This document shows positions 1 to 64,000 of a DNA stretch of 64,000 nucleotides, one piece after another. The translations under genes were made by a program, and so were the position numbers. The notes under the pieces are model-generated. The model searched no databases and was not told the origin of the DNA. It saw only the letters and a list, made by a program, of their open reading frames with translations. Each line of letters begins with the position of its first letter. The stretch's first letter is position 1. Origin of the DNA: Polyangium mundeleinium (GTDB lineage: Bacteria; Myxococcota_A; Polyangia; Polyangiales; Polyangiaceae); the NCBI RefSeq assembly GCF_028369105.1, contig NZ_JAQNDO010000001.1:4308501-4372500 (forward strand). Reading direction: 5' to 3'.

Positions 1-1
1 C

Positions 2-1615
2 GTGCCAGGGCCACCGCCGATGGTGCAACCACCGCCCTTGCGGGTGCCGACGCCTTCGGGAGGCATGCCTGCGCCGCCCGCGTTCGTGCCTGCGCCGCCC
101 GCGGTCGTGCCTGCGCCGCCCGCGGTCGTGCCTGCGCCCCTTGGGGTCGTGCCTGCGCCGCCCGCGGTCGTGCCTGCGCCGCCTGCGGTCGTGCCTCCGG
201 CGCTTGGGGTCGTGCCTCCGGCGCTTGGAGCCGTGCCTGCGGCGCTTGGAGCCGTGCCTCCGGCCCTTGGGGCCGTGCCTCCGGCCCTTGGGGCCGTGCC
301 TGCGGCGCTTGGGGCCGTGCCTGCGGCGCTTGGGGCCGTGCCTGCGGCGCTTGGGGCCGTGCCTCCGGCGCTTGGGGCCGTGCCTCCGGCGCTTGGGGCC
401 GTGCCTGCGGCGCTTGGGGCCGTGCCTGCGGCGCTTGGGGCCGTGCCTGCGGCGCTTGGGGCCGTGCCTGCGGCGCTTGGAGTCGTGCCTCCGGCGCCCG
501 GGGCCGTGCCTGAACCGCCCGCGGCCGCATCCGCGACTCCCGAGGAGACAGGCCTCCGCGCCACCGTGCTCGCGCGCCTCCGCGCCGGCGAGCGCAACCC
601 GCTCCACGGCCTCTCCGTCGCCGGCGCCGACCTCTCGAACCTCGATCTCAAAGGCGCGAACCTCTCCGGCCACGACCTCGGCGGCGCCAAGCTCTCCGGC
701 GCGAACCTCGAAGGCGCCCGCCTCTCCGGCACCCGCCTCGTCGACGCCGACCTCGAAGGCGCCGACCTGCGCAGCGCCGACCTCAAAGGCGCCGACCTCT
801 CCCGCGCCCACCTCGAAAAAGCCCGCTTCGACGGCGCCTCCATCGAGCAAGCCATCTTCGCCTCCGCCCGCGGCAGCAGCGCGAGCTTCGACAACTGCCG
901 CGGCCGCGCCCCCGTCTTCGCCCGCGGCACCTGGGACGGCGCGAGCTTCCGCGCCCTCGACGCACTCGGCGCCGACTTCACGGGCGCCTCGCTCGAAGCC
1001 GCCGTCTTCGAACGCGCCGTTCTGCCCGAGGTCAAGCTCGTCGACGCCCGCGGCAAAGGCGCAAGCTTCCAGGGCGCCCGCCTCGATCAGGCCCACGCCG
1101 AAGGAGTGGCCCTCACCGACACGAACTTCCACGAGATCGACGCCAAGGGCTCCACCTGGGAGAACGCGGCGCTCGCAGGCTCGTCGTTCGCGTCGGCCCG
1201 CCTCGACAATGCCGTCCTGACGCGCGCCACCTGCGAGGGCGCGAAGTTCCAGCGGGCGAACCTCAAAGGCGCGAACCTCGGCCGCGTGCAGGCCGACCGC
1301 TCGAACCTCGACGGCGCGATCCTCGACGGCGCCGACCTGCGCCAAGCCCGCATGCACGAGGCCCGGTTCGAAGGCGCGAACCTGCAGAACGTGATCGCCG
1401 GCCGCGCCGATCTCTCGCGCTCGCACTTCACCTCGGCCGACCTCACGAACGGGAACTTCCGCGCCGCGCTGCTCGCCGGGTCGAACCTCGCGAAGGCGAA
1501 GCTCGACGGCGCCGATCTGCGTGACGCGGACCTCCGTCGTTGCACGCTGAGCGGCGCCTCGCGGACCGGCACGAAGCTGATGGGGGCCAACATCCGCGAC
1601 GCCATCGATGAATGA
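2..1615 (+). CDS. Pentapeptide-repeat protein with Pro/Ala-rich N-terminal tail, 5' end outside window
   Basis: The open frame begins at the window edge, so the first visible GTG at position 2 is probably not the real start. Roughly the first 180 residues are Pro/Ala/Val-rich, built of seven-residue units such as VPAALGA. From about residue 195 to the end the protein is a run of A(D/N)LXX pentapeptides (for example ANLEGARLSG, ADLRSADLKG), which by family knowledge fold into a right-handed quadrilateral beta-helix. Such proteins are usually protein-interaction scaffolds; no enzymatic residues are visible. The Pro/Ala tail resembles a flexible spacer. A separate gene starts 78 bases downstream on the same strand. 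The family call is firm; the role is unknown. Confidence 0.85.
   Translation: MPGPPPMVQPPPLRVPTPSGGMPAPPAFVPAPPAVVPAPPAVVPAPLGVVPAPPAVVPAPPAVVPPALGVVPPALGAVPAALGAVPPALGAVPPALGAVPAALGAVPAALGAVPAALGAVPPALGAVPPALGAVPAALGAVPAALGAVPAALGAVPAALGVVPPAPGAVPEPPAAASATPEETGLRATVLARLRAGERNPLHGLSVAGADLSNLDLKGANLSGHDLGGAKLSGANLEGARLSGTRLVDADLEGADLRSADLKGADLSRAHLEKARFDGASIEQAIFASARGSSASFDNCRGRAPVFARGTWDGASFRALDALGADFTGASLEAAVFERAVLPEVKLVDARGKGASFQGARLDQAHAEGVALTDTNFHEIDAKGSTWENAALAGSSFASARLDNAVLTRATCEGAKFQRANLKGANLGRVQADRSNLDGAILDGADLRQARMHEARFEGANLQNVIAGRADLSRSHFTSADLTNGNFRAALLAGSNLAKAKLDGADLRDADLRRCTLSGASRTGTKLMGANIRDAIDE
118..505 (+). repeat. 21-bp tandem repeat coding the Pro/Ala tail
   Basis: The unit is close to GTGCCTGCGGCGCTTGGGGCC, written here as GTGCCTGCGGCG plus CTTGGGGCC, and encodes VPAALGA. 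About 18 near-identical units follow one another in frame. The low divergence and in-frame length suggest a recently expanded, length-variable coding minisatellite. Confidence 0.8.
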
Positions 1616-1693
1616 AGTGTTCGGCGAGCCGCCTTCGGCGCCCGTTGCCGAGGATTCGCCCACGGAGAGCAAATCCAGGTACAGTGCTCGGCC

Positions 1694-2932
1694 ATGAGCG
1701 GAGGCCGTGGTGAAGCCCTGAGCGCGAGCGCGTGCCGCGACGAGGCCACGCTCCGCTCCTTCATCGAGACGCGCATCAGCCCCAACGCGTGGCCCATCCA
1801 TTCGCCCGCGCTCCGCCGCCGCATCCTCGAAGAGGGCATCGACCTCGAAGCCGCCCAGCGCTTCACCATGGACCTCGACGCCATGGAGCGTCTGATCCGG
1901 GTGTTCGAGGTGCGCTCATGCCGCGTCGAGCGGCTGCTCCGGATCAACAACGCCTTCCACCGGACGCTGCACAACGACGAGGTGCTGCTGCGTCTGCTGC
2001 TGCTCGAGTGGCCCGAGGCCGTGCCGCTGCCAGACGAGGTGAAGGAAGCGCCGATGCGCGTGTACCCAACCCTCGACGCGATCGCGGCCGTCCTCTGCGA
2101 CGCGCTCGGCCGGATGCTCGAAGCCGGGACGCCCCCATCGGTGCTGGCGCGAGATCTCCTCGCCGCCCTCGGGCACGACTACGGCCACTCCGGCGGGACC
2201 GATCGCATGCGCCCAGACGGCGCCCCCGCGCCCCTGACGCACGAGGATACGGCAGAGAAGTACGCCGCGCCGATCGGGCTCGCGTTCGGCATGCCAACCG
2301 CACTCGTGCTGGAGAGCATGGCCGGCATCCGCGCGACGACGTTCTTCGTACGTCCCGGCCGTCCACGCATCCAAGCCGTGACGGAGTTCGAGCGGAGGCT
2401 GACGCTGGCCGACGTGATGGGCTGCGTGCTGCCGCCGCACCTGTGGCTGACGCACGTGGGCGCGCCGGTGCTGGTGGAGAAGATGCCGATCTGGCGTCGT
2501 CGGCTGGTGCAAATCCCAGGCGAGCTCGGGGCAATCGAAGCACACCTCGCCGTTCTCTCCGACGACGACCCCTCCCGCGAGGGACTCCTCGCCCAGCGCG
2601 AGGTGTTGCTCCTGGAGGACTCGCGCATCGTGAAGCACGTCGAGGAGTGGTTCCGCAGCGAGCGAGGCTTCTTCACGTTCATCGAGTCGAGCCGTCTCAG
2701 CGTGGTGCCACGCGCGCGCGACCTATGGGGCGGCGTGCTCCGCAGCAAGATCGAGCTGATGGAGCGCGTGCTCGCCCGGAAGGAGCTCCTCGCCCCCCTC
2801 GCCGCACAAGGATTCCCCCTCCTCGGTCAGTACGCCGAGGAACTCGCAAACGCAGAGTCCCTGGAGAACGTCATCGAGCGCGGCACACTCGATCCAGAGA
2901 TCTGCGAGCTCCTGCGAATGTTCCTGCCCTGA
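1694..2932 (+). CDS. HD-domain / PDEase-superfamily phosphohydrolase-like protein
   Basis: 412 residues from an ATG at 1694. The motif HDYGH at residues 161-165, an upstream HN in RTLHND, and a later Asp in TLADV (D240) match the metal-binding pattern H...HD...D of HD/PDEase-fold phosphohydrolases (cyclic-nucleotide phosphodiesterase-like). No transmembrane segment or signal peptide is visible, so it is probably cytoplasmic. The substrate cannot be read from the sequence. No partner gene is adjacent: the downstream intergenic region holds strong hairpins and the next gene is on the opposite strand. It could be a nucleotide phosphatase rather than a cyclic-nucleotide esterase. Confidence 0.6.
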   Translation: MSGGRGEALSASACRDEATLRSFIETRISPNAWPIHSPALRRRILEEGIDLEAAQRFTMDLDAMERLIRVFEVRSCRVERLLRINNAFHRTLHNDEVLLRLLLLEWPEAVPLPDEVKEAPMRVYPTLDAIAAVLCDALGRMLEAGTPPSVLARDLLAALGHDYGHSGGTDRMRPDGAPAPLTHEDTAEKYAAPIGLAFGMPTALVLESMAGIRATTFFVRPGRPRIQAVTEFERRLTLADVMGCVLPPHLWLTHVGAPVLVEKMPIWRRRLVQIPGELGAIEAHLAVLSDDDPSREGLLAQREVLLLEDSRIVKHVEEWFRSERGFFTFIESSRLSVVPRARDLWGGVLRSKIELMERVLARKELLAPLAAQGFPLLGQYAEELANAESLENVIERGTLDPEICELLRMFLP

Positions 2933-3034
2933 AGCTGGGTCTCTCCGTGGAGGCGTCGCGCCGGGGCGCTGCCCCGGACCCCGCGGGGGCTGTTCGCCCC
3001 TCGACCCGAACCAGGCACGGCCTGGACCGGGGGT

Positions 3035-3063
3035 GGAAGAACTGCGCTCCGCGCAGTTCTTCC
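3035..3063. terminator. Perfect 13-bp stem hairpin
   Basis: GGAAGAACTGCGC at 3035-3047 pairs exactly with GCGCAGTTCTTCC at 3051-3063 around a 3-nt loop. It lies downstream of the HD-domain gene in a 368-bp gene-free stretch (2933-3304) that otherwise holds GC-rich short repeats (ccccgg/ccgggg runs). It could be a terminator or a REP-like dispersed palindrome; no T-tract follows. Confidence 0.6.
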
Positions 3064-3182
3064 AACGGGCCGGTGGCAAGACCATGGAGGTGGGTCTCAA
3101 GCTGGCGACGGGCACGCTGCAAGTTGAACCTGCAGCGCCGCCGTCTTGGTTGGCAGGATCATCTGTGGTCTTGACCCTGGCT

Positions 3183-3217
3183 GTTCGATGAACTGCGCGG
3201 AGCGCAGTTCATCGAAC
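3183..3217. terminator. Perfect 16-bp stem hairpin, sibling of the 3035 element
   Basis: GTTCGATGAACTGCGC at 3183-3198 pairs with GCGCAGTTCATCGAAC at 3202-3217 around GGA. The inner AACTGCGC/GCGCAGTT core is the same as in the hairpin at 3035, so the two are copies of one palindrome family with different outer stems. It sits between two convergent genes, where a bidirectional terminator would be expected. Confidence 0.6.
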
Positions 3218-3304
3218 TTGGGTCCAGCCCCTGGCTGGTCCGGGTCCAGGGGTGGACAACCCCTGGTCGGGGTCCGGGGTGAAACCCCGGCGCCTGCGCT
3301 GCCT

Positions 3305-4003
3305 TCAGAGAATCATCAGCTTCCAGGGCGACGTTGCGGGGTCGTAGCCGAGGGCGAACGTGCGGAGCTTGTAGGCGTCGTAGCGGGTTTTTTCTTCGGA
3401 GACGGCGGTGGTCACGATGCCTGCGGCGGGGGGTTGACCGAGGGCTTGATCGATGGCGGCCACGCGATCGCCGGAGGTCACGATGTCGTCGATGTAGATG
3501 ACGGCTTCGTTGGGCATCGGCCTTCCGATGATGACGAGGTTTTGGGCGAGGTCGTGTGCGGGGTCTTCTTCGTAGCTGAAGCGCGGGCGCATCGCGTCTT
3601 TGTGCACCACGCAGGGACGCACCTTGCCGAAGCCGAGACGTTCGAGTTCGAGGGCGAGGTCGCGGCTTGGCCATCGATCGGTCGCGCGGTTGCCGCGCAC
3701 CACGTTGGCGGCTGGGATGGGCACGAGTGCGATGTTTGGCTTCGTGATGCTGAGGGCTGTGCGCACGTCGCGCTCGTGCACTGCGACGATGTCGGCGACG
3801 TAGGCGTAGGCGCTTGCGGGGGTCTCCAGGCGCATCATGGTTCGGCCTGGGTGGAGGGGGTGCTGGATTGAGCTTGGGATGGGCTCTTTGCGCTGGTTCG
3901 TCACGAGGTAGACGAGCCCGCGCATCGGGTTCGCGTTCAGCCCGGCCAGGGGAGAACCCAGCTTGTAGTACGAGCCGACGGCGTACCCGGGGATCCGCCT
4001 CAA
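3305..4003 (-). CDS. Phosphoribosyltransferase-domain protein
   Basis: The C-terminal half carries VIYIDDIVTSGD, the classic type-I PRTase PRPP-binding motif (two acidic residues followed by VTSG), preceded by a hydrophobic strand. The fold family is therefore clear, but the accepted base or acceptor is not. I chose the TTG at 4003 because GAGGGA lies 7 nt upstream of it; the open frame extends to 4189 but would then overlap the divergent nuclease gene, and an ATG at 3925 is a shorter alternative. With the 4003 start the protein is 232 residues. ComF-like competence proteins and salvage enzymes share this motif; the Cys-rich ComF zinc finger is absent. Confidence 0.65.
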   Translation of the reverse strand: MRRIPGYAVGSYYKLGSPLAGLNANPMRGLVYLVTNQRKEPIPSSIQHPLHPGRTMMRLETPASAYAYVADIVAVHERDVRTALSITKPNIALVPIPAANVVRGNRATDRWPSRDLALELERLGFGKVRPCVVHKDAMRPRFSYEEDPAHDLAQNLVIIGRPMPNEAVIYIDDIVTSGDRVAAIDQALGQPPAAGIVTTAVSEEKTRYDAYKLRTFALGYDPATSPWKLMIL

Positions 4004-4173
4004 GACGTCGTCCCTCGATTCATGCCCACGCGCGACCTTAGCGCGCTCCGTCGCACCTCTGCTACCCCCATGGCGCTGCTGGGGTGCGAGCTTGCGTGGA
4101 CTTCTCCTCTCGACGGCCGGGACGCTCCCTGGGAGCATGATATAGCGTTGCCAGCGAAACGAGGCGCGATCAC

Positions 4174-5145
4174 GTGAGCCGGACTGCATCCAGAAAGCGG
4201 CGCAAGGCAGGTACCCTCGGCGTGTTCGTCGTGGCGCTCTTTGGCGGGCTCGGGGCGCTCTTGCATGCGTGCAAGGCGGACCGTTGGTTCGACGACTTTG
4301 CCTCGCAGGGGTCGGGGGAAGGGAAGACCCGCCCGCGTCCGACGGCGACGCCGGGCCCGTCCGCGGCGCCTGGGCCCAAGGGCAGCCCTGCGCATGGGGG
4401 CGGGGGAAAGCCTGCGGATGCCAGCGTTCACCTCGCGCTTGGCGTCCCGACGGATGACGATCCTTCGGACGATTACGTGATGCGCAAGCCTCAGTACGCG
4501 CTCTCGTACAACGCGGATCAGAACGTTGCGAACTGGGTGAGCTGGCAGATCAACGCGTCCTGGTTCGGCGATGCGCCGCGGCACAAGGGGAAGTTCATGA
4601 CGGATCCGGAGCTGCCTTCGGGCTTCTACCGGGTCACGCACGACGACTACACGGGCTCGGGGTACGACCGGGGGCACATGGTGCGCTCGGAGGAGCGGAC
4701 CCGTTCGCCCGAGGACAACAAAGTCACCTTCCTGATGACGAACATCCTGCCGCAGTACCACGACCTCAACGCCGGGCCTTGGCTCCGGCTGGAGGAGCAC
4801 TGCGAGAACCTCGGCCGCAAGCAGGGCAAGCAGCTCTTCGTCATGGCGGGCGGCGTGCTCAAGCGGGGCAAGAAGGCCTCGAAGACGATCGGCAAGGGCG
4901 TCGCGGTGCCTGACACGTACTTCAAGATCGTCGTTGTGCTCGAGCCGCGCGAGGGGCCTGCGGATGTGACGGAGTCGACCCCGGTGATCGCGGTCCTGAT
5001 GCCGAACAAGGAGGGCATCCAGGACGAGGGCTGGGAGAAGTACCGGACGACCGTGGACGAGATCGAGCGGCGCACCGGGTACGACTTCCTCCCGGCCGTG
5101 GACGAGGACGTCCAGGAAGAGATTGAGGCGAAGAGGGGCGACTAG
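4174..5145 (+). CDS. NucA-like DNA/RNA non-specific endonuclease, lipoprotein
   Basis: 323 residues from a GTG at 4174 with GAGG about 9 nt upstream. A hydrophobic N-terminus ends in the lipobox-like LLHAC (C33), then a Pro/Gly/Lys-rich linker leads to the catalytic domain. YDRGHM (D165-R166-G167-H168) is the beta-beta-alpha-metal DRGH active site of the NUC1/NucA family, and the following TNILPQYHDLN segment supplies the expected metal-binding Asn. It should cleave DNA and RNA at the cell surface or in the periplasm. The convergent downstream gene encodes a NuiA-like inhibitor and overlaps this gene by 4 bp, which supports the NucA assignment. Gly occupies the second position of DRGH as in NucA-type enzymes. 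Confidence 0.85.
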   Translation: MSRTASRKRRKAGTLGVFVVALFGGLGALLHACKADRWFDDFASQGSGEGKTRPRPTATPGPSAAPGPKGSPAHGGGGKPADASVHLALGVPTDDDPSDDYVMRKPQYALSYNADQNVANWVSWQINASWFGDAPRHKGKFMTDPELPSGFYRVTHDDYTGSGYDRGHMVRSEERTRSPEDNKVTFLMTNILPQYHDLNAGPWLRLEEHCENLGRKQGKQLFVMAGGVLKRGKKASKTIGKGVAVPDTYFKIVVVLEPREGPADVTESTPVIAVLMPNKEGIQDEGWEKYRTTVDEIERRTGYDFLPAVDEDVQEEIEAKRGD

Positions 5146-5525
5146 GTCTCCACCAGCTTCGTGGTGACGCCGAGCCACACGCCTGACGGGTGCCGGCCGA
5201 GGACGACGGCGTCGATGTCGACCTTGCCCACGCGGTAGACGCGCAGGTCCGTGAGCTCGCGCTGGAGCAGGTCGACGAGCGCGCGGAAGCGGCCGGACCC
5301 GTCGTCGTCGCCCTCGACCAGGCCCTCGAAGAACGACCCGAGCGACGTCTCTTCGACCGGCGTGTCCGGGGGCAGGCCGCGCGCGTGCAGCACCGCGCCC
5401 GGCGTCGGCTCCTCCTCACCGAAGCGGTAGGCCTCGATCGGGAAGTCCGACTCGCTCGGGAACAGGAGGCCGGCCGCGGCCTCCTCGATGGACTGCATCA
5501 GCGGTTCGACTTCCTGACCCAGCAT
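5142..5525 (-). CDS. NuiA-like nuclease inhibitor
   Basis: 127 residues from the ATG at 5525; the frame stays open further upstream but the conserved region begins just after this ATG. GLLFPSESDFPIE near the N-terminus, a central SFFEGL, and a C-terminal VYRVGKVDIDAVVLG followed by GVTTKLVET match my memory of the Anabaena NuiA inhibitor along its whole length (NuiA is about 135 residues and ends in a TKVVET-like tail). NuiA blocks NucA by inserting its acidic C-terminus into the active site. The gene converges on the NucA-like nuclease and the two TAG stop codons share one CTAG (5142-5145). The encoded protein has no signal peptide, so it presumably protects the cytoplasm before export of the nuclease. 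Confidence 0.8.
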   Translation of the reverse strand: MLGQEVEPLMQSIEEAAAGLLFPSESDFPIEAYRFGEEEPTPGAVLHARGLPPDTPVEETSLGSFFEGLVEGDDDGSGRFRALVDLLQRELTDLRVYRVGKVDIDAVVLGRHPSGVWLGVTTKLVET

Positions 5526-5638
5526 CCTCGGCTCCTCCGTGTCCGGCGCATTCGAGGCGCGCATCCCGGACGTGTCAAGGCGGCGCGCTGCGGGGCCAGA
5601 GATCTTTCCGGCGGCCTGTGCGTCTACGGAGCCACCCC

Positions 5639-7501
5639 ATGCGCCCGCCCCGTCGCTCCTCGGCCGCCTTTGGCCTCTTCGCTGCCTTGCTCGCCGCACC
5701 CGCCGCCGCTGCCGCTGCGCCCGCGCGGAGCTCGGCCGTCGCCCTCGATCGAGGCTCCCTCGTCGCGTACGTCGCCGACGCCGACAACGAGGCGCTCCAC
5801 CGCGTCGATCTCGTGAGCGGCTCGGTCGCCACGACCCCGCTCGGCTGCGCGCCCGCCGAGGTCCTCGTGCTCGCCGAGGATCGGGTCGCCGTGAGCCTGC
5901 GCGGCTGCAACGAGGTCCAGGTCCTCAACCTCGACGCGGCCGGCGAGGGCACGGTCGCCGCGCGCGCGGTCGTCCCGGCCGAACCCTGGGGCCTCGCGCA
6001 GGGCCCGCGCGGCGCGCTGCTCGTCACCTCCGCGTACGGCCGCGCCCTCACCGCGCTCGACGGCGAGTCCCTCGCAGAGCGCTTCTCCTTGCGCCTCCCG
6101 CGCGAGCCGCGCGGCATCACCGTCACGCCCGACGGCCGCCGCGCGTTCGTCACGCATGCCGCGGGTGATGCGCTCTCCGTCGTGGACCTCGACGGCGGCG
6201 AGGCGGGCGAGGCGCCCGTCGTCCGCGCCGTGCGTGCGCTCGGCGGCAGCTACCGGAACCGCGTCGATGCGATGGTCGGAGCGAACACCCTGCACCCGAC
6301 CTCGTCCCTCGCGTACGCCGCCGTGCTGAACGAGAGCGGCACGCGCCTCTTCGTCCCGCACCTCGTCGTGCAGAACGGCGAGAGCACGACCCGTATCGTC
6401 GCGGGCGGTTATGGCGGCGTCGCGATCGAGGAGGACACCTCGGTCCCCACCGTCGCGGTCCTCGACGTCGCGCGCGAGCGCACGCTCGGCGTGGACGGCG
6501 GTGCCCCGCAGAAGAACTTCGTCAACATCTCGGCGAATGCCTTCATGGGGAGCGCCGTCGCGCCCGTGGGCTCTCCCGCGCGGCAGCCGCGCGCCGCGGC
6601 GGTGCTCGGCGACGCGCTCTTCGTCGTCTCGCACGGCACGGGCGAGCTCGTCGAGCTCGACGCGCGCTCGCTGGATCCGGCGCTCGCCCCGCGGCGCGTC
6701 TTCCCCGTCGGCGAGGGCCCTTCCGGCATCGACGTCGATCCGCGCACGGCCATCGCGGTCGTCTGGAACCAGCGCTCGCACGACCTCTCCGTCGTGAGCC
6801 TCGCGTCCGGCGACGTGGACACGTTGCCCGTCGCTGCGGACCCGCTCCGCGAAGACCTTGCGCGTGGCCGGAGCCTCTTCCATGCCGAGGGCGACCGCCG
6901 CATCTCGCGCGACGGCCGCGCCTGCGCGAGCTGCCACCCCGAGGGGCGCGAGGACGGCCTCGTGTGGCGGCTCGGGGACGGCCCCCGACAAACCATGGCG
7001 CTCGCGGGCCGCGTCGAGCGGGGCCCTTACGGCTGGCACGGCATGCACGCGAAGCTCGAGGACAACATCGCCGAGACCCTCACGCGCCTCGGCGGCTCGG
7101 GCTTGCCGGCCGACGACCTCGCGGCTCTCGCGAACTACCTCCGCGAGGGGCTCTTCGTGCCGCGCCGCGAGGGGAAGGACCCCGGCGAGGAGGCGCTCGT
7201 CACGCGCGGGCGGGACCTCTACACGTCGGAAAAACTCGGCTGCAACGGCTGCCACGGGCTCGATCACGGGACGAGTGATCGCGTGGTGCACGACGTCGGC
7301 TCGCGCGCGAAGGACGAGTCACGCGCCGCGTTCCGCACGCCTCCGCTCGCCCTGCTCGAAGGCTCTGCGCCTTACTTCCACGACGGCCGTTACGCGACGC
7401 TCGAAGCCCTGCTCGACGACAACCTCGATCGCATGGGCCAGACGAGCCACCTCACGTCCGAAGACCGCGCCGCCCTGCTCGCCTTCTTGAGGACCCTGTG
7501 A
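5639..7501 (+). CDS. Beta-propeller / diheme c-type cytochrome protein
   Basis: 620 residues from the ATG at 5639; an ATG 21 bp upstream is in frame but precedes the signal peptide. A hydrophobic Ala-rich signal sequence is followed by a long region of YncE/NHL-like propeller strands (SLVAYVADADNEALHRVDL, AVVWNQRSHDLSVVSL). Two heme sites lie in the C-terminal part: CASCH at about 429-433 and CNGCH at about 535-539, with FHDGRYATLEALLD downstream, as in MauG/cytochrome-c-peroxidase-type domains. It is probably a periplasmic redox protein. Its stop overlaps the GTG start of the next gene, making it the first gene of a tightly coupled four-gene operon. Confidence 0.8.
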   Translation: MRPPRRSSAAFGLFAALLAAPAAAAAAPARSSAVALDRGSLVAYVADADNEALHRVDLVSGSVATTPLGCAPAEVLVLAEDRVAVSLRGCNEVQVLNLDAAGEGTVAARAVVPAEPWGLAQGPRGALLVTSAYGRALTALDGESLAERFSLRLPREPRGITVTPDGRRAFVTHAAGDALSVVDLDGGEAGEAPVVRAVRALGGSYRNRVDAMVGANTLHPTSSLAYAAVLNESGTRLFVPHLVVQNGESTTRIVAGGYGGVAIEEDTSVPTVAVLDVARERTLGVDGGAPQKNFVNISANAFMGSAVAPVGSPARQPRAAAVLGDALFVVSHGTGELVELDARSLDPALAPRRVFPVGEGPSGIDVDPRTAIAVVWNQRSHDLSVVSLASGDVDTLPVAADPLREDLARGRSLFHAEGDRRISRDGRACASCHPEGREDGLVWRLGDGPRQTMALAGRVERGPYGWHGMHAKLEDNIAETLTRLGGSGLPADDLAALANYLREGLFVPRREGKDPGEEALVTRGRDLYTSEKLGCNGCHGLDHGTSDRVVHDVGSRAKDESRAAFRTPPLALLEGSAPYFHDGRYATLEALLDDNLDRMGQTSHLTSEDRAALLAFLRTL

Positions 7502-8370
7502 AGACGTACCTCCTGCCCCTGCTCGCCGCGTCCCTGTTCTCGTCCGGCTGCGCGAAGCCCGCGCCCGAGGCCGCCGCCGTGCCCGAGGTCGCTCCCGCGC
7601 CCGCTGCCGCACCCGCTGCCGCACCCGCGCCCGAGGCCGCCGCCGCTTCCGCCACCGCGCCTGCGTCCGAGCCCGCCTCCGAGCCGCCCGCGTTGCCCGA
7701 AGAGATGCGCACCATCCTCGGCAAACGCGCGGGCCAGAAGATCACCCTCACCGTGGTGCATCCGCGCCACGTCGTCCTGCTCGTGCAGGGGGACAAACGT
7801 GTCCTCGGCTCGAACGAGGTGGCCCTCGCCGTCGACCCGAAGGAGCCCATCGCGTGGGAGACGACCGACCGCCAGACGCTCGAGACGATCCGCGGCGAGG
7901 CGTTCGTCGACCTCCGCGACGACGGGCGCTTCGACGCGGCCACGCTCCGCCCGACCACGCTCCTCGCCGCCGTCGCGGAGGAGGCCGAAGGCCGCCACGC
8001 ATGCAAGGCGTTCGCGGCGAAGGGCGCGGGCTTCTCGGTGTTCTGTCGCGTCGAGTCGCACGCTGTCGCGGCGGCGCGCACCTTCGGCGAGGCCCCGCTC
8101 GATCGCATCGTCAACGTGGCCGCCGGTGAGCACACGTTCTTCCGCATGGAGCTCGATCCCGGCGCGGACGGCGTCGACGCCACGGTGCTCGGTTACTCGT
8201 TCGGCACGCGCGGGCACGTCGTTCGTGCCGAGGCGAGCCGGCTCCCCGGCGAGGCGCGCCCCACGCTCGCCCTGCTCTCCGAGTCGCGGATGCAGCCCGT
8301 CCGCATGCCCCGCTTCCCGCCTCCCCCCCCCCACCACCACCACCACCGCCTGCTCGATTCCTTCAATTGA
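7498..8370 (+). CDS. Lipoprotein with Ala/Pro linker and Pro5-His5 tail
   Basis: 290 residues; the GTG start overlaps the upstream stop in GTGA. A signal peptide ends in the lipobox SSGC (C18), followed by about 50 residues of Ala/Pro/Glu linker. The globular part (LTVVHPRHVVLLVQGDK, RTFGEAPLDRIVNV) is not recognised. The last residues before the end run five prolines then five histidines, a possible metal-binding tail. The gene lies between the diheme protein and a second lipoprotein, suggesting a shared envelope function, but nothing in the sequence identifies it. Confidence 0.7.
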   Translation: MKTYLLPLLAASLFSSGCAKPAPEAAAVPEVAPAPAAAPAAAPAPEAAAASATAPASEPASEPPALPEEMRTILGKRAGQKITLTVVHPRHVVLLVQGDKRVLGSNEVALAVDPKEPIAWETTDRQTLETIRGEAFVDLRDDGRFDAATLRPTTLLAAVAEEAEGRHACKAFAAKGAGFSVFCRVESHAVAAARTFGEAPLDRIVNVAAGEHTFFRMELDPGADGVDATVLGYSFGTRGHVVRAEASRLPGEARPTLALLSESRMQPVRMPRFPPPPPHHHHHRLLDSFN

Positions 8371-8402
8371 TCCTCGCGCGCGCTTCGCACAAGCTGACGC
8401 CG

Positions 8403-9284
8403 ATGCGCCTCGCCCTGCTCCTCGTGCCTCTTCTTGCCGCCGCGTGCAGCGCCGCGCCCCCGCCTTCCGGCTCCACGACGGTCGCCGATCCCGGCTCCGT
8501 GCTCGTCGTCGTCGACCCGCCGCCCGCGGCCACGACGTCCGTCGAGGTCGCGGCGCCGTCGCCCTCTGCGCGTGGGGATCTCGAATGGGCCATCTTCGGC
8601 GATACGCCCACCGTCGCCTGGGCGCCCGACGGCGTGCGCCTCGCCATCGCGAACCAGGTGAACTACCTCAACGCGCCCGCGGCGTCCGGCCAGGCCGGCA
8701 TCGACGTCGTGCACGTGGAGACCGGCAAACGCACGCGTGTCCACGAGGGCCCGGGCTACCACCCCGTGTGGCTCGGCGGCGATCAGATGGCCTTCGGCTG
8801 CTCGACCTACGAGTGCAACGACGCAGGGCAGGGCATCTACCTGCTCGACCTCGGAAAACGCGCGCGCCTCGCGCTCAAGCACGGCGCCTACCACACGCGC
8901 GCCGGCAAGGACGGCGGCGTGATCTTCTTCTCGGGTTTCCCCGAGTACGAGGGCTGGATGAGCTGGGATCTGCGCAGCGCGAAGCCCAAGCGCATCAGCG
9001 GCCCCGAGAACTCGTGGCAGGCGCCGGCCGCGCCGCTCGCCGATCAGTGCCCAACCAAGGTCGGCGAGCGACGCGTCGAGCAGCGCGGCGAGCAGGTGTT
9101 CGTGGTCGACACCGCGACCGGGAGCCGCCACGCCGTGATCGACGCGCCGCCCTGGTACCTCGCCTGGCCCGAGAACCGTGGCGCCATCCAGCCCTGTTTG
9201 TCCCCGGACGGCAGGTTCGTCGTGTACTTCTCCCAGCGCGGCGGCGCGGGCCTCGTCGGCGTGCGCCAGCTCGACGCTCCTTGA
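8403..9284 (+). CDS. WD40/PD40-type beta-propeller lipoprotein
   Basis: 293 residues from the ATG at 8403, chosen because the signal peptide MRLALLLVPLLAAAC (lipobox Cys at 15) starts there. Short PD40-like strands such as VAWAPDGVRLAIA and CLSPDGRFVVYFS are typical of TolB-like propellers, which bind other envelope proteins. A Ser/Thr/Pro linker follows the lipid anchor. The stop overlaps the probable TTG start of the next gene (TTGA at 9281-9284). Confidence 0.7.
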   Translation: MRLALLLVPLLAAACSAAPPPSGSTTVADPGSVLVVVDPPPAATTSVEVAAPSPSARGDLEWAIFGDTPTVAWAPDGVRLAIANQVNYLNAPAASGQAGIDVVHVETGKRTRVHEGPGYHPVWLGGDQMAFGCSTYECNDAGQGIYLLDLGKRARLALKHGAYHTRAGKDGGVIFFSGFPEYEGWMSWDLRSAKPKRISGPENSWQAPAAPLADQCPTKVGERRVEQRGEQVFVVDTATGSRHAVIDAPPWYLAWPENRGAIQPCLSPDGRFVVYFSQRGGAGLVGVRQLDAP

Positions 9285-10792
9285 GAAGATCCGCCGCCCG
9301 AAGAGCGGCCGCGTTCGTCCTCCTCGTCCTCCTGCCGCTCGCGACCTCGCCGTTCACGGTCGACCTCCGCCCGCAGAAGACACTCGTGCTCGCGCTCGCG
9401 CTCCCGCTCTGCGCGTGGGGCGCGCCCTCGCTCGTCGCGGCGCTCGCGCTCGCGCTCGGCCTCGTCGCGCTGCTCGTTTGGCCTGGCGCACCCTGGGAGA
9501 TCCTCGCCGTCGCTGCCGCCCCGACCGTGTTCGGCGCGCTCTCGGAGCTGCTCGCCGAGGACCGCGCCTTCGTCTTGCGCCTCGCGCGCCGCGCTGTCCT
9601 CGCGGCGAGCGGCCTCGCCCTCGCGGGCGCGATCGGCCTCGTCCCGTTCGAGACCGGCGCGTTCCGCCTGCCGTACCGCGTCCTCGTCGGCACGTTCGGC
9701 AATCCGAACCATCTCGCGGCCTTCCTGCTGCTCGTGCTCCCGCTCTGCGCCGCCGATCGCGCCGCCGCCACGCGCCGCGCCGATCGGATCGAAGGGGCGA
9801 TCGCGCTGATCCTTGGTGCCGCAACCATCCTCCTCTGCCGCTCGCACCTCGCGACCCTCGCGCTTGCCGCCGAAGTGCTCCTTCTCGTCCCACGCGCCGC
9901 GCTCGCCGCGCCCCTCGCGGGCCTCGCGCTCGTCCCGATCGTGCTCGCCTCCGACGGATTCGTCCGCGCCTTCGAGGGGCGCCTCTACCTCCTCGCCGTC
10001 CACGCCCGTGGTCTGTGGGGGAAAGCCTTGCTCCTCGGCGTCGGCCCCGACGCGATCGCCCCCCGTTTCCTCGACTGGCAAGCCGAGCACCTCGCCGTGC
10101 ACCCCGACGCCGCGCAGTTCTGGACCTTCCCAGAGCACCCGCACGACGACATCGCGGCGCTCGTCCTCGCCTTCGGCCTTCTCCCCGCGGCGCTCGCGCT
10201 CCTCCTCGCGCGAAAGCGCCTCCGCCTCGCGCCCGCCTTGCCCTGCGCCGAGCTTCGCGTCGCGTGGATCGCCTTCGCCCTGCTCGCGCTCGGCGCCGGT
10301 CTCTCCGCCTCGCCGGCGACCTGGATCGCGGCGCTGCTCGTGCTCGCCTGCACCTTCCGTGCGCGCATCCCCGCACACGCGTCCTTCCCCCTCGCACGCG
10401 CAGGCCTCGCATGCGCGCTCGCCTGGGCCCTCGTGGCCTTCGCACAGCTCCTCTCGGCCTACCACCACCGCGAGGCGCTCCGCGCGGTGACGACCTCGGG
10501 CCACACGCACGGAGCGCTCCACCACACGCGTGCCGCGCTGGTCTTCCCGTTCGATCGTGGCCGGCTCCTTCACCTCGAAGGCCGCCTCCTCCTCGAAGCG
10601 GGCCGCCCGCGCGACGCCGCCGCCGACCTCCACGAGGCCGCGCGTCTGCTCCCGCACCCGATCGTCTGGAAGGCCCTCGCTGCCGCCGAGCGCGCTGCGG
10701 GTAGGCCCGAGGCGGCCGTCGCCGCGGTACGCGCGTGGCTCCGCTACCGCCCGGGTGATCCCGAGGCGAAGGCCCTGATCGAAGGCCGATGA
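9281..10792 (+). CDS. O-antigen ligase / Wzy_C-like membrane protein with TPR-like tail
   Basis: About 503 residues from a TTG at 9281 that overlaps the upstream TGA; the frame is open further upstream but only as a shadow of other genes. Many hydrophobic segments are visible (for example VLLVLLPLATSPFTV, ALALALGLVALLVW). GTFGNPNHLAAFLL matches the conserved segment of the Wzy_C ligase/polymerase family. The C-terminal 80 residues are soluble and Ala/Leu/Arg-rich (LHLEGRLLLEAGRPRDAA), resembling TPR helices often fused to this family. It probably acts in the inner membrane in glycan transfer or polymerisation. It is the last gene of the operon starting at 5639. Confidence 0.75.
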   Translation: MRRSAARRAAAFVLLVLLPLATSPFTVDLRPQKTLVLALALPLCAWGAPSLVAALALALGLVALLVWPGAPWEILAVAAAPTVFGALSELLAEDRAFVLRLARRAVLAASGLALAGAIGLVPFETGAFRLPYRVLVGTFGNPNHLAAFLLLVLPLCAADRAAATRRADRIEGAIALILGAATILLCRSHLATLALAAEVLLLVPRAALAAPLAGLALVPIVLASDGFVRAFEGRLYLLAVHARGLWGKALLLGVGPDAIAPRFLDWQAEHLAVHPDAAQFWTFPEHPHDDIAALVLAFGLLPAALALLLARKRLRLAPALPCAELRVAWIAFALLALGAGLSASPATWIAALLVLACTFRARIPAHASFPLARAGLACALAWALVAFAQLLSAYHHREALRAVTTSGHTHGALHHTRAALVFPFDRGRLLHLEGRLLLEAGRPRDAAADLHEAARLLPHPIVWKALAAAERAAGRPEAAVAAVRAWLRYRPGDPEAKALIEGR

Positions 10793-10799
10793 CAGCGTT

Positions 10800-12137
10800 T
10801 TACTTGGTGGAACCGAACGACGTATCGACGAGCAGCGCCTCGGGGATTGGGTCTCCCGTCAGCGTCTCCAGGAACGCGACGATGTCGTCGATCTCCTGGG
10901 GCGTGAGGTTCAGCGGCACCATCAGCGGGTCCTTCGTGCCGGCGAAGTCCTTGTCGGCGCCGCCCACGTTGTAGAACTCGACCACCTCGCGCAGCGTTGC
11001 GAGGTGCCCTGTGTGCATGAACGGCCCTGTCTTTGCGACCGAGCGCAGGCCTTTCGTGCGGAACGCGCCCGTGAGCTTCTCGTCCTTCGTCACGCCCTTG
11101 CTGCGGTCGATGCTCGGGTCGTCGTTGTAGATGCCCTTCGTGCTGAAGTCCCAGCCGAAGTAGACGTCGAGCGCCTGGAAGCGCCCTGGATCGCCGCCCA
11201 TGTCCGGCGGCAGCACGTGCTCGCCGATCTGCGGCACGCCTGTCACGTGGAAGTCGTTGTCGCTGAACGTTGGGCCCGCGTGACAGGCGACGCAGGCCGC
11301 CTTCCCCATGAAGAGCCCGAGCCCGCGCTTCGCGCTCTCGCTGATGGCTGACACGTCTCCGGCCACGTACTGATCGAACGGCGCGTTGCCGCTCTGGAGC
11401 AACCGCAGGTAGGCCGCGAGGGCCTTGCCGAAGTTCGCGTAGCCGCGGTTGATCACGGCGCGATCTTCCTCGGGCATGCCCTTCCACACGTCGGGCGCCA
11501 CGGTCGGCGACGCGATCATCGGGAAACGCGCGGCGTCAGGGTGCATCGGATCGAGCGCTGGATCGAGGTCTGGCTCGAAGAGATCGTTGTACGCCGCGCG
11601 GTAGTCCGGCTGCTGGTAAAGGAAATGCACGATGCCGGAGCGATCCGTGCCCATGACGAACTCGGCCGGCACGAGGCACTTGCCCCAGAGGTTGTCGTTG
11701 TAGCCGACCCAGCCGAACCAGTCCGTGTACGTCGCGACGTTCACCAGCGTCGGCGCGTTGCGGATGAACCAGTCGATCGCGATCGACGTGTTCGCCGGCT
11801 TCGAGCGCGTGTCGACGAACCAGTCCGTCTTGATGTGGCAACTCTCGCAGGAGACCTTGCCCGTCTCGCCCACGTTCCCGAGATCGTTCGCGACCTTGAT
11901 CGGCCCGGCGTACCCCTTCTCGTAGAAGAGCCGCTGCCCGAGCTCCGCCGCCTTGGGGTTGTCGGCGAAGGCGTTTGTCGTGTCCTTTTCGAGCGGCGGG
12001 AGTGGCGAGAGCTTCTCGATCTCCGCCCACTCCTCCGGCAAGAAATGCCCGTCCACGAGCTCTGCGCCCTCGTCGCCGCAGCCGCCCAGGGCTGCCGCCG
12101 AAACCACGCACAACCAAAGCCACTTTCGCGCTCGCAT
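10800..12137 (-). CDS. MauG/cytochrome-c peroxidase-family diheme lipoprotein
   Basis: 445 residues from the ATG at 12137, preceded by AGGAGG in the ideal position. A signal peptide ends at LGGC (C20). Two heme-binding motifs are present: CESCH (97-101) and CVACH (282-286), separated by about 185 residues as is typical of bacterial diheme peroxidases. The C-terminal FMHTGHLATLREVVEFYN is the usual conserved end of this family. It is expected to be periplasmic, reducing peroxide or oxidising a partner. It is convergent with the operon ending at 10792. Confidence 0.9.
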   Translation of the reverse strand: MRARKWLWLCVVSAAALGGCGDEGAELVDGHFLPEEWAEIEKLSPLPPLEKDTTNAFADNPKAAELGQRLFYEKGYAGPIKVANDLGNVGETGKVSCESCHIKTDWFVDTRSKPANTSIAIDWFIRNAPTLVNVATYTDWFGWVGYNDNLWGKCLVPAEFVMGTDRSGIVHFLYQQPDYRAAYNDLFEPDLDPALDPMHPDAARFPMIASPTVAPDVWKGMPEEDRAVINRGYANFGKALAAYLRLLQSGNAPFDQYVAGDVSAISESAKRGLGLFMGKAACVACHAGPTFSDNDFHVTGVPQIGEHVLPPDMGGDPGRFQALDVYFGWDFSTKGIYNDDPSIDRSKGVTKDEKLTGAFRTKGLRSVAKTGPFMHTGHLATLREVVEFYNVGGADKDFAGTKDPLMVPLNLTPQEIDDIVAFLETLTGDPIPEALLVDTSFGSTK

Positions 12138-12256
12138 GGGAAAACCTCCTCGCACGCGCACCGCGCGCTCCCCCCTCGTGCTCGCACATCGTAACGAACG
12201 CGCGCAGGCAGCGATAGACGGTTCGTCGTTCGATCGCCTCGGTTTGGCGAGGTTCC

Positions 12257-14092
12257 CTAACGGTACCCTTCGGCCTGCAGCGTGAACATCCGCGCGTACC
12301 GTCCGTCCTGCGCGACGAGCTCGGCGTGGGTTCCTTCCTCGATCACGCGGCCGCCGTCGATCACGAGGATCCGATCCGCCATGCGCACCGTGGGGAACCG
12401 ATGCGACACGACGAACGTCGTGCGGCCCTCGGCGAGCTTGCGGAACCGCTCGAAGACCGCGTGTTCTGCCTCTGCGTCGAGCGCGGCCGTGGGCTCGTCG
12501 AGCACGAGCACGTCGGCCTCCTCCCGCATGAAGGCCCGCGCGAGCGCGACCTTTTGCCACTGCCCGCCGCTGAGCTCCGTCCCGTCCTTGAACCACCGGC
12601 CGAGCTGCGTATCGAGCCCGCCTGGCAGCGTCGCGAGCACCTCCTCGGCGCCGCCGCGCGTGATCGCCCGCGAGAGCCGATCCGCGTCGTCCATGTGCGG
12701 CGTGCTCCCGAAGCCGACGTTTTCCCGCGCCGTGAGCTGATAGCGGTTGTAGTCCTGGAACACGACGCCGATGCGGCGCCGGAGCGCGTCGAGATCCCAG
12801 TCGATGAGGTCTTTCCCGTCGAGCAGGATGCGCCCCTCCGTGGGCGTGTAGAGCCGCGTCAGCAGCTTGATCAGCGTCGTCTTGCCCGCGCCGTTGTGCC
12901 CCACGAGCGCCACGCTCTGCCCGCGCGGCACGAACAGATCGAGCTTCGACAGCGCGAGCTTCTCCTGCCCCGGATACCGGAAGCTCACGCCCTCGAAGCG
13001 GATGCCCTGCTCGGGCCCCGCGGCTTCGTCCGCGAGGCTCGCCGGCGAGGGCAGCACGACCTTCGACGCGTTCGTCCCGTCGTTCGTGGGGATCGCGAGG
13101 TACGAGAACAGGTTCGACATGTACAGGTTGTGCTCGTACATGCCGCCGAGCGACGACAGGATCGACTGGAAGGCCTGCTGGCCCTGGCGGAACGAGATGC
13201 CGTAGAGCACGAGGTCGCCGAGCGTGAGATCGCCGCTCGCCGCGCCGAGCGCCATCGACGCGTAGCAGGCGTAAAACGCGCCCGTGCCGAGCAACGACAG
13301 GCCCCAGCCGAGGCTCGCGCGCTGTACCGCGAGCGTCCGATCCTCGCGGTAGAATGTTTCCCCCAGCGCGCGGTACCGATCGAGCAGGAGCGGGCCGATC
13401 CCGAAGAGCTTGACCTCCTTGGCGTGTGCGTCGTTCGCGAGGACGTACTCCAGGTAGTTGAGCTTCCGCGCCTCGGGCGAGCGCCAGTTGCGCAGCCGGA
13501 ACGCGAGGTTGCCGAGCTTCACCTCCGCGATCGCCCCGGGCAGCGACGCCAGCGCGAGCGCGAGCACCGCGAACCCGCTCCAGCGGAAGAGCAACGCTCC
13601 ATACCCCGCGAGCGTCACGAGGCTCTGCACGATCCCGAACGTCTCGCTCACCATCGCGAGTGGCCTCGACGAAGCCTCGCGCCGCGCCCGCGTGAGCTGA
13701 TCGTAGACGGACGGCTCCTCGAAGTGCCGGAGCTCCAGCGAGAGCGCCTTTTCGAGGATCTCCCCGTTGATGTCGAGCCCGAGCCGCGCCCCGATGAGCG
13801 AGCGCAAGAGCCCCATCGCGCGCTGCACGAGCGCGAGCGCCGCCACGAGCGCGAGCTCCACGAGCACCCAGCGCAGCGTCGCCTCGCGGGAATGTGCGGC
13901 CACCGCGTCCACGATCGCCTTGCCCACGTACGCCACGCCGAGCGGGAGCACCGCGGCGGCCAGGGTGAGCGCGAAGAGCGTGATCGTCGCGAGCTTGGCC
14001 GACCGGAACAGGAGCAAGAGCGTGCGCGGCGTATGCTCGAAGCTCCCGCGCAGGCGGGCGAGGAGGTTCGGCTTGGGATTCGGCTCGGGCAT
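12257..14092 (-). CDS. ABC transporter, fused permease/ATPase (exporter type)
   Basis: 611 residues from the ATG at 14092. Roughly residues 30-330 hold six hydrophobic segments of an exporter transmembrane domain. The ATPase domain has Walker A GHNGAGKT (398-405), the signature LSGGQ (507-511), Walker B VLVLDEP (about 528-534) and the switch His in VVSHRF. One polypeptide contains one TMD and one NBD, so it should work as a homodimer. The substrate is unknown; lipids, peptides and drugs are all exported by this class. No partner periplasmic gene is adjacent. Confidence 0.9.
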   Translation of the reverse strand: MPEPNPKPNLLARLRGSFEHTPRTLLLLFRSAKLATITLFALTLAAAVLPLGVAYVGKAIVDAVAAHSREATLRWVLVELALVAALALVQRAMGLLRSLIGARLGLDINGEILEKALSLELRHFEEPSVYDQLTRARREASSRPLAMVSETFGIVQSLVTLAGYGALLFRWSGFAVLALALASLPGAIAEVKLGNLAFRLRNWRSPEARKLNYLEYVLANDAHAKEVKLFGIGPLLLDRYRALGETFYREDRTLAVQRASLGWGLSLLGTGAFYACYASMALGAASGDLTLGDLVLYGISFRQGQQAFQSILSSLGGMYEHNLYMSNLFSYLAIPTNDGTNASKVVLPSPASLADEAAGPEQGIRFEGVSFRYPGQEKLALSKLDLFVPRGQSVALVGHNGAGKTTLIKLLTRLYTPTEGRILLDGKDLIDWDLDALRRRIGVVFQDYNRYQLTARENVGFGSTPHMDDADRLSRAITRGGAEEVLATLPGGLDTQLGRWFKDGTELSGGQWQKVALARAFMREEADVLVLDEPTAALDAEAEHAVFERFRKLAEGRTTFVVSHRFPTVRMADRILVIDGGRVIEEGTHAELVAQDGRYARMFTLQAEGYR

Positions 14093-14205
14093 CGCCGTCC
14101 CATTGTTGCGCGCCCCTCGCCAAACCGCCCGTACGGTTCCTCGCGTCGCCCTCGGGAGCGCCGAATATGTCGGCGCTGCGAGGTCGCGCAGCGATCTCGC
14201 CTCGG

Positions 14206-14237
14206 GGGGTGAATCGGCCGGGCTCTGCCTGGCCGAG
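14206..14237. repeat. 32-bp direct repeat, left copy; candidate attachment site or terminator
   Basis: The 32 bp begin GGGGTGAATCGG and end CTGGCCGAG, and contain the imperfect hairpin CGGCCGGGC-tct-GCCTGGCCG. Exact copies occur at 53953-53984 and 54018-54049. This copy is 28 bp beyond the integrase stop codon. It can be read as an attL-like site of an integrative element or as a dispersed terminator; the sequence alone does not decide. Confidence 0.5.
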
Positions 14238-14264
14238 GAAACCCACCCTAGCAAATCCGCAGTG

Positions 14265-15587
14265 TTACCGACGGCCGGAACGTTTCCCGGAACGATTCAG
14301 CAAGCAAGCAGGCAGCGGCGGGAAGACCTCGCCCACGTTGCGCCCCATGAGCTGGGCCTCATCGAAGTAGACGTCCGTCGTCTCCTGCTTCTGGTGCCCG
14401 AGCACGCGCCGTAGCTCGATCGCACCGTACCGTCCCGACCTCGCCGCCCACGTCGCGCCCGTCGCTCGCAAGCCGTGCATGGTCAAGGGGACATGCGTCC
14501 GGCTCCGCTGGCGAAGGTCGGCCCGCTTCAACCCGGCGCGGTCGAGGTACTCCGTGAACACGTCCGCCAGCTTGTAGACGTTGATCGGGCACACGATGCC
14601 GCTACCGCCCGCCTCATCGATCATTACCCGCAGCAACGGGATCACGTTGATTTCGAGCCCAAAAGATCGGGCTCGTCCATTCTTCGGAGCCTTCTCCCGC
14701 TTGCGCGCCGAGTCGTACGATCGCGCGATCGTGATCCGCTCGTGAGCCAGATCGATGTCCTCGCATCGGAGCCGCGCGAGCTCCCCGAGGCGAACCATGA
14801 GGTACACCGCGACCGCGACGAGCCGGCGCCCATTCAGCGGGATCGCCTCGCATGACACGAACTGCAAGAACTCGTCGGGGTAGAAGCACGCTCGCGTTTG
14901 TTGCTTCGGTGTCGGCGGTCCCTTCACGCCAAGCGCGGGATTGTCCGGCCGAACGTAGAGATCGGGATCCCCGTCCTCATCGGCCGCAGCGGCGAGCATC
15001 GCGCGGAAGTACGAGAAGTAACGCGTCGCGGTGTGACTCGCGATCCGCTCGGCCGCCGCTTCGTCTCGGAAGTGGGCCGCGACGCGCTTCACGTCGTCTC
15101 GCGTGATGGCCGCGATCGGCTTCTCGCCGATCGTCGTGTCTCCGACCTTCACGCGGAGCACTTGGCCTTTAAGCCCCGAGGTGTAGTTCGCGATCGAGCT
15201 GTATCCTTGCCGATCGCGCCATGCGAGCCAGCGATCGGCGTAGCTCGCCACCGTTTCGATCAACGATCCCGCCGCGCTCGCCGCGGTAGGGTTCGCCGTC
15301 GCTCCGCGAAGCAGAGCGTCACGGGGGACCAGCTCGATCGGCACCCAATCGGGCAGGCGCCCTTCCTCTGCCAAGCGAGCCAGCGCGAGGTCTGGACGGT
15401 CGGTGTAGAGCTTGGCCAGTTTGTCAAGGTCAGCCTCGGTGGGGGTTCGACCGTTGACCCCCTTCCGAACCACGATCCCAGGCAAGCGCCGGTCTTTGGC
15501 GCCCGGCACGGCTGACTGTGGAAGGGTGACGTAAACCAGGAAGTGATCGCCCGATCGCTTCCACGTGCCCTTGCGCGCTCGTCCCAT
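14265..15587 (-). CDS. Tyrosine recombinase (phage/ICE integrase)
   Basis: 440 residues from the ATG at 15587. The catalytic set is complete: R266 in VRLGELARL, H371-x-x-R374 in MHGLRATGA, H398 in LGHQ and nucleophile Y407 in DVYFDEA, nine residues after H398 as is canonical. The N-terminal half contains an arm/core-binding SAM-like region (SIANYTSGLKGQVLRVKVG). It catalyses site-specific insertion and excision. An excisionase-like gene lies just upstream on the same strand, and a 32-bp sequence repeated 39.7 kb away lies just beyond its stop codon. Confidence 0.93.
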   Translation of the reverse strand: MGRARKGTWKRSGDHFLVYVTLPQSAVPGAKDRRLPGIVVRKGVNGRTPTEADLDKLAKLYTDRPDLALARLAEEGRLPDWVPIELVPRDALLRGATANPTAASAAGSLIETVASYADRWLAWRDRQGYSSIANYTSGLKGQVLRVKVGDTTIGEKPIAAITRDDVKRVAAHFRDEAAAERIASHTATRYFSYFRAMLAAAADEDGDPDLYVRPDNPALGVKGPPTPKQQTRACFYPDEFLQFVSCEAIPLNGRRLVAVAVYLMVRLGELARLRCEDIDLAHERITIARSYDSARKREKAPKNGRARSFGLEINVIPLLRVMIDEAGGSGIVCPINVYKLADVFTEYLDRAGLKRADLRQRSRTHVPLTMHGLRATGATWAARSGRYGAIELRRVLGHQKQETTDVYFDEAQLMGRNVGEVFPPLPACLLNRSGKRSGRR

Positions 15588-15695
15588 GGATCACCCTCCG
15601 ATCCAGGGCGCCCGGGGCGCGCAGAAGTTGGACGCAAAATAGACGGATGCTACCCTATTCATAGGTCAAACCTCGTATCTGCGGGGTTTGGCTCA

Positions 15696-15732
15696 GGGCT
15701 CCCGTGCATGGTTCCAACATGCATGGGGGCCC
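15696..15732. terminator. 15-bp wobble hairpin between excisionase-like gene and integrase
   Basis: GGGCTCCCGTGCATG at 15696-15710 pairs with CATGCATGGGGGCCC at 15718-15732 with two G-T type positions and a 7-nt loop. A weaker pair (AAACC / GGTTT) lies just to its left at about 15668-15689. The spacer between the two phage-type genes is about 200 bp, so this may separate their transcripts. Confidence 0.5.
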
Positions 15733-15790
15733 GCCTTGTCATAGCCCCTACCAGAGGAACGCCCCCACGTCAAGGAAGAGGCCGGACGCC

Positions 15791-16237
15791 TCATCGGCGC
15801 GCCTTTCCCGCGCGCTGCGATCGGCGTAGCGGGAGGTGGTGACCGGCCGCCCGATTTGCCTCGTGTAATGCGAGCGCGTCTCCATACCCGTCCGATGGCG
15901 GCGCCTCGCGCGTCGAGCGATGCGGCGCGATGGTCGCGCGAGATTCGATCCACGCGTCCACCTCGTCTTTGCGAGCAAGCACCTTGCGGCCGACCTTGGT
16001 TGCCTTGAATGCCCCTTCTCGCGCGAGCCGTAGAAATGCCGTGCGGCCCATGGGTGCGGTTTTCGCGTCGTAGAAGCCCCCGCCGTTGCCGCTGGGGCTC
16101 GCCTCGATGGCCACACGCATGAGGCCCCCCGCATAACGGAGCAACGTGGCGAGCGCCGCGATCACCTCGGGGGGCAATTCGTACGGACCCGTCGGCCCGA
16201 CGTCCTTGCTTTCCGATCGAGGGGACCGCGGAGCCAT
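15791..16237 (-). CDS. Helix-turn-helix excisionase-like protein
   Basis: 148 residues from the ATG at 16237. The central part GRTAFLRLAREGAFKATKVG followed by RKVLARKDEVDAWIESR is the MerR-like winged helix of AlpA/excisionase proteins (a first helix, an XKVGRKVLARKDEVDAWI wing and a Trp-containing last helix). The N- and C-terminal extensions are low-complexity. It lies upstream of, and on the same strand as, the integrase, as expected for a recombination directionality factor. It may instead be a transcriptional regulator of the integrase. Confidence 0.7.
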   Translation of the reverse strand: MAPRSPRSESKDVGPTGPYELPPEVIAALATLLRYAGGLMRVAIEASPSGNGGGFYDAKTAPMGRTAFLRLAREGAFKATKVGRKVLARKDEVDAWIESRATIAPHRSTREAPPSDGYGDALALHEANRAAGHHLPLRRSQRAGKARR

Positions 16238-16310
16238 GCGCCCATCGTCCCGAACCGCCGGGCATCGGGGCAAGGGAAAACAGAGCAGAAACACGACCCG
16301 GATAGGGCGC

Positions 16311-16379
16311 TAAACGTCCTATCTTGGGCTCACTGCACGATTCCAGTGAGGTGGCGATAGGACATCAATTGTCCTATCG
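16311..16379. promoter_or_regulatory. Palindromic operator-like cluster upstream of the excisionase-like gene
   Basis: CGATAGGACA at 16355-16364 and TGTCCTATCG at 16370-16379 form a perfect inverted repeat with a 5-nt spacer. The same GTCCTATC half-site appears singly at about 16315-16322, and a second inverted repeat CTCACTG / CAGTGAG lies at 16329-16350. Three copies of one half-site within 70 bp look like binding sites for a dimeric regulator, or part of the recombination region. Confidence 0.5.
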
Positions 16380-16426
16380 TGCTCGTCTGTTGGCAGGCCC
16401 CAGCGAAGTCGAGCGCTTACGCGCGG

Positions 16427-17611
16427 TCACTCCGCGAAAATGTACGATTCTCGACAACAAATGGTAACGGCGTTCTCGTCATCCTCGACCGCCTCACCGA
16501 TGGGCTCCCCCCCGCCGGCCTCGCATGTCCCCGCGATGTAGGTGTGATCCGTGACCGCCTTCCCGCCGACTGCACGGCCCGCAGGAAAGATTGGATTGCA
16601 GTCTCCCCCGGTCGAAGAGATCGGCTGCTGCAAGAATTCCGATGTGCACGCAGCATTATCGAACAACCGCAGCGAAGCAACACACGCGCCCCCTTGCGGC
16701 GCGCCGCACGTGCATGCCGTACATTCGCGCGATTCCTTGGGCTGAAACGGGTACATGGTCCGGGGAAGCTCCCAATTGTAGGGCTTGGGGCACTTCGTAT
16801 GCTTCCCTTCCCGCCAGATACATTGACGGTAGGGGTAGAGCACCTTGGGGATGCAGAGCTGATCCCCCGAACCACAGAGCGACGTGTCGAGGCTCGACCG
16901 ACAGGCGAGCGCGCCCGTCTCCCAGATCGTGACTCTGTCCCCGCCCACCTTGATAATAGGCGACGGCTTGACGTCGCACTTCTCATTTACTGGAGGCGGA
17001 AGCGCCGAGAACATGATCGACTGCGCGCACGGGACGCCGCTCCCCGGGGGACACTCCGCCCCCGCCGGCAGCGCGTTCGCGCTCGTGCAACTCCCATCCC
17101 ACCCCCCCGAACCGTCAAAAGGGAGCGACGGCACCCCCACCGCGCCGCACATGCCAGCTCTGATCGTGATCTCCCCCGGGACGCCGCTGCATTGCCCCGT
17201 GGCGTCCTTGCATTCGCAGGGGTCGCACTGCATGGGGGGAGCCGTGAGGCCGGCGTAGAGCTTGAATTGCTCGCCCCCAACGAAGGGGCACTCCTTCGGT
17301 ATGTCCGCGGCAGGACCGATCCAGATGGGCCACGGAACCTGGCTCCAGAAACCTGCTGGGGTCTCGGAATCGTCGGGGATCCCGACGCATTCGCCGCCTT
17401 GCGCTTCGCATGCGGCTTGTGGTTCGGCGTCCGAGCCGGCGTCGGTATCGGTCCCCGCATCGCCTGGACACAGGTCGTTCGGAAACAGCGGATCGGGGAT
17501 GCACGTCTCGAATACGTTCTCAGTGCCGCCACAGCCTTGGAGGACGGATACGATCGCCATCGTCGCGCTGACAGCGCTCAGAAATACGTGGATATACGTT
17601 CGGTGCATCAT
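16427..17611 (-). CDS. Cys-rich secreted lipoprotein of unknown function
   Basis: 394 residues; a double ATG at 17606-17611 is preceded by AGGTGA, and the second ATG has the better spacing. The signal peptide ends at VLQGC (C27). The mature part has many cysteines (for example CDPCECKDATGQC, CTACTCGAPQGGAC) that are probably disulfide-bonded outside the cytoplasm. No family is recognised. It starts 10 bp after the stop of the TPR/PEGA gene on the same strand and probably belongs to the sigma-factor operon. Confidence 0.8.
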   Translation of the reverse strand: MMHRTYIHVFLSAVSATMAIVSVLQGCGGTENVFETCIPDPLFPNDLCPGDAGTDTDAGSDAEPQAACEAQGGECVGIPDDSETPAGFWSQVPWPIWIGPAADIPKECPFVGGEQFKLYAGLTAPPMQCDPCECKDATGQCSGVPGEITIRAGMCGAVGVPSLPFDGSGGWDGSCTSANALPAGAECPPGSGVPCAQSIMFSALPPPVNEKCDVKPSPIIKVGGDRVTIWETGALACRSSLDTSLCGSGDQLCIPKVLYPYRQCIWREGKHTKCPKPYNWELPRTMYPFQPKESRECTACTCGAPQGGACVASLRLFDNAACTSEFLQQPISSTGGDCNPIFPAGRAVGGKAVTDHTYIAGTCEAGGGEPIGEAVEDDENAVTICCRESYIFAE

Positions 17612-17621
17612 AGTTCACCTG

Positions 17622-18941
17622 CTAAAAATTCCACAACCCCATTGCTGTCACTGCCGTCATGACGGCCGGCTGATCGGCGACGACTATCTGATTAACGACA
17701 ATTCGCGTCCTGCTCGACAATGCCAGGACATCAGCCGCTAGACGTACTGCAAAGGCCGAGGCTAGTGGAATCTCCGCTCCCGCCCGTCCCCCAATACCAG
17801 GCCGAAATAAGACCTTGGATGTCCCTTCGTAGGGATCCCGGGCGAAGTCAATCTTCATGATTCCAGCGTGGCCAACAGCGCATCCAAAGGCCCATCGCCA
17901 TCGTCCGCACATGCTTAAAATGCCGCCTGCCGTCATGGCTTGTATCGAGCCATCCTTGATTCCACTGGTCAGCCACGCGGTGCGCGCATCCAACTCGACC
18001 GATAAGAATGGACTCGGTCGCACGCCCGCAGATATCGCCATCCCAACGGCGGGAGCCCACGACGCCACCCCCAGCACCATGATCGGCCCCGCGCCGATCG
18101 AACCCCTCACGCCTGATTTCTTCCCATCGCTCCCCGGAGGGTCGTCATACCCATACGGATCCTCCTGCTTCGGCAGTGGCTTGCCGTCCACGACCGCCAC
18201 CGCGCCGGCAATGCCTAGACGTGGATCCCCAAGCGGCTCCATGCGCACCTCGGGGAGGCCGGGGGGCGCTGGGATCGCGGATGGCTCGGGGGAAGGCTTG
18301 GCCCTTGGGGTGGGCTCGATCGATGGATCCAAGGGAAGCGGCGTCAGGACGACAGCGACGTCCATGCTCCCGGCCCTGCACGCCGTGAAGATCGCGCGCC
18401 CGTCCCGATACCCCGTCAGGCTCGCCCGGATCTCGTGCTCGCCAGGCATGGCGAAAATGAAAAATCCCGTTCGATGCTTCGGATTGATCGATTCGCCGTC
18501 GAGCGTTGTCCGTTCCGGTATGTGCGAGATCGTGACGTCCAGCATGCAGACCACGGCGCGGGCCGCGTCGTACGCCGCTTTGAACTGCTCCCGCTCCGCG
18601 GGGCTCGCACGCCAATCACGGTTCACGGCATCATGCAGAAGATCGGCCCCCTTGGCCGGCCTCCCTGCCTTTACGAGCAGGACCCCTAGCCTGCCAGCGA
18701 TCAACGGATCCGGCCGGACCTTCAATGCTTCGGAGTAGGCGAGCACCGCGTCGGCAATCTGCCCCGAGGCCCGCGCGCGGTCGCCCCGCAGCACGTACTC
18801 TGCGAAGCGCGCTTCATCGGCAGCCGCCTGGATCGTCTCTGGATCCAGCTCGCCAGGCTCGGGCGCGTCGTCTGCTCGTGCAGGCGCGGCGAACCCGAGG
18901 AGCCCGAGGAGCCCGACGACCGAGAGACAGCCCATCCGCAT
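17622..18941 (-). CDS. Secreted TPR / PEGA-like / beta-barrel protein
   Basis: 439 residues with a signal peptide cleaved near ARADD. Residues about 40-130 form TPR-like helices (ARASGQIADAVLAYSEALKV, GVLLVKAGRPAKGADLL). A PEGA-like beta segment follows (VTISHIPERTTLDGESI, GEHEIRASLTGYRDG), then a Pro-rich linker, then about 170 residues of alternating strands typical of an outer-membrane barrel (SIGAGPIMVLGVASWAPAVG, FAVRLAADVLALSS). Its position between a membrane-tailed sigma factor and a lipoprotein is a recurring myxobacterial layout, suggesting an envelope sensing or assembly unit. Confidence 0.7.
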   Translation of the reverse strand: MRMGCLSVVGLLGLLGFAAPARADDAPEPGELDPETIQAAADEARFAEYVLRGDRARASGQIADAVLAYSEALKVRPDPLIAGRLGVLLVKAGRPAKGADLLHDAVNRDWRASPAEREQFKAAYDAARAVVCMLDVTISHIPERTTLDGESINPKHRTGFFIFAMPGEHEIRASLTGYRDGRAIFTACRAGSMDVAVVLTPLPLDPSIEPTPRAKPSPEPSAIPAPPGLPEVRMEPLGDPRLGIAGAVAVVDGKPLPKQEDPYGYDDPPGSDGKKSGVRGSIGAGPIMVLGVASWAPAVGMAISAGVRPSPFLSVELDARTAWLTSGIKDGSIQAMTAGGILSMCGRWRWAFGCAVGHAGIMKIDFARDPYEGTSKVLFRPGIGGRAGAEIPLASAFAVRLAADVLALSSRTRIVVNQIVVADQPAVMTAVTAMGLWNF

Positions 18942-18976
18942 GGCGCGAGTTTAGACAAACCGAGCAAGTGGGGCAA

Positions 18977-18999
18977 GGGGTTCGAGAAAGACGAACCCC
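18977..18999. terminator. Perfect 8-bp hairpin between sigma-factor and TPR genes
   Basis: GGGGTTCG at 18977-18984 pairs with CGAACCCC at 18992-18999 across a 7-nt loop, within the 85-bp spacer between the two same-strand genes. It may attenuate transcription downstream of the sigma gene. Confidence 0.45.
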
Positions 19000-19026
19000 G
19001 GCACAATAAACGCGCGGAATCCTCGA

Positions 19027-20040
19027 TTATCGCCCGTCTTTGGGGTCGTGGGTCCTTCCTCGGAGAACCTCGTCGACCGCCCGTTCCGCCTCGGGAGTCA
19101 AGGTAAACGACGTGGCGAGGGGCCGAGGAGCAGGACGGATGGGAGCCGCGTCCACGGCCGGAGCGGGAGTCGGCGCAGGGGGCTCGATCGAGGCGACGGG
19201 CTCTTGTACGTGGTCGAAGATGACCAGCACGTAGGGCGCGAGGTGAAGGTGGCGAACGCGCGACGCATCGTCCGACGGGAGCAACCACGCCGCAACGGCC
19301 GCCCCGCCGACGAGCAGGCCCACCAAGGGTGGCCATAGGGGCCCGAGCATGTCCGCCCATCGTCGAGACCGGCGACGTCCAGGAGGCGCGGACGACCCCT
19401 CGGACGATTCCTCGCCCGGCGCGCCCCGCCACCATTGGCGAGAAAAGAAGAGGAGCAGGAGAGGGAGGACGCCGCGCGCCCCGCGGTCGCGCGCGCAGAG
19501 CGCCGCGTAAAGGCGCATGCGCGCTTCGAAGAGGGCGTTTCGAGACGAGTTTACAGGAATGCCCAGCGTTTGAGCGATCGTCTCGTGCGGCTTCTCATCG
19601 ATCTCGTACCCGATGAAAACGGCGCGTTGCCGCGCGGTCAGTTTGGGAAGCTCGTCCTTCACGGCACGAAGGAACTCGGCGCGCTCGGCCGCATCTTCGG
19701 GCGAGACGTCGTTGGACGCGACATCCTCGGGCGACGCGCCTTCTCGTGATGCTTGGCGTCGAGCGCGACGCCCGTACTTAAGGGCCATTCGCTCCGTCAG
19801 GACGAACAGCCACGGTTGAAGGTCCGCATCATCGACGCTCACGCCCGCGCGGCATGTTGCCGCCTCCCAAAGCACATCTTGGGTGATGTCGTCGCGGTCG
19901 GCGAGGGAACTCACCCAGCGGCCCGTCCATCGAAAGATGACCGGACGGAGCGCCGCGAGGGCAGCCAGGCGAGAACGGGAGACGGAGGGGGTACGGACGT
20001 ATACGCGCGCGAGACTGGTCACACCCGTACATGTCTGCAA
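19027..20040 (-). CDS. ECF-type RNA polymerase sigma factor with C-terminal membrane segment
   Basis: 337 residues from a TTG at 20040; no clear ribosome binding site was found, so the start is uncertain. Region 2 spans about 20-92 (SLADRDDITQDVLWEA), region 4 about 134-183 (LTARQRAVFIGYEIDEKPHE, then IAQTLGIPVNSSRNALFEA). Residues about 232-254 (LGPLWPPLVGLLVGGAAVAA) form a transmembrane helix, and a Pro/Ala-rich tail follows. The membrane helix in the same chain suggests that the sigma factor is tethered or that the tail replaces a separate anti-sigma factor. The next two genes on the same strand are likely targets or partners. Confidence 0.85.
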   Translation of the reverse strand: MQTCTGVTSLARVYVRTPSVSRSRLAALAALRPVIFRWTGRWVSSLADRDDITQDVLWEAATCRAGVSVDDADLQPWLFVLTERMALKYGRRARRQASREGASPEDVASNDVSPEDAAERAEFLRAVKDELPKLTARQRAVFIGYEIDEKPHETIAQTLGIPVNSSRNALFEARMRLYAALCARDRGARGVLPLLLLFFSRQWWRGAPGEESSEGSSAPPGRRRSRRWADMLGPLWPPLVGLLVGGAAVAAWLLPSDDASRVRHLHLAPYVLVIFDHVQEPVASIEPPAPTPAPAVDAAPIRPAPRPLATSFTLTPEAERAVDEVLRGRTHDPKDGR

Positions 20041-20169
20041 GGAGGGCGAATGTACCGACGGGGCCGGTCGATTTTTCTGTGCCGATGCTTGTTTCCTACA
20101 AAGACCTGTTCATATGGTCATGTGTGATTTTGTGCGAACGTGTTTTTCGGGCACGGACCGTGCGGCATA

Positions 20170-20358
20170 TCACCCGCGCTGTATGATCGTGCCACACAGC
20201 GGACACCGGCGAGGGTCGGCGCTTCGACGGAGCAGGGCTTGCGGGTGGACGTCGAGAGCGCGGGCAACACGAACGACCAGCGCCCAACGGGTTCGCGTCC
20301 GCGGGTAGTGAAAGAGGAAGGCGCGTAGCTTGACCTCCGGGATTCCGAGTATTTCCAA
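20170..20358 (-). CDS. Small CxxC protein continuing the frame of the upstream RHH gene
   Basis: The frame is 62 residues from a TTG at 20358 and ends in CPLCGTIIQRG. Codon use is GC3-rich and the helical stretch WALVVRVARALDVHPQALL looks coding. The frame runs unbroken back to 20397, immediately after the TAG stop of the ribbon-helix-helix gene and in the same phase, with no ATG in between. It may therefore be the 3' part of a gene split by an amber codon, or a separate gene with a rare start. Confidence 0.4.
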   Translation of the reverse strand: MEILGIPEVKLRAFLFHYPRTRTRWALVVRVARALDVHPQALLRRSADPRRCPLCGTIIQRG

Positions 20359-20397
20359 CGCGAGAGATACCGACGCATGCGGTCCGCTTTCGTATCG

Positions 20398-20631
20398 CTA
20401 TGGGAGGAGGATTTCGCGCTCCGTACCGTCCGTGCCCCGGAGGATGAACCGGTCTCCACGCCCCAGAGCGGCGGTGACCAGGACGTGATAGACAGCAACC
20501 GCTCGCCTCACGACTTCGGTCATGCTTTCCGCCTCGCTCATCACACGGAGGGCGTCCATTCGGGTCCGCACCCGCTCGGGTAGCTCCAGATTGAGCCGTG
20601 AGGAAGGTTCGACCCTTGCGGGGCGAGGCAT
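20398..20631 (-). CDS. Ribbon-helix-helix DNA-binding protein
   Basis: 77 residues from the ATG at 20631. RLNLELPERVRTRMDALRVM followed by SEAESMTEVVRRAVAVYHVL matches the strand-helix-helix pattern of MetJ/Arc/CopG repressors, common in antitoxins and phage regulators. It begins 27 bp after the stop of the upstream unknown gene and ends in a TAG after which the same frame stays open for 76 more codons. A toxin partner is not evident. Confidence 0.7.
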   Translation of the reverse strand: MPRPARVEPSSRLNLELPERVRTRMDALRVMSEAESMTEVVRRAVAVYHVLVTAALGRGDRFILRGTDGTEREILLP

Positions 20632-20658
20632 CTTCGGGTCCCTCCATCCGCAGTGATA

Positions 20659-20988
20659 TCAGCGTTTCGAGGTGAATAGCTCGTAAGAGAAGCCTGCCTC
20701 GGCCGCGTCCCGTCGATGCACAGAGGCTTCCTCGGGGGTCGCCTCGTATCCCAGGAAGTATTTACGCCCTTTGGTGTCGCGGATCTCCGTTTCCCAAATG
20801 TAGATGAGCTCGTCGTGGCCGAAGGCCAGTTGACCCCACACCAATAGCCGCAGGATCACAGGCGAAGGCAACCGCGCCAGCTCTTTTCGACGCAACTCGA
20901 CGCCGTTGAAGAATCGCCGCCATCTCTTCCGAGGGACATCGGGCAGGTACATGCGGCCGTCGCTGCAATGCACGTAGCGGCATGTCAT
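20659..20988 (-). CDS. Unknown 109-residue protein in a small-regulator operon
   Basis: Starts at the ATG 20988. The sequence is basic and aromatic (YLPDVPRKRWRRFFNGVELR, then LARLPSPVILRLLVWGQLAF) and ends with a segment RDTKGRKYFLGYEATPEEAS that could pack as a strand-helix unit. No family is recognised. It lies 15 bp after the XRE-like gene and 27 bp before the RHH gene on the same strand, so it is probably cotranscribed with both. Confidence 0.6.
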   Translation of the reverse strand: MTCRYVHCSDGRMYLPDVPRKRWRRFFNGVELRRKELARLPSPVILRLLVWGQLAFGHDELIYIWETEIRDTKGRKYFLGYEATPEEASVHRRDAAEAGFSYELFTSKR

Positions 20989-21002
20989 GGTAGCGAATCT
21001 GC

Positions 21003-21350
21003 CTATCCGGTTCGAGGCTCGGGCAACGGGAGCGTCGCGCCGCCCACGAGGATCGCCGCAAGACCGACGCCGCTGCATTGGGCCACGCGAGCGGCGAAGT
21101 CGACGGACGGCTTGATCCTCCGGTCGCAGACGCCCCCGATGTAATTCGTCGGGAAGCCGAGCGCATCGGCCGCCTCTTCCTGCGTGTGCTGACGGAGATA
21201 GGCGTCCAGGTACGCGAGCGTCCGATCGCGCTGCTCGTCCGTCAGCACAGCGGGAACGCTCACCGGATCCCCTTCGTCGTCCGGGGTCGTCTGTTGCCCC
21301 ATACGCGGCGTCGGGACGCCCTCTTGATCGTCATCGGGCGCAGCATCCAT
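21003..21350 (-). CDS. XRE-like helix-turn-helix regulator
   Basis: 115 residues. TQEEAADALGFPTNYIGGVC followed by DRRIKPSVDFAARVAQCSG fits a lambda-repressor-type HTH with a degenerate turn. The N-terminal 45 residues are acidic and disordered. It is the first gene of the leftward XRE, unknown, RHH cluster and may regulate it. Confidence 0.6.
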   Translation of the reverse strand: MDAAPDDDQEGVPTPRMGQQTTPDDEGDPVSVPAVLTDEQRDRTLAYLDAYLRQHTQEEAADALGFPTNYIGGVCDRRIKPSVDFAARVAQCSGVGLAAILVGGATLPLPEPRTG

Positions 21351-21469
21351 GCTCCCTCCATCGGTCGTGTGATGTCATCGGCCCGAGGTGATTGCGTCGC
21401 ACTCGCTGCAAAGAGAGGTGACCCTATGCGGCGCAACCACCTCGGACCGGTGACAAAGCCCACCCGAAC

Positions 21470-21508
21470 CGAACGGTGGCGGCTTTTCGACAGGAGGACC
21501 ACCGTTCG
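21470..21508. terminator. Perfect 10-bp hairpin in a 402-bp intergenic region
   Basis: CGAACGGTGG (21470-21479) pairs with CCACCGTTCG (21499-21508). It lies between the phage-like gene ending at 21753 and the XRE gene starting at 21350, both leftward, so it could terminate the former. Nothing else convincing was seen in 21351-21752. Confidence 0.5.
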
Positions 21509-21752
21509 GCCGGGATGAGAGAGACGGCAGACGTCCCCTCCCGGCGAGCTTTCATGCGCGCGCGGTGAGCGGCGAGGTTTGCGGTCTCCACACGCTACAT
21601 GCTCGGTCGGGGGGTGGTTGTTAGCGCGGGCCGCGTCGATTTGTAGGGCAGTGTCCTACCTGAGAAATCAAGCCAATCGCGAACGTGAGGACGTACCTCT
21701 CCCGTTACGGCGCGCCGATGGCATGCCGTCGAATCGGTCGGGGCGCAGGATT

Positions 21753-22427
21753 TCACGAGGCGGGCGGGCCACGGGCCCTGGCTTGCGGGGTCGTGGTTCG
21801 CCGATCACGGCGCGCGGGGGGCTCGACCGTGGGGCGCGAATGGCCCGGCGCGGCGCTTGGCAGGGCGCTTAGCGGGGAGCTGGACGCGTCGAGCGGCGTC
21901 GGCTCGACCGTGGGGCGTGGAGGGGCCAGCGCGGCGCCTGGCGGGGGGCTGGACGCGTCGGGCGGCGTCGGCTCGACCGAGGGGCGCGGAGGGGCCGGCG
22001 CGGCGCTTGGCGGGGGGCTGGACGCGTCGGGCGGCATCGGCTCGACCGTGGAGCGCGGAGGGGCCGGCGCGGCGCTTGGCGGGGGGCTGGACGCGTCGGG
22101 CGGCATCGGCTCGACCGTGGAGCGCGGAGGGGCCGGCGTGGCGCTTGGCGGGGGGCTGGACGCGTCGGGCGGCGTCGGCTCGACCGTGGGCACCGGCGGA
22201 CCGTCGACGGGCCGCGCGTCGGGGACATGCGTCAACGAGATCCGCTTACCCGGATCACGTTTCAGGGCGTCGATTTGCTCGGGGGTAAGGGCATCATCCG
22301 GAAGGCGCGTTTCGCCAGCAGGCCAGGAAAGGCCGACACGAACGGTGCGACCGTCGCGGGTTTCTTCGCGGAAACCGCAGCGGTACACCTTGAAACCAGG
22401 GACGGGGGTGCAGGTGACGATCAGCAT
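21753..22427 (-). CDS. Mu-like phage FluMu N-terminal-domain-like protein with Pro-rich repeats
   Basis: 224 residues from the ATG at 22427. Residues 1-75 (CGFREETRDGRTVRVGLSWP, then ETRLPDDALTPEQIDALKRD) resemble the small Mu-like prophage proteins with the pattern GFRR..G..WPA...LPDD..T.EQ...L, known as HI1506/FluMu N-terminal proteins. The remainder is five 23-residue Pro/Ser/Ala repeats of the type STVEPMPPDASSPPPSAAP, expected to be disordered. It fits with the integrase as a phage remnant. The match is from memory and only moderate. Confidence 0.5.
   Translation of the reverse strand: MLIVTCTPVPGFKVYRCGFREETRDGRTVRVGLSWPAGETRLPDDALTPEQIDALKRDPGKRISLTHVPDARPVDGPPVPTVEPTPPDASSPPPSATPAPPRSTVEPMPPDASSPPPSAAPAPPRSTVEPMPPDASSPPPSAAPAPPRPSVEPTPPDASSPPPGAALAPPRPTVEPTPLDASSSPLSALPSAAPGHSRPTVEPPARRDRRTTTPQARARGPPAS
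21870..22215 (-). repeat. Five-copy 69-bp coding tandem repeat
   Basis: Units of 69 bp (23 codons) encode EPMPPDASSPPPSA-type peptides at the C-terminus of the FluMu-like protein. Two central units are nearly identical, pointing to recent slippage or unequal exchange. The unit ends echo the TCGACCGTGGAGCGCGGAGG flavour of the noncoding arrays that begin about 340 bp away. Confidence 0.75.
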
Positions 22428-23337
22428 AGGCCTCTTTGCGCGGACTGCTCCACCCATGGGCCGAAATGGGACGCCAATGGTCCGTTTGTGGCTGCATTGC
22501 GGCGGCCCGCGGTCTCTGCCGATGGCTGGCGAGCTCGAGGGCGCGAAAAGGATGAGGAAAAAAAATTCGGTCGAGCGCGGTCCCGCCGCGTCAGCCTCGG
22601 GGAAGATTTCGCCGCTCGTCGCCCTCCGCGCCGTCGAGCGCGAGCAGGCCTTCCACGTCGTGACCGTCGAGCGCGAGGCGCGAGGGGCCGCAGAAACACG
22701 CGGTCGAGCGCGGTCCCGCCGCGTCTGCCTGGGGGGAGATTTTTCCGCTCGCCGCCCCGCGCCGTCGAGCGCGAGCGGCCCTTCATGATCGCGACCGTCG
22801 AGCGCAAGGCGAGGGACCGCAGAAACACGCGGTCGAGCGCGGTCCAAGCCATCGAAAGCACGCGAAGATTTCGACCGGAGGGGGGCCGGCGGAAATGCCG
22901 CCCCGCCGCGTCCCGAGGTCTCCCCCACGTCCCACCGTCGAGCGTGTCGGGCGCGGCGAGCGCCGCGAGCTGGTGACCGTCGAGCGCGGCGAGCGTGCGA
23001 GTCGGAGCCTATCGCGAAACGGCCGAATGACCGCAGCATCCGGCATCATGCAGCGATGGACGCGTCCGCCTCGCGCGGTGCGAGGTCGACACGGTACACG
23101 CGACGAGCACGAGGTACGGGGTGAGATTGGAGCGGCATTTCAAGGGCGTAGCGTGCACAGGCGTCGAGCGCCGGACGGTGGAATCGTGGCCCCGACAGAC
23201 GGCCGGCGGAAACGTCTCCCTTCACGGGGAAGCCTATTTCACGGGTAAACGCGCGCCCTGTGTACCCTCGATCGAAGCGTGCTCGCCGCGCTCGACGTGC
23301 GTCCGGTACGTCAAACACACGCGCGGCGCATCCTTAG

Positions 23338-23379
23338 TTTCCGCCACTTCGACCCCCCCGCATGCGGGGGTGGCGGAAA
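23338..23379. other. Nested array hairpin, copy 1 (F form)
   Basis: The outer stem TTTCCGCCAC (23338-23347) pairs with GTGGCGGAAA (23370-23379), with one base shared by the inner element. The inner palindrome CCCCCGCATGCGGGGG lies at 23355-23370. It immediately precedes TTCGATGTCGAGCGCGGTC, the entry into the next repeat series. Confidence 0.75.
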
Positions 23380-24020
23380 TTCGATGTCGAGCGCGGTCCC
23401 GCCGCGTCTGCCTGGGGGGAGATTTTTCCGCTCGCCGCCCCGCGCCGTCGAGCGCGAGCGGCCCTTCATGATCGCGACCGTCGAGCGCAAGGCGAGGGAC
23501 CGCAGAAACACGCGGTCGAGCGCGGTCCAAGCCATCGAAAGCACGCGAAGATTTCGACCGGAGGGGGGCCGGCGGAAATGCCGCCCCGCCGCGTCCCGAG
23601 GTCTCCCCCACGTCCCACCGTCGAGCGTGTCGGGCGCGGCGAGCGCCGCGAGCTGGTGACCGTCGAGCGCGGCGAGCGTGCGAGTCGGAGCCTATCGCGA
23701 AACGGCCGAATGACCGCAGCATCCGGCATCATGCAGCGATGGACGCGTCCGCCTCGCGCGGTGCGAGGTCGACACGGTACACGCGACGAGCACGAGGTAC
23801 GGGGTGCGATTGGAGCGGCATTTCAAGGGCGTAGCGTGCACAGGCGTCGAGCGCCGGACGGTGGAATCGTGGCCCCGACAGACGGCCGGCGGAAACGTCT
23901 CCCTTCACGGGGAAGCCTATTTCACGGGTAAACGCGCGCCCTGTGTACCCTCGATCGAAGCGTGCTCGCCGCGCTCGACGTGCGTCCGGTACGTCAAACA
24001 CACGCGCGGCGCATCCTTAG

Positions 24021-24062
24021 TTTCCGCCACTTCGACCCCCCCGCATGCGGGGGTGGCGGAAA
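24021..24062. other. Nested array hairpin, copy 2 (F form)
   Basis: This is the second copy of the 23338 hairpin, 683 bp downstream, with the same outer stem TTTCCGCCAC/GTGGCGGAAA and inner CCCCCGCATGCGGGGG. It precedes the first classical A-type module run. Confidence 0.75.
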
Positions 24063-25272
24063 TTCGATGTCGAGCGCGGTCACGGCCGCGAGACCTCGGG
24101 GAAGATTTCGACGCTCGCCGCGCGCCGTCCGCCTCGATGCACGAGGCCGACGAGCACGAGGCCCACGTCGAGCCCGAGGCCGACGAGCTGGGGCCGGCGA
24201 GCACGAGGCGCACGTCGAGCGCCGCGCCCCTCGATGGCCCCGGGGTCGGTCGCGACGCACCCGCCCCCCACGTCGAGCCCGCGGATCTACGCGGTCGAGC
24301 GCGGTCACGGCCGCGAGACCTCGGGGAAGATTTCGACGCTCGCCGCTCGCCGCGCGCCGCCTCGATGCACGAGGCCAACGAGCACGAGGCCGGCGTCGAG
24401 CGCCGCGCCCCTCGATGGCCTCGGGGTCGGTCGCGACGCACCCGCCCCCCACGTCGGGCCCGCGGATCTACGCGGTCGAGCGCGGTCATGGCCGCGAGAC
24501 CTCGGGGAAGATTTCGACGCTCGCCGCGCCGTCCGCCTCGATGCCCGAGGCCGGCGAGCAGGGCGACGAGCACGAGGGGCACGTCGGCGCCGCGCCCCTC
24601 GATGGCCCCGGGGTCGGTCGCGACGCACCCGCCCCCCACGTCGAGCCCGCGGATCTACGCGGTCGAGCGCGGTCATGGCCGCGAGACCTCGGGGGAGATT
24701 TCGACGCTCGCCGTGCCCCTCGATGGCCCCGGGGTCGGTCGCGACGCACCCGCCCCCCACGTCGAGCCCGCGGATCTACGCGGTCGAGCGCGGTCACGGC
24801 CGCGAGGCCTCGGGGAAGATTTCGACGCTCGCCGCTCGCCGCGCGCCGCCTCGATGCACCCGCCCCCCACGTCGAGCCCGCGGATTTACGCGGTCGAGCG
24901 CGGTCACGGCCGCGAGGCCTCGGGGAAGATTTCGACGCTCGCCGCTCGCCGCGCGCCGCCTCGATGCACCCGCCCCCCACGTCGAGCCCGCGGATTTACG
25001 CGGTCGAGCGCGGTCATGGCCGCGAGACCTCGGGGGAGATTTCGCCGCTCGCCGCTCGCCGCTCGCCGCTCGCCTCGATGCACGAGGCCGACGAGCACGA
25101 GGCACACGTCGAGCCCGAGGCCGACGAGCTGGGGCCGGCGAGCACGAGGCCCACGTCGAGCCCGAGGCCGACGAGCTGGGGCCGGCGTCCTCGGGGGTAC
25201 GTCCCGACGCACCCGCCCGCGGTCGATGCACACGAGCGAGAGCGCGCGTGCGTGCGTGTGTCGCGACAAGCT

Positions 25273-25325
25273 TTTTGGCCGAATTATGGCCGCTCGACCC
25301 CCCCCGCATGCGGGGGTGGCCAAAA
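25273..25325. other. Nested array hairpin, copy 3 (E form, changed outer stem)
   Basis: The outer stem TTTTGGCC (25273-25280) pairs with GGCCAAAA (25318-25325); the inner CCCCGCATGCGGGG palindrome is kept. Compared with the F form, both arms of the outer stem have changed together. It sits at the 3' end of a module of about 165 bp (from 25177) that recurs at 26639. Confidence 0.75.
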
Positions 25326-25735
25326 TTCGACGTCGAGCGCGGTCAAGGGCTCGAAATCCCTGGGAAGAGTTTCCCGCCGTCAAACTATGGGTGGACAGAA
25401 TGCGACGTCTGGCGGGAGCGTCGAGCGCCGCGCCGCCTGGATGCACGAGGCCGACGCGCACGAGGCCCACGTCGAGCGCTGCGCCCCTCGATGCACGAGG
25501 CCCACGTCGAATGCCGCGCCGCCTCGATGCACGAGGCCGACGAGCACGAGGCCGGCGTCGAGCGCCGCGCCGCCTCGATGCGATGCCCGAGGGCTACGAG
25601 CACGAGATCGGCGCCCTTCTCGCCGGGATCGGTCGCGGCGCACCTGCCCCCATATCGGGTCCGTGCCCGGATTGTCGACCGCGCATGACCGCTCGGTCAA
25701 TCACACCAAGTGTATGAACTGTCCTGATGCTCTGC

Positions 25736-26068
25736 TCACCAAACTTCGATGAATACGCGGGAGACGTGCGAACTGAGAGACGTGGTGCACAGGTAGACCA
25801 ACATGCCGAGAGCGTGCGCACGCTGTTCCTCGGTCCACTCTTTGGCGTCCAGAAGAGTCGCTGAGACAGATCCGGCCGATTCCTCCTTGAAGGAATACTT
25901 GGGAGGGGCCGGCAGCGAATCCAGTCCCTTATGCTGGATGGTTGCTTGAAGAGGCGAACTGGACTCGAACTTCCACGTTGCACTGTTCTTGAGCAGCTCC
26001 GGTAGAGCCTTGAGAAAACCCTCGGCTCCCTTCCCTTGTTGTTTTGTGACGTGGATCGATATGAACAT
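25736..26068 (-). CDS. Unknown 110-residue protein, island 1 within arrays
   Basis: Starts at the ATG 26068. The sequence (MFISIHVTKQQGKGAEGFLK, then ALPELLKNSATWKFESSS) is less GC-biased than its surroundings and looks like a small globular alpha/beta protein. No family is recognised. A consensus-like sigma-70 promoter lies 49 bp upstream, and A-type arrays close off both sides of the island (25690 and 26205). Base composition unlike the flanks suggests separate acquisition. Confidence 0.65.
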   Translation of the reverse strand: MFISIHVTKQQGKGAEGFLKALPELLKNSATWKFESSSPLQATIQHKGLDSLPAPPKYSFKEESAGSVSATLLDAKEWTEEQRAHALGMLVYLCTTSLSSHVSRVFIEVW

Positions 26069-26116
26069 GCTTTCTGTGCTCCCGCTCGTAGTGATGGCGA
26101 GCCGCTTTAGGGCGGG

Positions 26117-26144
26117 ATAATATGTCGCCCACTTAATATGTCAA
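26117..26144 (-). promoter_or_regulatory. Consensus sigma-70 promoter of the island 1 gene
   Basis: On the minus strand, TTGACA (26144-26139) is followed after 16 bp by TATTAT (26122-26117). The ATG at 26068 is 49 bp downstream. The element lies in AT-rich DNA just outside the array. Confidence 0.65.
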
Positions 26145-26204
26145 CCCCACCAAGGCGCTACATCCTGGACACATCGATGGGGTATACGAAACACCAGCAT
26201 GCGG

Positions 26205-26945
26205 TGCCGGCGTCGAGCGCCGCGCTGCCACAATGCCCGAGGCCGGCGAGCTGGGGCCGGCGTCGAGCGCTGCGCCGTCTCGATGCACGAGGCTGACGAG
26301 CACGAGACCGGGCGCGCCCTGCTCGCCGGGGTCGGTCGCGACGCACCCGCCCCCATGCAGGGCAGGCGCGTTCACGCGGTCGAGCGCGGTCACGGCCGCG
26401 AGACCTCGGGGGAGATTTCGACGCTCGCCGCTCGCCGCGCCGCCTCGATGCACGAGGCCGACGAGCACGAGGCCGACGAGCACGAGGCCGACGTCGAGCA
26501 CGAGGCCGACGTCCAGGGCGACGAGCACGAGGCCCACGTTGAGCCCGAGGCCGACGACCTGGGGCCGGCGTCCAGGGCGACGAGCACGAGGCCGGCGTCG
26601 AGCGCCGCGCCGCCTCGATGCACGAGGCCGGCGAGCTGGGGCCGGCGTCCTCGGGGGTACGTCCCGACGCACCCGCCCGCGCTCGATGCACACGAGCGAG
26701 AGCGCGCGTGCGGGCGTGTGTCGCGACAAGCTTTTTGGCCGAATTATGGCCGCTCGACCCCCCCGCATGCGGGGGTGGCCAAAATTCGACGTCGAGCGCG
26801 GTCATGGCCGCGAGAGACCTCGGGGAAGATTTCGCCGCCCGACGCTCGCCGCCTCGATGCCCGAGGCCGACGAGTTGGGGCCGGCGAGCACGAGGCCGGT
26901 GAACACGAGCGCTGGCGCGCGCTGGCGAGCGCTGGCGGGCTCGAC
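26205..26945. repeat. A-type array, block 2
   Basis: Contains the same module set as block 1, with a run of consecutive 15-bp CGAGGCCGACGAGCA units near 26455-26510 and a second copy of the 165-bp E module (about 26639-26805). It ends within two bases of the stop codon of the island 2 gene. Confidence 0.85.
26733..26784. other. Nested array hairpin, copy 4 (E form)
   Basis: TTTTGGCC (26733-26740) pairs with GGCCAAAA (26777-26784) around the CCCCGCATGCGGGG inner palindrome. It is followed by TTCGACGTCGAGCGCGGTC, as in copy 3. Confidence 0.75.
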
Positions 26946-26946
26946 C

Positions 26947-27333
26947 CTAATCGATATCCGCTGCGTACCGATCCCTGATTTTACAGAATCGAACGTCGCC
27001 CGGGAAGTAGTTTATGCCCTGCTTTGCAAATGAACGGCAGGTAAAAACCCAGTCTCCAAGATCGAGTGGTAGGCGGAATAGAGTCTGTTCCACCCCGGCC
27101 TGGATTGTCACCGTTGGAAGCCCGATATGGGTGCTGTCTGGCAGGTCCTCATTTAGCGCTTCCGTCAGGCCCGCGGTGCGACACGCCGCCAGCGTTGCTC
27201 GGAGCAGTCCGACGGTTAGCACTCTGACGGGCTCTGTTGTTTCGCTCGTATCCCGGATCTCCTGGATCACGAGTTCAGGGAGTAAGAGCCAGTCGCTTAC
27301 GGTATTGGGGGCCACGTCCGCCATCGCTGGCAT
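26947..27333 (-). CDS. Unknown 128-residue protein, island 2 within arrays
   Basis: I chose the ATG at 27333: the open frame runs to 27366, but that extension reads into array sequence from a TTG. The protein (DWLLLPELVIQEIRDTSETT, then VRVLTVGLLRATLAACRTAG) appears globular and is not recognised; it includes LPLDLGDWVFTCRSFAKQG near its end. The stop codon abuts the left array, and only about 30 bp separate the start from the right array, so any promoter must lie in or next to repeat sequence. Confidence 0.6.
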   Translation of the reverse strand: MPAMADVAPNTVSDWLLLPELVIQEIRDTSETTEPVRVLTVGLLRATLAACRTAGLTEALNEDLPDSTHIGLPTVTIQAGVEQTLFRLPLDLGDWVFTCRSFAKQGINYFPGDVRFCKIRDRYAADID

Positions 27334-27366
27334 TGTAGCCGTGGGAACGACGAACACGAGGCCCAA

Positions 27367-28715
27367 GTAGAGCGCCGCGCCGTCAACCGCGGTTACGACC
27401 GCCAGACCTCGGAAAGGCTTCGGCGCTCACCCCGCCGCTCGACGCTCGCGCGGCGAGCTCGCCGCGCCGCCTCGATATGCCCGAGGCCGACGAGTTGGGG
27501 CCGGCGAGCAGGGCGACAAGCCCGAGGCCGGCGTCGAGCGCCGCCCCTCGATGAACCCGCCCCCCACGTCGGGCCCGCGGATTTACGCGGTCAAGCGCGG
27601 TCACTGTCGCGAGACCTCGGGGAAGATTTCGCCGCTCGCCGCTCGCCGCGCCGCCTCGATGCCCGAGGCCGACGAGCCCGAGGCCGACGTCGAGCGCCGC
27701 GCCCCTCGATGGCCCCGGGGTCGGTCGCGACGCACCCGCCCCCCACGTCGAGCCCGCGGATTTACGCGGTCGAGCGCGGTCACGGCCGCGAGACCTCGGG
27801 GGAGATTTCGACGCTCGCCGCGCCGCCTCGATGCCCGAGGCCGGCGAGCTCGTCGCGCCCCTCGACGCGCACCCGCCCCCCACGTCGGGCCCGCGGATCT
27901 ACGCGGTCGAGCGCGGTCACGGCCGCGAGACCTCGGGGGAGATTCCGCCGCTCGCCGCGCCGCCTCGATGCCGAGGCCGACGAGCACGAGTCGCACGTCG
28001 AGCCCAAGGCCGACGAGCTGGGGCCGGCGTCCAAGGCGACGAGCACGAGGCGCACGTCGAGCGCCACGCCCCTCGATGGCCTCGGGGTCGGTCGCGACGC
28101 ACCCGCCCCCCACGTCGAGCCCGCGGATTTACGCGGTCGAGCGCGGTCATGGCCGCGAGACCTCGGGGAGATTTCGACCCTCGACCCTCGCCGCGCGCCG
28201 CCTCGATGCACCCGCCCCCACGTCGAGCCCGCGGATTTACGCGGTCGAGCGCGGTCACGGCCGCGAGACCTCGGGGGAGATTTCGACCCTCGACCCTCGC
28301 CGCGCCGCCCGAGGCCGGCGAGCTCGTCGCGCCCCTCGACGCACCCGCCCCCCACGTCGGGCCCGCGGATCTACGCGGTCGAGCGCGGTTACGGCCGCGA
28401 GACCTCGGGGGAGATTGCGCCGCTCGCCGCGCCGCCTCGATGCCCGAGGCCGACGAGCACGAGGCCCACGTCGAGCCCGAGGCCGACGAGCTGGGGCCGG
28501 CGTCCAGGCCGACGAGCACGAGGCGCACGTCGAGCGCCGCGCCCCTCGATGGCCTCGGGGTCGGTCGCGACGCACCCGCCCCCCACGTCGAGCCCGCGGA
28601 TTTACGCGGTCGAGCGCGGTCACGGCGGCGAGACCTCGCGGAAGATTTCGCCGCTCGCCGCCGTCCGCCTCCTCTATGCCCGAGGCCGGCGAGCCGGGGC
28701 GAAAACCTGCCGCCG
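27367..28715. repeat. A-type array, block 3
   Basis: Seven core modules are visible at about 27590, 27768, 27905, 28136, 28240, 28378 and 28609. Variants such as GATTTCGACCCTCGACCCTCG replace the usual CGCTCGCC runs. No coding signal was found. Confidence 0.85.
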
Positions 28716-28724
28716 CTAAAGAGA

Positions 28725-29372
28725 TTATTCTATCGATGTATTGCAGCGCAAACAGGAATACACGATGGTTTCGAGGCCCCATTCTCCCTCGTCGCCAGAT
28801 AACAAGGCAGCCTCATAGTCGGCCTCCTGGCCCTCGGTAGCGTCGTCGTCGAGATCTGCCATTTCATGCACAATCCTGACAGACAATGCCCCCCCGCATT
28901 TGTCGCATGTCGGCTTGGTATCGGGCTCACTCCCGCGATCAGATTTCGCCGCGGCAGTGTTCGTTTCCACGCCGCCCCGCTGCCCTATGCCGGTCTTCTT
29001 GGACGCGGCTGCTTTCTTCTTCGCCGTGGCGGTCTTCTTTGCCGCGCCGCCCTTCTTCTTCGCCGTGGCGGTCTTCTTTGCCGTGGCGGTCTTCTTTGCC
29101 GCGCCGGTCTTTTCCTTCGCCGTGGCAGTCTTCTTCGCCGTGGCGGTCTTCTTTGCCGCGCCGCCCTTCTTCTTCGCCGTGGCGGTCTTCTTTGCCGTGG
29201 CGGTCTTCTTTGCCGCGCCGGTCTTTTCCTTCGCCGTGGCAGTCTTCTTCGTCGTGGCGGTCTTCTTCGCCGTGGCGGTCTTCTTTGCCGTGGCGGTCTT
29301 CTTTGCCGCGCCGGCCTTCTTCGCTGTGCCGGTCGCCTCTTTTGGTGTTGTCCTGCGCGGGGAGTTACGCAT
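28725..29372 (-). CDS. Histone-H1-like Lys/Ala/Thr-repeat protein with zinc-ribbon tail, island 3
   Basis: 215 residues from the ATG at 29372 (a GTG at 29381 is in frame). Residues about 10-135 are KKTATAKK-type repeats with a longer internal period (KTATAKEKTGAAKK / KTATAKKKGGAAKK), giving a strongly basic, disordered, DNA-binding-like tail as in AlgP or bacterial H1-like proteins. The C-terminal part carries CDKC and CLRC about 50 residues apart, a probable zinc ribbon, with an acidic stretch between them. It may compact DNA or bind RNA. It is bounded on both sides by A-type arrays. Confidence 0.7.
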   Translation of the reverse strand: MRNSPRRTTPKEATGTAKKAGAAKKTATAKKTATAKKTATTKKTATAKEKTGAAKKTATAKKTATAKKKGGAAKKTATAKKTATAKEKTGAAKKTATAKKTATAKKKGGAAKKTATAKKKAAASKKTGIGQRGGVETNTAAAKSDRGSEPDTKPTCDKCGGALSVRIVHEMADLDDDATEGQEADYEAALLSGDEGEWGLETIVYSCLRCNTSIE

Positions 29373-29409
29373 ATCGCACACACTGATATAGACATACGGT
29401 CGCCGTCAA

Positions 29410-30080
29410 GGTGGAGCGCGGTCACGGCCACGCCGTCCGCCTCGATGTCCGAGGCCGGCGAGCAGGGCGACGAGCACGAGGCGCACGTTGAGCGCTGCGC
29501 CCCTCGATGGCCTCGGGGTCGGTCGCGACCCGCCCGCCCCCACGTCGAGCCCGCGGATTTACGCGGTCGAGCGCGGTCACGGCCGCGAGACCTCGGGGGA
29601 GATTTCGCCGCTCGCCGCTCGCCGCGCGCCGCCTCGATGCACCCGCCCCCCACGTCGAGCCCGCGGATTTACGCGGTCGAGCGCGGTCACGGCCGCGAGA
29701 CCTCGAGGACGATTTCGACGCTCGCCGCGCCGTCCGCCTCGATGCCCAAGGCCGGCGAGCAGGGCGACGAGCGCGAGGCGCACGTCGAGCGCCGGGCCCC
29801 TCGATGGCCCTGGGGTCGGTCGCGACGCACCCGCCCCCACGTCGAGCCCGCGGATCTACGCGGTCGACGAGCGCGGTCACGGCTGCGAGACCTCGGGGGA
29901 GATTTCGACCCTCGCCGCGCCGCCTCGATGCACGAGGCCGACGTCGAGCACGAGGCCGACGAGCTGGGGCCGGCGTTCAGGGCGACGAGCACGAGGCCGG
30001 CGTCGAGCGCCGCGCCCCCTCGATGCCCGAGGCCGACGAGCTGGGGCCGGCGTCCTCGGGGGTACGTCCCGACGCACCCG
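29410..30080. repeat. A-type array, block 4
   Basis: Four core modules (about 29417, 29566, 29675, 29862). The last recognisable unit is the first 35 bp of the E module (GGTACGTCCCGACGCACCCG), cut off at 30080 where unrelated sequence begins. Confidence 0.8.
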
Positions 30081-30104
30081 GAAGTGTACCGATCGGAGAT
30101 GAGA

Positions 30105-30600
30105 CCAATGCTCAGCTCCCGCCCCGGGAGATGGGAGCGGAGCAGGCTGAGAGAGCCCCGGGACCAAGATTCCCGCGTGGTTACAAACGGCGCGGGAGAG
30201 GATGTCCCAGAGCCGCTCTTTCAGCTCCTCCGATCCGACCACACGCGCGAGGTCGTGCGCGCAGCCTGCTCGGTCGAGAGCACCGCGGGGAGGCTGTCCG
30301 GGGTCTCGTCATGGCCCTCAGTCCTGGTCGTGCTCGGGCATGACGCGCCTCCCTTCCGCTTCGGGGGCGTCACGAGGGAGAGCGCAGGCGCTTTGCGGGG
30401 CGGCGCCTTCCCGGCGAGGGCATCGTCGAGCGACAAGCCCACGGCGCGCGCGATGCTCCGGGCCAGCGCCATGTTGCCGGGGTTCGTGCCGTCCAGGAAC
30501 GCGAGGTCCATGGACCGGCGGAAGCTCAGGAGGTGAGCGACCTTCGTCCACGTCCCGTGCGTTGGGGTGCCCTCGGAGCACGTCCGGGAGAGCTGCTACA
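30105..30600 (-). pseudogene. Degenerate XRE-like regulator fragment
   Basis: A frame ending at 30221 reads TWTKVAHLLSFRRSMDLAFL then NMALARSIARAVGLSLDDAL, reminiscent of XRE-type proteins (a helix then ARALGLSLDDLLAG). It lacks a start codon: an in-frame TAG precedes it near 30600. The end shifts frame near 30240, after which ELKERLWDILSRAV continues in another phase. The gene is therefore probably truncated and frameshifted. The remaining bases to 30815 resemble the upstream region of the FG-GAP gene at 33.9-34.1 kb. Confidence 0.45.
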
Positions 30601-30815
30601 TGTAGGAGGCCATGCGCCCTAGCCCCCTGCGGAAGGCCTCACGCTCGAGCCCTGGCGGACTCCTGCGCCTCGCTGGGCTGCCTCCCTCGATGGGCGCGCG
30701 CCCGAAGGTGTTGTCGGCCAGCACGAGAATGTGGCCGTATGAGAGATCACGGTGAAGAGGATGTACGAGGATCGATCGCGGAAGGTTACTTTTCGCGTTC
30801 CGATTTTACGTGTCG

Positions 30816-33800
30816 CTATGGCAAGCAGGCATTGAACAGCACGCTTACCGTGCTTCCGCCCGCGACCACGAGATCGGGTCTGCCATCGAAGTTCAAGTCT
30901 GCCGCTGCGACCGACTGAGGAGACGAGCCCGTGACGTAGTTGACCGCGGCGGCGAAGGTGCCGTTGCCCTGATTCAGCAGCACGCTCAGGGTGGAGTCGC
31001 CCGAGTTTGCAACGGCGAGGTCGAGCTTGCCATCGCTATTGAGGTCCGCTGCCGTGATCGAAGAGGGACCGAGGCCCGCAGCGTAGTTGAAGGCGGCGGC
31101 GAAGGTCCCGTCGCCTTGGTTCTGCAGCACGCGCACGTTGTTGCTGTTGGCATTCGCGACGGCGAGGTCAGCCTTGCCATCGCCGTTCAGATCCGCCGCC
31201 GCGACCGACTGGGGGTTCGAGCCCGCAGCATAGTGGACCGCGGCGGCGAAGGTGCCGTTGCCCTGGTTCAGCAGCACGCTCACGTTGTCGCTGCCGACGT
31301 TCACGACGGCGAGGTCAGGCTTGCCATCGCCGTTCAGGTCCGCCGTCGCGACCAAATAGGGGCCCGAGCCCGCAGCGTAGTGGACCGCGGCGGCGAAGGT
31401 GCCGTTGCCCTGGTTCAGCAGCACGCTCACGTTGTCGCTGCCGACGTTCACGACGGCGAGGTCGGGCTTGCCGTCGCCGTTCAGGTCCGCCGTCGCGACC
31501 GAATAGGGGCTCGAGCCCGCAGCGTAGTTGACCGCGGCGGCGAAGGTGCCGTTGCCCTGGTTCTGCAGCACGCTCACGTTGTTGCTGTTGGCGTTCGCGA
31601 CGGCGAGGTCAGCCTTGCCATCGCCGTTCAGGTCCGCCGTCGCGACCGACAGGGGGTTCGAGCCCGCAGCGTAGTGGACCGCGGCGGCGAAGGTGCCGTT
31701 GCCCTGGTCCAGCAGCACGCTCACGTTGTTGTTGCTAGCCGCGTTCGCGACGGCGAGGTCAGGCTTGCCATCGCCGTTTAGGTCCGCCACCGCGACCGAA
31801 TAGGGGTTCGAGCCCGCAGCGTAGTTGACCGCGGCGGCGAAGGTGCCGTTGCCCTGGTTCAGCAGCACGCTCACGTTGCCGCTGTAGCTGCTGGAGTTCG
31901 CGACGGCGAGGTCGGGCTTGCCATCGCCGTTCAGATCCGCCGTCGCGACCGACCAGGGGCTCGTGCCCGCAGCGTAGTTGACCGCGGCGGCGAAGGTGCC
32001 GTTGCCCTGGTTCACCAGCACGCTCACGTTGTTATTACTCTGGTTCGCGACAGCGAGGTCAGGCTTGCCATCGCCGTTCAGATCCGCCGTCGCGACCGAA
32101 AAGGGGTTCGAGCCCGCAGCATAGTGGACCGCGGCGGCGAAGGTGCCGTTGCCCTGGTTCAGCAGCACGCTCACGTTGTTGCTGTTTTGGTTCGCGACGG
32201 CGAGGTCAGGCTTGCCATCGCCGTTCAGGTCCGCCGCCGCGACCGACAGGGGGTTCGAGCCCGCAGCATAGTTGACCGCGGTGGCGAAGGTGCCGTTGCC
32301 CTGGTTCAGCAGCACGCTCACGTTGTTGCTGTTTTGGTTCGCGACGGCGAGGTCAGGCTTGCCATCGCCGTTCAGGTCCGCCGCCGCGACCGACAGGGGG
32401 TTCGAGCCCGCAGCATAGTTGACCGCGGCGGCGAAGGTGCCGTTGCCCTGGTTCAGCAGCACGCTCACGTTGTTGCTGTTTCGGTTCGCGACGGCGAGGT
32501 CAGGCTTGCCATCGCTGTTCAGGTCCGCCGTCGCGACCGAAGAGGGGCCCGAGCCCGCAGGGTAGTGGACCGCGGCGGCGAAGGTGCCGTTGCCCTGGTT
32601 CAGCAGCACGCTCACGTTGTGGCTGCCGAAGTTCGCGACGGCGAGGTCAGGCTTGCCATCGCCATTCAGGTCCGCCTCCGCGACCGAAGAGGGGCCCGAG
32701 CCCGCAGGGTAGTGGACCGCGGCGGCGAAGGTGCCGTTGCCCTGGTTCAGCAGCACGCTCACGTTGCTGTTTTGGTTCGCGACGGCGAGGTCAGGCTTGC
32801 CATCGCCGTTCAGGTCCGCCGCCACAGCGGAACGTGGGGATGCGCCTACGGTCGACGCTGGAGGGCCGGGGAGCCCAAGCACCCCCGTGCACGGGGGTGC
32901 GACGCACGCCCCAGCGACGCAGGTCGCGCCCCCATTGCAGAGGGGGTTCCCAGCGATGCAAATGCCAGCCTGGCAAGTGTCGGTCGGGGTGCAAGCGTCA
33001 CCATCATCGCAGGCGGAGCCGTTCGCCTTCGCCGGGTGGTTCGGCACCCCCGAGGTGCACACATCGTCCGTGCAGTCGTCCCCGTCGTCCGCAGGCGGAT
33101 CGTTGTCCTCGGGGCTATTGGAGACATTGCCGTTGCCATCGCATACCGCCTGATTACAATCGCCCACCACTTGCGCCGCGATGACCGTGCCCGCCGCGGT
33201 ATACGAGACACCACACACGTTGTCCACGCAGGTGCGCGTCTTGCACTCATCATCGACGCCAGCGCAATCGCTCGGCTGGATGCAGCCGACGCACTTGCCA
33301 GCGCCATCACAGAGGAGCGGCTTCTCCTGCGACATCCCGCACGTCGTGCCCTGCGGTTCGAACGCATTCGAGGCTACCCCGCCGCTGCATGTGTCTTTGG
33401 TGCAGGGGTTGTTGTCGTCGGGAAGATCGCTGTCGTTGTGCTGATACGTGATTCCGCCTTGACCGTCGCACACGGCCTGCCTGCAATCGCCCACTGTCTG
33501 TGCAGGCAGAGCGGTACCGAACGCGGTAAAGCTGACGCCGCACTGTCCGTCGGTGCACGTGCGCTTCTGGCATGCGTCGTCCGTGCCCGGGCAATCCGCG
33601 GGGGCGAGACACGCGACGCAGTGGCCCATGCCGTCGCACCGGGTGCCGCCCATCGTGCACATGGTTCCGGCCGCAGCCGGCTTGTTCACCGGAGTGCCAC
33701 CCTCGCAGAGAGCCTCCGTGCAGGGGTCACCGTCATCGACGGGCGTGCAGGAACCACCGCCGCTGCCTCCGTCGAAGGGATGATAGTCGTTGTCGAGCCC

Positions 33801-33881
33801 GAGCACCGTCGTGCAGCCCCAGGCGGTCACCAGGAGCAACACGACACACAGTCCCAGCATCCGCTGGACGATCGGCGTCAT
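30816..33881 (-). CDS. FG-GAP/VCBS-repeat lipoprotein with Cys-rich N-terminal domain
   Basis: I chose the ATG at 33881: GAGGAG lies 9 nt upstream, whereas it directly abuts the first ATG (33890). The signal peptide ends in the lipobox TAWGC (C23). About 300 residues of Cys-rich repeats follow (CTKDTCSGGV, CKTRTCVDNVCGV), then about 14 FG-GAP/VCBS blades of about 46 residues with the Ca2+-loop DLNGDGKPDLAV and NQGNGTFAAAV. Such propellers bind ligands or matrix at the cell surface. It is a tandem paralogue of the gene at 34151, sharing nearly identical signal peptide, blade and upstream sequences. Confidence 0.88.
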   Translation of the reverse strand: MTPIVQRMLGLCVVLLLVTAWGCTTVLGLDNDYHPFDGGSGGGSCTPVDDGDPCTEALCEGGTPVNKPAAAGTMCTMGGTRCDGMGHCVACLAPADCPGTDDACQKRTCTDGQCGVSFTAFGTALPAQTVGDCRQAVCDGQGGITYQHNDSDLPDDNNPCTKDTCSGGVASNAFEPQGTTCGMSQEKPLLCDGAGKCVGCIQPSDCAGVDDECKTRTCVDNVCGVSYTAAGTVIAAQVVGDCNQAVCDGNGNVSNSPEDNDPPADDGDDCTDDVCTSGVPNHPAKANGSACDDGDACTPTDTCQAGICIAGNPLCNGGATCVAGACVAPPCTGVLGLPGPPASTVGASPRSAVAADLNGDGKPDLAVANQNSNVSVLLNQGNGTFAAAVHYPAGSGPSSVAEADLNGDGKPDLAVANFGSHNVSVLLNQGNGTFAAAVHYPAGSGPSSVATADLNSDGKPDLAVANRNSNNVSVLLNQGNGTFAAAVNYAAGSNPLSVAAADLNGDGKPDLAVANQNSNNVSVLLNQGNGTFATAVNYAAGSNPLSVAAADLNGDGKPDLAVANQNSNNVSVLLNQGNGTFAAAVHYAAGSNPFSVATADLNGDGKPDLAVANQSNNNVSVLVNQGNGTFAAAVNYAAGTSPWSVATADLNGDGKPDLAVANSSSYSGNVSVLLNQGNGTFAAAVNYAAGSNPYSVAVADLNGDGKPDLAVANAASNNNVSVLLDQGNGTFAAAVHYAAGSNPLSVATADLNGDGKADLAVANANSNNVSVLQNQGNGTFAAAVNYAAGSSPYSVATADLNGDGKPDLAVVNVGSDNVSVLLNQGNGTFAAAVHYAAGSGPYLVATADLNGDGKPDLAVVNVGSDNVSVLLNQGNGTFAAAVHYAAGSNPQSVAAADLNGDGKADLAVANANSNNVRVLQNQGDGTFAAAFNYAAGLGPSSITAADLNSDGKLDLAVANSGDSTLSVLLNQGNGTFAAAVNYVTGSSPQSVAAADLNFDGRPDLVVAGGSTVSVLFNACLP

Positions 33882-34150
33882 CAATCCCATCTCCTCGCCC
33901 CCCGTGGGGAGGCATTCCCGTCGATGCTCGACCAGACCGCCTGCCGCGTCAAGGCAGCCGGATCGAAGGCCTCCCGGTCGAGCCCTGGCGGACGCCTGTG
34001 CCTCGCGGGGCTACCTCCCTCGCTGGGGGCGCGCCCGAAGGTGGGGTCGGCCAGCACGAGGATGTGGCCGTTAGAGGGATTAGCGTGAATGAGGATGTAC
34101 GAGTAGCGTTCGCGGAAGGTTACTTTTCGCTTTAACGCTTTTACATGCCG

Positions 34151-36568
34151 CTATGGCAAGCAGGCATTGAGCAACACGCCTACCGTGCTTTCGCCCGTGA
34201 CCACGAGATCGGGTCTGCCATCGAAGTTCAAGTCAGCCGCCGCGACCGACGTAGGATACGCGCCCGCGCTGTAGTTGAGCTCGGTGGCGAAGATGCCGTC
34301 GCCTTGGTTCAGCAGCACGCTCACGTTGCCGCTGCTCTCGTTCGCGACGGCGAGGTCAGGCTTGCCATCGCCGTTCAGGTCCGCCATCGCGACCGACCAG
34401 GGGCTCGTGCCCGCAGGATAGTGGACTGCAGCGGCGAAGGTGCCGTCGCCTTGGTTCAGCAGCATGCTCACGTTGCCGCTGCTCTCGTTCGCGACGGCGA
34501 GGTCAGGCTTGCCATCGCCGTTCAGGTCCGCCGCCGCGACCGAAGAGGGGCTCGTGCCCGCAGCGTAGTTGACCGCGGCGGCGAAGGTGCCGTCGCCTTG
34601 GTTCAGCAGAACGCTCACGTTGTTGACGAAGTAGTTCGCGACGGCGAGGTCAGGCTTGCCATCGCTGTTCAGGTCCGCCGCCGCGACCGAAGCGGGGCCA
34701 GTGCCCGCAGGGTAGTGGACCGCGGCGGCGAAGGTGCCGTTGCCCTGGTTCACCAGCACGCTCACGTTGTTGTTGCTCTGGTTCGCGACAGCGAGGTCTG
34801 GCTTGCCATCGCCGTTCAGGTCCGCCGTCGCGACCGAAAAGGGGACCGAGCCCGCAGCATAGTCGACCGCAGCGGCGAAGGTGCCGTTGCCCTGGTTCAC
34901 CAGCACGCTCACGTTGTCGCTGTTGAGGTTCGCGACGGCGAGGTCTGGCTTGCCATCGCCGTTCAGGTCCGCAGTCGCAACCGAACGGGGGGTCGAGCCC
35001 GCAGCGTAGTGGACCGCGGCGGCGAAGGTGCCGTTGCCCTGGTTCAGCAGCACGCTCACGTCGTTGCTGCTGTAGTTCGCGACGGCGAGGTCTGGCTTGC
35101 CATCGCCGTTCAGGTCCGCAGTCGCAACCGAACGGGGGGTCGAGCCCGCAGCGTAGTTGACCTGCGCGACGAAGGTGCCGTTGCCCTGATTTACCAGCAC
35201 GCTCACGTTGACACTGTTGTAGTTCGCGACGGCGAGGTCAGGCTTGCTATCGCCGTTCAGGTCCGCCGTCGCGACCGACTGCGGGTTCGAGCCCGCAGCG
35301 TAGTGGACCGCGGCAGCGAAGGTGCCGTTGCCCTGGTTCACCAGCACGCTCACGTTGCCGAAGTGGTTCGCGACGGCGAGGTCTGGCTTGCCATCGCCGT
35401 TCAGGTCCGCCGCCGCGACCGAACGGGGGCTCGAGCCCGCAGCGTAGTGGACCGCGGTGGCGAACGTGCCGTTGCCCTGGTTCAGCAGCACGCTCACGTT
35501 GTCGCTGTTGTAGTTCGCGACGGCGAGGTCTGGCTTGCCATCGCCGTTCAGGTCCGCCGCCGCGACCGACCAGGGGCTCAAGCCCTCAGCGTAGTTGACC
35601 GCGGCGGCGAACGTGCCGTTGCCCTGGTTCAGCAGCACGCTCACGTTGTCGCTGTTGTAGTTCGCGACGGCGAGGTCTGGCTTGCCATCGCCGTTCAGGT
35701 CCGCCGCCGCAACCGAACGGGGGCCCGAGCCCGCAGCATAGTGGACCGCGGGGGCGAACGTGCCGTTGCCCTGGTTCAGCAGCACGCTCACGTTGTCGCT
35801 GACTTGATTCGCGACGGCGAGGTCTGGCTTGCCATCGCCGTTCAGGTCCGCCGTCGCGACCGACCAGGGGTTCGTGCCCGCAGCGTAGTGGACCGCGGCG
35901 GCGAAGGTGCCGTTGCCCTGGTTCAGCAGCACGCTCACGTTGTGGCTGTTGAGGTTCGCGACGGCGAGGTCTGGCTTGCCATCGCCGTTCAGGTCCGCCG
36001 CCGCGACCGAAGCGGGGCCCGTGCCCGCAGGGTAGTGGACCGCGGCGGCGAAGGTATCGTTGCCCTGGTTCAGCAGCACGCTCACGTTGTGGCTGTTGAA
36101 GTTCGCGACGGCGACGTCTGGCTTGCCATCGCCGTTCAGGTCTGCCGCCACAACGGAAACTGGAGCGTCGCCTACGGTCGGCGTCGGAGGGCCGGGGAGC
36201 CCCAGCAACCCATTGCACGGGGGTGCGACGCACGCCCCAGCGACGCAGCTCGCGCCCCCATTGCAGAGGGGGTTCCCAGCGATGCAAATGCCAGCCTGGC
36301 AAGTGTCGGTCTGGGTGCAAGGGTCACCATCGTCGCAGGCGGAGCCGTTCGCCTTCGCCGGGTGGCTCGGTACCCCCGCGATGCACACATCGTCCGTGCA
36401 GGGGTCACCGTCATCGACGGGGGTGCAAGAACCACCGCCGCTGCTGCCGCCACCTCCGTCGAAAGGATGATAGTCGTTATCGAGCCCGAGCACCGTCGTG
36501 CAGCCCCAGGCGGTCACCAGGAGCAACACGACACACAGTCCCAGCATCCGCTGGACGATCGGCGTCAT
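34151..36568 (-). CDS. FG-GAP/VCBS-repeat lipoprotein, shorter paralogue
   Basis: The start at 36568 follows the same GAGGAG spacing argument as the neighbour. The signal peptide is identical to the neighbour's, but the Cys-rich domain is reduced to about 90 residues (CNGGASCVAGACVAPPC retained). About 13 DLNGDGKPDLAV blades follow. Surface-exposed and probably Ca2+-binding. It is divergent from a Ser/Thr kinase gene across a spacer of about 210 bp that would hold both promoters. Confidence 0.88.
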   Translation of the reverse strand: MTPIVQRMLGLCVVLLLVTAWGCTTVLGLDNDYHPFDGGGGSSGGGSCTPVDDGDPCTDDVCIAGVPSHPAKANGSACDDGDPCTQTDTCQAGICIAGNPLCNGGASCVAGACVAPPCNGLLGLPGPPTPTVGDAPVSVVAADLNGDGKPDVAVANFNSHNVSVLLNQGNDTFAAAVHYPAGTGPASVAAADLNGDGKPDLAVANLNSHNVSVLLNQGNGTFAAAVHYAAGTNPWSVATADLNGDGKPDLAVANQVSDNVSVLLNQGNGTFAPAVHYAAGSGPRSVAAADLNGDGKPDLAVANYNSDNVSVLLNQGNGTFAAAVNYAEGLSPWSVAAADLNGDGKPDLAVANYNSDNVSVLLNQGNGTFATAVHYAAGSSPRSVAAADLNGDGKPDLAVANHFGNVSVLVNQGNGTFAAAVHYAAGSNPQSVATADLNGDSKPDLAVANYNSVNVSVLVNQGNGTFVAQVNYAAGSTPRSVATADLNGDGKPDLAVANYSSNDVSVLLNQGNGTFAAAVHYAAGSTPRSVATADLNGDGKPDLAVANLNSDNVSVLVNQGNGTFAAAVDYAAGSVPFSVATADLNGDGKPDLAVANQSNNNVSVLVNQGNGTFAAAVHYPAGTGPASVAAADLNSDGKPDLAVANYFVNNVSVLLNQGDGTFAAAVNYAAGTSPSSVAAADLNGDGKPDLAVANESSGNVSMLLNQGDGTFAAAVHYPAGTSPWSVAMADLNGDGKPDLAVANESSGNVSVLLNQGDGIFATELNYSAGAYPTSVAAADLNFDGRPDLVVTGESTVGVLLNACLP

Positions 36569-36777
36569 CAATCCCATCTCCTCGTCTCCCCGTGGGGAGG
36601 CGCTCCCGTCGATGCTCGACCAGACCGCCTGCCGCGTCAAGGCAGCCAGCTCAAAGCCATCGACTCCAATAGGGCCCACAGGGCCCACGTGCAGCCGGAA
36701 CGGGAGCCAGACAACAGAAGGTGTCCAAGACAACACGTTAGTTGACACCGCCGGTCGACTGGGCGATGGTGCACACG

Positions 36778-38247
36778 ATGTCGGCAGGATTGGCCGAAGG
36801 AACCGTATTTGCTGGGCGGTACCGCATCGTCCGCCGACTTGCAGCCGGCGGCATGGGCGCGGTGTATGAAGCGGTGCACATCGAGACCAATCGGCGCAAG
36901 GCGCTCAAGGTCATGCACGCGCATCTCTTTCAAAGCGACGAGATGAGCGAACGCTTCAAGCGCGAGGCGCGCATCGCCGCCGAGGTCGAGAGCGAGCATA
37001 TCGTCGATGTCTCCGACGCCGGCGTCGATGAAGCGACCCAGACGCCCTTCCTGGTCATGGAGCTGCTCCGCGGCGAGGAGCTCGGCGAGCGCCTCAAGCG
37101 CGTGGGCCGGCTTCCGCCTGCCGAGGTGTGCACGTACCTGCGCCAGACAGCCATGGCGCTCGACAAGACCCACGCAGCGTCGATCGTCCACCGCGACCTG
37201 AAGCCTGCCAATCTGTTTTTGACACAGCGCGAGGACGGCTCGCCGCGCGTCAAGATCCTCGACTTCGGCGTGGCCAAACTGGTCGCCGACAGCGCGACCG
37301 GCGCCGGAGCCACGCGTAGCATGGGAACGCCGCTTTACATGGCGCCCGAGCAATTCCACACGGATACGAAGCTGACGGGAGCTGCGGACATCTATGCCAT
37401 GGGCATGATGGCCTACAGGATGCTCGTTGGACAAACGTACTGGCACAAGGAAACGAGAAACTCGGCTGACATCATCGCCTTTGCGCTGGTCGCGGTACGA
37501 GGGCCCCAAGAATCGGCCGTCCAGCGAGCCGCAGCAGCAGGGGTGACGTTGCCACCGGCGTTCGATGCGTGGTTTTTTCGGATCACGGCGCTCGAGCCCT
37601 CTGCGCGGTTCGCAACGGCATCGGAGGCTGTGAAGGCTCTCGAGAAGGTATTCGATGACGCGGCCAGTGGGGACTTCGCGACGACGGTTCCGCTGCCAGG
37701 ACCACCGAGAGCCATGATGCCATCTGGCGTGACACCTTCCGGAATGACATCGCCTGGAACGACGCCCGCGCTCATGGGTACGCCTGCAACGGGTGTGTCC
37801 ACGGGCCCCCAGCCAAGTGCCATGTCGACGGGAGGCGACGTCTCGCCTGTTCGCTCGGCGCCGAGTCGGGCGCCGGCCCTTGTCGTCGCCGCATTGGTGC
37901 TCCTCGGGCTTTCGGGCGGCGCGCTCTGGTTTTTCGTGAGCACCGCCCAGAAGGCATTGCCGAATGCAGCGACCGAGGTGGCACCGGCCCAAAACAGCCC
38001 TGCGGCTCCCACGACGGATGTCGCCGCACCCAGCAAGCTCGTCGAGCCGCCCATCACCCTGGAGCCTGTATCAGCAGCGCAGGCAGAGCCTTCAGCGACG
38101 CAGGCGCCGCTGCAGGCGCCAAGCCCGGTGTCCAAGGCGACTGCACCTCGCAGTCCCGGAACGGCCACGGCAAAGACCACATCGAAACCGGCGACGACGA
38201 CGAAAGCGACGACGGTAAAAACATCGTCCCCATTTGGTCAGGATTGA
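36778..38247 (+). CDS. Hanks-type Ser/Thr protein kinase with transmembrane segment
   Basis: 489 residues from the ATG at 36778 (ATG 36766 and TTG 36742 are alternatives). Gly-loop LAAGGMGAVYEA, catalytic Lys in KALKVM, HRDLKPAN (H138-R139-D140), DFGVAK and APEQ in place of APE are all present, so it should be active. A Pro/Thr/Ser-rich juxtamembrane region is followed by a transmembrane helix (VVAALVLLGLSGGALWFFVS) and an extracytoplasmic Ala/Pro/Thr/Lys tail. It is divergent from the FG-GAP lipoprotein genes and is followed 18 bp later by a TPR-type secreted protein, a common myxobacterial kinase/partner pair. Confidence 0.9.
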   Translation: MSAGLAEGTVFAGRYRIVRRLAAGGMGAVYEAVHIETNRRKALKVMHAHLFQSDEMSERFKREARIAAEVESEHIVDVSDAGVDEATQTPFLVMELLRGEELGERLKRVGRLPPAEVCTYLRQTAMALDKTHAASIVHRDLKPANLFLTQREDGSPRVKILDFGVAKLVADSATGAGATRSMGTPLYMAPEQFHTDTKLTGAADIYAMGMMAYRMLVGQTYWHKETRNSADIIAFALVAVRGPQESAVQRAAAAGVTLPPAFDAWFFRITALEPSARFATASEAVKALEKVFDDAASGDFATTVPLPGPPRAMMPSGVTPSGMTSPGTTPALMGTPATGVSTGPQPSAMSTGGDVSPVRSAPSRAPALVVAALVLLGLSGGALWFFVSTAQKALPNAATEVAPAQNSPAAPTTDVAAPSKLVEPPITLEPVSAAQAEPSATQAPLQAPSPVSKATAPRSPGTATAKTTSKPATTTKATTVKTSSPFGQD

Positions 38248-38264
38248 GGAAGTTGAGCACGAAC

Positions 38265-39314
38265 ATGACGCGTCGCCGAATCCTGGAGATGGTTTGTGTT
38301 GTGCATCTTACGGCCATTGCGATGCCCGCCGCTGCACAACAGGACGTCGCCGCGGCCAAGCGTCTTTTCGACCAGGGACTCGCTGACATGCAAGCGGGCA
38401 AGCATGACACCGGATGCCCCGCCCTCGCCGAAAGCCAACGCCTCGATCCTAGACCCGGCACACTGTTCACGCTGGCTTTCTGCGAATCCAGTTGGGGCCA
38501 CGTCGCCACTGCCGATGCGCGACTCGACGAATACATACGCCTCTACGACAGGTTGCCGCCGGATCAACAAGCTCGACAGGGAGATCGGCGTACGCTGGCG
38601 AAGGAAGAGCGTGACAGGCTTGCGCCGGACATCCCCGAGCTCACGATGACGCTCGCCCCCGGCGCGCCTTCCAGGACGGTGGTGAAACGAGACGGCCAGG
38701 TGATCGGGGCTGCCGCGATGGGCATGGCGCTTCCGGTGGATCCCGGCGCGCACGTGCTGACGACGCAGGCACCCGGCGGCCCGGTGTGGGAACAGCACAT
38801 CACGACCGCCAAAGGCGAAAAGAAATCCGTAGTGTTGGAGGTGAAGCCACCGCCGCCGGTCGTGCCCTCCACACCCGGGCCTCCGATCTTTCCGTCGAAG
38901 AACACGCGCACACCGCCTGTCGAGCAAAGCTCGGGCAGCGGGCGAAAGATGGCTGCTTATGCGATCGGAGGCGTGGGGCTCGCGGGACTGGCCGTGGGGG
39001 GGCTCCTGGGAGGACTCGTGATCAGCAAAAAGGGAGCCCTCGACCAGCACTGCGGAAAGGCCATCGGCTCGAGCGATCCAACGGCGTGCGATGACACGGG
39101 CCTCGACGCAGCGCAAAGCATCAAGTCGCTGGGTCTCGGGAGCACGATTGCTTTTGCATTGGGAGCGGTCGGACTGGGAACCGCGGCCGTGCTTTACTTC
39201 ACTGCGCCAGAAACGAAAAATACCAGGGCTGGCTCGAACGCAGCGTGGATCAGCGCTGGGGTGCTTTCCGTGGGGCCGGGTGGAGTGCTCGTAGGATCAC
39301 AGGGCGCGTTCTGA
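38265..39314 (+). CDS. Secreted TPR-like protein, probable kinase partner
   Basis: 349 residues from the ATG at 38265, preferred over an in-frame TTG that overlaps the kinase stop. A signal peptide ends near AAAQQ. Residues 25-110 are TPR-like (VAAAKRLFDQGLADMQAGKH, then LAESQRLDPRPGTLFTLAFC). A PEGA-like beta region follows (GQVIGAAAMGMALPVDPGAH), then two hydrophobic helices (AIGGVGLAGLAVGGLLGGLV and IAFALGAVGLGTAAVLYF). The layout is typical of proteins encoded next to Polyangiales kinases; its molecular function is unknown. Confidence 0.75.
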   Translation: MTRRRILEMVCVVHLTAIAMPAAAQQDVAAAKRLFDQGLADMQAGKHDTGCPALAESQRLDPRPGTLFTLAFCESSWGHVATADARLDEYIRLYDRLPPDQQARQGDRRTLAKEERDRLAPDIPELTMTLAPGAPSRTVVKRDGQVIGAAAMGMALPVDPGAHVLTTQAPGGPVWEQHITTAKGEKKSVVLEVKPPPPVVPSTPGPPIFPSKNTRTPPVEQSSGSGRKMAAYAIGGVGLAGLAVGGLLGGLVISKKGALDQHCGKAIGSSDPTACDDTGLDAAQSIKSLGLGSTIAFALGAVGLGTAAVLYFTAPETKNTRAGSNAAWISAGVLSVGPGGVLVGSQGAF

Positions 39315-39357
39315 GGCGTGGATGAGGCCACGAGGGGGCATGCGCGCACGCGCAGGA

Positions 39358-39600
39358 TCATTGGCGCTCACGCTGCCCGTAGCCTTCATGATCTGCGGCC
39401 GGCGCCACGCTGCCCAGACGAATGCTCAGGTCTGCGCCGACGCGCGCCCAGGGACCATCACCGACGGACATGTAATAGCCGCTCGCGCTGAGCGCCAGGG
39501 AAGCCGGGGCCTTTGCGTCCTCGTCGAGCACGGCGAACCGGACCTCGCCGCCCATGCGCTGAAACCCGAGCGAGGCGCCGACCTCGAACCAGCGCGTGAC
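39358..39600 (-). pseudogene. C-terminal fragment of an outer-membrane-like protein
   Basis: The frame reads WFEVGASLGFQRMGGEVRFA then SGYYMSVGDGPWARVGADLS and ends at 39358. Its aromatic, alternating pattern resembles beta-barrel strands. No start or upstream portion exists: the sequence runs into array block 5 at about 39600-39656. I read it as a gene truncated by the array or by a rearrangement. Confidence 0.45.
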
Positions 39601-41812
39601 CCCCTAATTTCCTGAGTTCGCACCCTCGACCGCGTGGGCGAACAGCCCCGCGCCCTCGTCGAGCACGAGGCCGGCGTCGAGCGCCGGGTCGGTCGCGACG
39701 CACCCGCCCCCGCGTCGAGCCCGCGAATTTACGCGGTCGAGCGCGGTCACGGCCGCGAGACCTCGGGGAAGATTTCTACGCTCGCCGCGCCGTCCGCCTC
39801 GATGCACGAGGCCCGCGTCGAGCACGAGGCCCGCGTCGCGCACGAAGCCGATGAGCACGAGGCACACGTCGAGCCCAAGGCCCGCGAGTTGGGGCCGGCG
39901 TCCGGCGAGCACGAGACTGGCGAGCACGAGGCCCACGTCGAGCGTCGCGCCACCTCGATGGCCTCGGGCTCCGTCGTGACGCACCCGCGCCCCATGCAGG
40001 GCCGGCGCACTTACGCGGTCAAGCGCGGTCACGGCCGCGAGACCTCGGGGGAAGATTTCGACGCTCGACCCTCGCCGCGCCGCCTCGATGCACGAGGCCG
40101 ACGAGCACGAGGCGCACGTCGAGCGCCGCGCCCCTCGATGGCCTCGGGGTCGGTCGCGACGCACCCGCCCCCCCACGTCGGCCCCGCGGATCTACGCGGT
40201 CGAGCGCGGTCACGGCCGCGAGACCTCGGGGAAGATTTCGACGCTCGCCGCTCGCCGCGCCGCCTCGATGCACGAGGCCGACGAGCTCGTCGTGCACCTC
40301 GATGCACCCGCCCCCCCACGTCGAGCCCGCGGATTTACGCGGTCGAGCGCGGTCACGGCCGCGAGACCTCGGGGAAGATTTCGACGCTCGACCCTCGCCG
40401 CGCCGCCTCGATGCACGAGGCCGACGAGCACGAGGCGCACGTCGAGCGCCGCGCCCCTCGATGGCCTCGGGGTCGGTCGCGACGCACCCGCCCCCCCCAC
40501 GTCGCCCCGTGGATCTACGCGGCCGAGCGCGGTCACGGCCGCGAGACCTCGGGGAAGATTTTGACGCTCGCCGCTCGCCGCGCCGCCTCGATGCACGAGG
40601 CCGACGAGCACGAGGCGCACCCGCCCCCCCACGTCGGCCCGCGGATTTATGCGGTCGAGCGCGGTCACGGCCGCGAGACCTCGGGGAAGATTTCGACGCT
40701 CGCCGCTCGCCGCGCTGCCTCGATGCACGAGGCCGACGAGCACGAGGCCCACCCGCCCCCCACGTCGGGCCCGCGGATTTACGCGGTCGAGCGCGGTCAC
40801 GGCCGCGAGACCTCGGGGAAGATTTCGACGCTCGCCGCTCGCCGCGCCGCCTCGATGCCCGAGGCCGACGAGCACGAGGCCCACGTCGAGCCCGAGGCCG
40901 ACGAGCTGGGGCCGGCGAGCACGAGGCGCACGTCGAGCGCCGCGCCCCTCAATGGCCCCGGGGTCGGTCGCGACGCACCCGCCCCCCACGTCGAGCCCGC
41001 GGATCTTCGCGGTCGAGCGCGGTCATGGCCGCGAGACCTCGGGGAGATTTCGACGCTCGACGCTCACCGCGCCGCCTCGATGCCCGAGGCCAACGAGCAC
41101 GAGGCGCACCCGCCCCCCACGTCGAGCCCGCGGATTTACGCGGTCGAGCGCGGTCACGGCCGCGAGACCTCGGGGGAGATTTCGCCGCTCGCCGCTCGCC
41201 GCGCCGCCTCGATGCCCGAGGCCGACGAGCACGAGGCCCACGTCGAGCCCGAGGCCGACGAGCTGGGGCCGGCGAGCACGAGGCCCACGTCGAGCCCGAG
41301 GCCGACGAGCTGGGGCCGGCGTCCAGGGCGACGAGCACGAGGCCGGCGTCGAGCGCCGCGCCGCCTCGATGCACGAGGCCGGCGAGCAGAGCGACGAGCA
41401 CGAGGCCGGCGTCGAGCGCCGCGCCCCTCGTATCCGTTCGGCCTCCCGCATCATGGCGCGCATCGAGGCTGCTGCGTAACCTTCTGCCGCGATGCCGCAG
41501 CATGACGAGTTCGTCGTGGATGAACCCCTGGGAGGGACAGCTCGCCCGAAGCCCGCAAGAAAGCGTGATTCTGCGCAGCGTCAGAGCGCAGGTGGCAACC
41601 GCGCTGGTGCGTCCGAGAGTCTTGATGTTCGCCCGGAAGGCGGAGAGAGCTTGTCACGGCGTCGCGGCTCGACCGCACCGTCCAGGCGTGGCGAGGAAGC
41701 CACGTCACCGGTCGGCGCGCCTGTGCAGCGCGCTCCGAATGTTCGTGTCCGACGAACCCGAGCCGACGAAGGCGCGGATCCGAAGGACCCCACGAACGCG
41801 TCGCGCCCGAAG

Positions 41813-43483
41813 TCAGGACGAGGGCGGCGTGCTCGAAATGCGGCTCCAGATACTCCTGTCGAGCCGCTCACGAGCGTCGGTTTGCTCGAGGGTTTGCTTC
41901 CAGTACTTGGGGGACAGCTCGAGGACCCGGTCGCGGGGCCAATCGGGCAGCAGGATCAATACGTCGCGCAGGTATGCCCAGGGCTCGATGCCGTGGAGCT
42001 GGCAGGAGGCGATCAGCGAAACGGCGATGGTATTCCACTCGGCGCCCTCGTCGCTGCCCACGAAGAGCCAGTTTTTCCGGCCGACCGCCTGACGTCGAAG
42101 CTCGAGCTCCGACCCGTTGTTATCGAGACGCAGCCGGCCGTCGTCGAGGAATCGCGTGAGTGGCGCCCATTGATTGCGGGCGTAGCCGATGGCTTGGCCG
42201 ATGGGGCTCTTGGGCAAGGCGACGAGAGCCTCCACGTCGAGCCAGATGCGAAAGGCCTCGAGCACGGGCGTGGCGAGCCTCCGGCGCTCCTCCGTCCGGC
42301 GAGCCGGCGGCAACTCCTTGGTCTCGGCGTCGATTGCGTAGAGCTTTCCGATGAACCCGAGCGCCGCGAGCGCGCGCTCCTTGTCGGACGAGAGCGACTT
42401 GAAGAAACCGCGGCGGCAGTGGGCCCAGCAGCCGACCTCGGTCACGTCCTCGGTGCGATAGAGCAGCTCGTAGACGTTGTGCGCGTCGGCGAGGACATAG
42501 CCCTTGTAACCGCGCAGGAATTCCCTCGGCCCGTCCTGCGTGTGCCGCGGCGTGAAGCGAAAGAGGACGTGGTCCCGGTCCGCGACGAGCACCCAGAAGT
42601 AGCCCCTCCGGCACTTCTCCTTCGCCTGCACGAGTACGCCGGTCGCGTCCATGGCGATGCAATGCGCTTTTTTCGCGTCGATGAACATCGCGTCGACGAC
42701 GTACCTGAGCAGGCCCGTGGACGCCCCCACCCAGTTGCATAGGGTCGAGCGCGCGAGCGGGACACCTTCTCGCTCGTAGATCCTTTCCTGCCTGTGCAGC
42801 GGCAAGGAATCTGCATACTTGCTCACGAGCACGTGCGCAATCAGCCCGGGGCCTGCCATGCACCGCGGAATGGGCGCCTCGGGCGCGGGCTCGATACGCA
42901 CGCCTTCTTCGGGCTTGCCTTTCGTCGCGAACTTCGGACGAACAACCCGGACCCGCACGTAGCCCGCGGGCCGCCATTCCAGCGTTTCGCTCACCTCCTC
43001 GCCGATCCGCACGAGGGACACGGCGCCTTCGCCCTTGGCCTCGGGCGGGAGGAGCTCGATTTCGTGGACGGGCAGGTGCTCCGGAAGGGGCTGCCGCCCG
43101 TGTGGGGTGACCTTGCGCTCCTTCTGCCTCGAATTCTTGCGCTCGGGCAGCTTCTCTCCGGAGGGCTGCTCGGAGGGCGGCTCCGCATCCGTCGATTGCG
43201 CGGAGAGCCGCTCGAGCCCGCCGAGCGCCTCGACGACGGCGTTGAACGCGAGCTGCGTCTGCGCAGGATCGACCTGCTCGGCCTTGCGACCAAAGAGATG
43301 GCGACGAAACCGCTCGAGCTCCATGCTGGCGAGCTCGTAGAGCTTGCGATACTCGTCGCGCTCGTGTCGGAATTTGTCCCGCTCGTGGCTAAGTTTGTCC
43401 CGCTCGCGGGAGGCTCCCGCGAGGCGGCTCTCCAGAGCGACGACCTTCGCCTCGAGCTCAGGGTTTGTCACGGGACGTGCCAT
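41813..43483 (-). CDS. tnpC: IS66-family transposase TnpC
   Basis: 556 residues from the ATG at 43483. An N-terminal coiled coil (SRERDKLSHERDKFRHERDE) leads to the IS66 zinc-finger/linker region (ERKVTPHGRQPLPEHLPVHE), then the DDE domain with MDATGVLVQ, YVLADAHNVYELL and a C-terminal LDNNGSELELR supplying the catalytic Glu. Length and order are normal for IS66 transposases. It is transcribed leftward downstream of tnpB. Confidence 0.93.
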   Translation of the reverse strand: MARPVTNPELEAKVVALESRLAGASRERDKLSHERDKFRHERDEYRKLYELASMELERFRRHLFGRKAEQVDPAQTQLAFNAVVEALGGLERLSAQSTDAEPPSEQPSGEKLPERKNSRQKERKVTPHGRQPLPEHLPVHEIELLPPEAKGEGAVSLVRIGEEVSETLEWRPAGYVRVRVVRPKFATKGKPEEGVRIEPAPEAPIPRCMAGPGLIAHVLVSKYADSLPLHRQERIYEREGVPLARSTLCNWVGASTGLLRYVVDAMFIDAKKAHCIAMDATGVLVQAKEKCRRGYFWVLVADRDHVLFRFTPRHTQDGPREFLRGYKGYVLADAHNVYELLYRTEDVTEVGCWAHCRRGFFKSLSSDKERALAALGFIGKLYAIDAETKELPPARRTEERRRLATPVLEAFRIWLDVEALVALPKSPIGQAIGYARNQWAPLTRFLDDGRLRLDNNGSELELRRQAVGRKNWLFVGSDEGAEWNTIAVSLIASCQLHGIEPWAYLRDVLILLPDWPRDRVLELSPKYWKQTLEQTDARERLDRSIWSRISSTPPSS

Positions 43484-43518
43484 ACACGCCCCGTGGCTAT
43501 CTTGTAAAGCGGAAAGTT

Positions 43519-43878
43519 TTACTTGATGGAACCCGCGTCGAGCGCGCGGATGCGCTGCTTCGCCGGCGGGAGCTTCACGCCTTCGAGGATCCTCGCCATC
43601 TCGGAGGCTTCGATCGGGATGCGCGTCGCGCCGGGCTCGAGCCCCTGCGGCACGCGAAACGTCCCGCGCTCGAGGCGCTTGTAGAGCAGGCAATAGCCAG
43701 TCCGATCCCACCAGAGGATCTTGACCCTGTCGGCCGCCTTGTTGAAGAACATGAACAGCGCGCCCGAGAGCGGATCCTCGCGCAGCACTTCGCGCACGAC
43801 CCCCGAAAGCCCGTCGAACGAGCGGCGCAGATCGAGCCGCTCGGTGGCAACGTAAATGGCCATCCGTGCGGGGATCAT
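43519..43878 (-). CDS. tnpB: IS66-family accessory protein TnpB
   Basis: 119 residues; LDLRRSFDGLSGVVREVL and FMFFNKAADRVKILWWDRTG are diagnostic of IS66 Orf2. Its ATG overlaps the tnpA stop in an ATGA junction (43875-43878), implying translational coupling. The protein is required for transposition of this family but its exact role is unsettled. Confidence 0.93.
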   Translation of the reverse strand: MIPARMAIYVATERLDLRRSFDGLSGVVREVLREDPLSGALFMFFNKAADRVKILWWDRTGYCLLYKRLERGTFRVPQGLEPGATRIPIEASEMARILEGVKLPPAKQRIRALDAGSIK

Positions 43879-44228
43879 TCGAGCGCTCCGCGCAGCGCCG
43901 CGACAACACAGCAGAGCTGGGAAAGGTCAGCGCCAGGAGGTACGCGAATCACCTCGCCGCGCGGAAGAACGACCTCCAAGGCCGTCGACCCGGGGGCGGC
44001 AGGCGGTGCGTCGTCGATGATCTCGACGGGCAAGAGCATCGGTGCTTCCGCCGCGAATTCGGAGTCCTGCGCGGCCTCCTGTCTGCCGAGCCGGCTGCTC
44101 CACCAGTACATCGTGACCGGGCTGATTCGATGGCGCTTCGCGAATGCGCGCGCCGACAGGCCGCTGCAGCGCCACTTCTCCACAATACGCCGCCAACGGC
44201 GCTCGGCCTTGGTCGTCCTCGTAGCCAT
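43875..44228 (-). CDS. tnpA: IS66-family accessory protein TnpA (HTH)
   Basis: 117 residues from the ATG at 44228. WRRIVEKWRCSGLSARAFAK followed by RHRISPVTMYWWSSRLG is the helix-turn-helix of IS66 Orf1. The C-terminal half (LEVVLPRGEVIRVPPGAD) matches the usual domain that ends with an ALRG segment. It is the first gene of the coupled tnpA-tnpB-tnpC set. Confidence 0.9.
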   Translation of the reverse strand: MATRTTKAERRWRRIVEKWRCSGLSARAFAKRHRISPVTMYWWSSRLGRQEAAQDSEFAAEAPMLLPVEIIDDAPPAAPGSTALEVVLPRGEVIRVPPGADLSQLCCVVAALRGALE

Positions 44229-44596
44229 GACGAGCCTCCCTTCGACGAGGCATACATGCATGGCCGAGGGGTGAGGCGGAAGGATGGGGGTGGCGGGACG
44301 GATACCGCCCCTCGATGGCCTCGGGGCCGGTCGCGACGCACCCGCCCCCCATATCGAGCCCGCGGATCTACGCGGTCGAGCGCGATCACAGCCGCGAGAC
44401 CTCGGGGGAGATTTCGCCGCTCGCCGCTCCGCCTCGATGCACGAGGCCAGACGTCGAGCCCGAGGCAGACATCGAGCCCGAGGCCGACGAGCTGGGGCCG
44501 GCGTCCAGGGCGACAAGCCCGAGGCCGGCGTCCAGCGCTGCTCCGCCTCGATGCCCAAAGGGGGACGAGCACGCGGCGCGCCCCCCTCGGAAGCGC

Positions 44597-45211
44597 TCAA
44601 TTCATCTTTCGCAGCCTTTCGGGCTCGACGTTCGGAAGCACTCGAAACCGACCATTCCCAGCGAAATCCACCACGCGAGGCCCGCGCAATGCCTGCTGTA
44701 GATGCATCAAGCCGCTCGCTTGCCCTTCCGTGCTGACGACGAATCCGAGCATGGCCCAATGCTTCGCCTCGTCCGCGCTGGCGTACGGCATCACGACAAG
44801 CTCGCATCCAGCGGCAAAGGACGCGCAGAGTCGGCGGACCACGGCCAAGTCGACATTCCGTTTTCGATAAGCTTCATCAATTGACAGTTCCGCGATATAA
44901 AATAGGTCGCTACCGTGCCCCTGCGCGTATTCATCCCTAAACCAATCCTCATCGAAATAGACTGGATAGAGCGCCTCAAACTCAGCCCCCTCCGCATCGA
45001 GCGCGTCGAGCAGAGACACGTTGTGATGCGCCGCTTCGCTCACGTGGACGATCGCGACGAGGGCGCTACCAATGTCCGTTTCGTCGTCGTCCTCGCATTC
45101 GTCCTCGTCGGCGCTCGATTCGTATACCACGCAGTGAAGCCACGTAATCAGTCCCCTGTCTTCGTTCGGTTCGCCGACAGGCAGGTTTCCTACGATACGG
45201 ATCCCGATCAT
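44597..45211 (-). CDS. GNAT-like protein, island 5 (paralogue of the 52526 gene)
   Basis: 204 residues. DLFYIAELSIDEAYRKRNVD then LAVVRRLCASFAAG resembles the beta4-alpha3 (acetyl-CoA pyrophosphate loop) region of GNAT acetyltransferases, with R-K-R-N-V in place of the usual RGKGIG; the later ELVVMPYASADEAKHWAMLG then FVVST resembles beta5 and the C-terminal GF. The loop is degenerate, so activity is doubtful. An acidic stretch (ADEDECEDDDETD) lies near residue 35. A B-type array begins about 65 bp upstream of the start and an A-type array ends just past the stop. About 92% identical to the copy at 52526-53143. Confidence 0.6.
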   Translation of the reverse strand: MIGIRIVGNLPVGEPNEDRGLITWLHCVVYESSADEDECEDDDETDIGSALVAIVHVSEAAHHNVSLLDALDAEGAEFEALYPVYFDEDWFRDEYAQGHGSDLFYIAELSIDEAYRKRNVDLAVVRRLCASFAAGCELVVMPYASADEAKHWAMLGFVVSTEGQASGLMHLQQALRGPRVVDFAGNGRFRVLPNVEPERLRKMN

Positions 45212-45274
45212 GGTGCGCTTTTATCCACGGAAGCGCGCGCCCGTCAACCCGGGCAAAACCTGGACGCCTCACGT

Positions 45275-46740
45275 GTTCGCTTGCGTCGAGCGGCGCCCCG
45301 TGCTCGGCCATCGACGGCACGCCGTGCGCTCGACGACAAGGCCGGCGCTCGATGCCCCGACGAGCGGCGCACACGCCACGTGCTCGCCTGCGTCCCCGTT
45401 CGCGTCGAGCGGCGCCCCGTGCTCGGCCATCGACGGCACGCCGTGCGCTCGACGGCAAGGCCGGCGTCGATGGCCCGACGAGCGGCGCACGCGCCACGTG
45501 CTCGCCTGCGTCCACGTTCGCGTCGAGCGGCCACGTGCTCGCCCATCGACGGCACGCCGTGCGCTCGATGGCAAGGCCGGCGCTCGATGTCCCGACGAGC
45601 GGCGCACGCGCCACGTGCTCGCCTGCATCCACGCTCGCGTCGAGCGGCGCCACGTGCTCGCCCATCGACGGCACGCCGTGCGCTCGACGGCAAGGCCGGC
45701 GCTCGATGTCCCGACGAGCGGCGCACGCGCCACGTGCTCGCCTGCGTCCACGCTCGCGTCGAGCGGCGCCACGTGCTCGCCCATCGACGGCGCGCCGTGC
45801 GCTCGATGGCAAGGCCGGCGCTCGATGGCCGGCCCGACGAGCGGCGCACGCGCCACGTGCTCGCCCGCGTCCACGTGCGCGTCGAGCGGCGCCCCGTGCT
45901 GGCCCATCGACGGCACGCCGTGCGCTCGACGGCAAGGCCGGCGCTCGATGCCCCGACGAGCGGCGCACGCGCCACGTGCTCGCCTGCGTCCGCGTGCGCG
46001 TCGAGCGACGCCCCGTGCTCGCCCATCGACGGCAGGCCGTGCGCTCGACGGCAAGGCCGGCGCTCGATGCCCTGACGAGCGGCGCACGCGCCACGTGCTC
46101 GCCTGCGTCCGCGTGTGCGTCGAGCGACGCCCCGTGCTCGCCCATCGACGGCAGGCCGTGCGCTCGACGGCAAGGCCGGCGCTCGATGCCCTGGCGAGCG
46201 GCGCACGCGCCACGTGCTCGCCTGCGTCCACGTTCACGTCGAGTGGCGCCACGTGCTCGCCCATCGACGGCACGCCGCTCGACGGCAAGGCCGGCGCTCG
46301 ATGTCCCGACGAGCGGCGCACGCGCCACGTGCTCGCCTGCGTCCACGTTCGCGTCGAGTGGCGTCACGTGCTCGCCCATCGACGGCATGCCGTGCGCTCG
46401 ATGTCCCGACGAGCGGCGCACGCGGCACGTGCTCGCCTGCGTCCACGTTCGCGTCAAGTGGCGCCACGTGCTCGCCCATCGACGGCACGCCGCTCGACGG
46501 CAAGGCCGGCGCTCGATGTCCCGACGAGCGGCGCACGCGCTACGTGCTCGCCTGCGTCCACGTTCGCGTCGAGCGGGCGTCACGCGCTCGCCCATCGACG
46601 GCACGCCGTGCGCTCGACGGCAAGGCCGGCGCTCGATGTCCCGACGAGCGGCGCACGCGCTACGTGCTCGCCTGCGTCCACGTTCGCGTCGAGCGGCGCA
46701 CGCGTCCCCACGTGCTCGCCCGTACACTTCTCGGCGCGCG
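45275..46740. repeat. B-type tandem array, 119-bp unit, 12 phased copies
   Basis: The anchor CCATCGACGGCACGCC recurs at 45308, 45427, 45543, 45662, 45781, 45904, 46023, 46142, 46261, 46376, 46476 and 46592; the usual step is 119 bp, with 100, 115, 116 and 123 bp variants. Each unit holds two GCGCCACGTGCTCGCC-like segments containing the palindrome CACGTG. Because 119 is not a multiple of three, no constant repeat peptide can be encoded. The array occupies the upstream region of the GNAT-like gene. Confidence 0.85.
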
Positions 46741-46756
46741 TCGGGTACCTGGCGAG

Positions 46757-46830
46757 GGACCGGGGGTTCGTTCATCCGTTCCGGAATCGTTCCGGAATCG
46801 TTCCGAACCCCCTCGAAAGGGGGGTTTTGG
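46757..46830. repeat. T element, copy 1
   Basis: GGGGGTTCGTTCATCCG is followed by tandem 11-bp CGTTCCGGAAT units (2.5 copies) and the hairpin CCCCCTCGAAAGGGGG. The left half matches copies 2 and 3 almost base for base; the right half (after about 46830) is divergent. It sits at the distal end of the B array. Confidence 0.75.
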
Positions 46831-47079
46831 GTAGGCTTGACAAGGGGAGGGGGATGGACTCACCCCCCGAAATCCCCGGGTTTTCGCTGCTCAGCTCCAT
46901 CCGATTCCTCTGCCCCCCACGCCGCGGGCCGGAGCAGAGGGCCGGAGCAGAGGGCCGGAGCAGAGGGCCGCGCGCCTCGATCCCGTCTGCCTCGGGATCC
47001 GTTGCGACGCACGCCCCCTTGTCTGGCTGGCCCAATTTCACAGTCGAGCGCAGAAGAGCGACGCGAGCGACGAATACGC

Positions 47080-48440
47080 GGCGGGCGTCGAGCGCCGCGC
47101 CTCTCGATGCACGAGGCCGACGAGCTGGGGCGGGCGAGCACGAGGCCGGCGTCGAGCGCCGCGCCCCTCGATGGCCTCGGGGTCGGTCGCGACGCACCCG
47201 CCCCCCACGTCGAGCCCACGAATCTTCGAGGTCGAGCGCGGTCACGGCCGCGAGACCTCGGGGAACATTTCGACGCGCGCCGCTCGCCGCGCCGCCTCGA
47301 TGCATGAGGCCGACGAGCACGAGGCCCACGTCGAATGCCGCGCCGCCTCGATGCACGAGGCCGACGAGCACGAGGCCCATGTCGAGCCCAAGGCCGACGA
47401 GCGCGAGGCCCACGTCGAGCGCCGCGCCTCCTCGATTCCCGAGGCCGACGAGCACGAGGCCCATGTCGAATGCCGCGCCCCTCGATGCACGAGGCTGGCG
47501 AGCACGAGGCCGACGAGCTGGGGCCGGCGTCCGGCGAGCGCGAGGCCCGCGTCGAATGCCGCGCCGCCTCGATGCACGAGGCCGACGAGCACGAGGCCCA
47601 CGTCGAGCGCCGCGCCCCTCGATGCACGAGGCCGACGAGCTGGGGCCGGCGTCCGGCGAGCACGAGCCCGGCGTCGAGCGCTACGCCGCCTCGATGCACG
47701 AGGCCGACGAGCACGAGGCCCACGTCGAGCCCGAGGCCGACGAGCTGGGGCCGGCGAGCACGAGGCCCACGTCGAGCGCCGCGCCCCTCGATGGCCTCGG
47801 GGTCGGTTGCGACGCACCCGCCCACGTCGAGCCCGCGGATCTACGCGGTCGAGCGCGGTCGTGGCCGCGAGAGACCTCGGGGAGATTTCGCCGCTCGCCG
47901 CTCGCCGCGCCGCCTCGATGCACGAGGCCGACGAGCACGAGGCCCACGTCGAGCGCCGCGCCCCTCGATGCACGAAGCCGACGAGCACGAGGCCCACGTC
48001 GAGCGCCGCGCCCCTCGATGCACGAGGCCGACGAGCTGGGGCCGGCGTCCGGCGAGCGCGAGGCCCGCGTCGAATGCCGCGGCGCCTCGATGCACGAGGC
48101 CGACGAGCACGAGGCCCACGTCGAATGCCGCGCCCCTCGATGCACAAGGCCGACGAGCACGAGGCCCATGTCGAGCCCAAGGCCGACGAGTACGAGGCCC
48201 ACGTCGAGCGCCGCGCCGCCTCGATTCCCGAGGCCGACGAGCACGAGGCCCACGTCGAGCGCCGCGCCGCCTCGATTCCCGAGGCCGACGAGCACGCGGC
48301 CGGCGTCGAGCCCGAGGCCGGCGAGCTGGGGCCGGCGTCCGGCGAGCACGAGGCCGACGTCGAGCGCTGCGCCCCCTCGATGCACGAGGCCGACGAGCAC
48401 GAGGCCCGCGTCGAGGCCGCGCACCCTCGCACGGGGTGCC
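47080..48440. repeat. A-type array, block 6
   Basis: Dominated by 15-bp CGAGGCCGACGAGCA units combined with CACGTCGAGCGCCGCGCC, with only two full cores (47230 and 47845). The stretch 46831-47079 before it holds a 13-bp GGAGCAGAGGGCC unit repeated three times near 46930 and otherwise no recognisable gene. The block ends at T element copy 2. Confidence 0.8.
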
Positions 48441-48459
48441 ATCCTGACAACGTTCGAGG

Positions 48460-48616
48460 GTGTTCCGGGGGTTCGTTCATCCGTTCCGGAATCGTTCCGG
48501 AATCGTTCTGACCCCCCTCGAAAGGGGGTGTCTCGGTGCGCTTGAAGGGAGGAGCGGCGAGGGGCGACCCCTGAAAATCCGCGGAAATCCAGGGGTCGCC
48601 TGCTAGGGTGTTCCTC
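48460..48616. repeat. T element, copy 2
   Basis: It has the same left half as copy 1 (CCGGGGGTTCGTTCATCCG, CGTTCCGGAAT units, CCCCCTCGAAAGGGGG), plus a right half with an 11-bp perfect stem GGCGACCCCTG (48563-48573) / CAGGGGTCGCC (48590-48600) and an inner TCCGCGGA palindrome. It ends near CTGCTAGGGTGTTCCTC. Confidence 0.8.
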
Positions 48617-48619
48617 CGC

Positions 48620-49010
48620 CCCCCACGTCGGCCGTCGGCCCGCAGATGTACGCGGTCGAGCGCGGTCACGACCGCGAGATTTCGGGGGAGATTTCGACGC
48701 TCGTCCCGCCGTCCGCCTCGATGCCCGAGGCCGACGAGCACAAGATCGGCGCGCCCTGCTCGCCGGGGTCGGTCGCGACGTACCCGCCCCCCACGTCGAG
48801 CCCGCGGATTTACGCGGTCGAGCGGTCACGGTCGCGAGACCTCCGGGGAGATTTCGACGCTCGCCACGTCGTCCGCCTCGATGCCCGAGGCCGACGAGTT
48901 GGGGCCGGCGAGCCCGAGGCCGGCATCGAGCGCCGCGCCGCCTCGATACGAGAGGCTGACGAGCACAAGATCGGCGCGCCCTGCTCGCCGGGGTCTGGCG
49001 ACGGGGTGGG
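48620..49010. repeat. A-type array, block 7 (short)
   Basis: Two cores with variants (GTCGAGCGCGGTCACGACC and GTCGAGCGGTCACGGTCG) at about 48655 and 48820, with GCGCGCCCTGCTCGCCGGGG units like those at 26310. The following 49011-49197 is AT-richer and is probably the promoter region of the next gene. Confidence 0.75.
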
Positions 49011-49197
49011 TGTTGGGGAGGGCCTGGGAGCTCCCCTAACAGAATATCCCTCCAGGCTCGATGATGGGGGGCCGGCCTTGTGTGCATGACTGACAATCCC
49101 GTACTTATGTATCATAACACACATGATCCAGCAGGAGTTGCATGGGCGGCATCAGTCTGATTAGCTATCCTCGGCCGGGCATTGATGCCCCTGTTGA

Positions 49198-50562
49198 ATG
49201 ATGACGATGGACCTTTCGGACAAGGACGAACTTGGTCGCGCTTGTCAGCGCATTTGCGGGATATTAGGAGTACAGGTACAGCCGGGAGTTCTGGAAGCTT
49301 ATCTCCGCGGTCAGGACAGGGCCCTGATCAGCTACGAGAAATTGGAGCAATCGCCCACTACGATACCAGCGGTCATAAAATATGTATTGGCTGCGGAATC
49401 CTACCGCCGGCAGCCGGCTGTCGAATGCTATTACGACATATTTCGCTGCGCTCGCATGGTTCCGCTGCTACTTTTTTTGGACCGAGCATCCAGGATTGTT
49501 AAGCAAAAAGTTGCGCACGCCGACGATCGTCTGGTGCGCCTCGGACGTGAAACCAAGTTGGATGCGTTCGACGCTGCATTGTTCGAGATCGTAACGGCCG
49601 CGCGCTACGCTGAATGTCCTGAGGTCACGGAGGTTGCCTTTATTCCCGAGACCCATCAACAGCAGCCAGACCTTCGTGTGACCACCCCAAATGGCGTGCT
49701 CTACGTAGAGTGTAAGAGATTCGACAGAAGCTCCAACGCTGCTATTGACCTTCGCTTCACCGCACGCCAGAAAGCACAAGCCATCTTGGCGTGTTTACAA
49801 CACGTCGCGATCTCGGCAGTGGTTGAGGTCGTGTTCAAGGTAAACCCGGCCGACATCACCAATGAGGAGATAGTATACGCCGCGGGTGTGGCCATTCGTA
49901 CGGGCGCCCCGTACGAGACAGACAAGTTTCACATCGATCATCGACGACTAGTCTGTGGACCACTTGAAGACTACATGCTGTTTCCGTCTGCCTTGTATTT
50001 TGCGAACCGATACGGATTTTCGACTGATGGCGATTGGCATGGTTTGGTTCCTAACTTGTATGCCAAATACGCTGGTCCCTCATTTTTAGATGATGTTCAA
50101 TGGGAAGCTGCGGTTAAGTGGAAGGTGACCGACAATCGACTGCTCTGGCAGCAGAAGCGGTTGGGATACAGTCTATTGTTCAAAGGCCTAGATCAGCTCG
50201 CTGCCCCACACGACAGCGCGGAGACTGTTCTACACGTGTGCTTCGAGCGAGACAATCCTCTGGGACCTCGGCGCGATGAATTGTTGCATTTTCTCGAAAC
50301 GCTAAGAAAGAACAGTGACAAGCATACGTTTGGCTGGACAATATTCAACGAACTTGTGATTAACATGAGCCCGGCAGGGCGCTTCGACTTCGTTGAACAT
50401 GCGCATGCAATCGCTGGACCGAAGCGCATGTCGTCTAGGCCGCACGTCGCGACGGTTTTTGTTCCGGAGTCTGCGATAAGGAGCAGCGTAGGCGCATTTG
50501 GCGTGGGTGTTGAAATGCCGCCGGTCGACGTAGATCCGGCGATACACGAACAGGAAGACTGA
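49198..50562 (+). CDS. PD-(D/E)XK-like protein of unknown function, island 6
   Basis: 454 residues from the ATG at 49198 (ATG 49207 is also possible). E130 in a helix, then D158 in QQPDLRV and E171-x-K173 in VLYVECKRF, has the spacing of PD-(D/E)XK nucleases, and these residues lie at the ends of predicted strands. The C-terminal 250 residues are not recognised. The gene is visibly less GC-rich than anything nearby, so it is probably of foreign origin. It is the only island gene on the plus strand. Candidate roles are defence or mobile-element nuclease; no methylase or other partner is adjacent. Confidence 0.6.
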   Translation: MMTMDLSDKDELGRACQRICGILGVQVQPGVLEAYLRGQDRALISYEKLEQSPTTIPAVIKYVLAAESYRRQPAVECYYDIFRCARMVPLLLFLDRASRIVKQKVAHADDRLVRLGRETKLDAFDAALFEIVTAARYAECPEVTEVAFIPETHQQQPDLRVTTPNGVLYVECKRFDRSSNAAIDLRFTARQKAQAILACLQHVAISAVVEVVFKVNPADITNEEIVYAAGVAIRTGAPYETDKFHIDHRRLVCGPLEDYMLFPSALYFANRYGFSTDGDWHGLVPNLYAKYAGPSFLDDVQWEAAVKWKVTDNRLLWQQKRLGYSLLFKGLDQLAAPHDSAETVLHVCFERDNPLGPRRDELLHFLETLRKNSDKHTFGWTIFNELVINMSPAGRFDFVEHAHAIAGPKRMSSRPHVATVFVPESAIRSSVGAFGVGVEMPPVDVDPAIHEQED

Positions 50563-50697
50563 CCGTACAGTCGTTTCATCGTGGAAAAGGCCCGACGCTC
50601 AGGTGGCCCATTCCAGGACGGGGAGAGTCACGGGCGCGATACCTCGGGGGAAGACTTCGCCGCTCGCCGCTCGCCGCGCCCCGCTCGATGCCTTTAG

Positions 50698-52227
50698 CAG
50701 CCTGTGGACTTATCCCGAAGGAGGCTCGACAGGAACTGGCGTCGATGGTAGTTTGTCCGCGTCATGTCGATGGGGCGAACACGTGAGAAGCAGGCGTCGC
50801 TCTGGGTGGCGGCGCCTTCGCTGCCGCGGTCGCCGGGGCACCGGTTCTACGAGAAGCTGAACGAGCTTCTTCGCGAGAACGGGTTTGACCGGGCCATGGA
50901 GGCGGCGTGCGCGAAGTATTTCGAGGCCGACGGGACGGCGGGGAGGCCATCGATCCCGCCTGGGCTTTACTTCCGGATGCTGCTGGTCGGCTACTTCGAG
51001 GGGATCGAGTCCGAGCGTGGGCTCGAGTGGCGCTGCTCGGACTCGCTGTCGCTGCGGGAATACCTCGGGCTGTTGCCCGGCGAAACGGTGCCCGACCATT
51101 CGACGCTTTCCAAGATGCGCAAGCGCCTCGGCAGTGAGGTTTTCGAGGGGATGTTCGCCTTCGTGCTCGGGGTCGTGAATCGCTCCGGGCTCCTCCATGG
51201 CAAAGTCATGGGCGTGGACTCGACGTATCTCCGCGCGGACGCCTCGATGAAGGCGATCGTGCGGCGCGAGACGGGCGAGGTGTACGCGGACTACATCAAG
51301 CGGCTGGCGAAGGAGGAAGGCATCGAGAATCCGACCATGGAGGATGCTCGGCGACTCGACCGCAAGCGCAAGGGAAAGAAGACGTCGAATACCGACTGGA
51401 AAAGCCCCACCGACGAAGATGCCCGCATCGCAAAGCTCAAGGATGGCCGCACGCGATTGGCCTACAAGACCGAGCATGTCGTCGACATGAGCACGGGCGT
51501 CGTGGTCGCCGCGGAGGTCTATTCAGCGAACGAGGCCGACCCAGCGACGATGGCGCAAAGCCTCGAGCAGGCGCGCACGAATGTCGAGCAGGCCAAGAGC
51601 AGCGAGGAGCGCGATTCGGACGACGATCCGCCTCCGGAGGGCGGCAGCAGCGACGCGGAGCCCGAGCGCACCGTGATCGAGGTCGTGGCGGACAAGGGGT
51701 ATCACAAGGCCGAGCTGCTTCTATCGTTGAAGGTGTCCGGCTATCGCACGTACGTCCCGGAGAGGATCCAGTCCGTCCGCAGATGGGTGGACAAGGGCTG
51801 GGATATGCAGCAAACGTTTTACGGGAACCGAAACCGCGTGCGTCGTCCGAAGGGGCGCGCTCTTCAACGCAAACGTGGAGAGCTCATCGAACGAACATTC
51901 GCCCACGCATGCGAGACGGGCGGAATGAGGAGGGTGCGAGTGAGAGGCCGGGAGAACGTGAGAAAACGCTACCTGGCGCATATCGCCGCGCTCAATTTGG
52001 GGCTCGTGCTACGTCAAATACTCGGCGCAGGGACCCCGCGGGCCCTGGCCGCGGCCCGGAAGGGCTCCGCCCTTGCAGTTTTGGTGATATGGGCAGCCAT
52101 GGTGGCCCTGGTACGGGGCACGCCGAGGCGGTTGGCACGATTTTCCCGGGCCACGTGGCGCGGGATGTACCCGCATCAAATGCAAGATGTTGGGGTCGCG
52201 ATCGGGGGCGCGTAGATCCACGGGCTG
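50698..52227 (+). mobile_element. IS1182-family-like insertion sequence, complete
   Basis: The ends begin CAGCCTGTGGAC (left) and CAGCCCGTGGAT (right end, read inward), and a 4-bp target duplication TTAG flanks the element (50694-50697 and 52228-52231). The length is 1530 bp with one transposase. It is inserted within A-type repeat sequence. The family name rests on the transposase, and the 4-bp duplication is compatible with it. Confidence 0.85.
50764..52215 (+). CDS. IS1182/IS5-group DDE transposase
   Basis: 483 residues from the ATG at 50764. An N-terminal DUF772-type region (HRFYEKLNELLRENGFDRAM, PSIPPGLYFRMLLVGYFEGI) leads to the DDE domain with VMGVDSTYLRAD (first Asp), VIEVVADKGYHKAE (second Asp) and ERTFAHACETGGMRR (Glu within a helix). 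The C-terminal 60 residues are basic and hydrophobic. Length is normal and no frameshift is seen. Confidence 0.88.
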   Translation: MSMGRTREKQASLWVAAPSLPRSPGHRFYEKLNELLRENGFDRAMEAACAKYFEADGTAGRPSIPPGLYFRMLLVGYFEGIESERGLEWRCSDSLSLREYLGLLPGETVPDHSTLSKMRKRLGSEVFEGMFAFVLGVVNRSGLLHGKVMGVDSTYLRADASMKAIVRRETGEVYADYIKRLAKEEGIENPTMEDARRLDRKRKGKKTSNTDWKSPTDEDARIAKLKDGRTRLAYKTEHVVDMSTGVVVAAEVYSANEADPATMAQSLEQARTNVEQAKSSEERDSDDDPPPEGGSSDAEPERTVIEVVADKGYHKAELLLSLKVSGYRTYVPERIQSVRRWVDKGWDMQQTFYGNRNRVRRPKGRALQRKRGELIERTFAHACETGGMRRVRVRGRENVRKRYLAHIAALNLGLVLRQILGAGTPRALAAARKGSALAVLVIWAAMVALVRGTPRRLARFSRATWRGMYPHQMQDVGVAIGGA

Positions 52228-52525
52228 TTAGGTCGACGCGCTGGGGCCAGCGAGCACGAGGCAGGCGTCGAGCGCCGCGCCGCCTCGATGCCCGAGGGGT
52301 CGGTCGGGACGCACCCGCCCCCCACGTCGGGACCGCGAAATTTACGCGGTCGAGCGCGGTCGCGGCCGCGAGACCTCGGGGGAGATTCCGCCGCTCGCTC
52401 CCCGCCGCTCGCCGCTCGCCTGGCAAGCGCGCCGCACCGTCCGCCTGGATGCCCGAGGCCGACGTCGAGCGCCGCGCCGCCTCGATGCCCGAGGGCGACG
52501 AGCCGCGGCGCGCCCCCTCGGACGC

Positions 52526-53143
52526 TCAATTCATCTTTCGCAGCCTTTCCGGCTCGACGTTCGGAAGCACTCGAAACCGACCATTCCCAGCGAAATCTAC
52601 CACGCGAGGCCCGCGCAATGCCTGTTGTAGATGCATCAGGCCGCTCGCTTGCCCTTCCGTGCTGACGACGAAACCGAGCATGGACCAATGCTTCGCCTCG
52701 TCCTCGCTGGCGTACGGCATCACGACAAGCTCGCATCCGGCGGCAAAGGACGCGCAGAGTCGACGGACCACAGCCAAGTCGACATTTCGTTTCCGATGGG
52801 CGTCATCAATCGATAGCTCTGCGATATAGAACAGATCAGTCCCGTGCCCCTGCGCGTACTCGTCCTTGAACCAATCTTCATCAAAGTACACTGGATAAAG
52901 GGCCTCGAATTCGGCCCCCTCCGCGTCGAGCGCGTCGAGCAGGGAAACGTTACAATGTGCGGCTTCGCCTACATGAACGATCGCGACGAGCGCGTTACCA
53001 ATGTCCGTTTCGTCGTCATCCTCGCATTCGTCATCGTCGTCGCCGGTCGATTCGTAGACGATGCAGTGTAGCCACGTGATGAGCCCCCTGTCTTCGTTCG
53101 GCTCGCCGACTGCCAGGTTTCCCAGGATACGGATCCCGATCAT
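52526..53143 (-). CDS. GNAT-like protein, island 7 (second copy)
   Basis: 205 residues from the ATG at 53143. It is about 92% identical to the protein at 44597-45211, with changes clustered near the acidic stretch (TGDDDDECEDDDETD). The degenerate acetyl-CoA loop RKRNVD and the C-terminal LPNVEPERLRKMN are unchanged, indicating selection or recent duplication. The same arrangement of an A-type array at the 3' end and a B-type array at the 5' end is retained. Confidence 0.6.
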   Translation of the reverse strand: MIGIRILGNLAVGEPNEDRGLITWLHCIVYESTGDDDDECEDDDETDIGNALVAIVHVGEAAHCNVSLLDALDAEGAEFEALYPVYFDEDWFKDEYAQGHGTDLFYIAELSIDDAHRKRNVDLAVVRRLCASFAAGCELVVMPYASEDEAKHWSMLGFVVSTEGQASGLMHLQQALRGPRVVDFAGNGRFRVLPNVEPERLRKMN

Positions 53144-53224
53144 GCGGCGCTTGTATCCACGGAAGCGCGCGTCCGTCAACCCAGGAAAAACCCCGGGCGC
53201 CTCACGCACTCGCCAGCGTGCATG

Positions 53225-53735
53225 CTCCCGTCGAGCGGCGCGCGCCTTGTGCTCGCCTGCGTTGTCGTTCGAGACCAGCGGCGCCCGTTCGCGCCCCTCA
53301 TCGGCACGCCCGTGCGCTTGGCGCGAGGTTCGACCCTCGATGGCCCGTCGAGCGGCGCGCGCGCCGGCACGCCCGTGCGCTCGACGCGAGGCCCGACCCT
53401 CGACGGCCCGTCGAGCGGCGCGCCTCGTGCTCGCCTGCGTTGTACTTCGCGACCAGCCGCGCGCCGTGCGCCCCTCATCGGCACGCCGTTCGTGTCCAGC
53501 CGCGCGCCGTGCGCCCCTCATCGGCACGCCGTGCGCTCGACGCGAGGCCCGGCCCTCGATGGCCCGTCGAGCGGCGCACGCGCCTCGTGCTCGCCTGCGT
53601 TGTCGTTCGTGTCCAGCGGCGCGGGTGCGTGCGCCCCTCATCGGCACGCCCGCGCGCTCGACGCGAGGCCCGACCCTTGATGGCCCGTCGAGCGGCGCGC
53701 GCGCCTCGTGCTCGCCGGTGCTCCGTTCGGATGCC
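53225..53735. repeat. B-type array, diverged second copy
   Basis: GTCGAGCGGCGCGCGC starts recur at about 53229, 53349, 53409, 53566 and 53686. Units share the same order of motifs as the 119-bp array (GCTCGCCTGCGTTGTCGTTC, ATCGGCACGCC, GTGCGCTCGACG, CTCGATGGCCCGTC) but are shorter and more scrambled. It occupies the same place upstream of its GNAT-like gene. Confidence 0.75.
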
Positions 53736-53756
53736 CATCCTGGCGAGCGGGAAGGG

Positions 53757-53910
53757 TGTTCCGGGGGTTCGTTCATCCGTTCCGGAATCGTTCCGGAATC
53801 GTTCCGAACCCCCTCGAAAGGGGCCTTTCGGTGCGCTTGAAGGGGGGAGCCGCGAGGGGCGACCCCTGAAAATCCGCGGAAATCCAGGGGTCGCCTGCTA
53901 GGGCCTTCCT
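53757..53910. repeat. T element, copy 3
   Basis: Nearly identical to copy 2 over its whole length, including the CGTTCCGGAAT units, the CCCCTCGAAAGGGG hairpin, and the stem GGCGACCCCTG (53858-53868) / CAGGGGTCGCC (53885-53895). It terminates the second [gene, B array, T] cassette. Confidence 0.82.
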
Positions 53911-54090
53911 CTGGCCGAGAGGGGGACGCGAGGCGTCCCCCTCGGGACTAGAGGGGTGAATCGGCCGGGCTCTGCCTGGCCGAGAGGGGGACGCGAGGCG
54001 TCCCCCTCGGGACTAGAGGGGTGAATCGGCCGGGCTCTGCCTGGCCGAGAGGGGGACGCGAGGCGTCCCCCTCGGGAGAAAGGCCGAGCA
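53911..54090. repeat. 65-bp tandem hairpin repeat carrying the 32-bp direct repeat
   Basis: Starts at 53911, 53976 and 54041, period 65 bp. Each unit has the perfect 11-bp stem GAGGGGGACGC / GCGTCCCCCTC (3-nt loop) followed by the 32-bp segment (copies 53953-53984 and 54018-54049) that is also present at 14206-14237. No gene lies between the preceding GNAT-like gene and 54215. Confidence 0.8.
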
Positions 54091-54214
54091 CATCCCGGCT
54101 GTTGACGTCTGGGGCTCATCATGGTCATGCTGGCGACCAGCGTTGGGTTCGTTCGTTCGGCCCCGGCGCCCCTTGCTTTCTTTTCCGACACGCTACGACG
54201 CCGAGGCGAAAACG

Positions 54215-55861
54215 ATGGGTGGACGCTGGCACAAGTTGGGGGTCGCCCTCGTGGCGGTGGTGTGCTCGTCGGCTTGCGCGACGGGTGTGGTCGACGAGAG
54301 CTCGGGCGGCAGCGAGAGCAGCGGCACCGGCGGCACCGGCGGCACCGGCGGCGTGCCCTCGACGGGCGGCGCAGGCGGCGAGGGCGGCGAGGGCGGCGTG
54401 ACCGGAGACGGCGGCGCGGGCGCCATGGGCGGCGCGGGCGGCGCGGGCGGCGCGGGCAGCGCGAGCAGCTCGGGCACGGGCGGCAATCCGAACTGCGGCA
54501 ATGGCGTGATCGATCCGGGCGAGCAATGCGACAGCGCCGATTTCGGCGGCAAGACGTGCGCGAGCATCGGCCTCGGCTCGGGCGACCTCCTGTGCAACCC
54601 GTTCTGCGGCATCGTCGCGAGCGGCTGCGTCCCCAAGGAAGCTTGCAACGATTTCAAGGACAACGATCTGGATGGCCTGCTCGATTGCGCCGATGACACG
54701 TGCTTCATGGAAGCCGCGTGCCTCGACTCGTGCTTCGCGCCGAAATCGCTCCCCGTCCCCGGCGGGTTCAGCGGCGACGCCTCGGGCCGCCCGAACCTCG
54801 AATCCGCGTCCTGCTCGCCCGTGAGCGGCCCCGAGGCCATCTTCGAGATTCTGATCCCGCAGAACGGCACGTTCGTGGCCACGGTGAATAGCTGGGAGGC
54901 CGATTTCAGCGTCTCGCTCCGCACCACCTGCGGCGATCCCGCGAGCGAGATCGCTTGCGGCAACGACCCGAACCCCGATGGCGGCAAGGGCGACAAGGTC
55001 ACGCTCGAGGTCGTCCAGGGCCAGAAGCTCTACCTCGTCGTCGACGGCACCGCGGGCAGCGCTGGTTCCTTCGATCTCAACGTGGACATGCCTCCGCCCG
55101 AGAGCTTCTGCTACGATTTCTACGACGACGATCAGGACGGCTACGTCGATTGCGACGACGCCACCCAGTGCCAGGAGACCTTCGAATGCCAGCCGGGCGC
55201 CAACTTGCTCGGCCAGCCCTGCATCGTCCCCTCCGATTGCGCGGCGAACGCGAAGGATCCCGCGTGCCTCCAGGACTGGCTGGGGTTTCCCGACGGATAT
55301 TGCACCGAGTGGTGTGATCTCGCCGCGCAGGACTGCCCGGGCGACGGTCATTGCGCCGACCTCGGCTTCGGCAGCGTGCACGGCATCTGCCTCGACGGCT
55401 GCACGATCGACGCCGATTGCCGCGTCGGGTATGCCTGCGTCGACGAGGGATACCCGACGAAGGTCTGCCGGCAGGGGCCCGAGCAGAACTGCGCGAACTT
55501 CCAGGACGACGACAACGATCAGCTCAGCGATTGCGAGGACCCGAGCTGCCAGGCCACGCCGGCCTGCAAGCCCGGCTCGAAGGCCGCCGGCCAGCCCTGC
55601 ACGAAATCGAACGAGTGTTACGCCGGGCAAAACGATCCCATCTGCCTCCACCAGGACTGGTTCGGCGCGCCCGGCGGCTACTGCTCCGAGTACTGCAACT
55701 TCATGGACGATTGCGGGCCCGGAGCGATCTGCGCGAGCTGGTTCTTCTTCCCGAGCGGCGCCGGCACCTGCATGCGCACCTGCCAGACCGACGCCCAGTG
55801 CCGCCCGGGGTACACCTGCGCGGATAGCGGCCTCAGCGAAAAATTCTGCATAGCTTTTTGA
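54215..55861 (+). CDS. MopE-like Cys-rich lipoprotein
   Basis: 548 residues from the ATG at 54215, preceded by GAGG. The signal peptide ends at SSAC (C21). Long GGTGG-type glycine linkers follow, then Cys-rich segments with acidic Ca2+-binding-like loops: CNDFKDNDLDGLLDCADDTC, CYDFYDDDQDGYVDC, CANFQDDDNDQLSDCEDPSC. These resemble MopE/Cys-rich repeat proteins of myxobacteria. Expected location is the outer surface. It is followed 14 bp later by another envelope lipoprotein. Confidence 0.8.
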   Translation: MGGRWHKLGVALVAVVCSSACATGVVDESSGGSESSGTGGTGGTGGVPSTGGAGGEGGEGGVTGDGGAGAMGGAGGAGGAGSASSSGTGGNPNCGNGVIDPGEQCDSADFGGKTCASIGLGSGDLLCNPFCGIVASGCVPKEACNDFKDNDLDGLLDCADDTCFMEAACLDSCFAPKSLPVPGGFSGDASGRPNLESASCSPVSGPEAIFEILIPQNGTFVATVNSWEADFSVSLRTTCGDPASEIACGNDPNPDGGKGDKVTLEVVQGQKLYLVVDGTAGSAGSFDLNVDMPPPESFCYDFYDDDQDGYVDCDDATQCQETFECQPGANLLGQPCIVPSDCAANAKDPACLQDWLGFPDGYCTEWCDLAAQDCPGDGHCADLGFGSVHGICLDGCTIDADCRVGYACVDEGYPTKVCRQGPEQNCANFQDDDNDQLSDCEDPSCQATPACKPGSKAAGQPCTKSNECYAGQNDPICLHQDWFGAPGGYCSEYCNFMDDCGPGAICASWFFFPSGAGTCMRTCQTDAQCRPGYTCADSGLSEKFCIAF

Positions 55862-55875
55862 CTTAGGAGCTCGTC

Positions 55876-57225
55876 ATGCGCGAACGAATGCGTCTCTTCG
55901 ACACGGCCCCTCGGCGCGTCGCCCTCGCGGCGCTCGCCGTCGCGCTCCTCGCGCCCCTCGCGCCCGCCGCGTGCGCGGCGAACGGCGGCGGCACGGGGTT
56001 CGACGGGGACGGCGGCGCGGGCAACGGCAACCCGGGCCAGGGCGGCGCGGGCCACGGCGGCACGGGCATGGGCGGCGACGATCTCGGCTTCGACGCCGGA
56101 AACCAGGGCGGCGCGGGCGGCGAAGGAGGGATCATCAACTGCGATCCCAAGGGCACGGAGGACGACGTCGACGGCGACGGCTTCACCGAGGCCGAGGGCG
56201 ATTGCAACGATTGCGACAAGAACCGCAACCCGAACGCCGTCGAGGTGCCTACCGAGCCCGGCAAGGAGGCGTTCGACGAGAACTGCGACGGCGCCATCGA
56301 CGAGGTGGTCGTCTCCCTTTGTGACGACACGCTCGTCCTCGACAGCATGGATCCCCTCGACGGCGTCCGCGCCGTCGATCTCTGCAAGGTCTCCCAGGGC
56401 TTCGGCGATTGGGGGGTGGTCTCGGCGCAATGGACCATGGCCGACGGCTCGCCGCCCCCGCTCGGGAACGAAGTGAACTTCCACCTCGGCCACGGCCTGC
56501 TCAGCGGGTTCGGCCCGAACATCACGACCCGCAAGGGCGCCCGCGTGCTCGCGCTCTCCAGCGGCACCGCCCGCCAGCCCACGGATCCCGGGTATCAATC
56601 GGTCGAGGGCTTCGACAAGCTCTACATGGGCAACCACCCGCAGGGCTTCCCCAAGGAGTCACCCGCGTGCCCCGGCACGAGCACCGGCGAGCCGCACGAC
56701 GTCGCCGGGCTCGAAGCCGTGATCCGGGTGCCCTCGAACGCCTATGGCTTCTCGTTCGACTTCAACTTCTACACCTACGAGTGGCCGAACTACATCTGCA
56801 GCCAATTCAACGATTTCTTCGTCGCGTTGCTCACGCCGATCCCGCCCGGGCAGAGCGACGGCAACGTCTCCTTCGACAGCCAGGGCAACCCCGTCAGCGT
56901 CAACAACTCGCTCCTCGAGGTCTGCGGTTGTCTGGGCAACCCGCCCAATCCCTGCCTCGCGGGCGACAAGATCTTCCAGTGCAGCCTCGGCAACGTCGAC
57001 CTCATCGGGACCGGGTTCGGCTTTGACGGTGGCGACGGAATGGACCACGCCTCGACCGGCTGGCTGAAGACGCAGGCCCCCGTCAAGCCTGGCGACCAGA
57101 TCACCCTCCGGTTCGCCGTCTACGACTCGGGCGACGGCGGCCTCGACACGACGACCCTCATCGACAACTGGCAGTGGATCGCCAAGCCCGGCACGACCGT
57201 CGGGACGGCGCCCATCCCCAAGTAA
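55876..57225 (+). CDS. Lipoprotein with MopE-like and choice-of-anchor L-like regions
   Basis: 449 residues; ATG at 55876 with TTAGGAG upstream. The signal peptide ends at AAC (C33). Glycine-rich linker, then a Ca2+-loop-like segment (DVDGDGFTEAEGDCNDCDKN), then a beta-sandwich stretch (GLEAVIRVPSNAYGFSFDFN, FYTYEWPNYICSQFNDFFVA) typical of the choice-of-anchor L family. It probably follows the MopE-like gene in the same transcript. Confidence 0.75.
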   Translation: MRERMRLFDTAPRRVALAALAVALLAPLAPAACAANGGGTGFDGDGGAGNGNPGQGGAGHGGTGMGGDDLGFDAGNQGGAGGEGGIINCDPKGTEDDVDGDGFTEAEGDCNDCDKNRNPNAVEVPTEPGKEAFDENCDGAIDEVVVSLCDDTLVLDSMDPLDGVRAVDLCKVSQGFGDWGVVSAQWTMADGSPPPLGNEVNFHLGHGLLSGFGPNITTRKGARVLALSSGTARQPTDPGYQSVEGFDKLYMGNHPQGFPKESPACPGTSTGEPHDVAGLEAVIRVPSNAYGFSFDFNFYTYEWPNYICSQFNDFFVALLTPIPPGQSDGNVSFDSQGNPVSVNNSLLEVCGCLGNPPNPCLAGDKIFQCSLGNVDLIGTGFGFDGGDGMDHASTGWLKTQAPVKPGDQITLRFAVYDSGDGGLDTTTLIDNWQWIAKPGTTVGTAPIPK

Positions 57226-57297
57226 AACGAGAGACGAACGGCTGGCGCACGGTTGGGCCTCCCACGCGGCGGTCCTTCGCGCTACCATCCCCGGTTG

Positions 57298-58431
<1,134 letters not shown>

Positions 58432-58432
58432 T

Positions 58433-59629
58433 TCAGGGTTTTTTCGCCCCGTCCGCCTTGGCCTTGTCACCCTCGGGCGCCTTGGCCTTGTCGGCGTCCG
58501 GCGCCTTCGCCTTCTCGTCGGCCGTCTTGCCCGCCTTGTCGGCGAGGTCCTTCGCGCGCCGCTTCACGAACACGTCCGGATCCTCTTGCATCGCCACGAG
58601 CAGCTTCTTGCCGTCGGGATCCTTCTCCGCGACGAGCTCGAGCGCCCTGCCGCGCGCCATTCCGCTGTTCGTGCGGGTCTCGAGGATCGCGCGCGCCACG
58701 GCGAGCGCACGCTTCTTTTGCGCGTCCGACGCCCCCGGTTGCCGGTGCAGGTAAAACAGCGCCGACGCCATCTGCGTCGACTTGATCGTCCCCTCCTTTG
58801 CGCGCTTCTCGATCTTGTCGAGCAGCGGATCCCACTCCGCCTTGCACCCGCCGCCTTGCGGGTAGAACGAGCACAGGTAGGCCGCTTCGCCTGACACGTC
58901 GTCGGCCGCGTCGTCGACGAACCCGAGCCACATCTTGCACGAATCTGCAGCGCGGCTCGGTGGCGTCCCCGTCCAGAAGGCCGACATCGCGGCCTTGCGC
59001 ACGACCACGTCCTTGTCGTTCGTCGCGATGTCCTTCACGAAGTCGTAGAGCGTCTCGCCGTTCGAGAAGAGCATCCGCGCGAGCAGGCTCGTGCGCATCT
59101 GCTGCACCGGGTGGCCCTTCGCCATCGTCTTGATCCGCTCGCCGAGCCCGGTGTCCGCGTGCTTGATCCCGCCGACGACCCCGCCGAGCTCCTGCGCCAC
59201 GGTCTTGCTCGCCTCGCCCTCGGCCACCACGAGGATCCGCTCCGCGAGCGCCTTGTCGTTGCGGAAGGCTTTTCCGCGCTGCGAGAGCGCGCGGCTGCCG
59301 AGCCAGCGCACCTGCTCGTTCGGATCCTCCAGGAAGCTCACGAACGTCGCATCGGCCTTCCCCTCGCGGATGAGCTCGCTCTCGATGAGCGCCTTCATCT
59401 CGGGGCACATCGAGTCGAACCCGTAGGTGCCCCACTTGCACCCGAGCGCCTTCTTCGCGAGCTCGACCACGGCGGCGTCGTTCCCGGCGGCCTCGATCCC
59501 CTTGGCGCTCGGTTTCGCCTCCGTGGGCGCCGCGGATCCGGCCGGATCCGGCCCCGACGACCCTTTGCTGCACCCGAGCCCGAGCCCTGCGAGGAGCGCG
59601 ATCGCGGCGATCACGCGCGTGCGAACCAT
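58433..59629 (-). CDS. HEAT-like lipoprotein
   Basis: 398 residues. Of two start codons (59635, 59629) the second has better spacing to AGGAGG. The signal peptide ends at LGLGC (C20). Alpha-helical repeats (NEQVRWLGSRALSQRGKAFR, VVVRKAAMSAFWTGTPPSRA) resemble HEAT repeats, followed by a Lys/Ala/Asp-rich tail. It converges on the kinase gene with one base between the stop codons. Role unknown. Confidence 0.75.
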   Translation of the reverse strand: MVRTRVIAAIALLAGLGLGCSKGSSGPDPAGSAAPTEAKPSAKGIEAAGNDAAVVELAKKALGCKWGTYGFDSMCPEMKALIESELIREGKADATFVSFLEDPNEQVRWLGSRALSQRGKAFRNDKALAERILVVAEGEASKTVAQELGGVVGGIKHADTGLGERIKTMAKGHPVQQMRTSLLARMLFSNGETLYDFVKDIATNDKDVVVRKAAMSAFWTGTPPSRAADSCKMWLGFVDDAADDVSGEAAYLCSFYPQGGGCKAEWDPLLDKIEKRAKEGTIKSTQMASALFYLHRQPGASDAQKKRALAVARAILETRTNSGMARGRALELVAEKDPDGKKLLVAMQEDPDVFVKRRAKDLADKAGKTADEKAKAPDADKAKAPEGDKAKADGAKKP

Positions 59630-59679
59630 GTTCATGCCCCCTCCTTACCGCATTTTCGGTGGAGCGTGGGCGAGCGCGC

Positions 59680-59961
59680 TCAGGCCGCGGCCACCTTCTG
59701 CGCGACCTGCTTCGGCCGGCGGATCGGGGGCAGCTCCCGCGTGAGCAGCGCCGATCCGATCGCGAACCCTGCCAGCGAGAGGCGTAGCCGCAGCGCGTCC
59801 ACGAGCCCTTCCTGATGGAGCGCGCTCACGGTCTTGCGCACGTCACCGCGGCGCACCTTGATGGCGATCGAGAGCGTCTCGAGGTCCATGGTGCGGCCCT
59901 CGGTCTGGGCCTCGGCGAGGGCACGGAGGATGTAGGGCGCGATGTCCTTGGGCGTCATCAT
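59680..59961 (-). CDS. Small winged-helix-like DNA-binding protein
   Basis: 93 residues with a double ATG at 59956-59961. DLETLSIAIKVRRGDVRKTV then SALHQEGLVDALRLRLSLAG fits a winged HTH in which the recognition helix is RRGDVRKTVSALHQEG. It may be a MarR/ArsR-like regulator fragment; family not recognised further. Confidence 0.6.
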   Translation of the reverse strand: MMTPKDIAPYILRALAEAQTEGRTMDLETLSIAIKVRRGDVRKTVSALHQEGLVDALRLRLSLAGFAIGSALLTRELPPIRRPKQVAQKVAAA

Positions 59962-60167
59962 GATGAGGGCACCCTACCCCCTGTGCTGAACGTGTGCACA
60001 GTTTGTGGAGATGATTTTTTGTTCAGTCCTTCGTGGTGGCCTGCGTCACGAACCCTGAACCTCTGTCCCATGTTGCGTGACGCGAGGGGAGGGCATTCCG
60101 TGATATCCTCGGCGCTCCCTTTTCGCATGCGCTCTTTTGGGGGCTCTTGCACACTGGAGGACTTCGC

Positions 60168-61901
60168 ATGAAATCGAATCGCTTGTGGGGACCAAAGCTC
60201 GCCGCATTCTCGTTCCTGGCGCTGACCGGTCTCGTGGCCTGTGGAGGCGACGAAGGAGGATCTGGCGGATCGGGCGCGAGCGGCGGATCCGGGGGCCAGG
60301 CGGGCGCGGGCGGGGAAGGCGGCGCGGGCGGCGGCGGCGGGATGGGAGGCGAGGGCGGCGGCGGTGGCGGCGGGATGGGCGGCGAGGGCGGCGCGGGTGG
60401 AATGGGCGGCGCCGGCGGCGCGGGCGGCGGCGGCATGAGCGGGTTTGCGGCGATCGTGATGCCGTCGAGCCGCGTCGTGCTGGAGGCCGACAATGGCGGC
60501 GCGCTCTCGGCCGGCTGCGGCGTGCAAAAAGACGGAATGGCGTACGGCGGCTCGTTCACCTCGACGGTCACCGTCTCGCCGCAGGCGGGCGTCGTCGAGA
60601 GCGCGGGCAAGTACACGTTCGCCGAGGCGGGCATCTTCACGGTGGGATGCGAGGTCGTCGTCGAGGGACAAACCGTCACGGCCGAGACGCAGGTCTCCGT
60701 GCTCAACGAGGCCATCGCGCCGCTGCTCGCGAAGGCGGGCGCGGGCCTCGCGGGTGTGCAGAATGGCGTGCACGCCGTGATGGCAGCGAACGGCGGCTCC
60801 GATCAAGCGCTGAAGGACGCGGTCCTCGCCCTCGACGCGAGCCTCGTCGACCTCGACCCGCTCCATTACACCGAGCTCGCCGACGTCCTGCGCAAGATCC
60901 CCGGCGATTATCCCACGACCGCCGAGCTCACGGCGGTGGGCGTCACGAAGAACGCGGACGACGATGCCCTCGCGGCGGACATGGATGGTCTCGGGGCCGC
61001 GCTCGCCGAGCTCCGAACCACGATCGCCTCGATCGCTCCGAATGCGCCGAAGGCCGGCGACGAGGCGCTGCTCGCGACGAAGAGCGCGGCCGTCGATTCC
61101 GCCGTGCAAAAGCTCGCCGCGCTCGAACCCACGGCGCACGGCGTGATCGCGAATCGCGCGAAGTTTGCCGCGCTCGTCCGGGATCAGATTGCGCCCGCGG
61201 GCCGGTCCGTGGGGCAGCTCGTCAGCGCGACGGCCAAGGCCGAAGCTGCGCCCGTCTTCATGGCCAAGGCCCCGGGCGTGGGCGAGAAGCCCGGCGGTGG
61301 CGCGAGCCATTTCGGCTTCTTGAGCCTCACGCTCGGCATGTTCAACCAGAACATGCTCCAGATGCAGCTCATCAACAAGATGTACGGCAAGTACATCGAG
61401 GCCATCGACAAGAGCCTCAACAACCTCATCCTCATCCAGGCGATCGATTACCTCCTCCCGCCGAACCCGGAGGGGCCGGTCATCGAGATGATGTACGCGA
61501 GCTCGTCCACGAGTTTTTCGAAGGTCGGATACGACACCTGGGTCCACGGTCACGGCTTCAATTCGGACCCGAACTTCAACATCTTCATCATCATTGGCGA
61601 AGGCTGGCAGACGATCGTCGAGAGCGTCTTCACCGCCTGCGGGGTCGGCGACGCGAACACGCTGCCCGAGATGGTGGACACGGTCGAGCAATGCATCAAG
61701 GACGTGAAGGAAGCCGCGCAGAACAGCCTGCCGACGAACTCCATGGAGGTTGTCGAGCCGGGCTTGCTCGCCGAGCAGGACATCCACATGGGGCCGTTCC
61801 CGGAGGCCTGTTCGAGCGCGATTCCCCTGGCGATCGGCGTCATCCCCGTGAACCTCGCGACGGGCCGCGGCCCGGTGTACAAGTCGAACTGCATCAAGTG
61901 A
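60168..61901 (+). CDS. Gly-rich secreted lipoprotein of unknown function
   Basis: 577 residues from the ATG at 60168 with TGGAGG at good distance. The signal peptide ends at LVAC (C25), followed by about 70 residues of GGEGGAGG linker. The remaining 450 residues are unrecognised; helices such as GLGAALAELRTTIASIAPNA and HFGFLSLTLGMFNQNMLQMQ suggest a coiled region. The linker style is typical of Polyangiales envelope lipoproteins. Confidence 0.75.
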   Translation: MKSNRLWGPKLAAFSFLALTGLVACGGDEGGSGGSGASGGSGGQAGAGGEGGAGGGGGMGGEGGGGGGGMGGEGGAGGMGGAGGAGGGGMSGFAAIVMPSSRVVLEADNGGALSAGCGVQKDGMAYGGSFTSTVTVSPQAGVVESAGKYTFAEAGIFTVGCEVVVEGQTVTAETQVSVLNEAIAPLLAKAGAGLAGVQNGVHAVMAANGGSDQALKDAVLALDASLVDLDPLHYTELADVLRKIPGDYPTTAELTAVGVTKNADDDALAADMDGLGAALAELRTTIASIAPNAPKAGDEALLATKSAAVDSAVQKLAALEPTAHGVIANRAKFAALVRDQIAPAGRSVGQLVSATAKAEAAPVFMAKAPGVGEKPGGGASHFGFLSLTLGMFNQNMLQMQLINKMYGKYIEAIDKSLNNLILIQAIDYLLPPNPEGPVIEMMYASSSTSFSKVGYDTWVHGHGFNSDPNFNIFIIIGEGWQTIVESVFTACGVGDANTLPEMVDTVEQCIKDVKEAAQNSLPTNSMEVVEPGLLAEQDIHMGPFPEACSSAIPLAIGVIPVNLATGRGPVYKSNCIK

Positions 61902-62069
61902 CTTGAATGCATCAAGCCCGAGCGTCCGCGCCGCCCCGGCGACGTGGCGCTCGGTCCTCCGCCTCGTATTGCATCAACGAGCCGCGATTTTTACACCGCG
62001 ACGCAAACGTCCAAACCTCCCATTCCGCCCACTTCTGTGCGTCGTCGCTCCGTGGTAAAAGCATCTCCC

Positions 62070-63134
62070 ATGCGACGCACCTCTCTCGTTCTTGTCGGTG
62101 TGCTCTTTCTTCCCATCCTCGGTTGTTCGCTCGACACCAATGGCGCAATCCCGATCACCGGCGGGGGCGGCCAAGCAGGCAGCGGCGCGGGCGGAGGCGC
62201 GAGTTCGAGCAGCGGGAGCGCGAGTTCGAGCAGCGGGAGCGCGGGCGCAGGCGGCGTCGGCGGGATGGGCGGCGCTGGCGGGATAGGCGGCGTTGGTGGC
62301 GCTGGCGGAATGGGCGGCGTGGGCGGCGCCGGCGGAATGGGTGGCGCGGGCGGCCAGGGAGGCGTGGGCGGGGGCGGGCCGACGTGCCCCGTGGGCAGCA
62401 CGCCCATGGTGCTCGTCGAAGGGCCCGAGGGGCCCTACTGCATCGACGCGACCGAGGTCACGAGCCTGCAATATTCGTTGTGGCTCGCCACGTTGCCGGC
62501 GCCGAACACGCAAGATCCCTTGTGCGGCTGGAAAAACTCGTACATCCCGCGTTCGAGCGGCGCCAACTGCAACAACACCCATTACGATCCCATCACGAAG
62601 CCCAACCATCCGGTGGCTTGTGTCGACTGGTGCGACGCGCGCGCCTTCTGCGCGGGCGTGGGCAAGCGCCTTTGCGGCGCGTTCGGGGACCAACCGCTCG
62701 GTTATGACGAATTCAACGATTCCGCGAAGAGCGAGTGGACGTACGCCTGCTCCAACAAAGGGGAGAGGAACTTTCCGTACGGCGATGACTACGAAGAGAA
62801 AAGGTGCGTCGACGATCCCTTCGACGGCACCCTGAACGCCGGTAACGGCAATTCCGAGCCGGTCAAGGCCGCCACGAACTGCAAGGGCGGTAACGGCTTC
62901 TCGGGCCTCTTCGATATGTCCGGCAACGTATGGGAGTGGGAGGACGCATGCAAGCCCGCCGGAAACCCGGGGGATCCGAAAGACGATCAGTGCCGGGATC
63001 GGGGCGGCTCGTTCTGGGACCAGGAAAACCGGCTGTCTTGCACGTCTCTGTCGGTCGATCGCAGGCGAGACGTTTTCAACAAGAACCTCGGCATTCGCTG
63101 CTGCGCCGATCCCATCAACCTCGGCGTGCCCTGA
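62070..63134 (+). CDS. FGE/SUMF1-domain (sulfatase-modifying-factor-like) lipoprotein
   Basis: 354 residues from the ATG at 62070. The signal peptide ends at ILGC (C19), then a Gly/Ser linker of about 90 residues. The domain has the FGE order: IDATEVTSLQYSLWLA, PVACVDWCDARAFCAGVGKR, SEWTYACSN, FDMSGNVWEWEDAC, RGGSFWDQENR. Many such lipoproteins do not activate sulfatases but serve as surface binding modules. No sulfatase gene is nearby. Confidence 0.85.
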   Translation: MRRTSLVLVGVLFLPILGCSLDTNGAIPITGGGGQAGSGAGGGASSSSGSASSSSGSAGAGGVGGMGGAGGIGGVGGAGGMGGVGGAGGMGGAGGQGGVGGGGPTCPVGSTPMVLVEGPEGPYCIDATEVTSLQYSLWLATLPAPNTQDPLCGWKNSYIPRSSGANCNNTHYDPITKPNHPVACVDWCDARAFCAGVGKRLCGAFGDQPLGYDEFNDSAKSEWTYACSNKGERNFPYGDDYEEKRCVDDPFDGTLNAGNGNSEPVKAATNCKGGNGFSGLFDMSGNVWEWEDACKPAGNPGDPKDDQCRDRGGSFWDQENRLSCTSLSVDRRRDVFNKNLGIRCCADPINLGVP

Positions 63135-63209
63135 TTCGAAAGGATCAAGGGAAGCCTCGGAGGAGCGAATGGGGGCGCTCCACCGAGGTTTCCCTTGTTC
63201 CGTGATCGT

Positions 63210-63578
63210 TCAGGCCGCGGCCGTGAGCTTCGAGCGCAGGTAGCGGGAGACCTCGTCGAGCTCGTAGGGCTTCGGGACAAACCCGATCGCGCCGCACTCC
63301 GTCCGTTCGAGCTGGCGTTGCGAGAGCGGATACGCGCTCGTGAGAATGATGCGGGCCCGCGGGAAGCCGTGGCGGATCTCCCGGGCCAGATCCAGGCCGT
63401 TGAGCTCCGGGATCATGAGATCGACCATCACCACGTCGTACCCTTGCTTGTCGTCGAGGTGGTCTTTGACCTCCTGGGCAGACGTTGCGAGGGCGACCCG
63501 GTAACCTTCGAGGCGCAATGCCAGCGAAAGAGAACGGCGCTGTGTACTTTCGCTGTCCACGATGAGCACGCTGGGCAT
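63210..63578 (-). CDS. CheY-like response-regulator receiver
   Basis: 122 residues, receiver domain only. D53 in VVMVDLMIPELNG is the phosphoacceptor, K103 in FVPKPYE and T80/S81 in ILTSAYP complete the site. The first acidic pocket is D8-S9-E10 instead of the usual D-D. A strong GGGAGGTGA ribosome binding site precedes the ATG. No histidine kinase is adjacent. Confidence 0.88.
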   Translation of the reverse strand: MPSVLIVDSESTQRRSLSLALRLEGYRVALATSAQEVKDHLDDKQGYDVVMVDLMIPELNGLDLAREIRHGFPRARIILTSAYPLSQRQLERTECGAIGFVPKPYELDEVSRYLRSKLTAAA

Positions 63579-63792
63579 GTCTCACCTCCCTCCCGTCGGG
63601 CTCGAAAAAGGAACGAGGGACGTACTAGCAAAGGCCGGGCCAAGATCCTCTGCGCCGTAGGAGGGGGCGGATCCCGGGCATTTCGGGGGGGTAGAACGGT
63701 TGACCAGGGTAGGATGGGGACGGACGCGTTTCACCCTTGAAATCCTGGGCCACCTTCCGGTTTTCGTCTTCGCGATCCAGGGCGCTGGATCT

Positions 63793-64000
63793 TCAGGGCC
63801 GGGCGGGGGCCGCGGCGGCGGGCAGCGTGCGGGTCCGGGCGAAGCGGCGCGTCGGGTCCACGACCTTCACCTCGCCGAACCTTTGCAAGATCGGGCCCAC
63901 GCTCGTAGCGTCGCCCGAGACCACGACGACGGCGTGGCCGGAGCGCACATGCTCGGCGAAGGCCTTCGCCGCGGCCTCGGGGGCCATGGCGCGGATGGCA
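63793..64000 (-). CDS. Probable M16-family peptidase, C-terminal end only
   Basis: The frame enters from the right edge and ends at 63793. EHVRSGHAVVVVSGDATSVG then PILQRFGEVKVVDPTRRFAR resembles the C-terminal end of M16 (insulinase/pitrilysin-like) zinc peptidases common in myxobacteria. The catalytic HxxEH part lies outside the window, so the call rests on this tail. Confidence 0.5.
   Translation of the reverse strand, partial: AIRAMAPEAAAKAFAEHVRSGHAVVVVSGDATSVGPILQRFGEVKVVDPTRRFARTRTLPAAAAPARP

What the first reader, a model, noticed from the sequence alone, without database searches (positions are those of the whole stretch)
4174..5525. NucA-like nuclease and NuiA-like inhibitor as a convergent pair sharing stop codons
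The DRGH nuclease (4174-5145) and a protein matching NuiA along its length (5142-5525) converge, and both TAG stops use one CTAG. NucA/NuiA are a known enzyme-inhibitor pair in cyanobacteria; a myxobacterial lipoprotein nuclease with its own inhibitor in this tail-to-tail arrangement suggests a self-protected surface nuclease, possibly for predation.
Basis: partly seen in the sequence, partly recalled or inferred. Interest (0 to 1): 0.6.

Follow-up and report, generated by a model that had tools for sequence, protein, structure and literature searches.

The report
Exported nuclease with convergent inhibitor gene
A soil myxobacterium carries, tail to tail, the gene for an exported DNA/RNA-cutting enzyme and the gene for a small cell-internal protein that should block it, an arrangement already present in cyanobacteria; it is a sound but ordinary example of a known safety pair.

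Summary
4174-5145 (+) encodes a NucA-type nuclease (PF01223, E 2.3e-53; Anabaena NucA E 2.6e-59); 5142-5525 (-) a full-length NuiA homologue (PF07924, E 3.4e-30; fold match 2o3b_B, Z 13.3). Both TAG stops share one CTAG. The pair is real: convergent within 760 bp in 6 of 6 held genomes of the genus and 13 of 108 of the family, with unrelated flanks in the other genera tested. 22 of 25 NuiA-bearing plasmid records, all cyanobacterial, show the same tail-to-tail order, so the layout is not a myxobacterial peculiarity. The 4-bp overlap is dispensable (4 of 6 Polyangium genomes).

'Self-protected surface nuclease for predation' is only partly supported. The inhibitor has no export signal, so it should guard the cytoplasm. 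The nuclease's +2 lysine is, by Myxococcus rules, an inner-membrane signal. Nothing found points to predation.

Unexpected lead: of 41 NuiA-like proteins read that are not of the pair type (39 from the same phylum), 38 met an export-signal rule (two doubtful) and 40 end exactly in Thr; they look like lipoproteins with the inhibitor domain last, usually without a linked nuclease.

The parts
4174..5145 (+). NucA-type DNA/RNA non-specific endonuclease with N-terminal export (probable lipoprotein) signal; DRGH catalytic motif; single Cys in the catalytic domain
   Evidence: PF01223 E 2.3e-53; 1zm8_A E 2.6e-59; signal and terminal Cys; one Cys in the domain
5142..5525 (-). NuiA-type cytoplasmic nuclease inhibitor; Glu25 and C-terminal Thr127 equivalent to NuiA Glu24 and Thr135
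   Evidence: PF07924 E 3.4e-30; 2o3b_B E 3.5e-15; model vs 2o3b_B Z 13.3, rmsd 3.6, 125 aligned; S24, E25, E126, T127 invariant in 14 rows
5142..5145 (.). CTAG holding both TAG stop codons (4-bp convergent overlap)
   Evidence: sequence; gap -4 in 4 of 6 genomes of the genus; no terminator-like site reported at the junction
4124..4136 (.). perfect palindrome GCTCCCTGGGAGC upstream of the nuclease start, possible operator
   Evidence: present in window and L062-L065, 5 of 5; one place in the 64-kb window; function unknown
5573..5578 (-). TTGACA-like hexamer upstream of the inhibitor start, hint of its own promoter
   Evidence: TTGACA or TTGACG in 5 of 5 Polyangium loci compared; the consensus scan of 3900-5800 reported no full promoter

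Best explanation
This is a NucA/NuiA enzyme-inhibitor pair. The nuclease is made with a Sec/lipoprotein-type signal, exported and anchored on the outer side of the inner membrane or beyond, where it degrades DNA and RNA (nutrient recovery or incoming nucleic acid). Because the catalytic domain has one cysteine and cannot depend on an internal disulphide to become active, any molecule that stays in the cytoplasm would be dangerous. The cytoplasmic inhibitor binds such molecules over the active site, with Glu25 and the C-terminal Thr127 reaching the catalytic metal as in NuiA. The two genes are transcribed towards each other, so inhibitor supply does not depend on nuclease transcription. Shown here: homology of both, conserved contact residues, presence and absence of export signals (by a simple rule), conserved convergent linkage. 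Inferred: binding, inhibition, cellular location, separate promoters, physiological purpose.
For: Family and PDB matches for both proteins; inhibitor model matches 2o3b_B best; one copy of each in the genome, adjacent. Convergent in 16 of 16 family genomes where pair-type NuiA and its nuclease lie on one contig (13 within 760 bp, 3 at 1.3, 1.7 and 4.1 kb); in 2 more they are on different contigs. Only the pair, not its flanks, is shared with 6 loci of 5 other genera. Same layout in 22 of 25 plasmid records with NuiA. In the nuclease tree the linked nuclease of each of the 18 genomes with pair-type NuiA falls in one clade (19 rows, G087 twice; SH-aLRT 98). Pair-type NuiA without a credible export signal 26 of 26 against a Cys at the end of a signal-like hydrophobic stretch in 18 of 18 partner nucleases of the family, by eye (9 of 18 by the strict lipobox rule). 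One Cys in the nuclease domain 18 of 18. Literature: NucA with its signal removed kills Synechocystis from inside and NuiA served as guard (PMC4890671, section 6 read); NuiA is called the intracellular inhibitor (PMC5374557, passages); NucA is secreted by Anabaena and inactivated by NuiA (PMC8924478, passages).
Against: No binding or activity data. The nuclease structure prediction failed (pLDDT 30), so no complex could be examined. A single Cys is also found in 15 of 34 other nuclease rows (leaving out the duplicate L011), so it does not explain who needs an inhibitor. 13 of 33 PF01223-bearing genomes of the family have no NuiA hit, so such nucleases can be carried without one. Some pair genomes have further nucleases: G088's second (L033) lies outside the clade, and three in G067 and partial hits in G086, G087, G101 and G102 were not read.
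Confidence: 0.8

Rival explanations
1. Surface weapon: the nuclease sits on the outside and digests prey or matrix DNA during predation, and the inhibitor gives immunity to kin.
For: Nuclease carries an export signal; myxobacteria feed on lysed prey (general knowledge).
Against: Inhibitor is not exported; no delivery domain on the nuclease; +2 Lys suggests inner-membrane retention by M. xanthus rules; neighbours are a phosphoribosyltransferase-like gene (judged by eye, no Pfam hit) and a MauG-type cytochrome; same pair in cyanobacteria.
Confidence: 0.1
2. Addiction module: the pair persists because losing the inhibitor exposes the cell to its nuclease, as in plasmid-borne toxin-antitoxin pairs.
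For: The cyanobacterial pairs seen are on plasmids, some conjugative; NucA kept inside a cell is lethal (PMC4890671, section 6).
Against: The collection searched holds plasmids only, so location is biased; the genes are convergent rather than an operon; the nuclease has a signal; in the four other Polyangium loci tested the pair sits in a conserved neighbourhood.
Confidence: 0.12
3. The tail-to-tail order is itself the regulator: read-through transcripts from either gene are antisense to the other, tuning the enzyme/inhibitor ratio.
For: No terminator-like site reported at the junction; convergent order in two phyla; 16 of 16 testable family genomes.
Against: Overlap is not kept: gaps of 4-33 bp in g6/g47, 111 and 759 bp in two Polyangium genomes, 1.3-4.1 kb in three others. 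The order may simply be inherited from one ancestral cassette: one origin is not rejected for NuiA (AU p 0.54), nor for NucA if Bacteroidota are included (p 0.39), though it is rejected if they are left out (p 0.024) (groups were named after the trees had been seen).
Confidence: 0.2
4. Two unrelated genes that happen to be neighbours.
For: None found.
Against: Linkage in 13 genomes of three genera with different flanks where tested and in 22 of 25 plasmid records; family-wide, PF01223 is found in 20 of 32 genomes with NuiA against 13 of 76 without (Fisher p 7e-6, not corrected for kinship).
Confidence: 0.01

Closest known systems
NucA/NuiA of Anabaena/Trichormus (PDB 1zm8, 2o3b; PF01223 + PF07924)
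   Same: Both protein families over full length, catalytic DRGH, Glu24/Thr135 equivalents, exported nuclease with intracellular inhibitor, and the same convergent gene order (Trichormus plasmid A, stops 8 bp apart).
   Different: On the 13.2-Mb main contig here; 4-bp stop overlap; nuclease has a longer Pro/Gly/Ser-rich linker and an atypical lipobox; inhibitor 30-37% identical to the six cyanobacterial ones aligned.
Nin with NucA/NucB of Bacillus
   Same: A beta-beta-alpha type nuclease with a dedicated inhibitor gene beside it (PMC5758888, passages).
   Different: That paper finds no meaningful homology of Nin with NuiA, nor of Bacillus NucB with Anabaena NucA.
Serratia nuclease
   Same: Related nuclease (1g8t_A E 7.7e-16; organism name recalled).
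   Different: Kept inactive inside the cell because it needs the oxidising outside (PMC8924478, passage; the organism is inferred from the cited Benedik and Strych 1998); here one Cys in the domain.
Exported NuiA-like lipoproteins of Myxococcota (described here)
   Same: PF07924 domain above cut-off; Glu24 equivalent and C-terminal Thr nearly always kept.
   Different: Exported, some multidomain, usually without linked nuclease.

Membership tests
NucA-type DNA/RNA non-specific endonuclease (PF01223) | Profile match over the catalytic domain above curated cut-off | tested here: met
   181.6 bits vs 23, profile 13-222 of 223
NucA-type DNA/RNA non-specific endonuclease (PF01223) | DRGH catalytic motif | tested here: met
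   D165-H168 in all five Polyangium rows
NucA-type DNA/RNA non-specific endonuclease (PF01223) | Export signal | tested here: met
   home-made hydropathy/lipobox rule, with terminal Cys; no SignalP-type program available
NucA-type DNA/RNA non-specific endonuclease (PF01223) | Non-specific DNase/RNase activity | not testable with these tools
   needs protein
NuiA nuclease inhibitor (PF07924) | Profile match above curated cut-off over full length | tested here: met
   105.4 bits vs 22.1, profile 2-130 of 130
NuiA nuclease inhibitor (PF07924) | Same fold as NuiA | tested here: met
   model pLDDT 74.5; 2o3b_B Z 13.3, next best Z 8.0; the other NuiA entry, 1j57, only Z 4.2
NuiA nuclease inhibitor (PF07924) | Glu24 and C-terminal Thr135 (metal-bridge residues; role recalled from Ghosh et al. 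2007, paper not held) | tested here: met
   E25 and T127, invariant in 14 rows; 26 of 26 pair-type NuiA
NuiA nuclease inhibitor (PF07924) | No export signal (intracellular) | tested here: met
   none in the window protein; one frame hit far upstream among 26 pair-type frames
NuiA nuclease inhibitor (PF07924) | Inhibits cognate nuclease | not testable with these tools
   needs protein
Polymorphic toxin / bacteriocin-immunity pair | Delivery or trafficking domain on the nuclease | tested here: not met
   only PF01223 (and its weak relative PF13930) in Pfam at E up to 0.01
Type II toxin-antitoxin operon | Co-directional operon of antitoxin and toxin | tested here: not met
   genes are convergent
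Anti-phage defence system | Match to a catalogued defence protein | tested here: inconclusive
   no PADLOC-DB match for either protein at E up to 0.01; the library holds only described systems

The most novel reading that the evidence does not exclude
NuiA has a second life in Myxococcota. Beside the cytoplasmic inhibitors paired with exported NucA, there is a class of exported lipoproteins that carry a NuiA domain as their last domain, alone or fused to DUF6748, a helix-hairpin-helix-like domain or four DUF1508 repeats. Nearly all keep the Glu24 equivalent and end exactly on the metal-reaching Thr. These would be envelope or extracellular inhibitors of other organisms' (or non-NucA) beta-beta-alpha metal nucleases, protecting extracellular DNA or the cell from foreign DNases. 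One genome (G164) even encodes an exported nuclease followed on the same strand by such an exported inhibitor.
Probability: 0.4. Interest if true: 0.55.

Novelty: new member of a known kind. Interest (0 to 1): 0.32.

Why it matters
The pair extends NucA/NuiA, known to me almost only from Anabaena, to Polyangium and relatives, and shows that convergent order is its usual layout in the two phyla sampled. It gives a clean test of the idea that a disulphide-free exported nuclease needs an intracellular guard. The side result, exported NuiA-like lipoproteins that keep the contact residues, points to a possible unstudied class of extracellular nuclease inhibitors in a phylum whose members live in DNA-rich biofilms.

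Tried and rejected
Chance adjacency: rejected. Phage origin: no NuiA match at E up to 0.01 in 50,697 phage records and no PHROG for the inhibitor, though the nuclease matches phrog_14168. Structured RNA: no Rfam match at gathering score in the window. Disulphide argument as an explanation of which nucleases have inhibitors: not discriminating. Neighbours of orphan NuiA-like genes: 10 proteins next to 7 orphans searched in Pfam; the 7 with a match are not nucleases, 3 had no match. Co-occurrence of exported NuiA-like proteins with PF01223 nucleases: none in the family once the 18 pair-type genomes are removed (2 of 14 against 13 of 76, p 1.0) and weak in the phylum sample without its 6 pair-type genomes (5 of 36 against 22 of 335, p 0.16). 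Other folds near the inhibitor model (Maf1 Z 8.0, phiKZ Dip Z 7.3) are in the range of common arrangements and were not pursued. A binomial value printed for 22 of 22 is not used, because the plasmid records are related.

Rows dropped and limits: NuiA domains under 60 bits or under 60% of the profile, and identical domains, were left out of the 67 compared. 11 listed NuiA places were never read because of locus caps: G063 and one of four in G067, and nine (G166 second copy, G142, G177, G419, G318, G379, G300, G125, G409). The signal test is a home-made hydropathy/lipobox rule that tries every start in the frame; among the 38 orphan hits L068 and L119 look doubtful, and it gave one spurious hit in 26 pair-type frames. 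For the plasmid records, convergence of 14 of the 22 rests on the coordinates alone; 8 were opened. One of the 22 (NZ_CP046705) has only a partial NuiA match, and the nuclease of NZ_CP026695 is not annotated. One search listed 60 of 242 records. Trees are quick ones with SH-aLRT only.

Full report
What is there. The window lies in a 13.25-Mb genome at C1:4308501-4372500; the four loci found in named genomes are all Polyangium (87-94% identical nucleases), so the host is taken to be a Polyangium or close kin. The 323-aa nuclease (4174-5145, GTG start) matches PF01223 at 181.6 bits and Anabaena NucA at E 2.6e-59. The 127-aa inhibitor (5142-5525, minus strand) matches PF07924 at 105.4 bits over the whole profile and NuiA of the 2o3b complex at E 3.5e-15. 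Both stops use CTAG 5142-5145. The genome shows no second copy of either family at E up to 0.001.

Is it a pair? In the family (108 genomes) 32 have NuiA and 33 have PF01223, 20 have both. Eighteen of the 20 carry the pair-type NuiA. In 13 the genes are convergent with stops -4 to +759 bp apart: 6 of 6 held genomes of the window's genus g1, 6 of 6 of g47, 1 of 1 of g6. In three they are convergent at 1.3, 1.7 and 4.1 kb (G046, G006, G067), and in two they are on different contigs (G042, G043). In 6 loci of 5 other genera only the pair, not the flanking genes, finds a match; in the four other Polyangium loci tested the flanks are conserved as far as the loci reach (G089 was not tested). Both genes show purifying selection.

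The layout is old. Of 25 plasmid records with a NuiA homologue, 22 have a NucA homologue on the opposite strand, convergent, within about 300 bp (eight opened). The three without are a Deinococcus lipoprotein form, an incomplete Pseudanabaena frame and a Nostoc fragment. Several records are close relatives and one of the 22 has a partial NuiA, so this is not 22 independent events. One origin of the pair in Polyangiaceae and cyanobacteria is not rejected for NuiA (AU p 0.54), nor for NucA when the Bacteroidota plasmid nucleases are counted in (p 0.39); it is rejected when they are left out (p 0.024) (the groups were named after the trees had been seen). The simplest reading is one ancestral cassette with loss of the inhibitor in the Hymenobacter/Spirosoma line, but independent pairing is not excluded. 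The nuclease tree places the linked nuclease of each of the 18 pair-type genomes in one clade (19 rows, G087 twice; SH-aLRT 98); a second nuclease of G088 (L033) lies elsewhere, and three more of G067 were not read.

The 4-bp overlap. It occurs in 4 of 6 genomes of the genus. G085 has 111 bp and G087 has 759 bp between the stops, sequence that looks repeat-rich by eye, and both reading frames remain complete. So the overlap is a compact state, not a requirement.

Mechanism. PMC5374557 (passages) infers a hydrogen bond between E24 and D121 across the NucA-NuiA interface; I read its chain labels as swapped, because the Asp of DRGH is the nuclease residue that is Ala in the crystallised chain and residue 24 of NuiA is Glu. 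That the C-terminal Thr135 takes part in a metal bridge is recalled from Ghosh et al. 2007, which is not held. Both residues are present here as Glu25 and the last residue Thr127, and are invariant in 14 aligned pair-type proteins. The AlphaFold2 model of the inhibitor (pLDDT 74.5) finds 2o3b_B first (Foldseek E 4.4e-10; Z 13.3, next 8.0). The reported affinity of the Anabaena complex is pKd 11.49 (PMC5374557). NucA stripped of its signal kills Synechocystis from inside, and NuiA was used as the guard (PMC4890671, section 6 read). The window inhibitor has no signal; the nuclease has one ending in LHA-Cys. All 18 partner nucleases in the family have one Cys in the catalytic domain, so they cannot rely on an internal disulphide in that domain, unlike the Serratia enzyme, which is described as active only in the oxidising outside (PMC8924478, passage; organism inferred from the cited reference). 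I therefore read the inhibitor as a cytoplasmic guard against unexported nuclease.

Where does the nuclease work? In M. xanthus, +2 Lys goes with inner-membrane lipoproteins (8 of 12) and +7 Ala with matrix lipoproteins, although adding +2 Lys did not hold the matrix protein FibA back (PMC3222651, passages). The window protein has +2 Lys and +7 Phe. Relatives vary at +2 (Lys, Arg, Gly, His, Val, Glu and others), and the lipobox is atypical in several (VKC in g47), so even lipidation is not certain. Nothing seen in the immediate neighbours suggests predation.

A second class of NuiA-like proteins. Of 67 distinct NuiA domains compared, 26 are pair-type and 41 others (39 from the same phylum, two from plasmids). 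Pair-type: 26 of 26 end in Glu-Thr; one of 26 frames met the signal rule, far upstream of the start, and is taken as spurious. Others: 38 of 41 met the signal rule (26 with a strict lipobox; L068 and L119 look doubtful), 40 of 41 end in Thr and 32 in Glu-Thr. 38 matched the Glu24 motif pattern, L128 keeps the Glu in a variant motif, L136 is an incomplete frame, and L074 has Gln. L074 has changed both the Glu and the terminal Thr, the one joint loss. As a rough yardstick, 68 of 829 mechanical reading frames over 300 aa in the same loci end in Thr. The domain was last in those read. Among 10 searched in Pfam, four carry DUF6748, one a helix-hairpin-helix match below its cut-off, one four DUF1508 repeats. 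Of ten proteins beside seven such genes, the seven with a Pfam match are not nucleases. Twelve NuiA-bearing genomes of the family have no PF01223 hit; 11 of them were read and are of this class. One phylum genome (G164) has an exported PF01223 nuclease and, about 78 nt downstream on the same strand, a lipoprotein NuiA. I found no paper on exported NuiA-like proteins in four searches of the open-licence library, listings only; subscription journals are mostly not held.

Verdict. As a finding it is a new member of a known kind with a layout already present in cyanobacteria. The predation reading is not supported. The exported class is the more interesting lead.

Noticed in passing
L021, L023-L031, L066-L088, L119, L120, L128, L131, L132, L137 (NuiA-like domains at the 3' ends): A class of mostly exported NuiA-domain lipoproteins in the phylum (and one on a Deinococcus plasmid), nearly all ending exactly in Thr, mostly without a linked nuclease.
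   Followed up: partly
L107:811-3552 (minus strand; same place as L081): Exported PF01223 nuclease followed about 78 nt downstream on the same strand by an exported lipoprotein NuiA, the only such tandem seen.
   Followed up: partly
L074:1495-2715 (-): The one NuiA-like protein in which the Glu24 equivalent (Gln) and the C-terminal Thr (Arg) are both changed.
   Followed up: no
window 4124-4136: Palindrome GCTCCCTGGGAGC just upstream of the nuclease start and in front of the divergent gene, kept in 5 of 5 Polyangium loci; possible operator for either gene.
   Followed up: partly
L065:1963-2721; L062:5973-6083: Inserts of 759 and 111 bp between the two stops in two Polyangium genomes; the first contains inverted repeats that look like those at window 3030-3220.
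   Followed up: no
L138:2468-3599, L139:2441-3860: Hymenobacter and Spirosoma plasmids carry NucA-type nucleases nested with the cyanobacterial ones but no NuiA in the stretch opened; a small gene without a Pfam match above cut-off follows on the same strand in each.
   Followed up: partly
L128:5863-7128 (-): Four DUF1508 repeats fused to a NuiA-like domain in an exported protein.
   Followed up: no
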